NCBI GenBank assembly: GCA_027068915.1 | Contig: JAMOLT010000011.1 | Coordinates: 1-38,972 of the forward strand | Length of the DNA stretch: 38,972 nucleotides | Direction of reading: 5' to 3' | Source: Sedimenticola sp. | Lineage (GTDB): Bacteria; Pseudomonadota; Gammaproteobacteria; Chromatiales; Chromatiaceae | Part shown: positions 1 to 38,972 of the stretch, piece after piece | How positions within the stretch are numbered: position 1 is the stretch's first letter | Layout of the letters: every line of letters begins with the position of its first letter | The notes under the pieces: model-generated | Databases searched by the model: none | Seen by the model: only the letters and a program-made list of their open reading frames with translations | What the model was told of the DNA's origin: nothing | Made by a program: the position numbers and the translations under genes

Positions 1-126
1 TCGGTTTTTGCACCATTGATGCAGGCAGGCATTGGTTACGAAGTGATGCCCACTCATGCGGCATGCCGCACTTACAATATATTGCTGGCGGAAGACCGGC
101 AGGTTCTGGCTGCCCTCATCCTCTAG
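1..126 (+). CDS. Mth938-like (DUF498) domain protein, C-terminal fragment
   Basis: The reading frame is open from the first base and ends at TAG 124-126, giving the last 41 residues of a protein cut by the window edge. The segment EVMPTHAACRTYNILLAEDR followed by an Ala/Leu-rich end matches, from memory, the C-terminus of Mth938-like proteins. These are small proteins of about 120 residues and uncertain biochemical role, related to the mitochondrial assembly factor NDUFAF3. The stop codon lies inside CTAG, which is also the first four bases of a dispersed repeat (123-145), so the repeat sits exactly at the gene end. The neighbouring gene at 144-710 is convergent. Family assignment is by motif recognition only. 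Confidence 0.6.
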   Translation, partial: SVFAPLMQAGIGYEVMPTHAACRTYNILLAEDRQVLAALIL

Positions 127-145
127 TGTACTAGTGTACTGCGTC
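123..145. repeat. Solo end of CTAG-bounded repeat family
   Basis: The sequence CTAGTGTACTAGTGTACTGC plus GTC occupies the whole gap between two convergent genes. Its CTAGTGTA is duplicated in tandem. The same CTAGTGTACTGCGTC end occurs at 22797, in reverse at 22972 and in reverse at 30465. It looks like a leftover terminus of a small transposable element (MITE). It supplies the TAG stop of the gene ending at 126 and overlaps the TGA of the gene ending at 144. Confidence 0.6.
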
Positions 146-710
146 AGGATCTCCTTTGGCTTCCCCCCAATGCTGCCAGCACCAGCCCGGCAAGAAACCA
201 GCCGACAATCATATAGATTCCCGCTCCAGCAACGAATTCACCGGGAAAACCGTACCAGTTCCACCAGGGAATGCTGGATGTGATCCAGGAAAACGTGCCA
301 ATAGCGGTAACGAACAACAGCCTTCCGACAAAGGACAATGTGGTAAAAGACAGCAACACTGCGGCAATCAAGCCAGCCGCAAGATCCGTAGCGAACTGCA
401 CTGCAAACAAGCGGCCGCTCATGGGTTCCTCCCCCTGGGGGCGATAGAGAATCATCCCTACCGGGCCATCACGATACGCCTCCGCCCAATCCGCCAGCGC
501 TTTTTTTGACATGTTCTCATCTGCATTCATCCAGGGAAATACATACAGGCCAGGCTCTTCCAGCGCCAGATCCAGCGCATAGCTGATACTGGTGGAATGG
601 GGTAGCTCCTGCATCCCCATCTTGCCTACAGGCAGCAACAAATGGGCCACTGCTCCCCAGATAAACAGCACCACACCGGCCAGCATCCCTCCAAGCACTA
701 CATTCTTCAT
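144..710 (-). CDS. Small inner-membrane protein, function unknown
   Basis: This is a 188-residue protein that I do not recognise as a named family. There is one N-terminal membrane segment (about residues 5-27). A loop of about 80 residues follows that is rich in Pro, Glu and Trp and is probably periplasmic. Two or three further membrane segments lie between about 105 and 182. The C-terminus GGSQRRS is basic, as expected for a cytoplasmic end. The ATG at 710 is preceded by GAGAGGA, a good ribosome site. The stop overlaps a repeat end, so the last residues may have been altered by its insertion. The gene is divergent from the CBS-domain gene at 786. Confidence 0.7.
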   Translation of the reverse strand: MKNVVLGGMLAGVVLFIWGAVAHLLLPVGKMGMQELPHSTSISYALDLALEEPGLYVFPWMNADENMSKKALADWAEAYRDGPVGMILYRPQGEEPMSGRLFAVQFATDLAAGLIAAVLLSFTTLSFVGRLLFVTAIGTFSWITSSIPWWNWYGFPGEFVAGAGIYMIVGWFLAGLVLAALGGSQRRS

Positions 711-785
711 GGGCTATCCTCTCCTTGACAGTCTGGCAAGCAAACACAGACAATGATTCTAACCTGTACTGAAGGTAAATCACCA

Positions 786-2054
786 TTGAACGAGATTCCC
801 ATCGGCGGACTGTTCGCCGCCCTGTTTGTTCTGATCATACTCTCCGCTTGTTTCTCCGGGTCTGAAACCGCGTTGATGACTTTGAACCGCTATCGCCTGC
901 GGCACCTGGCGGATGAAGGGCACAAGGCGGCACAGCTTGCCGAACGCCTGCTGAAGCGCCCGGAACGGCTCATCGGCCTGATCCTGCTGGGAAACAATTT
1001 CGTCAATATTCTTGCCTCCTCCCTGGCCACCATCCTCGCCATTCGCCTCGGGGGGGAAGGAGCCATACCCATTGCCGCCGGCCTGCTCACCCTGGTGATC
1101 CTGATCTTCTCTGAAGTCGCACCAAAAACACTGGCTGCCCTGCACCCGGAAAAGCTGGCTTTCCCGGCCGCCTGGGTTTACACCCCGCTGCTGAAGATCA
1201 CCTACCCCTTGGTATGGTTGGTCAATCTCTTTGCCAACGCGCTGTTGCGCCTGTTGAAAGTGTATCCGGAAGAAGGTGGCCAGGACAGAGTAACCCGCGA
1301 GGAATTGCGCACCATCGTGAACGAAGCCGGGGCGCTCATTCCCCAGAAGCACAGAAAAATGCTGCTGGGAATCCTGGATCTGGAAAAAGCCACGGTAGAA
1401 GACATCATGATTCCCCGGCAGGAAATCGATGGCATCGACCTGGACGAATCATGGGATGAACTACTGGAAGACCTGCGGCAAATGCCTTACACCCAGGCAC
1501 TGGTGTACCGGGGCAACATCGATCATGTGGTAGGTTTTATTCATGCCCGCCAGGTAATGCAGGCGCTCATGAGCGGAGAGCTCACCAGGGAAATCCTGCA
1601 GGATCTGATCCAGCCCCCCTATTTCATCCCCGAAGTCACCCCCCTCAACACCCAGCTGCTGAACTTCCAAAAGGCAAAACGCCGTGTGGGCCTGGTTGTA
1701 GACGAATATGGTGATGTACTGGGGTTGGTTACCATGAGTGATCTGCTGGAAGAAATTGTCGGGGAATTCACCAGCGACCCAACAGACAGCATAGCCGATG
1801 TTCAACCCAAGGAAGATGGCAGCTTTCTGGTAAACGGCAGCGCCAATGTGCGCGAGCTGGTAAAAACATTTGGCTGGGAACTGCCCACCAACGGGCCAAA
1901 AACATTCAATGGGCTGATTATCGAGCAGCTTGAAAGCATCCCTGAACCAGGCACCAGCCTGCTTATCAATGGCTATCCGGTAGAAATACTGCAAATGCAG
2001 GACAATGCCGTGAAGACCGCCCGTATTTTGCCCCTGCAAAGACGAGGCAGCTGA
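786..2054 (+). CDS. CorC/HlyC-type CNNM transporter (DUF21 + CBS pair)
   Basis: This is a 422-residue inner-membrane protein of the CNNM/CorC family, which is linked to magnesium or cobalt efflux. A DUF21 membrane domain with three or four helices spans about residues 1-185, and its SGSETALMTLNR near residue 20 is the usual signature. A CBS pair follows (about 195-320, with MIPRQEI and VVDEYGDVLGLVTMSDLLEE), then a C-terminal CorC_HlyC domain (about 335-415). I chose TTG 786 as start because GAAGG at 771-775 is well spaced from it, while the in-frame ATG at 753 has no ribosome site. A start at 786 also begins right before the first helix, as in relatives. The transported ion is inferred from the family. 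Confidence 0.88.
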   Translation: MNEIPIGGLFAALFVLIILSACFSGSETALMTLNRYRLRHLADEGHKAAQLAERLLKRPERLIGLILLGNNFVNILASSLATILAIRLGGEGAIPIAAGLLTLVILIFSEVAPKTLAALHPEKLAFPAAWVYTPLLKITYPLVWLVNLFANALLRLLKVYPEEGGQDRVTREELRTIVNEAGALIPQKHRKMLLGILDLEKATVEDIMIPRQEIDGIDLDESWDELLEDLRQMPYTQALVYRGNIDHVVGFIHARQVMQALMSGELTREILQDLIQPPYFIPEVTPLNTQLLNFQKAKRRVGLVVDEYGDVLGLVTMSDLLEEIVGEFTSDPTDSIADVQPKEDGSFLVNGSANVRELVKTFGWELPTNGPKTFNGLIIEQLESIPEPGTSLLINGYPVEILQMQDNAVKTARILPLQRRGS

Positions 2055-2083
2055 AAGAGGGTACGGGGCAACAAGAGCCTTGC

Positions 2084-2563
2084 TCAGGCAATTTCGTTCT
2101 TGTAAACCGCCATTTCCAGCCGCTGAAACACATCGCGGCGGTTGAAGGGCTTGCCCATGAAATCATTGGCGCCGATCCGCTGAATCCAGAACTTTTCTGT
2201 TGCTTCCTTGTTGCCGCTCATGATGATAATAGGGATTTTGCGGGTTTCATCCATCTTGCGTATACGGCGGGTGGCCTGAAAGCCGTTCAGCCCGGGCATT
2301 ACGATATCCATGATGATCAATATCGGGCCGTGATTTCTGGCCAGCTCAATTGCATCTTTGCCATTATCGGCCTCAAGAACCTGATATCCGCCCTGAGAGA
2401 GCATTTTTTTCAAGGCAAAACGTATGGTTTTGGAATCATCGACAACCAAAACAGCCGCGCCTTTTTTCGGCATCGTGCGGAAATTACGCCGCCGATCCCG
2501 AATAATATGTACAGCCCGCGCCTGATCGCGCCGGAAAAGTTTCTTGATACTGAATAACCCCAT
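2084..2563 (-). CDS. PilH-like single-domain response regulator
   Basis: This is a 159-residue receiver-only protein. The receiver spans about residues 36-155 and has the acidic pair D42-D43, phospho-acceptor D86 in MDIVMPGLNGFQATR, S116 in the MSG switch motif and K138. The stretch around D86 and the later GAxDF..KPF match PilH, the twitching-motility receiver of the Pil-Chp system, better than CheY. A basic N-terminal extension of about 33 residues (IKKLFRRDQ...RDRRRNF) is unusual for PilH. The ATG at 2563 has GGAGG seven bases upstream; a longer frame to 2620 lacks this. No kinase gene is nearby, so it is an orphan regulator and its output is unknown. Confidence 0.82.
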   Translation of the reverse strand: MGLFSIKKLFRRDQARAVHIIRDRRRNFRTMPKKGAAVLVVDDSKTIRFALKKMLSQGGYQVLEADNGKDAIELARNHGPILIIMDIVMPGLNGFQATRRIRKMDETRKIPIIIMSGNKEATEKFWIQRIGANDFMGKPFNRRDVFQRLEMAVYKNEIA

Positions 2564-2639
2564 AGCCCCTCCAATCGTCCAATCCATCCCTGGGGAAAAA
2601 GCTTTCACCCCCCTGTACATATTATCTCAAACAGAATAT

Positions 2640-2800
2640 AGGGCACCTCGAATAACTCGGTTTTCGTCACACCGGCGCACGAACCCATGGATGGGTGAAG
2701 GTAAAGCAATGCAGGAGCAATTGCCGAGGCCGGTGTCTACAGTTTTCAGGAATTGATGGATTCCGGCATGCACCGGAATGACAATTTACAGAAGTGCCCT
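2640..2800. mobile_element. Candidate MITE with AGGGCAC inverted ends
   Basis: The interval begins with AGGGCAC at 2640-2646 and ends with GTGCCCT at 2794-2800. Extending outward and inward, the two ends agree at 11 of 14 positions. Inside, TTCGTCACACCGGCGC near 2663 and GGATTCCGGCATGCACCGG with AATGAC near 2758-2782 form a REP-like pair. There is no transposase. A non-autonomous element is the simplest reading. Confidence 0.4.
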
Positions 2801-2831
2801 GTAGTGATTATAGATTGAATGCAATGCTAGC

Positions 2832-2885
2832 GCATCTCTGAACCCAAGATCCGCCACCAATGGTGGATCTTGGGTTCAAAGATGC
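2832..2885. terminator. Long hairpin downstream of the 2911-3540 gene
   Basis: A perfect 13-bp stem (GAACCCAAGATCC at 2840-2852 with GGATCTTGGGTTC at 2865-2877) is extended outside a 2-nt internal loop by GCATCT (2832-2837) with AGATGC (2880-2885). Inside the loop, CCACCA and TGGTGG can also pair. It follows the stop of the minus-strand gene 2911-3540. It lacks a T-tract, so it may stabilise the transcript end rather than terminate intrinsically. Confidence 0.45.
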
Positions 2886-2910
2886 ATCACGAACAGGCAT
2901 GCACAATTCA

Positions 2911-3540
2911 CTATTCCTGAACCTGAAACAAGCATTCCTGCAATCCGTTTTTCAACAACCGGGACTGTGCCGTGCGAAAACCGGGCATCAACTTTTCCAG
3001 CACCCTTTGCGGATAGCAGGGCGCCCCCACTGTGCTGCCGGTAACGGCCTGACGCCGCATGGCATTGCTGGAGAGCAGCTCAAACTGAACCGGCTGTGCC
3101 GCCATATCTCCACGAGTATAAATGAAAGCGTGCAGCCAGGCGCCCGGATTGCACTGCTGAACAAGATGCTGGCTGAATTGAGGCAGCAGCTCTTTATCCA
3201 GATAGTTCAATCCGTCCCAGGCCAGAATCAGATCCAGCCTGTCAGGCATATTCAAAGGAAGAATGCGCCCAAAATCCAGCTCGGGTTCATCTTCCTCCGG
3301 TGGGGACAGATCCGGCAGAACATGCAACACATCCCCAATATGATAACGACAGCGGAAACGGGAAAAAAATTCGATATGATTCCCTGATGCTGCCGCCAAA
3401 TCCAGAATATGGTATTTGTGTTCCGGTTTGCGCTCCAGTGTTTCCACCAGAGAAGCAAACGCCGGGCAACCCAGCTCTCCAGACTGTGATTGCTCCGGCG
3501 CAATATTACCTGGGGTTTTTGGCTTGGCAAAAAGAGCCAT
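2911..3540 (-). CDS. Degenerate SAM-methyltransferase-like protein
   Basis: This is a 209-residue soluble protein. HILDLAAASGNHIEFF (about residues 44-59) sits where class I methyltransferases carry their glycine-rich SAM loop. It is followed by an acidic stretch, LDLILAWDGLNYLD (a motif IV-like strand) and a post-motif helix, so the Rossmann order is kept. The SAM loop has alanines in place of the usual second glycine, so activity is uncertain. It lies 21 bp downstream of the bactofilin gene on the same strand and is probably cotranscribed with it. No substrate can be named. Confidence 0.6.
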   Translation of the reverse strand: MALFAKPKTPGNIAPEQSQSGELGCPAFASLVETLERKPEHKYHILDLAAASGNHIEFFSRFRCRYHIGDVLHVLPDLSPPEEDEPELDFGRILPLNMPDRLDLILAWDGLNYLDKELLPQFSQHLVQQCNPGAWLHAFIYTRGDMAAQPVQFELLSSNAMRRQAVTGSTVGAPCYPQRVLEKLMPGFRTAQSRLLKNGLQECLFQVQE

Positions 3541-3561
3541 GGGTATGAATCAGTTTCTGCG

Positions 3562-4038
3562 TCAGGCAGACTTGGCGCTTGGTGGCGCCGGCTGTGATGT
3601 CGGCTGTGATGCTGACTTGGCTGCCTTTGCATCCATATCAATGCTACCTTTAAAAGTTGCGCCTTCCTCAAGTATGACTTTGGGTGAAACGATATTTCCT
3701 CTTACCTTGCCTGTGGAGGTAATGGTTACCTTCTCCATCCCGTTGAGGTCTCCCGTGAGCCGGCCACGCACGGTAATCGTCCGCGCAAAGGCGTTAGCCT
3801 TGATGACACCTTGTTCACCGATCGTAAGATTGTGCTCCTTGAGATATACATTTCCTTCTACCTGTCCCTGGATCAGCAGATCCTCATCACCATTCAGCTC
3901 ACCATTGAGTTTGATCGAAGAACCGATGGTAGTAGTCTGCCCGCTATTGCTTGCGGGGGCTGGTTTGGATGCTGCTGGTGTAGCTGCTTTGGGAGCGGAT
4001 GGCTTCTTTTCCGTCTCTTTCTTGGTTTTATCAAACAT
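3562..4038 (-). CDS. Bactofilin
   Basis: This is a 158-residue cytoskeletal protein. The central bactofilin domain (about residues 37-135) is a right-handed beta-helix. Its repeated short strands are visible in LNGDEDLLIQGQVEGNVYLKEHNLTIGEQGVIKANAFARTI, written here as evenly spaced I/V/L-x-G units. Both ends are low-complexity, rich in Lys, Pro, Ala and Ser, as is typical. Bactofilins polymerise without nucleotide and localise cell-wall enzymes or stalk and motility components. The gene heads a short transcript with the methyltransferase-like gene. No M23 peptidase partner, often found beside bactofilins, is present. Confidence 0.9.
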   Translation of the reverse strand: MFDKTKKETEKKPSAPKAATPAASKPAPASNSGQTTTIGSSIKLNGELNGDEDLLIQGQVEGNVYLKEHNLTIGEQGVIKANAFARTITVRGRLTGDLNGMEKVTITSTGKVRGNIVSPKVILEEGATFKGSIDMDAKAAKSASQPTSQPAPPSAKSA

Positions 4039-4182
4039 TGCGATTTCCTTTGGAAAGTTACAGGAGCCCGATCCTGGGCAGACAAACCAGCATTATCCCT
4101 TGCTGAATCATTGATTATAGGTAGCTTGCCCGTCAGTTGCCATGCCCTTTTGGAGAACGAATAGAGTTTTTGGTATCTTCGC

Positions 4183-4650
4183 CTACTGAACAATTATTCC
4201 CACCAACGGCCGGCCCAGGCGGGCCGAAGTGGAATACAGTACGCTGGAGATCGAAAATGGCAGCATTCGGGCAACCACGAGCACTACTGTTACCCATAAC
4301 AGGCTCTGGCACAAGCCCGCTACCAGACCCAAAGATGAGGATCTGGATTTTTTCTTTTTTAAATCCGATAGATAGAAACGTATCTTCCATAAAAACCAGG
4401 CCGTAAGCACAAGCAGAAGGAGTACCCCCAGGAGGCGTGAAAAATGCAGTAGATCCTGCAATACAAGATCCAGGGAATGCCACAACACGGTGGTCAGGCT
4501 GAATCCCGCCAGCATGGCCAGCAGCAAAGCCGCACTAATGGCAGCATATAATTCCGGATAGAACCCCCTTCGCCAGCCACGCAGTATGCTCCAGCACAGA
4601 TAAAGCAGCACCACCCAGTCAAACAGCGTTGTTGGCAAATAAGCAGTCAT
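4183..4650 (-). CDS. CvpA-like small membrane protein
   Basis: This is a 155-residue protein with four predicted membrane helices (about residues 8-25, 33-55, 70-92, 108-130) and a basic loop, LSDLKKKKSRSSS, between helices 3 and 4. The opening FDWVVLLYLCWSILRGWRRGFYPE resembles the CvpA family, in which an N-terminal helix is followed by a Gly/Arg-rich turn. Its ATG shares one base with the radA stop (TAATG), so it is translationally coupled to radA. The CvpA assignment is moderate. The protein could also be an unrelated four-helix protein. Confidence 0.6.
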   Translation of the reverse strand: MTAYLPTTLFDWVVLLYLCWSILRGWRRGFYPELYAAISAALLLAMLAGFSLTTVLWHSLDLVLQDLLHFSRLLGVLLLLVLTAWFLWKIRFYLSDLKKKKSRSSSLGLVAGLCQSLLWVTVVLVVARMLPFSISSVLYSTSARLGRPLVGIIVQ

Positions 4651-6020
4651 TACTCGAAAAGAACAGACAAAGCCTGGGAAAGACGCTGAACCGGTATCAC
4701 CTCGATACCGGCTATCGCCTTGCGCGGCCGGTTGGCTGCGGGCAGAAGAATGCGCTTGAAGCCATGCTTGGCGGCTTCGCGCACACGATCTTCACCACTG
4801 GGCACCGGCCTGATCTCCCCGGCCAGACCTACTTCTCCGAAAGCCGCCAGCCCCAGGGGCAAAGGCCGGTCACGAAAGCTGGACAGTACCGACAGCAGCA
4901 CGGGCAGATCAGCCGCCGTTTCGGTCACCCGTACGCCACCCACGATATTCAGAAAAACATCCTGATCGACCATGCCGATGCCACCGTGACGGTGCAGCAC
5001 CGCCAACAGCATGGCCAGGCGATTCTGCTCCAGCCCCAGGGCCACCCGCCGCGGATTGCCCAGGGAGCTTTGGTCCACCAGCGCCTGCACTTCTACCAGC
5101 ATGGGGCGTGTGCCCTCGCGGGTGACCAGGATTGCACTGCCGCACACCTGCTCTTCGTGGCGGGAAAGAAAAATAGCCGAGGGATTGCTCACTTCCTTGA
5201 GTCCCTTGTCTGTCATGGCAAACACGCCCAATTCGTTCACCGCTCCAAACCGGTTCTTAATCGCCCGCACCAGGCGAATCTGGCTGCCCGCCTCACCTTC
5301 AAAGTAGAGCACGGTATCCACCATATGCTCCAGCACCCTGGGGCCTGCCAGCGCTCCTTCCTTGGTGACATGCCCCACCAGGAACAGGCTGATGCCGGTC
5401 TGCTTCGCAAATCGCACCAGTTGCGCGGCGGATTCCCGCACCTGGGCCACGGCTCCCGGTGCGGATTGCAGCTGTTCCGAATAAAAAGTCTGGATGGAGT
5501 CCATGACCATTACACTGGGACGGTGCTTGTCCGCCAGAGCCAGTATGCGCTCCACACAGGTTTCCGTGAGCAGCTGCAAGCGGTCTACAGGCAGGCCCAG
5601 ACGCGCAGCCCGCATGCTGATCTGCTCGGCTGATTCTTCGCCACTGACATACAGAGGTCGCATGTGCTCCGAAAGGCTGGCCAGCGCCTGAATCAGCAGG
5701 GTGGATTTTCCGATACCGGGATCGCCGCCGATAAGCACAACCGAACCCTGCACCAGCCCCCCTCCCAGCACCCGATCCAGCTCAGGTAATCCAGTGGCGG
5801 TGCGCTGGGTCTTCTCGGCATCGACCGCAGACAAGGGACGAATCATGGCTGCCGCTGCATCACCGCTGTATCCTGCAAAGCGCGGCATTGTCTTTTGATT
5901 CACTTCGGAAATGGACTCTTCCAGGCTGTTCCAGGCACCACAATCGGAACATTGCCCGGCCCACTTGGGAAAACCACCACCACAATCCCGGCAGACATAT
6001 AAAGTTTTGGCTTTTGCCAT
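4650..6020 (-). CDS. radA: DNA repair protein RadA (Sms)
   Basis: This is a 456-residue hexameric helicase-like ATPase that promotes branch migration during recombination and repair. A CXXC zinc finger uses C10, C13, C24 and C27. Walker A is GGDPGIGKST at 98-107. The RadA-specific KNRFG motif occurs at about residue 255. A Lon-protease-like domain fills the C-terminal third (GGVRVTETAADLPVLLS and GEVGLAGEIRPV). The length is normal. Its ATG shares the A of the alr stop (TGATG), and its own stop overlaps the next gene, so alr-radA-cvpA-like form a coupled unit. Confidence 0.97.
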   Translation of the reverse strand: MAKAKTLYVCRDCGGGFPKWAGQCSDCGAWNSLEESISEVNQKTMPRFAGYSGDAAAAMIRPLSAVDAEKTQRTATGLPELDRVLGGGLVQGSVVLIGGDPGIGKSTLLIQALASLSEHMRPLYVSGEESAEQISMRAARLGLPVDRLQLLTETCVERILALADKHRPSVMVMDSIQTFYSEQLQSAPGAVAQVRESAAQLVRFAKQTGISLFLVGHVTKEGALAGPRVLEHMVDTVLYFEGEAGSQIRLVRAIKNRFGAVNELGVFAMTDKGLKEVSNPSAIFLSRHEEQVCGSAILVTREGTRPMLVEVQALVDQSSLGNPRRVALGLEQNRLAMLLAVLHRHGGIGMVDQDVFLNIVGGVRVTETAADLPVLLSVLSSFRDRPLPLGLAAFGEVGLAGEIRPVPSGEDRVREAAKHGFKRILLPAANRPRKAIAGIEVIPVQRLSQALSVLFE

Positions 6021-7096
6021 CAGCGTCCCTCACGCTCCCTGCGTTGCACCCTTGAGGTAATGCCGCAAAACAGCGTATAGGGAATGGTCTGTACTGCCGC
6101 CGCAATGGTTTCTGCAGGCAAACCCCGTCCCCAGAGAACCACCTCATCACCAACCTGCGCCTGTGGTTGCCGGCGCAAATCCACCATCAGTGTATCCATG
6201 GAAACACGGCCCACAACAGGAACCCTCTGGTTATTGAGCAGCACTGGTGTTCCCGCAGGCATTTCCCGTGGATAACCATCACCATAGCCTGCTGCGACCA
6301 CTCCTACAGGCATGGACTCCGGCGCCTGCCAGATGCCACCATAGCCAATGGGCTCACCGGCCTGAACGGTGTTGACAGAAATCAGCTTTGATCCAAAAGT
6401 CATTGCTGGTCGCAGCTCTTCCACCGGTGCGGAAAACGGCGAAGCACCGTAGAGCATAATGCCGGGGCGCACCCAGTCCTCATGGCTGGACGGCCAGCCC
6501 AGAATACCCGCAGAATTTGCAATCGACAGCGGTAGATTGAGCGCGGCAGTTGCCCTGGAAAAGCGCTGCAGTTGAAGCGGGGTATAGTCATCTCCCAGAT
6601 TATCGGCATTTGCCAGATGGGTGAGAATCCCGGCCACCTTCGCAACACCGGGCAAATTTCGCAGCCGGGAAAGCAGCTCTTGTGCCTGTTGCGGCGGGAA
6701 CCCCAGGCGGTTCATGCCGGTATCGAGCTTCAGCCACACAGCTACCGGGCGGGACAGTCCGGTTTCCGCCCACAATGTGAGCTGGGCAGCGTGATGCATT
6801 ACCAGCTCCACCCCCAACCGGGAGGCCTGGAGCAATTCCTGGCGATCATGAGCTCCAGACAGCACCAGTATTTCCTTGTCGATGCCGGCTTCACGCAGCC
6901 GGGCTGCTTCATCGACCCGTGCCACAGCGAAGCCATCAGCTTCTGCGAGAGCGGCGGCAACCGGCAACATGCCATGCCCGTAGGCATCAGCCTTGATTAC
7001 GGCCATCACCCGGGAATGCGCAGCATGCTTTCGCACCACTCTCAGATTGTGCCGCAACGCTTCGCGGTCTATTTCTATCCATGGAGAAAAAGGCAT
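6020..7096 (-). CDS. alr: Alanine racemase
   Basis: This enzyme interconverts L- and D-alanine with PLP and supplies D-Ala for peptidoglycan. The protein has 358 residues. The PLP-lysine motif AVIKADAYGHG is near residue 33, and the catalytic-tyrosine motif GYGDGYPR lies in the C-terminal beta domain, followed by GRVSMDTLMVDL. I place the start at ATG 7096. A TTG immediately before it (7099) is also open but offers no better ribosome site. The gene lies about 30 bp downstream of dnaB in the common gammaproteobacterial order dnaB-alr-radA. Confidence 0.96.
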   Translation of the reverse strand: MPFSPWIEIDREALRHNLRVVRKHAAHSRVMAVIKADAYGHGMLPVAAALAEADGFAVARVDEAARLREAGIDKEILVLSGAHDRQELLQASRLGVELVMHHAAQLTLWAETGLSRPVAVWLKLDTGMNRLGFPPQQAQELLSRLRNLPGVAKVAGILTHLANADNLGDDYTPLQLQRFSRATAALNLPLSIANSAGILGWPSSHEDWVRPGIMLYGASPFSAPVEELRPAMTFGSKLISVNTVQAGEPIGYGGIWQAPESMPVGVVAAGYGDGYPREMPAGTPVLLNNQRVPVVGRVSMDTLMVDLRRQPQAQVGDEVVLWGRGLPAETIAAAVQTIPYTLFCGITSRVQRREREGR

Positions 7097-7127
7097 CAAC
7101 CTGGCAGCTCAGTAAGCGTGGTACGGC

Positions 7128-8546
7128 TCAATGTACAGGATCACCATAAACCGGATTGATATAGTTCTCGAACTTGGTGAACTGCCCCAGAAAGGTCAGG
7201 CGCACTTTGCCTATGGGACCATTGCGCTGCTTGCCGATGATGATTTCCGCCATGCCCTTGTCGGTGCTTTCTTCGTTGTAGACCTCATCCCGGTAAATAA
7301 ACACTACCAGATCCGCATCCTGCTCGATGGCGCCGGATTCCCGCAAGTCAGACATGATGGGGCGTTTGTTGGGGCGTTGTTCCAGGCTGCGGTTCAGCTG
7401 GGACAAGGCGACGACCGGAACATTCAGCTCTTTGGCCAAGGCCTTGAGACTGCGCGATATGGTGGATATTTCATTGGTGCGATTCTCCCCTCCACCAGGG
7501 ATTTGCATGAGCTGCAAATAATCAATGACAATCAAGCCCAGCTTGCCACCCTGCTCGCGCATCAGGCGCCGCGCCCGGGCTCGCAGATCCGTGGGACTGA
7601 GCGCCGGCGTATCATCGATAAACAATTTGGTCTGGTTGAGAATATTGATTGCAGAGGTGAGGCGTGGCCACTCATCATCCTCCAGCTTTCCCGTGCGGAT
7701 GCGGTGGCCATCGATGCGCCCCAGAGAAGAAATCATGCGCATGGTCAGCGCTTCATTGGGCATTTCCATGGAAAACACCGCCACCGGGAGACCGGTCTTT
7801 ATGGCTGCATTCTCGGCGATATTCATGGCAAAGGTGGTCTTGCCCATGGAGGGACGCCCCGCCACAATGACCAGGTCGGCAGGCTGCAATCCGGAAGTCT
7901 TTTCATCAAAATCATCAAATCCCGTGCTGATGCCGGTAATTGGTTCATCACTGCTTTGCAGCTCCTCGATACGGTCGATAGCCTTGACCAGCAAACCCTT
8001 GATGGCCTGAAACCCCTCACCTTCTTTCTGGCGCTGTTCGGCAATCTGAAACACCTTGCTTTCCGCATTGTCCAGCAATTCGGCGACCTTGCGCCCTTCC
8101 GGGCGAAAACCGCTTTCCGCGATTTCGGTGCCGACGCGAATCAGCTGACGGGTTACGGAATGCTCCCGGACGATGTCCGCATAGGCGCGAATATTGGCCG
8201 CGCTGGGCGTATCTTCCGCCAGGGCCGCCAGGTAAGGCAGGCCGCCCACGTCTTCCAGTTCCTCCCGGCGCTCCAGCTCTTCGGCCAGGGTCACAACATC
8301 GAATGGCTTCTGCTCATCGGCAAGAATCTGGATGACGGAAAAAATCAGCTGATGTTCGCGGCGATAGAAATCCTTGGATCCCACCCGGTCGGCAATCTGA
8401 TCCCAGGTGCTGTTATCCAGCATCAGCCCCCCTACCACCGATTGCTCCGCCTGCACGGAATGGGGAGGAATGCGCAACTGTTCCATTTCCTGATCAGCTT
8501 CAGGATAGTCTGGAACGGCTTCTGACAAAGAGGTATCGAATGACAT
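7128..8546 (-). CDS. dnaB: Replicative DNA helicase DnaB
   Basis: This is a 472-residue ring helicase that unwinds DNA at the replication fork. The N-terminal primase-interacting domain (about 27-130) is followed by a linker and a RecA-like domain with Walker A GRPSMGKT (230-237). The Walker B-like LIVIDYLQLM and the DnaB signature SQLNRSLEQRPNKRP are also present. It starts at ATG 8546. No intein is present. The gene lies downstream of the rplI terminator, so it probably has its own promoter, although I could not pick a convincing one. The complementary strand also carries a long open frame, which is a shadow. Confidence 0.97.
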   Translation of the reverse strand: MSFDTSLSEAVPDYPEADQEMEQLRIPPHSVQAEQSVVGGLMLDNSTWDQIADRVGSKDFYRREHQLIFSVIQILADEQKPFDVVTLAEELERREELEDVGGLPYLAALAEDTPSAANIRAYADIVREHSVTRQLIRVGTEIAESGFRPEGRKVAELLDNAESKVFQIAEQRQKEGEGFQAIKGLLVKAIDRIEELQSSDEPITGISTGFDDFDEKTSGLQPADLVIVAGRPSMGKTTFAMNIAENAAIKTGLPVAVFSMEMPNEALTMRMISSLGRIDGHRIRTGKLEDDEWPRLTSAINILNQTKLFIDDTPALSPTDLRARARRLMREQGGKLGLIVIDYLQLMQIPGGGENRTNEISTISRSLKALAKELNVPVVALSQLNRSLEQRPNKRPIMSDLRESGAIEQDADLVVFIYRDEVYNEESTDKGMAEIIIGKQRNGPIGKVRLTFLGQFTKFENYINPVYGDPVH

Positions 8547-8601
8547 GCAGGAAGGTTACAGAAAAAATGTGGCTTTGAGAACAGCGGCTAAATAAAAAAA
8601 C

Positions 8602-8640
8602 AAAAAGCCGCGATAAGACAATTACTTATCGCAGCTTTTT
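8602..8640 (-). terminator. Terminator after rplI
   Basis: Two 16-base arms (8602-8617 and 8625-8640) pair with one G-U wobble around a 7-nt loop. On the minus strand the hairpin ends in TTTTT, a standard intrinsic terminator. The A-rich left arm gives T's on the plus strand as well. It separates the rpsF-rplI operon from dnaB. Confidence 0.85.
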
Positions 8641-8732
8641 GCAGCGTTACCTTACTTTCTTGTTCCGAGCAGTCAATTCAGCCCCGGACACGACCTGGAG
8701 GAGTCATGCTCAAAACCCGGACTGCTCCAAGA

Positions 8733-9185
8733 TCATTCTTCGGCGATGATAATCACTTTCAGAATGGCGTTCACATCTGGGTGCAGATGCAGCACCACTT
8801 CAAACTCCCCGGTAGCACGCATAGGGCCATCCGGAAGACGGATTTCATTCTTTTCCACAGCAACGCCAGCTTCGTTGCAGGCACTGGATATATCCACGGT
8901 GCCTACAGAACCGAACAACTTGCCTTCCTCACCCGCCTTGTGGCTGATGGTAATGCCATTCAGACCTTCCACTGCAGCTTTCCTGGATTCCGCCACAGCC
9001 AGTTTTCCGGCAGCCTCTTTCTCCAGTTCCGCACGGCGCTTTTCAAATTCCGCAAGGTTGGTTCTGGTGGCGGGAATTGCCTTGCCACTGGGAATCAGAA
9101 AATTGCGGCCGTAGCCGGGTTTTACTGCAACCTTGTCGCCCAGATCACCCAGGCCACTCACTTTATCCAGAAGAATCACTTCCAT
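8733..9185 (-). CDS. rplI: Ribosomal protein bL9
   Basis: This 150-residue protein binds 23S rRNA at the base of the L1 stalk. The N-terminal domain starts MEVILLDKVSGLGDLGDKVAVKPGYGRNFLIPSGKA, with the glycine/lysine RNA-binding loop. A long connecting helix (about 45-75) and the C-terminal domain follow. The length is normal. GAGG lies upstream of ATG 9185. It is the last gene of the rpsF-rpsR-DUF2232-rplI operon and is closed by the hairpin at 8602-8640. Confidence 0.97.
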   Translation of the reverse strand: MEVILLDKVSGLGDLGDKVAVKPGYGRNFLIPSGKAIPATRTNLAEFEKRRAELEKEAAGKLAVAESRKAAVEGLNGITISHKAGEEGKLFGSVGTVDISSACNEAGVAVEKNEIRLPDGPMRATGEFEVVLHLHPDVNAILKVIIIAEE

Positions 9186-9207
9186 TTTACTTGTACCTCA
9201 TTAGGTC

Positions 9208-10122
9208 TTACTCGTCACCCTTGGGGTTGCGAGCCCGGACTCTCGCCCGAAAATTCAACCAGCCATCAGCATAGCCCGCAGCAGATACTGCTGTAAAACT
9301 CGCCGGCATACCGATGACCAACAATATGTAAAAACCGATCAACCACCCCTGATTTCCCTTGAACTCCTGCACCAGACCATGCACCAGGGCCACTCCCTGC
9401 AAAAAGAACGCCGTCATGCCCACCAGCGCCAGCTGCAAGGGAAATCCCGGTGTATCCGACAGGCTGCCCACCACCAGTAGCAGGGGCACCAGGATCAGCA
9501 GCCAACGCCCCAGGCGCAACTGCCGAAGCTCTTCGGCAAAACCGCCCGGATTGTACAGGGCTGCCTGCCAGCTCCGGGCCAGAAACAACGACAGAGCCAG
9601 CTGCAAAAACCAGGCCGCCCCCATGCCACCTGCCATCCAGGGAGCCAAATCCACCACCATGGCCTTACGATCGGCATCGCTGACTACCTTGGCATCCATA
9701 ATCTGGGCGCTGTACTCTTCCAGTATTCCAGACCAGAACAGAACCACATCGTCAAGCAACAGGTACTGAACACCAATAATCAATGCACCCAACACCACTG
9801 CCACTTCAATCACCAGCCGCAGGGAGCGGGTAGCGCGCAACACCTCACCCAACACCAGCATCGGCAACCACAACAACGTGCCGACAATAGCCAGGGACAG
9901 GGGCTGCCCGAAAATCAACAACCCCAGAATGGAAAGCGCCACTCCACCCAGAACCACGGTCAACAGACCTTCCCTGACACCTTTCCTGAGCACCACCAGC
10001 GCAATGACAGCTGAACTGGCAATTCCCAGAGGGGTAATCAGCAAGGCCAGCACGGTAAACACGGTGGCTACCATGACGGCCTGCATACGGCCCTTCATGA
10101 TGAAGGCGGCTAAGGCTTTCAT
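9208..10122 (-). CDS. DUF2232 (YybS-like) membrane protein
   Basis: This is a 304-residue inner-membrane protein with about eight hydrophobic helices spread along its length and short loops. Position and topology match DUF2232 proteins, which many gammaproteobacteria carry between rpsR and rplI. They have the ECF-S-like fold type and unknown substrates. One larger loop (about residues 115-150) is acidic. The C-terminus (NFRARVRARNPKGDE) is basic and cytoplasmic. It starts at ATG 10122, 80 bp downstream of rpsR, and is presumably expressed from the rpsF promoter. Confidence 0.82.
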   Translation of the reverse strand: MKALAAFIMKGRMQAVMVATVFTVLALLITPLGIASSAVIALVVLRKGVREGLLTVVLGGVALSILGLLIFGQPLSLAIVGTLLWLPMLVLGEVLRATRSLRLVIEVAVVLGALIIGVQYLLLDDVVLFWSGILEEYSAQIMDAKVVSDADRKAMVVDLAPWMAGGMGAAWFLQLALSLFLARSWQAALYNPGGFAEELRQLRLGRWLLILVPLLLVVGSLSDTPGFPLQLALVGMTAFFLQGVALVHGLVQEFKGNQGWLIGFYILLVIGMPASFTAVSAAGYADGWLNFRARVRARNPKGDE

Positions 10123-10202
10123 CAGATTTTCTTCAGAAGATTGGGCACTTTTTCCTCTTGAACAACAAAGCCATACGAGACTTAGTTGATTCTATTTAGA
10201 AT

Positions 10203-10430
10203 CTATTTGTGGGAATCGGTAAAAGGCACCAAAGCCAGGAACCGCGCATGCTTGATAGCTGTTGCCAGCTGGCGCTGATACTTGGCACTGGTACCGGTAA
10301 TGCGGCTGGGCACAATCTTACCCGACTCGCTTACATACTGTTTCAGCAACCCAAGATCCTTGTAATCAATCTCGGTGATACCTTCAACAGTAAAACGGCA
10401 ATATTTTCTACGACGCATATAACGTGACAT
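10203..10430 (-). CDS. rpsR: Ribosomal protein bS18
   Basis: This 75-residue protein of the 30S platform pairs with bS6. KYCRFT near residue 9 and the [12 protein letters not shown] core followed by [21 protein letters not shown] are diagnostic. After Met removal the N-terminus is Ser-Arg-Tyr, whereas in E. coli it is Ala-Arg-Tyr. That matters because the window also encodes a RimI-like acetyltransferase, the enzyme that acetylates the bS18 N-terminus in E. coli. It lies 20 bp downstream of rpsF. Confidence 0.97.
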
Positions 10431-10450
10431 ATCTATACTCCTCCCGGATA

Positions 10451-10801
10451 TTAGGCTGCAGCTTCGGGAGCTGCGTCTTTCTCTTCAGCCTTGGCCAGCA
10501 GAGAGGGTTCACTCAGTGCGTCATCGCGACGGATAGTCAGATGACGAATCACTGCATCATTAAAACGGAAAGCAGTTTCCAGATCCTTCAGGGTGCTGCT
10601 TTCACACTCGATGTTCATCAGCACATAGTGTGCCTTGTGCAGTTTGTTGATGGGGTAGGCAAGCTGGCGGCGGCCCCAATCTTCCAGGCGATGAATCTTG
10701 CCACCATCTTCATTGATGCTGGCAACATAACGCTCAGTCATGGAGGGCACTTGCTCGCTCTGGTCCGGATGAACCATAAAAACGATTTCATAGTGTCGCA
10801 T
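10451..10801 (-). CDS. rpsF: Ribosomal protein bS6
   Basis: This 116-residue protein is first in its operon. [21 protein letters not shown] opens the ferredoxin-like fold. [22 protein letters not shown] carries the bS18- and rRNA-contacting strand. The tail after about residue 98 is acidic and alanine-rich ([11 protein letters not shown]), as is common. AAGGAG lies just upstream of ATG 10801. A strong promoter and a structured leader precede it (10802-10914). Confidence 0.97.
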
Positions 10802-10827
10802 TGTAGCTCCTTATGGCTAATAAACAG

Positions 10828-10875
10828 CCTCCTGCAAATACAGTGAGGCAAGGAGGATCGACCCGAAAGTCGATC
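10828..10875 (-). promoter_or_regulatory. Structured 5' leader of rpsF
   Basis: Two adjacent hairpins fill the predicted leader. One has GATCGAC and GTCGATC arms at 10856-10875 with a 6-nt loop. The other pairs CCTCC (10828-10832) with GGAGG (10852-10856), extended by TGC/GCA. The rpsF leaders of many bacteria bind the bS6:bS18 complex for autoregulation. Whether this leader does so is inference. Confidence 0.4.
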
Positions 10876-10885
10876 AGGAGCGCGG

Positions 10886-10914
10886 ATTTTAGGAGAACAA
10901 CGAAAGGATTTCAA
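10886..10914 (-). promoter_or_regulatory. Predicted sigma70 promoter of rpsF operon
   Basis: On the minus strand TTGAAA (10914-10909) and TAAAAT (10891-10886) are separated by exactly 17 bases. Transcription would begin near 10879, just before the first leader hairpin. It separates rpsF from the upstream GGDEF-EAL gene. Confidence 0.65.
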
Positions 10915-10950
10915 GCTTTTTCAAGTATTTGAACACTTTTGACCGATTTA

Positions 10951-13797
10951 CTAAGGCAGCTGGACGTATCCCTCATTGGCAACCATGTATTCCTGGATTT
11001 TTTGCGCCGGCATGGGTTTCCCCAAAAAATACCCCTGCATTTCATCACAACCCTGGGAAAGCAACAGCTCATACTGCCCGGCCGTTTCCACGCCTTCCGC
11101 CACGACCTCCATCTGCAGATCATGGGCCATGGTAATAATCGCCGAGGTAATCGCACGGGAGCCTGAGCTGCTGTTCAGGCTGCTGATAAAGGATTTGTCA
11201 ATCTTGAGGCGGTCAAAGTGAAAGCGGGTCAGATAACTCATGGCACTATAGCCGGTGCCAAAATCATCAATAACTACCCCGATACCCATTGCCTGAATCT
11301 GCGTTAAAACAGTTTCCACCAGTTGATCATTGGACAATAACAAGTTTTCCGTAACCTCAAAGTCCAGCAATTGAGGGTCAAAACCTGTGCGCTTCAGTAT
11401 TCGCCCGATTCTTTCAATAAGATCAGCACTCCCCATTTGCCTGGGTGAAAAATTGTAGGAAAGGCGCAATGCAAAACCAAGCTTTTGCCACTGCTGGAGC
11501 TGCGTACAGGCTCTGTATAGTTGCTGATAGCCCATTTCGGCAATCAAGCCAACCTTTTCCGCCACTTCGATAAACTCATCAGGGCTGATGTAGGTATTGC
11601 TTGCATCCCGCAATCGCGCCAGAGCCTCTACGCCAATAATTTTCCGGCTGGATGCCTGTATCAATGGCTGGTAGAAAATCTCAAATCCTCCCGACTCCAG
11701 CGCCTGGTGAAGCAGGGATTCGATTTCCAGAGCACGGTTGGCTTGATCCTGCATGCCCGGCGCGTAGTAGGCAACTTGTCCACCGCCTTCCTTTTTGCCG
11801 CGATGCATGGCTGTTCCGGCACAGCCGATCAACAGCTCCGAATTGTTTCCATGCGCCGGATAGACGCTCACCCCCAGGGTAAGCGAGATACGCATCTCAT
11901 GACCGACAACATGCAAAGGACGCGCAAACAGCGTAAACACCAGCTTCACCATTTCCTCAATGGGTCTGTCGATTTTCTGCTCTTCAAGGATCAGCAAAAA
12001 TTCATCACCACCAATGTGGCCGATCTCCACCTGCCCGCCGAGGAGTTCATGCAGCCTGTAAGCCACTGCCTGTAGCAGCTGGTTGCCGATATCGATCCCG
12101 CGCACTTCATTGATTTGAGAGAAATGATCGATATCGAGATCTACAACAGCCACTTGGGTTTTGGCCGCCACCCCTCTTTGCAAAGCAAAGTCCAAGTGCT
12201 TGACGATCAAATCCTGGTTTGGAAGATCAGTAAGAATATTGTGTGTCTCCCGGTAGGTAACTGCATTTGCCAGGACATATTCCTTGCTTACATCAGTCAG
12301 CACCAAGATCGTCATCTGGGCGCTGCCTTCCGTGCCGGGAACCGTGTTGAGCGCCATATGTACTTGGTACTCCTCATCCCACGCATTCCTTAGGGACAGA
12401 ATCCGGTCGTACAGCGGCTGTTTTCGCTGCAGATACTCCTGCAGGGAAAACCTGCGGCCATTGGTGGTACAGATCAGCCGGAACACTTCATCTACCAGCT
12501 TCCCTTCCGCCTTGTTTGCGTCCAGCCCGGAAAGCTTTTCCGCCATGGGATTGAATTTGCGGATTCGCCCTTGATCATCCAGATGGATAACTGCATCACC
12601 AATTGCCGTCAACGCTGTTTGCGACAACTGCCTCTCTTCAAACAGCACCTGCAGCAACCTTCTCAGTTGATGCGCGTTCGCAATAAGGAAAAAAAGCACG
12701 ATGCTGAGCAACATAACCGCAGGAGGATACCAGTACTGAAACCGGGAAAGCAGCAGGTAGTCCGCCCCCAGCACGACAACTGGCAGCAAGACAATTCCAT
12801 AGACATATCCCCATCCACGGGGGCGGTACGACAGCACCATCAATACAATCAACACTGCATTGAACAGGTATTGCAGATTCAGGGACACAGGAACGATCAG
12901 CCTGTCCTGTAAAAGCGCATTCAGTACATACGCATTGAACTCCACCCCGGCAACCGGTCGCCCCGAAGCCGATATCGGTGTCGGAATGTTGTCCCCCAAA
13001 CCAGGTGCGGTAGCGCCAATCAGCACATATTTGTTGCGAAACCTGGTGTTCGGCACAGCTCCCGTCAGGGCATCCACATAGGAAACCACTGTGAGGTCGC
13101 TGCCGGATGCAGGAAAAGGAACCAACACCTGGTGGTGACGCCGCCACACACCCGATAGCATATCAGTATAGACAGGGGTCTTTCCGGAATCAGGAAGAGG
13201 CTTTCCGGCTGGCCATCCGCCCCCAACCTGCGCCATGGCCAGCGATAGCGTTGGCCAACGGGGCCTGTCCAGTCCCGCCATGAGAAATGCGGATCTGGCA
13301 ATGCCATCAGCATCCAGTTCTGTATCCACATGGCCCAGCGCAGCAGCTACCTGGTGCAGGGCAAGCATGGGCAAGCTCTCCCTGAGCCCCGGCTCGGCAC
13401 TATATTGCTCCAGCACCACTGGCAGTATCACCCGCCCGCTCTCCTGCACCGCCTGCACCAGGCGGATGTCATCCTCCGGGTGCTGCAGATCCGGTTCGGC
13501 AAAATTTATATCCATCGCTATGGCTGCGGGCTTCCCCCGGGTCAGCTGTTGCAGCAAATCAGCATGGTGGCTACGGGGAAACGGCCAGCGACCCAGGCTG
13601 GACAGGCTCTTGGGATCAATTGCCACGACAACAATTTCATCCAGAACCGGAGTGTCCATTTGGCGGATGAACCCGTCATAGACCAGGTTGTCCAGATCAG
13701 ATAACCAGCCCCGCCAGGTAAAAAGCATCGCCAGGCACAACAGGGTGGAGCCGATGATCAGCCGCAGGCTCCACTCTGTTCTGCGCCGCTCAGACAT
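10951..13797 (-). CDS. CHASE2-PAS-GGDEF-EAL cyclic-di-GMP protein
   Basis: This is a 948-residue membrane sensor. After helix 1 (about 12-28), a periplasmic CHASE2 domain (about 30-300) holds DEIVVVAIDPKSL and GRWPFPRSHHADLL. Three helices follow (about 308-378), then PAS (about 395-450, IGDAVIHLDDQGRIRKFNPMA shortened here), GGDEF with an intact GGDEF and EAL. The EAL catalytic set is complete in sight: VEALARL, NFSPRQ, FEVTEN, DDFGTGYSA, KIDKSF, EGVET and Q in QGCDEMQG. Phosphodiesterase activity is therefore likely, and cyclase activity possible. Its ATG directly follows the TGA of the LysM/FecR gene, so the two are cotranscribed and the FecR protein may feed a periplasmic signal to CHASE2. 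Confidence 0.93.
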   Translation of the reverse strand: MSERRRTEWSLRLIIGSTLLCLAMLFTWRGWLSDLDNLVYDGFIRQMDTPVLDEIVVVAIDPKSLSSLGRWPFPRSHHADLLQQLTRGKPAAIAMDINFAEPDLQHPEDDIRLVQAVQESGRVILPVVLEQYSAEPGLRESLPMLALHQVAAALGHVDTELDADGIARSAFLMAGLDRPRWPTLSLAMAQVGGGWPAGKPLPDSGKTPVYTDMLSGVWRRHHQVLVPFPASGSDLTVVSYVDALTGAVPNTRFRNKYVLIGATAPGLGDNIPTPISASGRPVAGVEFNAYVLNALLQDRLIVPVSLNLQYLFNAVLIVLMVLSYRPRGWGYVYGIVLLPVVVLGADYLLLSRFQYWYPPAVMLLSIVLFFLIANAHQLRRLLQVLFEERQLSQTALTAIGDAVIHLDDQGRIRKFNPMAEKLSGLDANKAEGKLVDEVFRLICTTNGRRFSLQEYLQRKQPLYDRILSLRNAWDEEYQVHMALNTVPGTEGSAQMTILVLTDVSKEYVLANAVTYRETHNILTDLPNQDLIVKHLDFALQRGVAAKTQVAVVDLDIDHFSQINEVRGIDIGNQLLQAVAYRLHELLGGQVEIGHIGGDEFLLILEEQKIDRPIEEMVKLVFTLFARPLHVVGHEMRISLTLGVSVYPAHGNNSELLIGCAGTAMHRGKKEGGGQVAYYAPGMQDQANRALEIESLLHQALESGGFEIFYQPLIQASSRKIIGVEALARLRDASNTYISPDEFIEVAEKVGLIAEMGYQQLYRACTQLQQWQKLGFALRLSYNFSPRQMGSADLIERIGRILKRTGFDPQLLDFEVTENLLLSNDQLVETVLTQIQAMGIGVVIDDFGTGYSAMSYLTRFHFDRLKIDKSFISSLNSSSGSRAITSAIITMAHDLQMEVVAEGVETAGQYELLLSQGCDEMQGYFLGKPMPAQKIQEYMVANEGYVQLP

Positions 13798-15438
13798 TCA
13801 CAAAGCCAGCAGTATGATTGCAATTGCAGGTATGCCAAACAGGTACCATGGCTCGGATTTCGGGTAGATGATATGCGCCGGACTCCACGCCCCTGCATAC
13901 CCATCATCATCAATGGTTCGAATACGGAAATGCACGGGAGACTGGGGGCGATGCATGGACCAGCGGGGTTCATCCAGCACCACATCGGTCAGCAGGTTGG
14001 TGAAACTTTGATCCTCTGCAAGCTGCAGACGGTATTTTTGCCCTGCCCCGATCTTCTGCCAGTGCAGTTGCAATGAGTCATCATGAGTAACTGTTTCCAC
14101 CGCAGGAGCCGCTGGCGCAGGCTTCAAGACAAACTGCTGGGGCATGCCCCAAGGCCCTTGCTCGGCCGCAGCAAAGGAAGCCACGCGCCAGAACCAGGTT
14201 CCAGGCGCCAGCGAGCCGAGTGCCAGGCTTGTTTTTTTCAAGCCCTTGTTATCCACCACAAGCGTCTGGAAATGCTCATCGACTGACAGTTGGAAACGGT
14301 AATGGCTGGCTTGTGGCGGAGTGGACCATTCAAAATCTACAGCTTCAGTCCTTACGGTGGAATCGGCAGGAGGCGCTACAGGCACCGGCGGCAACGGCCT
14401 TGCATCCAGCAAAAATGCGATGTTACTCTCTTTTCCTTCCAGCCCTGCAGCATCGATGGCGCGTACGCGCACCTGGTACCGGCCATCAGGCAGAGAGCTG
14501 GTGCTGAAACGATGGTGAGTCACCAGAGAACGGAGCACTGATGCACTGTCTTCCCCCGGCTCGCCAACCAGTATCCGATACGCCTTCGCTCCTTCCACCG
14601 GGCTCCATCGCAGCTCCAGGGGCAAGCGCCGTATCACCGGCGGTGGAGCGGCAATCCGGGGCGCAGGCAGCAGTTTTACCGCTGGCGCCGGTGCGCTTCC
14701 TTTTTTCACCAGGGTACCAAACCCGGTCGAAAGCGTTAGCCTGCCCTGGTCTCCCTGTACCTGCACCACCCCGGCCACAACTTCCACCTGGGAAGCGGGA
14801 TGCTGTGAAGCAGGGATTTTTACCCGAAAAAGCGTTCCCCGGACTGTGGTATTGGCCGAAGGGGTGCGGATTTCGAAGCGCGTACCTCTGGCAGGCACCT
14901 TGTTCTCCGTTTCTCCATGCAGTATCTTGACCGTGGTATCTCCAATTCCCGTGCCCGGAAACCTATTTACCCGAACCAGCTCGATCTCGGTATTGCTTCC
15001 CAGCAATTGCCTGGTGCCATCGGAGAACTTCAGCAGCACGCTGGCATTCTTTCCCACTCTCAACCGATCTCCGCTATGCAACCAGACTTTCCGTACAAGT
15101 GGTTGCTCCTTTTTTCCGGCAATGAGATGCACTGCCTGACCCCGAACATCGATCACCTGAATCGCCGCCGGCTCAACCTTCAGCCAGTCAAGGGGAATAC
15201 GCACCAGAGTGCCAGGGGGCATCTGCCTGGGGTGCTGAATCCTGTTTAATTTTACCAGTTTGCTCCAATAGCCCAGGTCAATGAGAAAACGTTCCGTCAG
15301 ATTCCACAGGTTATCACCCGGTTGAAAGCTGTACAGCCACTCCTCCTGTTTTTCTGCGGCCACCGTCCCCTGCACCCAGAAAAACAAAGCCAGAGCCACC
15401 CACCGCCCGGATTTGAGACCCCCCGTACTCCCAAACAT
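13798..15438 (-). CDS. LysM and FecR domain periplasmic protein
   Basis: This is a 546-residue exported protein. A signal sequence (about 1-27) is followed by LysM (about 37-85, FQPGDNLWNLTERFL), a FecR domain (about 118-215, with LRVGKNASVLLKFSDGTRQL and GTRFEIRTPSANTTVRGTLF) and a Pro-rich linker. Two or more fibronectin-III-like modules follow (about 270-500, with ELRWSPVEGAKAYRI and YQVRVRAIDAAG). A C-terminal helix (about 528-546) ends at the last residue, so the protein is probably anchored. LysM suggests peptidoglycan binding. The architecture next to a CHASE2 signalling gene is a known recurring pair. It differs from FecR anti-sigma regulators because no sigma-factor gene is present. 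GGGAGGG precedes ATG 15438. Confidence 0.88.
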   Translation of the reverse strand: MFGSTGGLKSGRWVALALFFWVQGTVAAEKQEEWLYSFQPGDNLWNLTERFLIDLGYWSKLVKLNRIQHPRQMPPGTLVRIPLDWLKVEPAAIQVIDVRGQAVHLIAGKKEQPLVRKVWLHSGDRLRVGKNASVLLKFSDGTRQLLGSNTEIELVRVNRFPGTGIGDTTVKILHGETENKVPARGTRFEIRTPSANTTVRGTLFRVKIPASQHPASQVEVVAGVVQVQGDQGRLTLSTGFGTLVKKGSAPAPAVKLLPAPRIAAPPPVIRRLPLELRWSPVEGAKAYRILVGEPGEDSASVLRSLVTHHRFSTSSLPDGRYQVRVRAIDAAGLEGKESNIAFLLDARPLPPVPVAPPADSTVRTEAVDFEWSTPPQASHYRFQLSVDEHFQTLVVDNKGLKKTSLALGSLAPGTWFWRVASFAAAEQGPWGMPQQFVLKPAPAAPAVETVTHDDSLQLHWQKIGAGQKYRLQLAEDQSFTNLLTDVVLDEPRWSMHRPQSPVHFRIRTIDDDGYAGAWSPAHIIYPKSEPWYLFGIPAIAIILLAL

Positions 15439-15533
15439 TTTCCCTCCCCTTGTACTTTCCCCTCTTGTGTCTAAATTCTAGTGCATCCCTGGCTATCCTG
15501 CTTTGTATTGCCCTTCTACGGCGGCGCAGCAGA

Positions 15534-16283
15534 TCAAATTCCCCGCTGGCGAACAGCTTCAAACAAGCCTGCGGCAGTGGCTACAGATACATTGACACTT
15601 TCCACCACTCCCGCCATGGGTATAGATACCAGCAGATCGCACTGCTCACGAACAAGCCGCCGTATACCCTTTTCCTCACCACCCATCACCATCACCAGCG
15701 GCCCCTTCAGGTTGGCTTGATATAGGGACTGCTCTGCTTCACCTGCCAACCCCACCACCCACAACCCGCATGCTTCACGCAACTGGCGCAGGGTGCGCGC
15801 CAGATTGGTCACCTGGATGAAAGGCATGGTTTCTGCTGCACCACTTGCCACCTTGCAGGCCACAGGGGTGAGCCCCACAGCCCGATCCCTGGGCGCGATC
15901 ACTGCATGCACACCCGCCGCATCAGCTGTGCGCAGACAGGCACCAAGATTATGTGGATCCTGCACCCCGTCGAGTACCAGCAGGAAAGGTGGCTCCTGCA
16001 ATTCTTCCAACAGCCGATCCAAGGAGTCTTCCCCTCTGGCAGCAGGCATGGCAACCCTCGCCACCACCCCCTGATGCCGGGCGCCAGGCGCCAACTGCTC
16101 CAACTCGGGCTTATCTGCAGCAACTACCTGCACACCGGATTTACGCGCCTCCGAAAGCAGCTGCCCCAGGCGCCGGTCGTTGCGCTTGCGATCAAACCAG
16201 ACCCCTTGTATTTGTCCCGCTCCATGCTTCAGGGCAGTGCGCACGCTGTGAATGCCTGCAACATAACGGGAGCTTTTGCTCAT
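15534..16283 (-). CDS. rlmB: 23S rRNA (guanosine-2'-O-)-methyltransferase RlmB
   Basis: This 249-residue SPOUT enzyme methylates G2251 (E. coli numbering) in the peptidyl-transferase P loop. An N-terminal L30e-like substrate-binding domain (about 5-80) opens with YVAGIHSVRTAL. The knotted domain carries motif 1 NLGACLRTADAAG, motif 2 MVMGGEEKGIRRLV and motif 3 IPMAGVVESVNVSVATA. The length is typical. Its ATG overlaps the rnr stop by four bases (ATGA), so it is coupled to rnr, the usual gammaproteobacterial arrangement. Confidence 0.97.
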   Translation of the reverse strand: MSKSSRYVAGIHSVRTALKHGAGQIQGVWFDRKRNDRRLGQLLSEARKSGVQVVAADKPELEQLAPGARHQGVVARVAMPAARGEDSLDRLLEELQEPPFLLVLDGVQDPHNLGACLRTADAAGVHAVIAPRDRAVGLTPVACKVASGAAETMPFIQVTNLARTLRQLREACGLWVVGLAGEAEQSLYQANLKGPLVMVMGGEEKGIRRLVREQCDLLVSIPMAGVVESVNVSVATAAGLFEAVRQRGI

Positions 16284-18535
16284 TGCCGTTTTCGCCGCCC
16301 GGAGCGGCGTTTTTTCCCCGATTTTTTTGGACTCGCTGGTTTTTCACTGCGCCCAGCCAGTGCAAGATCGATCTTCCGGTCATCCATATTGACAGCCGCA
16401 ACCACGACCTGGATGGAATCCCCGAGACGATAGGTTTTGCCGCTACGTTCTCCCACCAGTTTGTGGGCAATGGGATCGAAATGGAAGAAATCATGGTCAA
16501 GCGAGGTGATATGCACCAGCCCGGTGATGTACACATCCTTGAGTTCCACAAACACACCGAAGCTGTTGACGCTGACTATCAGTCCCTCAAACGGCAGCCC
16601 CACCTTGTCCAGCATGAACTCGCATTTCAGGGCATCGGCAGAATCCCGGGTGGCTTCGTCCGAACGGCGTTCAGTCATGGAACAATGCTCACCAATGGTG
16701 GCAATTTGCGGAAACGAATACTCGAAGCTGTCCGCCTGGCCATCAATAAGCAGGTGGCGGATGGCTCGGTGCACCAGCAAATCCGGATAGCGGCGAATGG
16801 GCGAGGTAAAATGTGTGTAGGCAGGAAAGGCCAGGCCAAAATGCCCGATATTCTCAGACGAATAGATCGCCTGCATCATGGAACGCAGCAACACCGTCTG
16901 GATCATGTGCACATCCGGTCGCTCCTTGATCTGCTCAATCAGCTCGGCATAGTCCTTCGCCGTCGGTTTGTCACCCCCGTTGAGCCGCAAACCCAGTTGC
17001 GCCAGAAACTGGTGCAAGTCATTGAGTTTGTCTTCACTGGGGCGCTCATGCACACGATACAGCGCTGGAATCTTCTTGCGCAGCAGCAGTCGCGCAGAGG
17101 CGACATTCGCCGCCAACATGCATTCCTCGATAATGCGGTGGGCATCATGCCGCACCGTGGGAACGATACCATTCAGCCGACCGTTTTCATCAAATACAAA
17201 GCGCGTCTCCACCGTATCAAAATCAATGGCCCCCTGCTCTTTTCTGCCTTCATGCAACGCATGATAGAGATGGTTCAGCTCTTCAAGATGAGGCAACAAG
17301 GCAGCATGCTTCTTGCGCAGCTTCTTGTCACCGCCAAACAGCATGGCTTCCACCTCATCGTAGGTCAGGCGCGCATGAGAACGCATCACTGCCTGCAGGA
17401 AACGCGATCGCAGGATTTTGCCTTCCTTGCTGATATAAAGCTCTGCGGCCATGCACAGGCGATCAACCTCGGGGTTTAGTGAACACAGGCCATTGGAAAG
17501 GATTTCCGGCAGCATGGGTACAACCCGGTCGGGGAAATAGGTGGAGTTTCCGCGCTTGTAGGCTTCTTTATCCAGGGCCGAATTTACCGGCACATAGGAT
17601 GAAACATCCGCGATGCAAACCAGCAACTTCCACCCCTTGGGCATCCGCTGACAATACACTGCATCATCGAAATCCCTTGCATCAGCGCCATCAATGGTCA
17701 CCAGAGGAAGATTACGCAGATCGGTACGCCCTTCCTTGGCCGATTCGGGGACATCTTCTTTCAGAGCCACAATTTCCTGCTCTACCTCCTGCGGCCAGAT
17801 CACCGGAATGTCATGCACACGGATGGCAACATCCGTCTCCATGCCTGGCGCAAGATGATCGCCGATGATCTCTATCACCCGCCCGATGGGCTGCCGCCAT
17901 TTGGTCGGTTGTTCGAGGATCTCCACCACCACCATCTGGCCTTCTTTTACCCCATTGAAATGCTCATCGGGGATGATGACGCGGTGCGTCATGCGCTTGT
18001 TGTCAGGCACCAGAAAGCCCATACCGGCTTCCACATTTACACGCCCAACCACCTGGCTATGGGCACGCTCCAGAATTTCCACCACAGAACCTTCTCTGCG
18101 GCCACGCCTGTCCACACCCGTAACCTGCACCACCACCCGGTCATCGTGCCACAGGGGGCGCATTTCCCGGGGAGACATGAACAAATCCTCTCCCCCCTCA
18201 TCAGGGCGAAGAAACCCAAAACCATCGGCGTGGGCAATAATCCGTCCGGCAATCAGGTCTTTCTTGTTGACCACGCACAAGCCGCCGCGACGATTGCGCA
18301 CGATCTGCCCGTCACGGAGCATGGCCTTTATCCGGTACGACAATGCTTCCACCTGTTTCGGGTCTTTCAACCCCAGCAATGGTGCAAGGTCTTCAAGTTT
18401 CAGGGGAATACCATGGGTTTCCATGGTTTCGAGTATGAACTCCCGACTGGGAATGGGATTATCGTATTTGCGCTCTTCCCGGGCGCGATAGGGATCACGT
18501 TTTTGTGATTTGTTCTTCTTTCTCGACTTGGCCAC
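16280..18535 (-). CDS. rnr: Ribonuclease R
   Basis: This is a processive 3'-5' exoribonuclease of about 751 residues that degrades structured RNA. Domains in order are an N-terminal winged helix (PIPSREFILETMETHG), cold-shock domains, the RNB catalytic domain with DGADARDFDDAVYC, S1 (VSVNSFGVFVELKDVYITGLVHI, quoted in part) and a basic tail KKRRSGRRKRQ. I favour GTG 18535 (reading MAKSRKKNK). An in-frame TTG at 18553 is the longest possibility, and neither has a strong ribosome site. It is coupled to rlmB and divergent from the macrodomain gene. Confidence 0.95.
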   Translation of the reverse strand: MAKSRKKNKSQKRDPYRAREERKYDNPIPSREFILETMETHGIPLKLEDLAPLLGLKDPKQVEALSYRIKAMLRDGQIVRNRRGGLCVVNKKDLIAGRIIAHADGFGFLRPDEGGEDLFMSPREMRPLWHDDRVVVQVTGVDRRGRREGSVVEILERAHSQVVGRVNVEAGMGFLVPDNKRMTHRVIIPDEHFNGVKEGQMVVVEILEQPTKWRQPIGRVIEIIGDHLAPGMETDVAIRVHDIPVIWPQEVEQEIVALKEDVPESAKEGRTDLRNLPLVTIDGADARDFDDAVYCQRMPKGWKLLVCIADVSSYVPVNSALDKEAYKRGNSTYFPDRVVPMLPEILSNGLCSLNPEVDRLCMAAELYISKEGKILRSRFLQAVMRSHARLTYDEVEAMLFGGDKKLRKKHAALLPHLEELNHLYHALHEGRKEQGAIDFDTVETRFVFDENGRLNGIVPTVRHDAHRIIEECMLAANVASARLLLRKKIPALYRVHERPSEDKLNDLHQFLAQLGLRLNGGDKPTAKDYAELIEQIKERPDVHMIQTVLLRSMMQAIYSSENIGHFGLAFPAYTHFTSPIRRYPDLLVHRAIRHLLIDGQADSFEYSFPQIATIGEHCSMTERRSDEATRDSADALKCEFMLDKVGLPFEGLIVSVNSFGVFVELKDVYITGLVHITSLDHDFFHFDPIAHKLVGERSGKTYRLGDSIQVVVAAVNMDDRKIDLALAGRSEKPASPKKSGKKRRSGRRKRQ

Positions 18536-18716
18536 AGGCCTATTTACCTTCAATGCATCTTATTAATCAGAAACACATTATACGCGCTTGCCTGGTTCAA
18601 TACTAACCACGGTCTCCACTATTGATCCGGCAACCATGCCACAAATCAAGGTCATGGCAGGCAAGCTTGTTTACAATAGATTCATATTCAACGCACAAAC
18701 CCGAGGAGTAGCAGAC

Positions 18717-19202
18717 ATGATCAAGCAAGTGGAAGGCGATATCCTGCTTACAAAAGCACAGGTTATTGCCCATGGTGTTGCCGCCATGGACCCAATGAAT
18801 CAGGGACTGGCCAAGTCCTTGCACGAAAAATATCCTGCCATGCACAAGGATTTCCATCATTGGTGCCACCAGCATCACCCAAAGCCTGGTGAAACCTGGA
18901 TGTGGGGCGGCCCCGATGGTGTCCGCATCGTCAATCTGATCACCCAGGACGGTGGCTACGGCCGTGGCAGCAAACCGGAACACGCGACCATTCAGCATGT
19001 CAATCACGCCCTGAAAGCCCTACACAAAATGGCAATAAAAGAAAAATTCACCTCCATCGCACTACCTCGTCTGGCTACAGGCGTTGGCGGCTTGGACTGG
19101 AGTGATGTAGAACCATTGATCAACAAACATCTTGGCGATCTGGACATCCCCATCTATGTATACGCTGTCTATCACGCCGGGATGCAGGCAAAGGACGAAT
19201 AG
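18717..19202 (+). CDS. Macrodomain protein, TARG1/DarG-like
   Basis: This 161-residue single-domain protein probably binds ADP-ribose or removes it from modified targets. It opens VEGDILLTKAQVIAHGV, with the macrodomain strand 1 and loop. The later ALPRLATGVGGLDWSDVEPLI is characteristic of the TARG1/ALC1/DarG branch, which uses a Lys/Asp pair rather than the MacroD catalytic loop. I chose ATG 18717 because GAGGAG at 18703-18708 is ideally spaced. The frame is open to 18588 without support. No DarT-like toxin adjoins it, so it is not a darTG locus. The substrate is unknown. Confidence 0.82.
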   Translation: MIKQVEGDILLTKAQVIAHGVAAMDPMNQGLAKSLHEKYPAMHKDFHHWCHQHHPKPGETWMWGGPDGVRIVNLITQDGGYGRGSKPEHATIQHVNHALKALHKMAIKEKFTSIALPRLATGVGGLDWSDVEPLINKHLGDLDIPIYVYAVYHAGMQAKDE

Positions 19203-19221
19203 GGAGAAAGAACATCTCTCT

Positions 19222-19246
19222 CCATCTGCCCTGTATGGGCAGATGG
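19222..19246 (+). terminator. Hairpin after the macrodomain gene
   Basis: CCATCTGCCC and GGGCAGATGG form a perfect 10-bp stem with a 5-nt TGTAT loop, 20 bp after the stop codon. No T-run follows, so termination may be weak or factor-dependent. Confidence 0.55.
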
Positions 19247-19249
19247 AGG

Positions 19250-19278
19250 TTGACAGTCAGCGCAGCAACTTGTACAGT
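19250..19278 (+). promoter_or_regulatory. Predicted promoter of tRNA-Leu
   Basis: A consensus -35 TTGACA (19250-19255) and TACAGT (19273-19278) are separated by 17 bases. A GC-rich discriminator (TCGCGCC) follows. Such discriminators are typical of stable-RNA promoters under stringent control. The tRNA begins 36 bp downstream of the -10 box. Confidence 0.75.
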
Positions 19279-19314
19279 TCGCGCCTCAAGAATATAGGTC
19301 TATCCTGAGTTCTT

Positions 19315-19401
19315 GCCGAGGTGGTGAAATTGGTAGACACGCTAGCTTCAGGTGCTAGTGGGGGCAACCCCGTGGAGGTTCAAGTCCTCTCCTCGGCACC
19401 A
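19315..19401 (+). tRNA. tRNA-Leu (CAG)
   Basis: The 87-base gene includes an encoded CCA (19399-19401). The acceptor stem GCCGAGG pairs with CCTCGGC (19391-19397). The anticodon stem CTAGC/GCTAG encloses TTCAGGT, with anticodon CAG at 19349-19351. A long variable arm (GGGGGCAACCCC region) marks a class II tRNA. The T arm AGG-TTCAAGT-CCT is standard. The last 26 bases are repeated at 21816-21841, so the gene is the integration site of a small island and its 3' end is the left copy of the repeat. Confidence 0.97.
19376..19401 (+). repeat. Left attachment repeat (attL) in tRNA-Leu
   Basis: These 26 bases, including CAAGTCCTCTCCTCGGCACC, are identical to 21816-21841. The identity stops on both sides, as expected for a site-specific recombination core. 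Confidence 0.85.
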
Positions 19402-19426
19402 TTTTACTAGACCATCATAAACCTCG

Positions 19427-19455
19427 AAAAGCACTGTATTTACAGTGCTTTTTTT
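19427..19455 (+). terminator. Island-borne terminator for tRNA-Leu
   Basis: AAAAGCACTG (19427-19436) pairs with CAGTGCTTTT (19443-19452) around a 6-nt loop, and the T-run extends to 19455. It replaces the original tRNA terminator, now 2.4 kb away at 21852-21879. Confidence 0.85.
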
Positions 19456-19505
19456 GTGTTTGTAAATTCATTCCGTTGTCTCCCATTGTCTCTGAATGTC
19501 GCTTT

Positions 19506-19524
19506 GTGGAACGTGGGTGGAACG
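19506..19524. repeat. Paired GTGGAACG motif, left end of island
   Basis: GTGGAACG occurs at 19506-19513 and 19517-19524, one helical turn apart. The same pair with the same spacing lies near the other end at 21737-21755. These are candidate integrase arm-type binding sites. Confidence 0.55.
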
Positions 19525-19566
19525 CAGATCGGTAGTTTTCGTTTCCAAAATATGCACGTTCACTGC

Positions 19567-19866
19567 TCATGATTTGGACGCATGGACCTCGTTAACCGAC
19601 AAAGAATGTGTCCCCACTCTTCCTTGCAAAGCCTGCCGAACAAACTGCATCGACGCACTCTCATTTGACTCGACGAGTTGTCGAACCTGATCGGACATAT
19701 CGTCGATTTTATTCAACCTGGTTGCAGCATCCATCGCCCGGTCATAAGCCTCCACAACATCGGCGCTGGTCACTTCATAACCCCACCCCTGACTCAATGC
19801 CATCGCGGAGCCGAGAGCAAATACCGGTTCGGTGTCAAGGTAATCCCGTGCCACCCTTGTCAGCAT
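19567..19866 (-). pseudogene. Unrecognised protein remnant in the island
   Basis: The frame encodes 99 residues from ATG 19866 (MLTRVARDYLDTEP...). It stays open for about 17 further codons upstream, with plausible protein sequence (LLALELANRS) but no start codon or ribosome site, until an in-frame TAA near 19930. This suggests the 3' part of a gene that lost its 5' end. The peptide is alpha-helical and acidic with no motif I recognise. It is opposite in direction to hipBA. It could be a cut-down cargo or mobility gene. Confidence 0.4.
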
Positions 19867-19983
19867 TTTCGGATCACAGTGGCTTCGGTTGGCAAGCTCC
19901 AGTGCCAGTAAGTTAGAGGTACAGACTATTTATGCCAACCTTACCGATATAAGAGCATCATGCTTCGCATACGACAGGGCCTG

Positions 19984-20106
19984 TATTAATACCGTACGTG
20001 AACTATTATGGGTCATTTCCTAATAATTACGATATTTATCACGTACAGGATATTTTTCTTGATTTACACCAAATTTATTGCTATTTTTTACCGTACGATA
20101 CAATTA
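19984..20106 (+). promoter_or_regulatory. hipBA promoter with three candidate HipB operators
   Basis: Three similar AT-rich sites are centred on CGTAC at 19993, 20042 and 20092, spaced 49 and 50 bp, about five helical turns. The middle one reads TATC-N8-GATA (20037-20052), close to the E. coli HipB operator pattern TATCC-N8-GGATA. A promoter TTGATT (20059-20064) with TATTTT (20082-20087), spacer 17, lies between sites two and three. Autorepression by HipB is inferred from the family. Confidence 0.55.
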
Positions 20107-20119
20107 TTGGACTAAAAAG

Positions 20120-20413
20120 ATGAAAAAAAATGATGTCTCTTACGGGCGGATCCAGTCGGCTGAAGACCTCGGCCAGCTTGTGCGTGCCCACCGCAAAAGT
20201 AAAGGATTGACCCTCGAAAGGGTCTCCGGACTCGGTAACCTGAGCACCCGGTTTCTATCTGAGTTCGAACGCGGCAAGGAAACTGCCGAGATTGGAAAAA
20301 TTCTGAAGGCTTTGCGAACCCTGGGGCTGGACATCATCGTTCAACCAAGGGGAGGAGCAACCCCCTCCTCTCACAGTCCATACCCGACCAAAACCAGATC
20401 AGGACAATCATGA
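20120..20413 (+). CDS. hipB: HipB antitoxin, Xre-type repressor
   Basis: This 97-residue DNA-binding antitoxin binds and neutralises HipA and represses the operon. The helix-turn-helix is visible in LGQLVRAHRKSKGLTLERVS...LSTRFLSEFERGK (about residues 17-54). A beta strand LDIIVQPR and a disordered tail (PSSHSPYPTKTRSGQS) follow. I chose ATG 20120. The frame is open back to 20078, but that start lies upstream of the predicted transcript. The stop overlaps the hipA start by four bases (ATGA). Confidence 0.88.
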   Translation: MKKNDVSYGRIQSAEDLGQLVRAHRKSKGLTLERVSGLGNLSTRFLSEFERGKETAEIGKILKALRTLGLDIIVQPRGGATPSSHSPYPTKTRSGQS

Positions 20414-21657
20414 CCGACCGGGATGCACTCAATGTCTGGTTTGGCGATCGCTTGGTGGGATACTTGTGGCGAAATCCAGTCGGTGCCATTGGATTTCGTT
20501 ATGAGCCTGATTGGATCAACAACAATGGCTTCGCCATCTCGCTCACACTCCCTCTCACAATAGAAGACTTTTCCTGCGATGCCAGCGTTGCTCATCGTTT
20601 TTTTGCCAATCTGCTGCCCGAGGGTGGTGCCCGGGAACACATTGTTCGCGATCTGAAAATTCCCTATACCGATTTTGACTTGTTGCGCGCCATCGGTGGC
20701 GAGTGTGCTGGCGCACTCTCTATTCTGCCTGTGGAGCGCAACCCATCAGACGATCGAAGTTACCGCCCCCTCCCAGGTAAGGAACTGGCCCAACTGATTG
20801 CTCGGCGCGGCCAGATTTATGCGGCTTGGCCGAAGGATAAACGGCCCCGGCTATCATTGGCAGGTGCTCAGGATAAATGCCCGGTGTTGATCCGGGATGG
20901 TCACTATTTTCTTCCCGAGGGCGAAGCGCCCACCAGTCATATCCTGAAATTCGAGTTGACGGACTATCATCATCTGCCGGCCTATGAAACATTTACCAGC
21001 TTGCTTGCCAGACAAATCGGGTTGCCCGTCGTCGATATCGAATTGCATTCCATTGAAAAGCGTTTCTATGCGCAGATTGGGCGCTATGATCGCGTATGGG
21101 ATGAACACGGTGAAGTGCAACGTCTACACCAGGAAGACTTTTGTCAGGCACTTGGCTACGGGCACGAAAAAAAATACCAGGATTCCGGCGGCCCAACCTT
21201 TGCTGAATGCTACCAATTACTGCAGGGTGCTTCGACGGATCCTGCCATTGATACACAGAATCTCCTGCGCTGGCAGATTTTCAATCTCCTGGCCGGCAAC
21301 TCGGATGGCCATGCCAAGAACCTGTCGATACTATATCTACCAAGCGGCGAGATTCGTCTGTCTCCCTTCTATGATCTGGTTTGTACGCGCGCCATCGAAC
21401 GAATCGACACTCACCTCGCCTTCGATATTGGCAAGCAAAGAGACCCAGGGCAAATCACCACAAAACACTGGGCGTCGCTGGCCGGAGAATGCGATGTGGG
21501 TTCACGTTTCCTGATCGGGCTGGTAGAAGAGACGGCAACCTCGTTACTGGAACAAATCGGACAAGCAAAGGCGCTGTTTGAAGAGCAATACGGTAAATAT
21601 CCATCACTGCAACGCATCGAGCGTATTGTCATACAGCAATGTCGCCGTGCCACCTGA
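20410..21657 (+). CDS. hipA: HipA serine/threonine kinase toxin
   Basis: This is a 415-residue toxin kinase. In E. coli, HipA phosphorylates glutamyl-tRNA synthetase and induces persistence; the target here is unknown. The N-terminal subdomain (about 5-105) precedes the kinase core. The conserved loop is SLAGAQDK (149-156), where S149 corresponds to the autophosphorylation serine. K180 matches the ATP-binding lysine. NSDGHAKN (297-304) supplies catalytic D299 and N304, and FYDLV supplies metal-binding D322. All key residues are intact, so the toxin looks active. It is translationally coupled to hipB and is the last gene of the island. Confidence 0.93.
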   Translation: MTDRDALNVWFGDRLVGYLWRNPVGAIGFRYEPDWINNNGFAISLTLPLTIEDFSCDASVAHRFFANLLPEGGAREHIVRDLKIPYTDFDLLRAIGGECAGALSILPVERNPSDDRSYRPLPGKELAQLIARRGQIYAAWPKDKRPRLSLAGAQDKCPVLIRDGHYFLPEGEAPTSHILKFELTDYHHLPAYETFTSLLARQIGLPVVDIELHSIEKRFYAQIGRYDRVWDEHGEVQRLHQEDFCQALGYGHEKKYQDSGGPTFAECYQLLQGASTDPAIDTQNLLRWQIFNLLAGNSDGHAKNLSILYLPSGEIRLSPFYDLVCTRAIERIDTHLAFDIGKQRDPGQITTKHWASLAGECDVGSRFLIGLVEETATSLLEQIGQAKALFEEQYGKYPSLQRIERIVIQQCRRAT

Positions 21658-21736
21658 ATGTAATACAACAAGTGTCCTGGATACGCTAAAAAGTCTGGAT
21701 CAAGACCGGGCAAACAGGGCCTCGGCAAGAATCAAC

Positions 21737-21755
21737 GTGGAACGTGAGTGGAACG
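21737..21755. repeat. Paired GTGGAACG motif, right end of island
   Basis: GTGGAACG occurs at 21737-21744 and 21748-21755, with the same 11-bp register and orientation as the left pair. It lies about 60 bp inside the right attachment repeat. Confidence 0.55.
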
Positions 21756-21815
21756 AAGACAAATATCAGAGTTATAACATGTTGTTTTATATATTAAATA
21801 TAGGTATTTTAAGGA

Positions 21816-21841
21816 AGGTTCAAGTCCTCTCCTCGGCACCA
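21816..21841 (+). repeat. Right attachment repeat (attR), tRNA-Leu 3' fragment
   Basis: This is an exact copy of the last 26 bases of tRNA-Leu, including the encoded CCA, with no tRNA 5' half before it. It marks the original chromosomal junction. Confidence 0.85.
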
Positions 21842-21851
21842 GTTAAAAATC

Positions 21852-21879
21852 AAAGGGTTACGTGAGAGCGTAGCCCTTT
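21852..21879 (+). terminator. Displaced original terminator of tRNA-Leu
   Basis: AAAGGGTTACG (21852-21862) pairs with CGTAGCCCTTT (21869-21879) with one G-U pair and a 6-nt loop. It lies 10 bp after the right attachment repeat, where the terminator of the uninterrupted tRNA gene would be. Confidence 0.6.
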
Positions 21880-21931
21880 ATTGATGTTGGGTATACGAAA
21901 CACGAGGTTTCCACCTTCCTCGACACATGTT

Positions 21932-22765
21932 TCAGGGGGCTTCCCTGATGCGAAGGAAGGACGCAAACCGCGGGATTCCGTTGCTGGAAAACCCTTGGTG
22001 TTTGAAAGTTATCAGGCTGCCAATAGCCGGGGGGACGGCACGCTCTTCATCGGTCAGGCCGGAGCCGACGTAAAAACGCTTTCCGCCTTCAATCTCCACC
22101 CACAGGGCACCGACCATTCCCTGAAGCCTGCCCTTGCCTGGCCGGTATCCAACCACTCGCCCTTCCATATCTTCAAAGCGCTTTACCTTTAAGGCGTTGG
22201 AGCTACGGCCTGTTTCATATGAGCTATCAGGATTCCTCAATACCAGCCCCTCGCCACCGGCAGCAATAATGGCATCAAGGTGCCTCATGAGCTGTTCCGC
22301 ATCATGGTATAACGTCTGTGGAATAATCCGTACATGCTCCAGCGGACGCTGGGACAGATAGGTCTCCAGTTTTTTCAGGCGGGCTTCCAATCCCCCTGGG
22401 GCATGAGGCACTTCGAAGATGTTGTAGGTGACGCGCTGCCAACCCCCATGGGGTTGATCTCGTGAAACGACAGACAGTGTTTCTTCAAAACTGCTTCTGG
22501 CGATCCACAGCTCACCATCCAGCTCAAAAGGAGGAAACTCTTTGGTGAACCAGCCGGGAGCGGCAAAATCCTTTCCCTGACGGCTCAACAGCTTACGTCC
22601 GTTCCAATGCGCACGAACACCATCGAGCTTCTCGCTCATCAGCCAGCCATGGACATCCATTCCCGACCGGTACTTTTCCAGCAACAGGAGTGCCGGCTCC
22701 GCACTCTGTGCAAACTGGGGGAATAGCAGTAACAGCCAGAACAGATACGTCTTGGTATGTTTCAT
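21932..22765 (-). CDS. ligE: Periplasmic ATP-dependent DNA ligase (LigE-type)
   Basis: This is a 277-residue minimal DNA ligase that seals nicks using ATP. A signal peptide (about 1-21, ending AQSA) directs export. Motif I is SEKLDGVRA with adenylated K46. FELDGELW is motif III-like, GGEGLVLRNP is motif IV, and LKVKRF is motif V. A C-terminal OB-fold follows, and no extra DNA-binding domain is present. LigE proteins occur in naturally competent or biofilm-forming gammaproteobacteria and act on extracellular or incoming DNA. The uptake role is inference. A MITE lies 31 bp upstream of the start. The gene is just outside the hipBA island. Confidence 0.9.
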   Translation of the reverse strand: MKHTKTYLFWLLLLFPQFAQSAEPALLLLEKYRSGMDVHGWLMSEKLDGVRAHWNGRKLLSRQGKDFAAPGWFTKEFPPFELDGELWIARSSFEETLSVVSRDQPHGGWQRVTYNIFEVPHAPGGLEARLKKLETYLSQRPLEHVRIIPQTLYHDAEQLMRHLDAIIAAGGEGLVLRNPDSSYETGRSSNALKVKRFEDMEGRVVGYRPGKGRLQGMVGALWVEIEGGKRFYVGSGLTDEERAVPPAIGSLITFKHQGFSSNGIPRFASFLRIREAP

Positions 22766-22796
22766 TGATCACAGCTCCTTGTAGATCAGATTTGTT

Positions 22797-22972
22797 CTAG
22801 TGTACTGCGTCTGTACTGCGTCGGAATTAAAGACCCTCAGTGAGTCACAATGCGGCCAGATGCAAGGCGTGCTGCCACCCCTTTCAAGCGAGTATAACAC
22901 TGCAGATGGCCGCATTGTGGGCCACCCGAAGGAACCCTTGAAAGAGCCTTTAATTCCGACGCAGTACACTAG
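22797..22972. mobile_element. 176-bp MITE with CTAG ends
   Basis: Terminal inverted repeats CTAGTGTACTGCGTC...GGAATTAAAG bound the element. The left copy has an internal 11-bp duplication (22801-22811 and 22812-22822). Internal arms CACAATGCGGCCA and TGGCCGCATTGTG also pair, so the whole unit can fold into a cruciform. It contains no gene. CTAG at both outer edges fits TA duplication at a CTAG target, as known for IS630-family elements. Confidence 0.75.
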
Positions 22973-23038
22973 CACAGCCCGATTGGGGTGTGCTATAAAT
23001 ACAGCGGCCATACACCACCATTCCGGGAGAGTTTTTTC

Positions 23039-23590
23039 ATGCGGCAATCAACAGGCATCATCATTGGCGGCTTGCTTGGGCTTTATATGCAATCAAGCAT
23101 GGCTCTGGAGTTGCTGAGCCCGGACATATCCGACCACATGCGCATGACAAAGCAGCAGGAATACCAAGGCTTTGGTTGCGACGGTGAAAATATTTCCCCC
23201 GCTCTCAAGTGGAAGGACGCTCCCCCTGGAACCAAGAGCTTTGCCCTGACGGTTTATGACCCCGATGCGCCTACCGGCAGCGGTTGGTGGCACTGGGTGG
23301 TATTCAATATTCCCAAAGATGCAAGGCAGTTGCCCAAAAATGCTGGTAACGTCAAGCTCAAGCTTCTGCCCCCACAGGCGGTGCAATCACGCACGGATTT
23401 CGGTACTCCTGGTTACGGAGGCCCCTGCCCTCCCAAAGGTCACGGCATACATCATTACCGGTTCACCCTGTATGCTCTGGACGTGGAAAAGCTGCCCCAG
23501 GGCATGGATGCACCTGCTGCCCAGGTGGGGTTTTCCATCAACCAGCATAAACTGGCGGAAAGCACCATTACCGGACTGTACTCGCGCTGA
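23039..23590 (+). CDS. Exported PEBP-family protein (YbhB/YbcL-like)
   Basis: This is a 183-residue phosphatidylethanolamine-binding-protein-like protein with a signal peptide (about 1-21, MRQSTGIIIGGLLGLY). The fold signatures YDPDAPTGSGWWHWVVFNIP and GGPCPPKGHGIHHYRFTLYA (given as separate fragments) form the ligand pocket, with the paired Asp and His residues intact. Bacterial members have no settled function. ATG 23039 has GGGAG at 23025-23029. An upstream in-frame start at 22988 lacks a ribosome site and would spoil the signal peptide. Confidence 0.9.
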   Translation: MRQSTGIIIGGLLGLYMQSSMALELLSPDISDHMRMTKQQEYQGFGCDGENISPALKWKDAPPGTKSFALTVYDPDAPTGSGWWHWVVFNIPKDARQLPKNAGNVKLKLLPPQAVQSRTDFGTPGYGGPCPPKGHGIHHYRFTLYALDVEKLPQGMDAPAAQVGFSINQHKLAESTITGLYSR

Positions 23591-23594
23591 CACA

Positions 23595-24035
23595 TCAGGC
23601 GGGATGCGCTTCTCCTGAGAAGAAACGCCGGAAAACCATGCGCCCGGCAAAAGCCGCCAGAACAAATGCCAACAGCACCATCATGCTTTCCAGAATATGG
23701 ATGGCCATCATTGCCGCAGGTATTCCGCTGCTGATCACGACATATCCCTGCACCAGAACAGCTGGCAGGGAAAATACAAACCCCATCAACAAGGGACGGT
23801 ATCCACCTCCTGCCATTTCAAACAGAAAAACGCTGAAAAATCCGCCGATAAGAGCCGCAACAAAGGAAATAATCACCAGTACCGCTGCAATCATTTGGTC
23901 TGTCTGTTCAGGGGCGAGGTTCTGCAACAAGGGGATCGCAAGCACATTCAGAAAAGCCGATGCAGAAAAGTACAGCAACACCCCCAGAGTCATCAATACA
24001 ACAGTGGCTGCTATTATCAAAAAACCAGATTTCAT
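23595..24035 (-). CDS. Small membrane protein, function unknown
   Basis: This is a 146-residue, very hydrophobic protein with about four membrane helices (residues 5-30, 47-70, 80-100, 108-132) and a short basic C-terminus (RRFFSGEAHPA). I do not recognise a family. It lies 9 bp downstream of the H1-tailed membrane protein gene on the same strand, so the two probably act in one operon behind rimI. It is convergent with the PEBP gene, with 4 bp between them. Confidence 0.65.
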   Translation of the reverse strand: MKSGFLIIAATVVLMTLGVLLYFSASAFLNVLAIPLLQNLAPEQTDQMIAAVLVIISFVAALIGGFFSVFLFEMAGGGYRPLLMGFVFSLPAVLVQGYVVISSGIPAAMMAIHILESMMVLLAFVLAAFAGRMVFRRFFSGEAHPA

Positions 24036-24044
24036 GTTCTGCTA

Positions 24045-24665
24045 CTACTCTATGTTGTGTTCAGGGGAAAGCATAAATATTTCCCGCAACAGCTGCTGTT
24101 GATCTTCCGGTAGCGGCTGCAAGGCAGGCGACTTTGCATCCTTCCCGGTATCTTCAACACCGGTCACCCCATCTATCGCTATGGCTTCTATCACGATAAC
24201 ATCAGCTTCTGCGGGAGTATCCGGAGACAGAATCAACTGTTCAGCAACCGGTATGCCAGAGCCACCCAAAGAAGACCAGATTTTATCCATATTCATGCCT
24301 TTGAGCGCTCCCTGCTCCATCAGCACATACAACAGGACAGAAATAGCCACCAGAACCACGATCAAAACCAGATTGAGCCACCACATTGCGCTGTCGCCTG
24401 CTAGCGTCTCCCGGGGGTCTGTGTGCCTTGCAGACGCCGCCGGTGCTCTTTTGGCTGCGGTTTTCCTTACCGCCGCACCAGCGGTTTTCGGGCTGCCTTT
24501 CGCTGCCGGTTTATTACTCACAGCCTTTTTCGGCACCGTTTTTTTTGCCGCCTTTTTCCTGGGCGCAGCCTTTTTCCTGACAACTTTTTTCTTTACCGCC
24601 TTCTTTCCCGTAGTCTTTTTCCTCGCCCCGGTATTCGGGTCTTTTCCCTTATCTTGATCAGCCAT
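24045..24665 (-). CDS. Membrane protein with histone-H1-like N-terminal tail
   Basis: This is a 206-residue protein of unusual composition. Residues 1-80 are Lys/Ala/Arg/Pro-rich (KKAVKKKVVRKKAAPRKKAA and so on), as in histone-H1-like bacterial proteins such as AlgP and HctB. One membrane helix (about 96-117, LNLVLIVVLVAISVLLYVL) follows, then an acidic domain of about 90 residues, probably periplasmic. The basic tail would be cytoplasmic and could hold DNA or another polyanion at the membrane; this is inference. No named family fits the whole protein. It lies between rimI and the small membrane protein gene. Confidence 0.7.
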   Translation of the reverse strand: MADQDKGKDPNTGARKKTTGKKAVKKKVVRKKAAPRKKAAKKTVPKKAVSNKPAAKGSPKTAGAAVRKTAAKRAPAASARHTDPRETLAGDSAMWWLNLVLIVVLVAISVLLYVLMEQGALKGMNMDKIWSSLGGSGIPVAEQLILSPDTPAEADVIVIEAIAIDGVTGVEDTGKDAKSPALQPLPEDQQQLLREIFMLSPEHNIE

Positions 24666-24703
24666 TCAGGATCACCTTGCGCCTTTTCCCGGTGTTGAAT
24701 ACG

Positions 24704-25147
24704 CTACAACAAAGGTCGTGCAAATACCAGCGCATCCTCTCTGCCATTTTTCGCAGGATAGTAGCCAAACCGCTGCCCAATTTCATTGAACCCTTCTGAT
24801 TCGTACAGGCGGCAGGCAATATGATTCGATATGCGCACTTCCAGAAACAGGGTGTCTGCAGATTGCTCCCTTGCCTGCCGGATTACTCGTTGCAGCACAA
24901 ATCTCCCCAACCCTTTCCCCTGTTGTTGTGGATGCACGCTCAGATTCAGCAAGTGGGCTTCTCCGGCAGCAGCTGACATCACCGAGTATGCAAGAACGCT
25001 GTGTGAAGCTTCATATACACGGCACTCATAACCCGTGCGCAGGCAATCATGGAAAATCTTCCTGCTCCAGGGGTGCGGATAGATTTGCTCTTCGATAAGC
25101 ATGACAGCTGTCAGATCGGAATCTGTCATGGATCTGGTGCGTAGCAA
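24704..25147 (-). CDS. rimI: Ribosomal bS18 alanine N-acetyltransferase RimI-like
   Basis: This is a 147-residue GNAT acetyltransferase. The acetyl-CoA loop is in HPQQQGKGLGRFVLQ (about 77-91). The C-terminal VRISNHIACRLYESEGF and RFGYY match RimI, which acetylates the N-terminus of bS18. TTG 25147 is favoured: GGAG lies eight bases upstream, inside the end of the glycosylase gene. ATG 25129 is an alternative. The gene begins three bases after the glycosylase stop, so they are coupled. bS18 in this window starts with Ser rather than Ala, so substrate preference may differ. Confidence 0.88.
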   Translation of the reverse strand: MLRTRSMTDSDLTAVMLIEEQIYPHPWSRKIFHDCLRTGYECRVYEASHSVLAYSVMSAAAGEAHLLNLSVHPQQQGKGLGRFVLQRVIRQAREQSADTLFLEVRISNHIACRLYESEGFNEIGQRFGYYPAKNGREDALVFARPLL

Positions 25148-25150
25148 TGC

Positions 25151-25879
25151 TCAATCTCCGTGCAGCATACCGTAGAGCTTTTGCAGATCCTGCCAAACCT
25201 TGGCTTTTTCTTCCGGGCGCCGCAGCAAATAGGCTGGGTGGTAGGTAACCAGCAGCGGAGTACGGTCTTCTCCGTAGTAATGGATACGGTTGCGCAGGCG
25301 ACCAACGGCTTCATCCGTTTCCAGCAGATTGTGGGCCGCAACACCACCGACTGCCAGCATTACCTTTGGTTTGATCAGGGATAGCTGCTGAATCAGGAAT
25401 GGCTGGCATTTTGCAACCTCTTCCGCAGTAGGGTTGCGGTTCCCGGGAGGACGGCATTTCAGAATGTTGGCGATATACACGGCTTCCCGCGTCAAGCCGA
25501 TGGCATGCAGCATGGCAGTAAGCAACTGCCCAGCTCTGCCAACAAAAGGCTCCCCCTGACGATCTTCTTCCGCACCAGGCGCCTCCCCCACAATCATCAA
25601 TTGCGCCGATTCGTTCCCAATGCCAAATACCGTTTGAGTACGGCTGGCATGCAACTCACAAGCCGTACAGGATGCTACCCTGGCTCTGAGCACCTCCCAG
25701 GCAGACTGTTGTGCAGAAACACCGGCAGCCGGTTTTGGCGATTTCGCTACGGGGATGGGAGCAGCCGGTTCCCGGGGTTCCACAACGGCTTGAGGATGGT
25801 CATCAACCGCCGCCTCCCGCACCACATAGCGCGTGATTCCCATGGCGTCGAGATACTGCTGGCGGCGGCTGGCATCCAT
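25151..25879 (-). CDS. Uracil-DNA glycosylase, family 4 (4Fe-4S)
   Basis: This is a 242-residue base-excision repair enzyme that removes uracil from DNA. Four cysteines (C71, C74, C142, C158) have the spacing of the 4Fe-4S ligands of type 4 glycosylases. Motif GEAPGAEED (98-106) is the catalytic water-activating loop, and HPAYLLR is the DNA-contacting motif. The N-terminal 60 residues are variable and Pro/Ala-rich. It begins 4 bp after the leuA stop and runs directly into rimI, so it probably depends on leuA transcription. Confidence 0.92.
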   Translation of the reverse strand: MDASRRQQYLDAMGITRYVVREAAVDDHPQAVVEPREPAAPIPVAKSPKPAAGVSAQQSAWEVLRARVASCTACELHASRTQTVFGIGNESAQLMIVGEAPGAEEDRQGEPFVGRAGQLLTAMLHAIGLTREAVYIANILKCRPPGNRNPTAEEVAKCQPFLIQQLSLIKPKVMLAVGGVAAHNLLETDEAVGRLRNRIHYYGEDRTPLLVTYHPAYLLRRPEEKAKVWQDLQKLYGMLHGD

Positions 25880-25883
25880 TCGT

Positions 25884-27431
25884 TTACACGTCTCCGCCCT
25901 GGGGATGTTCCCGCTCCACCGGGGCCATCAGGCGGTTGGCGGCGTTGATATAGGCTTTGGCTGAAGCTATGACGATATCTGTATCCGCTCCCTGGCCGTT
26001 CACTATTTGCTCACCTTTTTCCAGACGCACGGTAACTTCACCCTGGGAGTCGGTACCACTGGTGATGTTATTTACCGAATACAGGGTCAGTTTCGCACCC
26101 GTATCAAGCAACGATTCAATCGCCTGATAGGCTGCATCCACAGGGCCTGCGCCAGAAGCGGATACTACCTGCTCTACGCCATCTATGCTGATTACAATGT
26201 CTGCGCTAGGCACTTCACCGGTTTCACTGCAAGCCCTGAGGGAAACCAGTTTGATGCGCGGATCCCGCAATTCATGTACGGATTCCGACACTACCGCCTG
26301 CAGGTCTTCATCGAATATTTCATGCTTCTTGTCCGCCAGGTCCTTGAAGCGGGAAAAAGCCGCATTGAGCTTTTCTTCAGAGCTGAATTCTATCCCCAGC
26401 TCCTTGAGCCGGGTGCGAAATGCATTACGCCCGGAATGTTTGCCCAGCACCATGCGATTGTGCGACCAACCAACATCCTCGGCGCGCATGATCTCGTAGG
26501 TTTCACGATTCTTGAGCACGCCATCCTGATGAATGCCGGATTCATGGGCAAAGGCGTTCGCGCCGACAATGGCCTTGTTTGGCTGCACGGGAAAGCCGGT
26601 GATGCTGGACACCAGTTTGGAGCAGGACAAAATCTGGGTGGTATCCAGATCGACATTGCAGGGAAATACATCCTGGCGGGTACGCACCGCCATCACTACC
26701 TCTTCCAGAGAAGCATTTCCCGCCCTTTCCCCCAGACCATTGATGGTGCATTCCACCTGGCGTGCGCCATTGAGCACCGCAGACAGGGAATTGGCCACCG
26801 CCAGCCCCAGGTCGTTGTGACAATGCACGGAAAACACCGCCTTGTCTGAATTGGGCACACGCTCCATGAGAGTATTAAGCACCTCCCCAAATTGGTGTGG
26901 CAGGTTATAACCTACGGTGTCCGGGATATTGATGGTGGTAGCGCCAGCATCGATGGTCGCCTCAACGATACGGCACAGAAAATCCATCTCGGAGCGCCCG
27001 GCGTCCTCAGCGGAAAACTCCACATCATCCGTATATCTGCGGGCGCGTTTCACCGCCCATACCGCCTGCTCCACCACCTGATCAGGCTGCATGCGCAGCT
27101 TCTGCTGCATGTGAATGGGAGAGGTGGCGATAAACGTATGAATACGCGCGGAATTGGCTGGTTTAAGTGCCTCTCCGGCACGGTCGATGTCTTTTTCCAG
27201 GGCTCTGGACAGCCCACAGATGGTAGAGTCCTGCACCGACTCCGCCACGCTTTTGACTGCCTCGAAATCACCTTCGCTGGCAATGGGGAAACCGGCCTCG
27301 ATGACATCCACCCGCATCAGCTCCAGTTTCTTGGCGATACGGATCTTCTCTTCCCGCGTCATGGATGCGCCGGGGCTTTGTTCCCCGTCGCGCAAGGTTG
27401 TATCAAAAATAATCAATTTGTCACTGCTCAT
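25884..27431 (-). CDS. leuA: 2-Isopropylmalate synthase
   Basis: This is the first committed enzyme of leucine synthesis; it condenses 2-oxoisovalerate with acetyl-CoA. It has 515 residues. The TIM barrel opens [16 protein letters not shown] (about 8-23), with the metal-binding HCHNDLG and the [13 protein letters not shown] loop. The C-terminal regulatory domain for leucine feedback inhibition spans about 390-500. I chose ATG 27431, with GGAG seven bases upstream. The frame is open to 27590, but that part overlaps the leader region and lacks family similarity. Upstream lie a promoter and a leucine-rich leader peptide. Confidence 0.96.
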
Positions 27432-27494
27432 CACATAGCTCCATCCCGCTGTATTGGGACTTTCAGGTTTGGTTCGGTATGTTGCGTTGCTTTT

Positions 27495-27535
27495 GCCCTC
27501 GCCAGGGCGGGTGTGATTTGATTGCCCATCAGGGC
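27495..27535 (-). promoter_or_regulatory. Candidate attenuator-like hairpins before leuA
   Basis: Reading the minus strand, GCCC-TGAT-GGGC (27535-27524) overlaps the end of the leader peptide and its stop. GCCCT-GGCG-AGGGC (27508-27495) follows. The GGGC of the first can instead pair with the GCCC of the second, giving mutually exclusive 1:2, 2:3 and 3:4 pairings as in attenuators. The last hairpin lacks a U-run, so classic termination is doubtful. Confidence 0.35.
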
Positions 27536-27621
27536 AGCAGCGATCCAACAGGCAGGAGCAGGCCCCGGTAAAAGTTAACCGGCTCATCAAAACAGCGATG
27601 AAACAGAGCTTGCCAATTCAT
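27529..27621 (-). CDS. leuL: Putative leucine leader peptide
   Basis: This is a 30-residue peptide starting [10 protein letters not shown] and ending [12 protein letters not shown]. Five of the last ten residues are leucine, and the stop sits inside the first candidate attenuator hairpin. It starts about 20 bp after the predicted transcription start and ends about 100 bp before leuA. Ribosome stalling at these codons when leucine is scarce would control leuA, as in the enteric leu operon. The ribosome site is weak, and the gene symbol is used by analogy. Confidence 0.5.
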
Positions 27622-27648
27622 GATCAGTATTTTCAAAAAGTTTTTTTG

Positions 27649-27677
27649 ACTATAGCGCAGTGCCGCCATTCTGCCAA
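27649..27677 (-). promoter_or_regulatory. Predicted leuA promoter
   Basis: On the minus strand TTGGCA (27677-27672) and TATAGT (27654-27649) are separated by 17 bases. It lies within the last codons of the upstream GGDEF-EAL gene, whose TAG stop is part of the -10 box. Transcription would start near 27642. Confidence 0.65.
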
Positions 27678-30190
27678 GCATGTTTGCTGGCCTGCATGTA
27701 CTGCTCACATTCCCTCGCTTCCATGGGAAATCCAAAATAAAACCCCTGCATATGATTGCAGCCTTGTTGTAGCAGAAATTCCACTTGCGCGCTGGTTTCC
27801 ACGCCTTCTGCAATAACCCGAATATCCATTTCCCTGGCCATGCCGATAATTGCAGGCACGATACATGCAGCACTCCCTTCCTTTTCCAGTTGTGTCATAA
27901 ATGAACGGTCAATTTTCAGGGAATCGACATCTACATAGCTCAATTGCCCGAAAGAAGAATAGCCGGTACCAAAATCATCCATGGCCAATTTGTAGCCACG
28001 CTCGGACAACACCTTGAGCAAGGGCACGGTTCTTTCCGGATCTTGCATCAACATACTCTCGGTAATTTCCAGAATAATCTGTGATGGGTCGATATCATAA
28101 TCAGCGGCAGTTTTGTCCAGCACGGCGATCAAACCTACGCGCTCCAGCTGGCGCATGGAGAGATTCAGCGCCAGGGCATTTATTGCCACCCCTTGTTGCT
28201 GCCAGCCTTGAAGTTGCCTGCACACCTGCTCGATAACCCACTCCCCGATGGGGATAATCAGCCCGGTTTCTTCCGCCAACCCCATAAACTCATCCGGCAT
28301 CACCAGCCCCAACTTCGGGTGTTGCCAGCGCAGCAATGCCTCAAACCACATCACCTCTCCGCCGGGCACGTCAACCACCGGCTGAAAATGCAGCTTCAAT
28401 TGATTCTGGAATACCGCTGAGCGTAGCTCGCTTTCCATGCGGCTGCGCTTCTCGGCAATCTCGTTCATGCGCGCATGGTAGTACTCGTATCGGTTTCGCC
28501 CCTTTTCCTTGGCATGATACATGGCAATATCGGCATTTCTTACCAGGTAATCGATATTATTCCCGTCCTGCGGATAAACCGTGATCCCAATGCTTACAGA
28601 CACATAAAATTCCATGGAATCGATATAAAACGGCTGGGCGATGACCTCAACAAGCTTGTCCGATAGTTCACTGGTCGCACGGAGCAGCTGTTTCTCCGTG
28701 CCAAAATCCGAAAGCAGAACAATAAATTCATCACCACCGGTTCGCGCCACCGTGTCAGATTCCCGTACGCAGGATTTCAGCCGCGCTGCGACCTCATTCA
28801 GAAGCACATCCCCACCCGCATGCCCGATACTATCATTGACATGCTTGAAACGATCCAAATCAAGAAACAGCAACGCAACATGCTGATTGTTACGTGCAGC
28901 ATGGGCGATTACCTGCTCCAGCCGGTCATGAAACAGCAGTCGGTTCGGTAACCCGGTCAACACATCGTAGTGCGCCAGCTGGTAGATGTTTTCCTCGGAA
29001 TTTCGGCGCTCCAGCTCACCACTGATACGATCCGCAAACACATGCAAGATGGTTTGACTCCATTTCGGCAGGCGCATGGGTTGTATATCCATGACTGCGA
29101 TCACGCCAATATTGTTGTTGCTACTGTCTTTCAGACAGGTGCCAAAATAACTTTCCACCTTCAGTTTCTGGAGCAATTTGTCTTCAGGATATTGCTCCTG
29201 CAAACCCTGTTCGATCATCTCCAGCTTTCCCTGCAGAACATCCTGACAAGGCGTACTGGCAAGGCCGTAAACCATGTCGCTCAAAAGCGTTTCTCCATCC
29301 CACAGCGCCAGTATGCGCATGGATTCTTCCTTCTCGTCGGCATACACCGCATAAAAGGCATATTTGGATGCATAGGCCTGTGCCAGATGACGCATGGTGT
29401 CCCTGAGCATGTCTTTCTTTCCCTGTGCATATCCAATGGACGATGCAAGCTCATAGAGGGCATTCTCCACACGTTTTCGTTCTGTCATATCCACGCCAAT
29501 GGACAGCAATTCCGGCTTGTTGTTATGCCCCGCATCAATATAGGCGTTTCTCCAGGCCAGCCAGATACGCTGCCCGGTGCGGGTGACATATTCGCTCTCC
29601 AGATGCCTGTGGGCATCAGGATTGGACTGGATTCCGGCGATCAGTTGCTCCACATCCACATTTTTCGAATCCTTTTCTTCCATAATCGTGCCCAGCACAG
29701 GTCTGCCCGCCAGCTCTTCCTTTGTATAGCCAAACAGTTCCTCACCAAATCGGTTGATGGAAATAATCTTCCCGTTTCTGTCCCAGCGCAGAAAAACGCT
29801 GTTCGCCTCCTCCACCAGTTTTCTGTACAGACGGGCCTTGCGCTGGCTATCGCGCTGAACAGATAGTATCAGTGGATACCATTGCCGCAAGCCATTGAAA
29901 ACCAACACCATCGCCAGGGCATAGCAGAGTGTTTTCAGTACAAGATTGAGTTCCGTAGGACCCAGCACATACAGGTAGGACAGCGCGGGAAAATCACGAG
30001 TCAGATTGAGCGCCAAACCGACATTGGCGGAAAACATGCCGAAAGACACGTTCAACCAACTGGTTTTGTATTCCCTGGATATGGCTGGAGTATTTCTGAT
30101 GAGCAGCAGAGTGCATACCGTCGCCACGACGACAAGGGAAATATTGGTGATCAGATTGATGCTCATGGTATACCAGGTTCCACCTGACAA
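27650..30190 (-). CDS. PAS-GAF-GGDEF-EAL cyclic-di-GMP protein
   Basis: This is a membrane signalling protein of about 846 residues. Two or three N-terminal helices (about 10-105) are followed by PAS/PAC (about 120-245), GAF (about 255-410), GGDEF (about 425-590, with HYDVLTGLPNRLLFHDRL and intact GGDEF) and EAL (about 600-855). The EAL motifs are complete: FEALLRW, NLSMRQL, EITES, DDFGTGYSS, KIDRSF, EGVET and QGFYFG. Both activities are possible. The start is ambiguous. TTG 30190 has AGAGGAGA just upstream, ATG 30166 has none, and ATG 30247 is the longest. It sits between pssA and leuA, interrupting a common gene order. Confidence 0.92.
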   Translation of the reverse strand: MSGGTWYTMSINLITNISLVVVATVCTLLLIRNTPAISREYKTSWLNVSFGMFSANVGLALNLTRDFPALSYLYVLGPTELNLVLKTLCYALAMVLVFNGLRQWYPLILSVQRDSQRKARLYRKLVEEANSVFLRWDRNGKIISINRFGEELFGYTKEELAGRPVLGTIMEEKDSKNVDVEQLIAGIQSNPDAHRHLESEYVTRTGQRIWLAWRNAYIDAGHNNKPELLSIGVDMTERKRVENALYELASSIGYAQGKKDMLRDTMRHLAQAYASKYAFYAVYADEKEESMRILALWDGETLLSDMVYGLASTPCQDVLQGKLEMIEQGLQEQYPEDKLLQKLKVESYFGTCLKDSSNNNIGVIAVMDIQPMRLPKWSQTILHVFADRISGELERRNSEENIYQLAHYDVLTGLPNRLLFHDRLEQVIAHAARNNQHVALLFLDLDRFKHVNDSIGHAGGDVLLNEVAARLKSCVRESDTVARTGGDEFIVLLSDFGTEKQLLRATSELSDKLVEVIAQPFYIDSMEFYVSVSIGITVYPQDGNNIDYLVRNADIAMYHAKEKGRNRYEYYHARMNEIAEKRSRMESELRSAVFQNQLKLHFQPVVDVPGGEVMWFEALLRWQHPKLGLVMPDEFMGLAEETGLIIPIGEWVIEQVCRQLQGWQQQGVAINALALNLSMRQLERVGLIAVLDKTAADYDIDPSQIILEITESMLMQDPERTVPLLKVLSERGYKLAMDDFGTGYSSFGQLSYVDVDSLKIDRSFMTQLEKEGSAACIVPAIIGMAREMDIRVIAEGVETSAQVEFLLQQGCNHMQGFYFGFPMEARECEQYMQASKHAWQNGGTAL

Positions 30191-30322
30191 TAATCTCCTC
30201 TGGACAAAAAACACATGCCCGCTGGGTAACCGACCCTGTGTGCACATTTTTTCTGCTTCTATACGGCACGGATCTGTTCACTCAGGCATTGATACCCTGA
30301 GATCCAAGGAAAATAGAGATCC

Positions 30323-30465
30323 CTAGGAGCCTGTCGGATGTAACGTATAAAGGGCACATATCAGAGGCTCACAAATAACCCAAGACAAGGTGCAGATCGC
30401 CGTAAATGGCCCATTCCCTAACAAGGGCCGCAACAGTAGGCGCTTTAGGCGACGCAGTACACTAG
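30323..30465. mobile_element. CTAG-bounded element after pssA
   Basis: A 143-bp non-coding unit has CTAG at both edges. The right end, read in reverse, is CTAGTGTACTGCGTC, as in the MITE at 22797. The left end CTAGGAGCCTGTCGGAT is only partly similar (shared CTG..TCGGA). The interior differs from the other copy. It ends at the pssA stop codon. Confidence 0.5.
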
Positions 30466-31211
30466 CGTTGAAAAAATGACCGGGCTGCGCCGACCAGGCC
30501 CGATAACGCATACAGCGCGAAGAGCAGGAACAAAATCAATGGTGGCTGCATCAGGATAATTGCAAACACCAAAGCAATCCCAACCACCGCAATAAACGGA
30601 ACCTTCCCCTTCAGATCAATATGTTTGAAACTGTTATAGCGCACATTGCTGACCATCAGCAGCCCGCACAAGCCAGTAATCAGACCGGCAATAACGGCAA
30701 CATTTGTCCCCGAAACATCATGATCTACCGCTACCCAGACACTCGCAGCCACAATCGCAGCGGCCGAAGGACTGGGCAACCCCTGAAAATAACGATCATC
30801 CGCCACATCCAGCTTCGAATTAAATCGCGCCAGACGCAAAGCCGCCCCGGCTGTATAGACAAAAGCCGCAAGCCAGCCCGGTTTCCCCAAAGAGTGCAAA
30901 GCCCACTCATACATGACCAGCGCCGGCGCCAGGCCAAAGGCCACCATATCTGAAAGGCTGTCATACTCCGCACCAAAATCGGTCTGAGTATTGGTCATGC
31001 GCGCTACCCGACCATCCAGTCCATCCAGAATCATGGCAATAAAAATCGCCACTGCAGCCTTCTCGAACTGGGCATTCATGGCGGCAAGCACCGCATAAAA
31101 ACCCGAAAACAATGCTGCTGTTGTAAACAGGTTGGGTAGCAGGTAGATCCCCCTCCCTGGTTTGTTGGGGTGCGAATCCGGCTCGGCTGCTTTATCTTTA
31201 TGTTCATCCAT
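30462..31211 (-). CDS. pssA: CDP-diacylglycerol-serine O-phosphatidyltransferase
   Basis: This integral membrane enzyme makes phosphatidylserine, the precursor of phosphatidylethanolamine, from CDP-diacylglycerol and serine. It has 249 residues. The CDP-alcohol phosphotransferase motif is complete: D63, D66, G67, A70, R71, G80, D84 and D88. About seven helices follow the hydrophilic N-terminus (1-20). This is the type II (Bacillus-like) enzyme, not the E. coli type. The stop TAG lies in CTAG, shared with a repeat end, so translation stops exactly at the insertion. It belongs to the ilvIHC-pssA-leuA neighbourhood. Confidence 0.95.
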   Translation of the reverse strand: MDEHKDKAAEPDSHPNKPGRGIYLLPNLFTTAALFSGFYAVLAAMNAQFEKAAVAIFIAMILDGLDGRVARMTNTQTDFGAEYDSLSDMVAFGLAPALVMYEWALHSLGKPGWLAAFVYTAGAALRLARFNSKLDVADDRYFQGLPSPSAAAIVAASVWVAVDHDVSGTNVAVIAGLITGLCGLLMVSNVRYNSFKHIDLKGKVPFIAVVGIALVFAIILMQPPLILFLLFALYALSGLVGAARSFFQR

Positions 31212-31492
31212 GGGGGTTAAGTATAGCCTGATAGAATAAAGAAGCCCAAGCCTGTATTACCTTGAGATATTGTCCTGGTGAGCTTTAGTGTACTGCACCG
31301 CTTTCAGGGAGGCAGGTAGCGGGCGAACAGTAGCGGAAGATTTGAAAATCCCGGCAATTGCCTCGGCATTGCTTTATTTTTACCTTGTTCTCGCTCCACT
31401 CAAACACAAATCTGCTCAAACAGGATTATTTGAGGCGCCCTATACTGATATGCTTGTGCCCTGTTGCACCAAAACCACCAGCAGCTGTACCC

Positions 31493-34252
31493 ATGAATCG
31501 AGTCCTCAATTATTTTTCCAATCACCCCTGGGTCGGGTTGGGGATCATTCTACTCATTTCCGCTATCGCCGGCACTCAAATCGGCAACCTGGAAATTCGC
31601 ATCTCCGCCGACGAAATGCTGGTGCAAAACAACCAAGAGCAGGATTTCTATCGCGAGGTACGCAGCATGTTCGGCGACGAACAAATCAGTCTGCTCTATA
31701 TGGAATCGGATGACCTCCTCGCCCATGACAAGCTAGAAGCCCTGCAAAAAGCTGTTGCCAAACTGGAAAAGCTCCCCTTCGTCAGCCGCGTGGAAAGTCT
31801 GTTCTCGGTTCCCTGGGTCAAGACTGTTGATGGATACCTGGACAAGAAACCGTATCTGGACAAGCTGCCCGAAACACCGCAGCAAGCCCGGAATGTTCTT
31901 GCAGAAGCCCGCAAAAACCCCTTCCTGAAAAACGTATTGCTTTCCCCTGACAAAAACGTCATGGCAGCTGCCATTGTGCTGAAAAAAGCAGACCGGCCAA
32001 TAACCGACTGGAACGATGAAACCATCACCAATGCGCTGGATACTGTTGCAGCAGATTTGGCGCCTTTCTATACCACTGTATTTTCCATGGGGTTTCCCCA
32101 GGTTCGCACGGAAATCGCCGAACGCATTCGCGAGGAACAAACGCACCTGTTTCCCCTGGCGATAGCTGCGCTGCTGATCGCGCTGTTCTTGCTGTTGCGC
32201 CAGCTTATCGACATTCTGTTACCCATCCTTACCGCTGGCTTCAGCATACTCTGGACATTCGGGTTCATGGGCGCTGTAGATATTCCCATCAATGTGGTTA
32301 CATCCATCATTCCCATTTTGCTAATCATTGTCGGCTCAACGGAAGATATTCATCTACTGTCCGAATTCCGGCACGGGCAAAAGGCTGGTCTTGATACTCG
32401 CTCATCACTCAAGCACATGTCTGGGCGCATGGGCAGCATAGTGTTGCTGACCTTTATTACTACCTATCTGGGTTTCCTCTCTGTCGGCCTGAGTCGCATA
32501 GAGGTTCTGTGGCAGTTCGGGCTGGTCGCCTCCACCGGCCTGGCGCTGAATTTCCTCGCCACAATCATCCTCATTCCATCGGTTCTCTCTCTTGCAGGCA
32601 AGTGGCAGCTGGACGGAAAATCCAGGATGTACAGCGGCAGAGGCCGCCTGCTGGCAAAACGCTATTGGGAATGGCTATGGCGATACCGGCGCACCATCAT
32701 CGGATTTTTTCTTGGCTGGACGCTGGTCGCCATCATCGGCATACCGCGCATCCACATCAACCACAACGCCATCGACAGCCTGGGAAAGGATTCTGAGGTA
32801 CGCCAGAAAATCGAATTGATAAACGAGAACCTGGCTGGCCTGGAATCGCTTTCCATCATTGTGGATTCCGGTATCGAGGACACCTTCCTCAAGGTGCGAT
32901 ACCTGGAAGAACTGGAAGAGATACAACAATACATCCGGGAAAAAGGCTGGTCAGAATCCAGCGCCTCGTTTGCTGATTATCTCTCTCTGCTCAATGGTGC
33001 ATTTCAGGAACTGCAAGAACCCATGATGCCAGAATCGGATGACATCGTTACCGAATTGATGATTTTCCTCAATCACAAAGATGTAAAAGCCTACATCTCG
33101 GAGGATTTCAGCCGCACCAGGATATTGGTACGGCACAGCATCGAATCCAGTGAGCGCCTGCAGCTCGTAATTTCTGATCTGCAGCAGTTCATCGATCAGA
33201 ACCTTGACACCGGACTGCGCGCCAGGATTACCGGGGATTCGGTGCTGACGCTGTCCGCCACCAATGCCATGATCGGCGGCCAACTACAATCCATTGCCAT
33301 CCTGCTGGTTATCATCGTTCTGATTATTGGCCTGCTCTTTACCGAGCTGAAAGTCGGCCTGCTGGCGGCCCTGCCAAATTTCTTCCCGGTTATCGCCATG
33401 TTCGGATTTATGGGCTACATGGAAATACCACTGAATATCGGCACTACCATGGCTGCTGCCATCGCCATTGGCATCGCTGTGGACGACACCCTGCACTTCA
33501 TGCTGCGTTACAACCGGGAACTGAAAGCCAGAAAAAGCCACAACAGCGCCATGGAGCACACCATCTATGGCGAGGCCCTGCCAGTGGTATCCACCTCAGT
33601 TGCATTGATTGCCGGGTTTCTGGTCTTTACCCAAGCCAGCTTTGAGCCCATTGCCCAGTTCGGCGCACTCGGCGCCCTGGTTATCGCTACAGCACTGATT
33701 GCAGATTTTGTTATCACCCCCCTGGCCGTATCCTCCCTGCGCCTGGTCACCATCTGGGATGTGCTTTCACTGCGTTTGCGAAAAAAGGTGCTGGAAAAAA
33801 GCCCGATGTTCAGGAACCTCAGGCCCTGGCAAATCCGTCAGTTTATCCTGTCAGGCAGAATGGTAGAGTATTCCAAGGGGGATCTTGTCTTTCGCCATGG
33901 CGAGGCCAGCACCGAACTGTTCGTTCTGCTTACAGGGAAAGTGAGTGTTTTTCTTCCGGGACAGGAAGGCCACCACACTTTGCTGGAACAATTCCATCCG
34001 GGGGATGTTTTTGGGGATGTCGCCCTGTTCGCCAACATCCCCAGAAAAGCCGATGCCGTAGCGATTGAGAACAGCACGGTATTGATACTCACCAGGGAAG
34101 GTATTGAGCGCACCATGCGCCACAGGCCTCTTATATCCGCCCAGATTTTTTCTAACCTTACTGCCGACCTGAGCCGGCGCATGATCAAACTGATCAGCAA
34201 GCAGCAACTCAAGGCCAAATCCGGCAACAATGACAAAGGAGGGAAATCATGA
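31493..34252 (+). CDS. MMPL/RND exporter fused to a cNMP-binding domain
   Basis: This is a protein of about 919 residues. It has the RND/MMPL pattern: helix 1 (about 12-28), a large periplasmic loop, five helices (about 220-370), helix 7 (about 402-420), a second loop and five more helices (about 600-750). Acidic signatures such as GIAVDDTLHFMLRYNRE mark the proton relay. A CRP-like cyclic-nucleotide-binding domain (about 781-900) is attached, with GDLVFRHGEASTELFVLLTGKVSVF and FGDVALF quoted in part. I chose ATG 31493; the frame is open to 31358, but that start has no support. The substrate may be a lipid or hopanoid-like molecule, by family. It overlaps the next gene by four bases. Confidence 0.87.
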   Translation: MNRVLNYFSNHPWVGLGIILLISAIAGTQIGNLEIRISADEMLVQNNQEQDFYREVRSMFGDEQISLLYMESDDLLAHDKLEALQKAVAKLEKLPFVSRVESLFSVPWVKTVDGYLDKKPYLDKLPETPQQARNVLAEARKNPFLKNVLLSPDKNVMAAAIVLKKADRPITDWNDETITNALDTVAADLAPFYTTVFSMGFPQVRTEIAERIREEQTHLFPLAIAALLIALFLLLRQLIDILLPILTAGFSILWTFGFMGAVDIPINVVTSIIPILLIIVGSTEDIHLLSEFRHGQKAGLDTRSSLKHMSGRMGSIVLLTFITTYLGFLSVGLSRIEVLWQFGLVASTGLALNFLATIILIPSVLSLAGKWQLDGKSRMYSGRGRLLAKRYWEWLWRYRRTIIGFFLGWTLVAIIGIPRIHINHNAIDSLGKDSEVRQKIELINENLAGLESLSIIVDSGIEDTFLKVRYLEELEEIQQYIREKGWSESSASFADYLSLLNGAFQELQEPMMPESDDIVTELMIFLNHKDVKAYISEDFSRTRILVRHSIESSERLQLVISDLQQFIDQNLDTGLRARITGDSVLTLSATNAMIGGQLQSIAILLVIIVLIIGLLFTELKVGLLAALPNFFPVIAMFGFMGYMEIPLNIGTTMAAAIAIGIAVDDTLHFMLRYNRELKARKSHNSAMEHTIYGEALPVVSTSVALIAGFLVFTQASFEPIAQFGALGALVIATALIADFVITPLAVSSLRLVTIWDVLSLRLRKKVLEKSPMFRNLRPWQIRQFILSGRMVEYSKGDLVFRHGEASTELFVLLTGKVSVFLPGQEGHHTLLEQFHPGDVFGDVALFANIPRKADAVAIENSTVLILTREGIERTMRHRPLISAQIFSNLTADLSRRMIKLISKQQLKAKSGNNDKGGKS

Positions 34253-35043
34253 GCAAAATCACTTGCTGCTTTCTGCTTGGCATAGTCCTGACCGTTCATG
34301 CCACTGCATTCGCTTCCCACGATGCAAAACCTTATTTCAGCGCCCCGTACACAGGAGAAAAAGTTCGGCAATACGACATTACCCTTCCCCTTTCCCGCTA
34401 CGAAAAAACCACTTTCAGTATCCCCCAAGACTGCAGAAAACTGAACAGCCGCCTTTTGGAAGGCAGCGGACGCTGGGGCACCCGCATCGAAAGGCGTTTA
34501 TGGATAAAAGCAGATGATGACTGCCGCTATCTGAATTTTCTGCAGCAGTACGCCGAACATGCCGAACAGAATTTTGTCAGCAACTATGACTTCTACAATG
34601 CGAAAATCAGCGACTTGCCTCTACGCCCCGGCTGTGACCTGGATCTACTATTACGCAATCCTTCCGCATGTCCTCCATCCATGCCCGGAATGCCAAATTT
34701 TTCCATGTTCATGAGCAATATGCCCATGCATCAGAGACAGCCCAAAGAACTGGAAGACTGCCGCTTTGAAAACGGTGTATTCCGTGGTTACATCTACCAC
34801 ACAGGCACAGGGCTGCGTTGCAGAAAAGACCAGAAAGCGCCTGGTTACCGCATTCTTTCCGTGGATTTCGCAAATATAAACGGCGACAAATGCCAGGATG
34901 CTGTTTTGCGCATGATGCCCATCGGACGGGGGGAACGCCCTTCCCTGTTGATCCTGCCCTTGACCCGCTGCAGCGAAACCGAGAAGTTTTCCTTGCTCCC
35001 GGGCAGTAATTACCCCAGATTCGGCCCGACTGCAAACCGCTAG
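34249..35043 (+). CDS. Secreted Cys-containing protein, function unknown
   Basis: This is a 264-residue exported protein with a signal peptide (about 1-23, ending AFAS). The mature part has eight or so scattered cysteines (for example DCRKLN, DDCRYLNF, GCDLDL, ACPPS, DCRFEN, LRCRKD, KCQDAV, TRCSET), suggesting disulphides in the periplasm. A Met/Pro-rich linker is near residues 145-165. I do not recognise a family. Its ATG overlaps the stop of the MMPL-cNMP gene (ATGA), so it is probably a periplasmic partner of that exporter. A bidirectional terminator follows. Confidence 0.75.
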   Translation: MSKITCCFLLGIVLTVHATAFASHDAKPYFSAPYTGEKVRQYDITLPLSRYEKTTFSIPQDCRKLNSRLLEGSGRWGTRIERRLWIKADDDCRYLNFLQQYAEHAEQNFVSNYDFYNAKISDLPLRPGCDLDLLLRNPSACPPSMPGMPNFSMFMSNMPMHQRQPKELEDCRFENGVFRGYIYHTGTGLRCRKDQKAPGYRILSVDFANINGDKCQDAVLRMMPIGRGERPSLLILPLTRCSETEKFSLLPGSNYPRFGPTANR

Positions 35044-35071
35044 GCCAAGCCACAACAAAGCTTCATAGCAG

Positions 35072-35104
35072 AAAAAAAGCCGGCGGAATCAGCCGGCTTT
35101 TTTT
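35072..35104. terminator. Bidirectional terminator
   Basis: AAAAAAAGCCGGC (35072-35084) pairs with GCCGGCTTTTTTT (35092-35104) around GGAATCA. A and T tracts on both sides serve the convergent genes 34249-35043 and ilvC. Confidence 0.92.
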
Positions 35105-35120
35105 GCATAAACAGCGTTCC

Positions 35121-36152
<1,032 letters not shown>

Positions 36153-36209
36153 TCAATCGTTAGAATTTTGCTGCCCGGCGCCTTTTTCATCATGCCAGGC
36201 AGAAGCTGT

Positions 36210-36701
36210 TTATAGGCCCAGGCCTTTCACACCTCGGGAAATACCAAGAGGGCCGGAGCGCACGACTTCTATGATCAAGTCTTCATTGACCGCCTTGAGA
36301 AAAGCATCCAGCTTGTCACCGGCGCCGGTCAGTTCGATGGTATAACTGCAATCTGTAACATCGATAATGTTGGCGCGAAAAATATCCGCCATGCGCTTCA
36401 TTTCTTCGCGGTTGTTCTTCTCGGCCCTGACCTTCACCATCATCAATTCCCGTTCGATGTGCGGGCCATCCGACAGATCCAGCAACTTCACCACATCCAC
36501 CAGCTTGTTGAGCTGCTTGATGATTTGCTCGATGATCATCTCATCGCCATAGGTGACCAGGGTCATGCGCGACAGGGTGGCATCTTCCGTAGGGGCCACG
36601 GTCAGGGACTCGATGTTGTAGCCGCGTGCGGCAAACAGTCCGGAAACCCGGGCCAGCGCGCCGGATTCGTTTTCTATCAGTACGGAAATAATATGTCTCA
36701 T
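36210..36701 (-). CDS. ilvH: Acetolactate synthase small (regulatory) subunit
   Basis: This 163-residue regulatory subunit confers valine feedback inhibition. The N-terminal ACT domain starts RHIISVLIENESGALARVSGLF (quoted in part), followed by RGYNIESLTV. The C-terminal half carries MVKVRAEKNNREE and the dimerisation region. Its ATG shares a base with the TGA of the large subunit gene (TGATG), so the two subunits are translationally coupled. Confidence 0.96.
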   Translation of the reverse strand: MRHIISVLIENESGALARVSGLFAARGYNIESLTVAPTEDATLSRMTLVTYGDEMIIEQIIKQLNKLVDVVKLLDLSDGPHIERELMMVKVRAEKNNREEMKRMADIFRANIIDVTDCSYTIELTGAGDKLDAFLKAVNEDLIIEVVRSGPLGISRGVKGLGL

Positions 36702-38434
36702 CAGGCCAGCTCCCGTTCCGCGGAAAGATGCGGGGACATGTGCATTTCATGATGCCCCTTACCCGCCTCGATCATGGGATATACGTTTTCTTCCGGGTCG
36801 ATGATCACGTTCATGAACACCAGGCGGTCTTTCAGGCTGAAGGCTTCCTTGTACGCCGCTTCCAGGTCGCCCGGGTTCTCAATGGTCATACCCACATGGC
36901 CATAGGTCTCCGCCAGCCTGGCGAAGTCCGGCAGGGCATCCACATAGGAATGGGAATAGCGCTTGTCGTAGAAAAACTCCTGCCACTGGCGCACCATGCC
37001 CATGTAACCATTGTTCAGCAGGACGATTTTGATCGGCAGGTCGTATTGGGAACAGGTGGCCAGCTCCTGAATACACATCTGGATGCTGGCTTCGCCGGTG
37101 ACACAGGCGACGGTCGCCTTGGGAAACGCCTGTTGTACACCCATGGCGGCGGGCAGGCCAAAGCCCATGGTGCCCAGGCCGCCGGAATTGATCCAGCGAC
37201 GCGGCTTTTCAAAAGGATAAAACTGCGCCGCGAACATTTGGTGCTGGCCCACATCCGACGTCAGGTAGAAATTCCTGCGGCTGGTGACCTTATGCAGGGT
37301 TTCAATGGCGTACTGGGGCTTGATTACCTTGTCCGAGTTTACATAGCTCAGGCAGTCCATGCTGCGCCAGGCATTGATGCGCGCCCACCACTCCTTGAGC
37401 GCCGCCGCATCGGGCGCTGTCTTGCGCTCCCGCAAAAACTTGAGCATATCCTTGAGCACGGGTTTGACCTGCCCCACGATGGGCACATCCACCCGCACAT
37501 TCTTGGAAATGGAAGCAGGATCCACATCCACATGCACGATCTTTGCATTGGGGCAGAACTGCGCCAGCTTGCCGGTCACCCGGTCGTCAAAGCGTGCGCC
37601 TATAGCGATGATGAGATCCGCCTCATGCATGGCCATGTTCGCTTCATAGGTGCCGTGCATGCCCAGCATGCCCAAAAAATGCTTGTCGGAGGCAGCGACA
37701 GAACCCAGCCCCATAAGCGTATTGGTTACAGGAAAATTGGTATGCTTGATCAGCTTGCGCAAATCATCAGAGGCATCTCCAAGCACCACTCCACCACCCG
37801 TATAAATAACAGGGCGCAGCGCCTTGACCATCAGATCCACTGCCTTGCGCACCTGGCGGGTGTTGCCTTTTTCCACTGGCTTGTAGGAGCGCATGCTGAC
37901 TTTTTTCGGATATTCATAGGGAACACGAACACTCGGATCGGTTACATCCTTGGGAATATCCACCAGCACCGGGCCGGGACGACCGGTTTTGGCGATATAG
38001 AACGCCTTGGCCATGGTATCGGCAATATCCTCTACCCGTTTGACCAGAAAATTATGTTTGACACAGGGGCGGGTAATGCCGGTAATGTCCACTTCCTGGA
38101 AAGCATCGCTACCGATGAAAGGCACAGGCACCTGACCGGTGATGACCACCATGGGAATGGAATCCATATACGCCGTAGCAATGCCGGTAACGGCATTAGT
38201 GGCGCCCGGGCCGGAAGTGACCAACGCCACGCCCACATTTCCCGTAGCACGCGCATAACCATCAGCCGCATGGGTTGCCGCCTGCTCGTGACGCACCAGA
38301 ATATGCTGCACTGCTTTCTGCTGAAAGATTGCATCATAGATATGTAATACAGCGCCGCCAGGATAACCCCAGACGAACTCAACACCTTCATCTTTCAGTG
38401 CCTGGACGACAATTTCCGCGCCAGTCAATTCCAC
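36701..38434 (-). CDS. ilvI: Acetolactate synthase large (catalytic) subunit
   Basis: This TPP-dependent enzyme joins two pyruvates, or pyruvate and 2-oxobutyrate, to start valine and isoleucine synthesis. It has about 577 residues. The catalytic glutamate lies in RHEQAATHAADGYARATG. GARFDDRVTGK is the FAD-binding region, and the TPP/Mg motif is GEASIQMCIQEL...NNGYMGMVRQWQ. GTG 38434 is favoured: GGAGG lies eight bases upstream and the product then starts MELTGAEIVV, like relatives. ATG 38440 is only two bases from that site, and ATG 38458 is longer still. A promoter lies about 230 bp upstream. Confidence 0.96.
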   Translation of the reverse strand: MELTGAEIVVQALKDEGVEFVWGYPGGAVLHIYDAIFQQKAVQHILVRHEQAATHAADGYARATGNVGVALVTSGPGATNAVTGIATAYMDSIPMVVITGQVPVPFIGSDAFQEVDITGITRPCVKHNFLVKRVEDIADTMAKAFYIAKTGRPGPVLVDIPKDVTDPSVRVPYEYPKKVSMRSYKPVEKGNTRQVRKAVDLMVKALRPVIYTGGGVVLGDASDDLRKLIKHTNFPVTNTLMGLGSVAASDKHFLGMLGMHGTYEANMAMHEADLIIAIGARFDDRVTGKLAQFCPNAKIVHVDVDPASISKNVRVDVPIVGQVKPVLKDMLKFLRERKTAPDAAALKEWWARINAWRSMDCLSYVNSDKVIKPQYAIETLHKVTSRRNFYLTSDVGQHQMFAAQFYPFEKPRRWINSGGLGTMGFGLPAAMGVQQAFPKATVACVTGEASIQMCIQELATCSQYDLPIKIVLLNNGYMGMVRQWQEFFYDKRYSHSYVDALPDFARLAETYGHVGMTIENPGDLEAAYKEAFSLKDRLVFMNVIIDPEENVYPMIEAGKGHHEMHMSPHLSAERELA

Positions 38435-38510
38435 CGCCATAACCTCCAAAATCCACATGAAATCAGGTTTTTACCCAACCCGAATGGCACTTACTCAAGC
38501 AAAAAAACCA

Positions 38511-38580
38511 TCGTCATCCCGGCCCAGGACGACTACTTATTTCCCGAGCCCCTGGATTCCGGCATGCGCCGGAATGACGA
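38511..38580. repeat. REP-like element in the ilvI leader
   Basis: TCGTCATCCCGG at the left and CCGGAATGACGA at the right are near-inverted. GGATTCCGGCATGCGCCGG at the right end forms its own hairpin. A related sequence lies at 2758-2782. It lies within the predicted ilvI transcript leader. Confidence 0.6.
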
Positions 38581-38665
38581 ATAACGGGATCTTTGACAGT
38601 AAGCTAAACACCATTCTTGCCCAACCCCTTTGGGTCGAGACAAAGAAGCAAAAACCAAACATTGT

Positions 38666-38694
38666 AAAATACTGATATTCCTTCTGCAGGTCAA
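38666..38694 (-). promoter_or_regulatory. Predicted ilvIHC promoter
   Basis: On the minus strand TTGACC (38694-38689) and TATTTT (38671-38666) are separated by 17 bases. TACAAT follows closely as an alternative -10. The leader is about 225 bases. I saw no leader peptide rich in Ile, Val or Leu in it. Confidence 0.5.
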
Positions 38695-38737
38695 TGAAAA
38701 ACTACCTTGTAACCCATGCTGGCTTACTTACTTGATG

Positions 38738-38853
38738 GCCTAGCCTGATGAGATGGTCTTCTCTCTCCCGTTTTGATGAAAATTGGTCTTCTCATCATGG
38801 CGCATTGCAACGCCAGTTTGTAGGGGGGAGGAGACCATCTCATCAGGCTAGGC
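38738..38853. mobile_element. 116-bp MITE with perfect inverted ends
   Basis: A 22-bp terminal inverted repeat beginning GCCTAGCCTGATGAGATGGT (38738-38759) is perfectly matched at 38832-38853. Pairing continues imperfectly inward (TTCTCTCTCCC with GGGGGGAGGAG). The interior has no gene. It lies just upstream of the ilvI promoter. Confidence 0.65.
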
Positions 38854-38896
38854 TTCAGGGGGGCTGCGGCCACGAAAATCCGGCACATCAAACGCC

Positions 38897-38925
38897 AAAA
38901 AACCCGCACTGTGAATCAGTGCGGG
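38897..38925 (-). terminator. Terminator of a gene to the right of the window
   Basis: CCCGCACTG and CAGTGCGGG arms (38903-38911 and 38917-38925) form a stem with a 5-nt loop, and the minus strand continues into TTTTTT. A minus-strand stop codon TGA is 27 bp upstream at 38954-38952. Confidence 0.8.
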
Positions 38926-38972
38926 CCGGTTTTGGAAGCTTTCGAATGGAATCAGAGCTTGTTCTTGTGGCA

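Follow-up and report, generated by a model that had tools for sequence, protein, structure and literature searches.

Our analysis indicates that the short hipBA-carrying unit at a tRNA-Leu(CAG) gene of Sedimenticola sp. is very probably a cis-mobilizable element (CIME): it would derive, by internal deletion and with no integrase left, from a family of integrative elements that insert into the 3' end of tRNA-Leu(CAG) and include at least two integrase-bearing members with PFGI-1-class ICE genes. The unit shares its ends with relatives, some of which carry an integrase and ICE genes, and holds a truncated left-end gene, and it is therefore best read in this way.

The window is the whole stretch of DNA analysed, 38,972 nt (GCA_027068915.1, contig JAMOLT010000011.1, positions 1-38,972, forward strand), and all coordinates are positions in it. 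Its own genome (G000) comprises 2.83 Mb in 61 contigs, the genus set consists of 15 genomes (this one and 14 others), and most genomes compared are draft MAGs; G150 was left out (no core at ≤5 mismatches).

Results

A unit inserted into tRNA-Leu(CAG)

The features are as follows.

19315..19401, + strand: tRNA-Leu(CAG), the integration target, its 3' end being the attL core (ARAGORN)
19376..19401, + strand: attL core, 26 nt (repeat; exact empty site in G010)
19475..19492, + strand: two TTGTCTC boxes, offsets +74 and +84 after the core (comparison with relatives)
19506..19528, + strand: left tandem GTGGAACG box, probable integrase arm-type site (repeat pair inside the ends)
19567..19908, - strand: 3' remnant of a 420-codon left-end gene ("DUF420"), aligned to residues 304-420 (homology)
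19909..19918, no strand: internal deletion junction (comparison with relatives)
19995..20105, + strand: hipBA upstream region, with ACCGTACG/CACGTACAGG boxes kept in three genomes (alignment)
20120..20413, + strand: hipB-like antitoxin, 97 aa (Pfam, NCBIfam)
20410..21657, + strand: hipA toxin kinase, 415 aa (Pfam, PDB relatives)
21737..21759, + strand: right tandem GTGGAACG box (repeat pair; fixed distance from the core)
21816..21841, + strand: attR core, 26 nt (repeat; exact empty site in G010)

The tRNA-Leu(CAG) is the sole tRNA gene that ARAGORN finds in the window. An earlier sequence-only reading had described a 2.4-kb unit between 26-bp direct repeats, one of them the tRNA-Leu 3' end, and both ARAGORN and the repeat match bear this out: the 26-nt core is repeated exactly (19376-19401 versus 21816-21841; 28/29 over 29 nt), and the exact bounds of the element are 19402-21841, or 2,440 bp. 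Across the whole 2.83-Mb genome, a 24-nt core is found at these two sites only at ≤3 mismatches. The same reading had proposed a search of related genomes for an empty tRNA-Leu(CAG) site, and an exact one is present in G010, a member of the same genus, to which the joined window flanks align in a single ungapped block that spans the junction (455/549 identities overall). The unit was inserted into tRNA-Leu, and the two cores arose by that insertion. Among the 15 genus genomes, three have the family left end, eight have other sequence after this tRNA-Leu and four are unresolved.

An ordinary tandem tRNA duplication, the case that the reading had set against itself, is excluded because the second core copy lacks the tRNA 5' part. 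It is scarcely credible that the repeat is such a duplication or that hipBA reached the tRNA end by a non-integrative route. None of ten other hipA loci (L009-L012, L244-L249) has a box or core nearby, which would fit such a route, but the exact empty site in G010 already contradicts it, and it is further opposed by a second, conserved repeat pair with fixed spacing and by the sharing of the ends by 21 other gammaproteobacterial genomes.

Conserved boxes and end geometry

This second repeat pair, which lies inside both ends (19506-19528 and 21737-21759), had been missed in the earlier reading. GTGGAACGTNNGTGGAACG has two copies only in the own genome, both within the hipBA unit; the box pattern likewise occurs there twice, both times in the unit, and in none of the other 110 of 111 relatives. 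Among 34 cores examined, the gap from right box to core is 60-62 nt in all 13 for which a right box was found. The left box lies at +116/117 in 16 of the 18 cores that have it, at +127 in one and at +105 in the window, where it is thus one 11-bp step nearer the core than in relatives; the TTGTCTC boxes lie at +84/+94 in most relatives having them, compared with +74/+84 here. Judged by geometry alone, the tandem GTGGAACG boxes are probably integrase arm-type sites. Tandem junctions, in which the core follows a right box and precedes a left-end signature, were seen at five cores in three genomes, plus G006.

In total, 31 stretches had the box pattern: 18 of these have a core at ≤4 mismatches and one (L146) has a left-end gene remnant, and the remaining 12 (Leifsonia, Prevotella, Haladaptatus and others) were taken as chance. 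A viral origin was also considered and rejected, as the box pattern occurs in six and the left-end pattern in three viral contigs, with the core in none of these nine. No viral relative of HipA was found, and the HipA and integrase relatives on plasmids and phages are all below 60% identity.

A predicted HipBA pair under constraint

The intact hipBA pair noted earlier is confirmed: hipB, encoding an HTH protein, lies upstream of hipA, both genes are full length and they overlap by 4 nt. HipB scores slightly above the cut-off for Pfam HTH_31 and matches NCBIfam TIGR03070 (E 4.3e-14), yet under that model's curated cut-off, while HipA matches HipA_C (Pfam, E 5.1e-49) and, N-terminally, Couple_hipA (E 1.9e-24), and has relatives in the PDB (2wiu, 4pu3 and others). 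HipA residues S149, D299, N304 and D322, which we take to be catalytic, align with E. coli S150, D309, N314 and D332. By domains and gene order, the pair is a predicted HipBA toxin-antitoxin (TA) system. In the alignment, the upstream ACCGTACG/CACGTACAGG boxes are conserved where the sequence around them varies, and they are probable autoregulation operators.

These observations bear on whether hipBA and the att sites might be functionless fossils retained by chance. The truncated left-end gene, the missing integrase, the left box 11 nt nearer the core than in relatives and the loss of one right-end part in each of G006 and G177 (in G006, the right box) would all suit such a dead remnant. We nevertheless regard it as quite unlikely, given a hipA dN/dS of ~0.2 in three comparisons, the retention of the predicted catalytic residues and the conservation of the upstream boxes, unlike the neighbouring sequence.

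A truncated left-end gene and an internal deletion

The left-hand ORF, the origin of which had gone unnoticed in the earlier reading, is the remnant of a 420-codon gene present in full in G006, G177 and others; its frame is open to the stop, and its start was removed by the deletion. The full gene has no match in Pfam, NCBIfam, PADLOC or PHROGs. Left-end homology ends at 19908 and hipBA-side homology with G006 begins at 19918. Neither of the two close hipBA relatives, G006 and G177, showed the fused DUF420-hipBA junction, and the window's internal deletion is absent from the 120 nt upstream of hipBA in the sister genome G006.

No family integrase found in the unit or its genome

As the earlier reading held, the unit has no integrase: the ORF list and Pfam reveal none within the 2,440 bp, where family matches or homology back just the ORF99 remnant, hipB and hipA, and no conjugation, mobilisation or excisionase gene is found among its ORFs. 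The reading further suggested looking elsewhere in the genome for an integrase with a matching attachment core, and none was found. The 61 contigs contain no family integrase at E≤1e-20, and the four PF00589 proteins encoded there comprise XerD, XerC, a fragment resembling XerD and an integron integrase. Among the 111 relatives, 11 have a match at E≤1e-20 (best 42% identical), none of which was accepted as the family integrase, and at other integrase loci the core is absent from all 20 stretches in 12 genomes (G000, nine of the genus, G026 and G039; integrase or nearby sequence). In 369 genomes of the class, the matches at E≤1e-90 are G356 (74%, broken) and two at 46-47%.

Relatives with integrase and ICE genes

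The family integrase is a tyrosine integrase of the Arm-DNA-bind_2 type. The earlier expectation that such islands normally have their integrase beside the tRNA does not hold for this family, as the contiguous right-end order of AlpA, integrase, HTH, HipA, box and core (G439, G441) places it at the far (attR) end. By NCBIfam models, PFGI-1-class ICE genes are present in two relatives whose integrase is intact, with TIGR03764 PFGI-1 ParB, TIGR03761, TIGR03759 and PilL2 in G441, where the ICE block and the tRNA end are on separate contigs, and TIGR03764 and TIGR03761 in G433. The integrase-bearing relatives have a different HipA at their right end (28% identity over the aligned part), so the window unit does not represent a trimmed version of those very elements. 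In G433 and G436, HipA is separated from the right core by additional cargo. Defence genes are found in the family too (Gabija GajB, type IIG restriction-modification), as are long tandem arrays, one of which spans 148 kb and has four collinear cores.

Reduced units recur, among them a 4.2-kb integrase-less unit with AbiE in G434 and an integrase-less DUF420, IS remnant and hipBA unit in G177. Compared with G177, dS is 0.51 for the left end and 0.46 for hipA, whereas Rnr is just 52% identical with synonymous sites saturated; left end and hipA are thus about equally distant and Rnr far more so, and we therefore conclude that they form one unit, which moved between families.

Among the 15 right ends with enough sequence, 10 have a TA pair as the final complete gene set ahead of the box, a count favoured by G006 because that genome was picked up through its hipA; two have a HipA 3' remnant and three have neither a TA pair nor a HipA remnant. 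G177 and G435 are one genome, which supplies two different right ends. L130 and L230 were excluded for having <0.5 kb upstream, and L237 and L239 because their core has no tRNA 5' part or right box. The position of a TA pair as the last gene set before the box is less expected than the small CIME itself.

Discussion

The unit retains putative attL and attR sites, with two identical cores, both box pairs and an exact empty site; the truncated left-end gene, and relatives with the same ends, an integrase and ICE proteins, point to derivation by deletion from an ICE/IME. An ancestor element inserted at tRNA-Leu(CAG), creating the two cores, as the exact empty site shows. By comparison with relatives, a later deletion fused the final ~115 codons of the left-end gene with the region upstream of hipBA and removed the sequence in between, with the integrase and transfer genes presumably among the part deleted in the window lineage. 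What is left is hipBA, together with attL, attR and the two GTGGAACG box pairs. Having no integrase, the unit would stay put, and excision, or movement within a tandem array, would be expected only if a family element with the same core specificity supplied one. Were the unit lost, HipA would be expected to outlast HipB and poison the cell, favouring retention, an effect measured on another HipAB island; HipBA thus probably stabilises the unit. The direct parent element was not found. As a counterpoint to the CIME reading, no integrase-bearing intermediate was seen in the window lineage and G177 also lacks an integrase, and the element could therefore have been integrase-less when it moved.

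The sequence-only reading had offered two explanations, a satellite-like element mobilised in trans or a deletion remnant, and our results support the second, with the left end fused to a gene of which relatives have full copies, and integrase and ICE genes in relatives. Under the first, the 2.4-kb unit would be a selfish mobile form consisting of att sites and TA genes only, spread in trans by family ICE integrases. The identical cores, the retained box pairs with intact right-end geometry, the recurrence of reduced integrase-less TA units and the movement of the hipBA unit between families are all compatible with this. We give it little weight, since the repeat-bounded hipBA unit was not found again at another locus or in another host, the core being confined to this site in its own genome, since G006 lacks the deletion in the 120 nt upstream of its hipBA and has also lost its right box, and since no family integrase was found in the 61 contigs of the own genome or in 14 of the 21 other carriers (E≤1e-50). 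Having weighed this, we retain the CIME reading. The proposal of a class of minimal tRNA-targeted addiction elements stands in so far as reduced integrase-less TA units do recur, but as decay products of larger islands.

More tentatively, and with considerable doubt, we suggest that the family keeps a TA slot at the attR edge, such that any internal deletion or array collapse would leave a fragment that stabilises itself and has both att sites in working order. Fragments with TA genes alone (HipBA here, AbiE in G434) would then arise repeatedly, could still be excised when a family ICE enters the cell, and could seed new tandem defence-island arrays at tRNA-Leu(CAG); they would be a minimal state that is degradation-proof and re-mobilisable and not a dead end. 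The CIME reading recasts an integrase-less island as a dated decay step within a named element family and shows which parts survive. Moreover, the TA-last pattern is found across unrelated hosts and involves two toxin families that are not related to each other, and therefore offers a testable case of addiction modules at the island edge deciding whether remnants persist.

Comparison with known systems

A literature search found no papers on this element family, which is not proof of their absence. In the accounts cited, CIMEs are ICE/IME-derived elements that have lost integration and transfer genes and kept attL and attR (PMC5704250; PMC7563491), and the classical CIMEs of Streptococcus salivarius ICE/IME tandems measure 1.2-13 kb (PMC7563491). 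As far as that description goes, our unit resembles these in its gene loss, its retained att sites and tandem accretion in one att site, and differs in phylum and integrase, in having a TA pair by attR as its sole intact cargo and in standing alone, with no functional ICE beside it (PMC7563491). Similarly, 15 Dehalococcoides ssrA islands without an integration module have been proposed as CIMEs; they share an RNA-gene target, tandem islands and 3'-end repeat bounds, but involve a serine recombinase, ssrA as target and reductive dehalogenase cargo (PMC3146451). CGI48/GI21 of Shewanella putrefaciens CN-32 is likewise a tRNA-integrated island carrying HipAB, and there deletion of hipAB permitted island loss after forced excision; it differs in being a 48-kb composite island at tRNA-Trp with its own integrases (PMC8978831). 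With respect to PFGI-1-class ICEs, PFGI-1 ParB and PFL_4669-type proteins are encoded by two integrase-bearing relatives, and all of these genes are missing from the window unit. Small scraps of this sort are a known kind of element.

Insertion of the hipBA unit at tRNA-Leu(CAG)

The hipBA unit is an insertion at tRNA-Leu(CAG). The window, which is contig C11 in full, carries the last 26 nt of the tRNA gene again as an exact copy at 21816-21841, and the two cores bound a distance of 2,440 bp. With up to 3 mismatches allowed, the window's own assembly (2.83 Mb in 61 contigs) gave no further site for the 24-nt core.

Features of the locus
19315-19401, tRNA-Leu(CAG) gene, the only one
19506-19528 and 21737-21759, second direct repeat GTGGAACGTGGGTGGAACGCAGA, inside the unit
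19567-19866, minus strand, left-hand ORF of the unit
20120-20413, hipB, overlapping hipA by 4 nt
20410-21657, hipA, overlapping hipB by 4 nt

The sequence-only reading had proposed a search of relatives for an empty tRNA-Leu(CAG) site, and such a site is present in G010, of the same genus, where the tRNA continues directly into the sequence that stands 3' of attR in the window. When the two flanks were spliced together by script and aligned to G010, 455 of 549 positions matched overall, with one ungapped block spanning the junction. In G014 the ligase gene likewise lies 3' of the tRNA, with a diverged spacer. Among the 15 genus genomes scored at this tRNA (our own and 14 others), three have the family left end described below (G000, the window's genome, with G005 and G006), eight have other sequence (G001, G004, G007, G008, G009, G010, G013 and G014), and four (G002, G003, G011 and G012) gave no call. 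A macro-domain protein gene (18588-19202) lies directly 5' of the tRNA, as in most genus genomes checked at the locus. A palindromic repeat of ~180 bp between the ligase and PEBP genes (22793-22976), with nested inverted arms of 26 nt (92%) and 19 nt (95%), resembles a MITE or REP-type element; contig C9 of this genome holds a partial relative (L027, about 1803-1927).

A family of elements with the same ends

The repeat GTGGAACGTGGGTGGAACGCAGA is a tandem of GTGGAACG with a step of 11 bp. Its pattern, GTGGAACGTNNGTGGAACG, occurs twice in our own genome, both times inside the unit, and not at all in the other 110 of the 111 relatives searched; the reversed control gave 0 matches in this search. 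Scans with the box pattern (31 stretches, the core present in 18) and the left-end pattern (6 of 369 class genomes, our own included) placed the same ends in 21 other genomes, all from Gammaproteobacteria or the window's class, one of them known only as 'endosymbiont of Escarpia laminata'. The right box precedes 13 of the 34 cores examined, always with a gap of 60-62 nt, and the left box follows 18 of them, starting at +116 or +117 in 16, at +127 in one and at +105 in the window, whose left end is therefore one 11-bp step shorter.

Read towards the tRNA, the first gene of the left end has 420 codons and no match in Pfam, NCBIfam, PADLOC or PHROGs; the window's left-hand ORF is its last part, aligning to residues 304-420. 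Copies lie in stretches L022 (1386-2648), L120 (4950-6209), L154 (316-1563) and L226 (16799-18046), and seven copies at family left ends share 70-86% identity. The family forms tandem arrays: in G433, G435 and G437 together, a right box precedes and a left-end signature follows five of the cores. For example, contig C22 of G433 holds four collinear tRNA-Leu cores at 77.8, 166.9, 212.5 and 225.4 kb (77813-225442; L188-L192, L234), with three intervals of 89, 46 and 13 kb; it also carries two integrases of the family type, at 91% and about 50% identity to the one in stretch L132. Defence-like cargo was seen in L226 (G443), L135 (G441) and L154 (G447), namely type IIG restriction-modification accompanied by a DrmD/HKD-Snf2-like helicase, as well as GajB and a TmtA-like protein.

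Toxin-antitoxin genes at the right end

At the 15 right ends with 1 kb or more of upstream sequence, we scored which complete gene set lies closest to the box or core. As a raw count, a toxin-antitoxin pair holds this place in 10 of the 15: window-type HipBA in the window, G006 and G177, another HipA type in G439, G441, G438 and G435, and AbiE in G443, G434 and G440, the G443 antitoxin scoring below Pfam cut-offs. In G436 and G433 (166.9 kb) further cargo follows HipA, and a HipA 3' remnant precedes the right core. Neither pair nor remnant stands at the remaining three ends, which carry alanine dehydrogenase (G433, 212.5 kb), an integrase at 49% identity that has a HipA-like gene on its inner side (G433, 225.4 kb) and a PFL-like protein (G446). 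At the left end of G026, a Gp49/HigB-like toxin gene lies 0.85 kb after the core, and the contig then ends.

Integrase and ICE genes of the family

In G439 and G441, whose right end and integrase lie on one contiguous stretch, the order is AlpA, integrase, HTH, HipA, box and core. The family integrase, with Arm-DNA-bind_2, SAM-like and Phage_integrase domains, was found in 7 of the 21 other carriers (E<=1e-50): G433, G436, G439 and G441 have it as a full-length open frame, G446 and G356 with a stop, and G438 in part. Its absence from the other 14 at this threshold is soft because many assemblies are draft. The suggestion that our own genome might encode a matching integrase elsewhere found no support, as the 61-contig assembly has no family integrase at E<=1e-20; PF00589 is matched there by four proteins, namely XerD, XerC, an integron integrase and a XerD-like fragment. 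In G441 and G433, AlpA has a cluster of PFGI-1-class ICE proteins beside it, with TIGR03764 and TIGR03761 in both and TIGR03759 and PilL2 seen in G441. G012, also of this genus, has in stretch L024 a HipBA with 65% identity to that of the window; it sits inside an ICE-like block with a PFL_4669-type protein, RadC-like and ParM-like genes, and no tRNA-Leu core was seen nearby.

Origin of the unit

Compared with G177 (HyVt-429, another family), the window has near-equal dS in hipA (0.46) and the left-gene remnant (0.51), and Rnr is only 52% identical in amino acids, with saturated synonymous sites. The element ends and hipBA therefore travelled between families as one. In G177 the 420-codon gene is complete and stands with hipBA, the right box and what is, judged by eye, a remnant of an ISL3-like transposase; the right core is absent. 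In the window, the left-end homology runs up to 19908, and the homology to G006 on the hipBA side begins at 19918; the break is an internal deletion. The G006 HipA is 89% identical to the window's, and dS between the two is 0.29 for hipA, 0.08 for rnr, 0.145 for the macro gene and 0.21 for the ligase gene. After hipBA, G006 has a core that lacks the right box, followed by a second left end, whose 420-codon gene is complete. The 120 nt upstream of its hipBA, as far as the contig reaches, hold no left-gene sequence, so the window's deletion is, to that extent, not shared with G006.

Proposed working and comparison with known elements

From their place and spacing, together with the arm-binding domain of the integrase, we infer that the GTGGAACG boxes are integrase arm sites. 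Having no integrase, the unit would be unable to move by itself; a family ICE arriving in the cell could excise it or form a tandem array with it. Arrays of this kind occur in the family. HipBA itself looks functional, judging from the kept residues S149, D299, N304 and D322 of HipA, a dN/dS of about 0.2, and three ACCGTACG/CACGTACAGG boxes upstream of hipBA that are kept in the window, G006 and G177 amid neighbouring sequence that is not.

The family and its toxin-antitoxin edge appear undescribed in the open-licence papers searched. HipAB of CGI48 in Shewanella putrefaciens was shown able to hold its island in place (PMC8978831). By the published definition the unit is a cis-mobilizable element (CIME), its size falling inside the range of 1.2-13 kb given for such elements (PMC5704250; PMC7563491).
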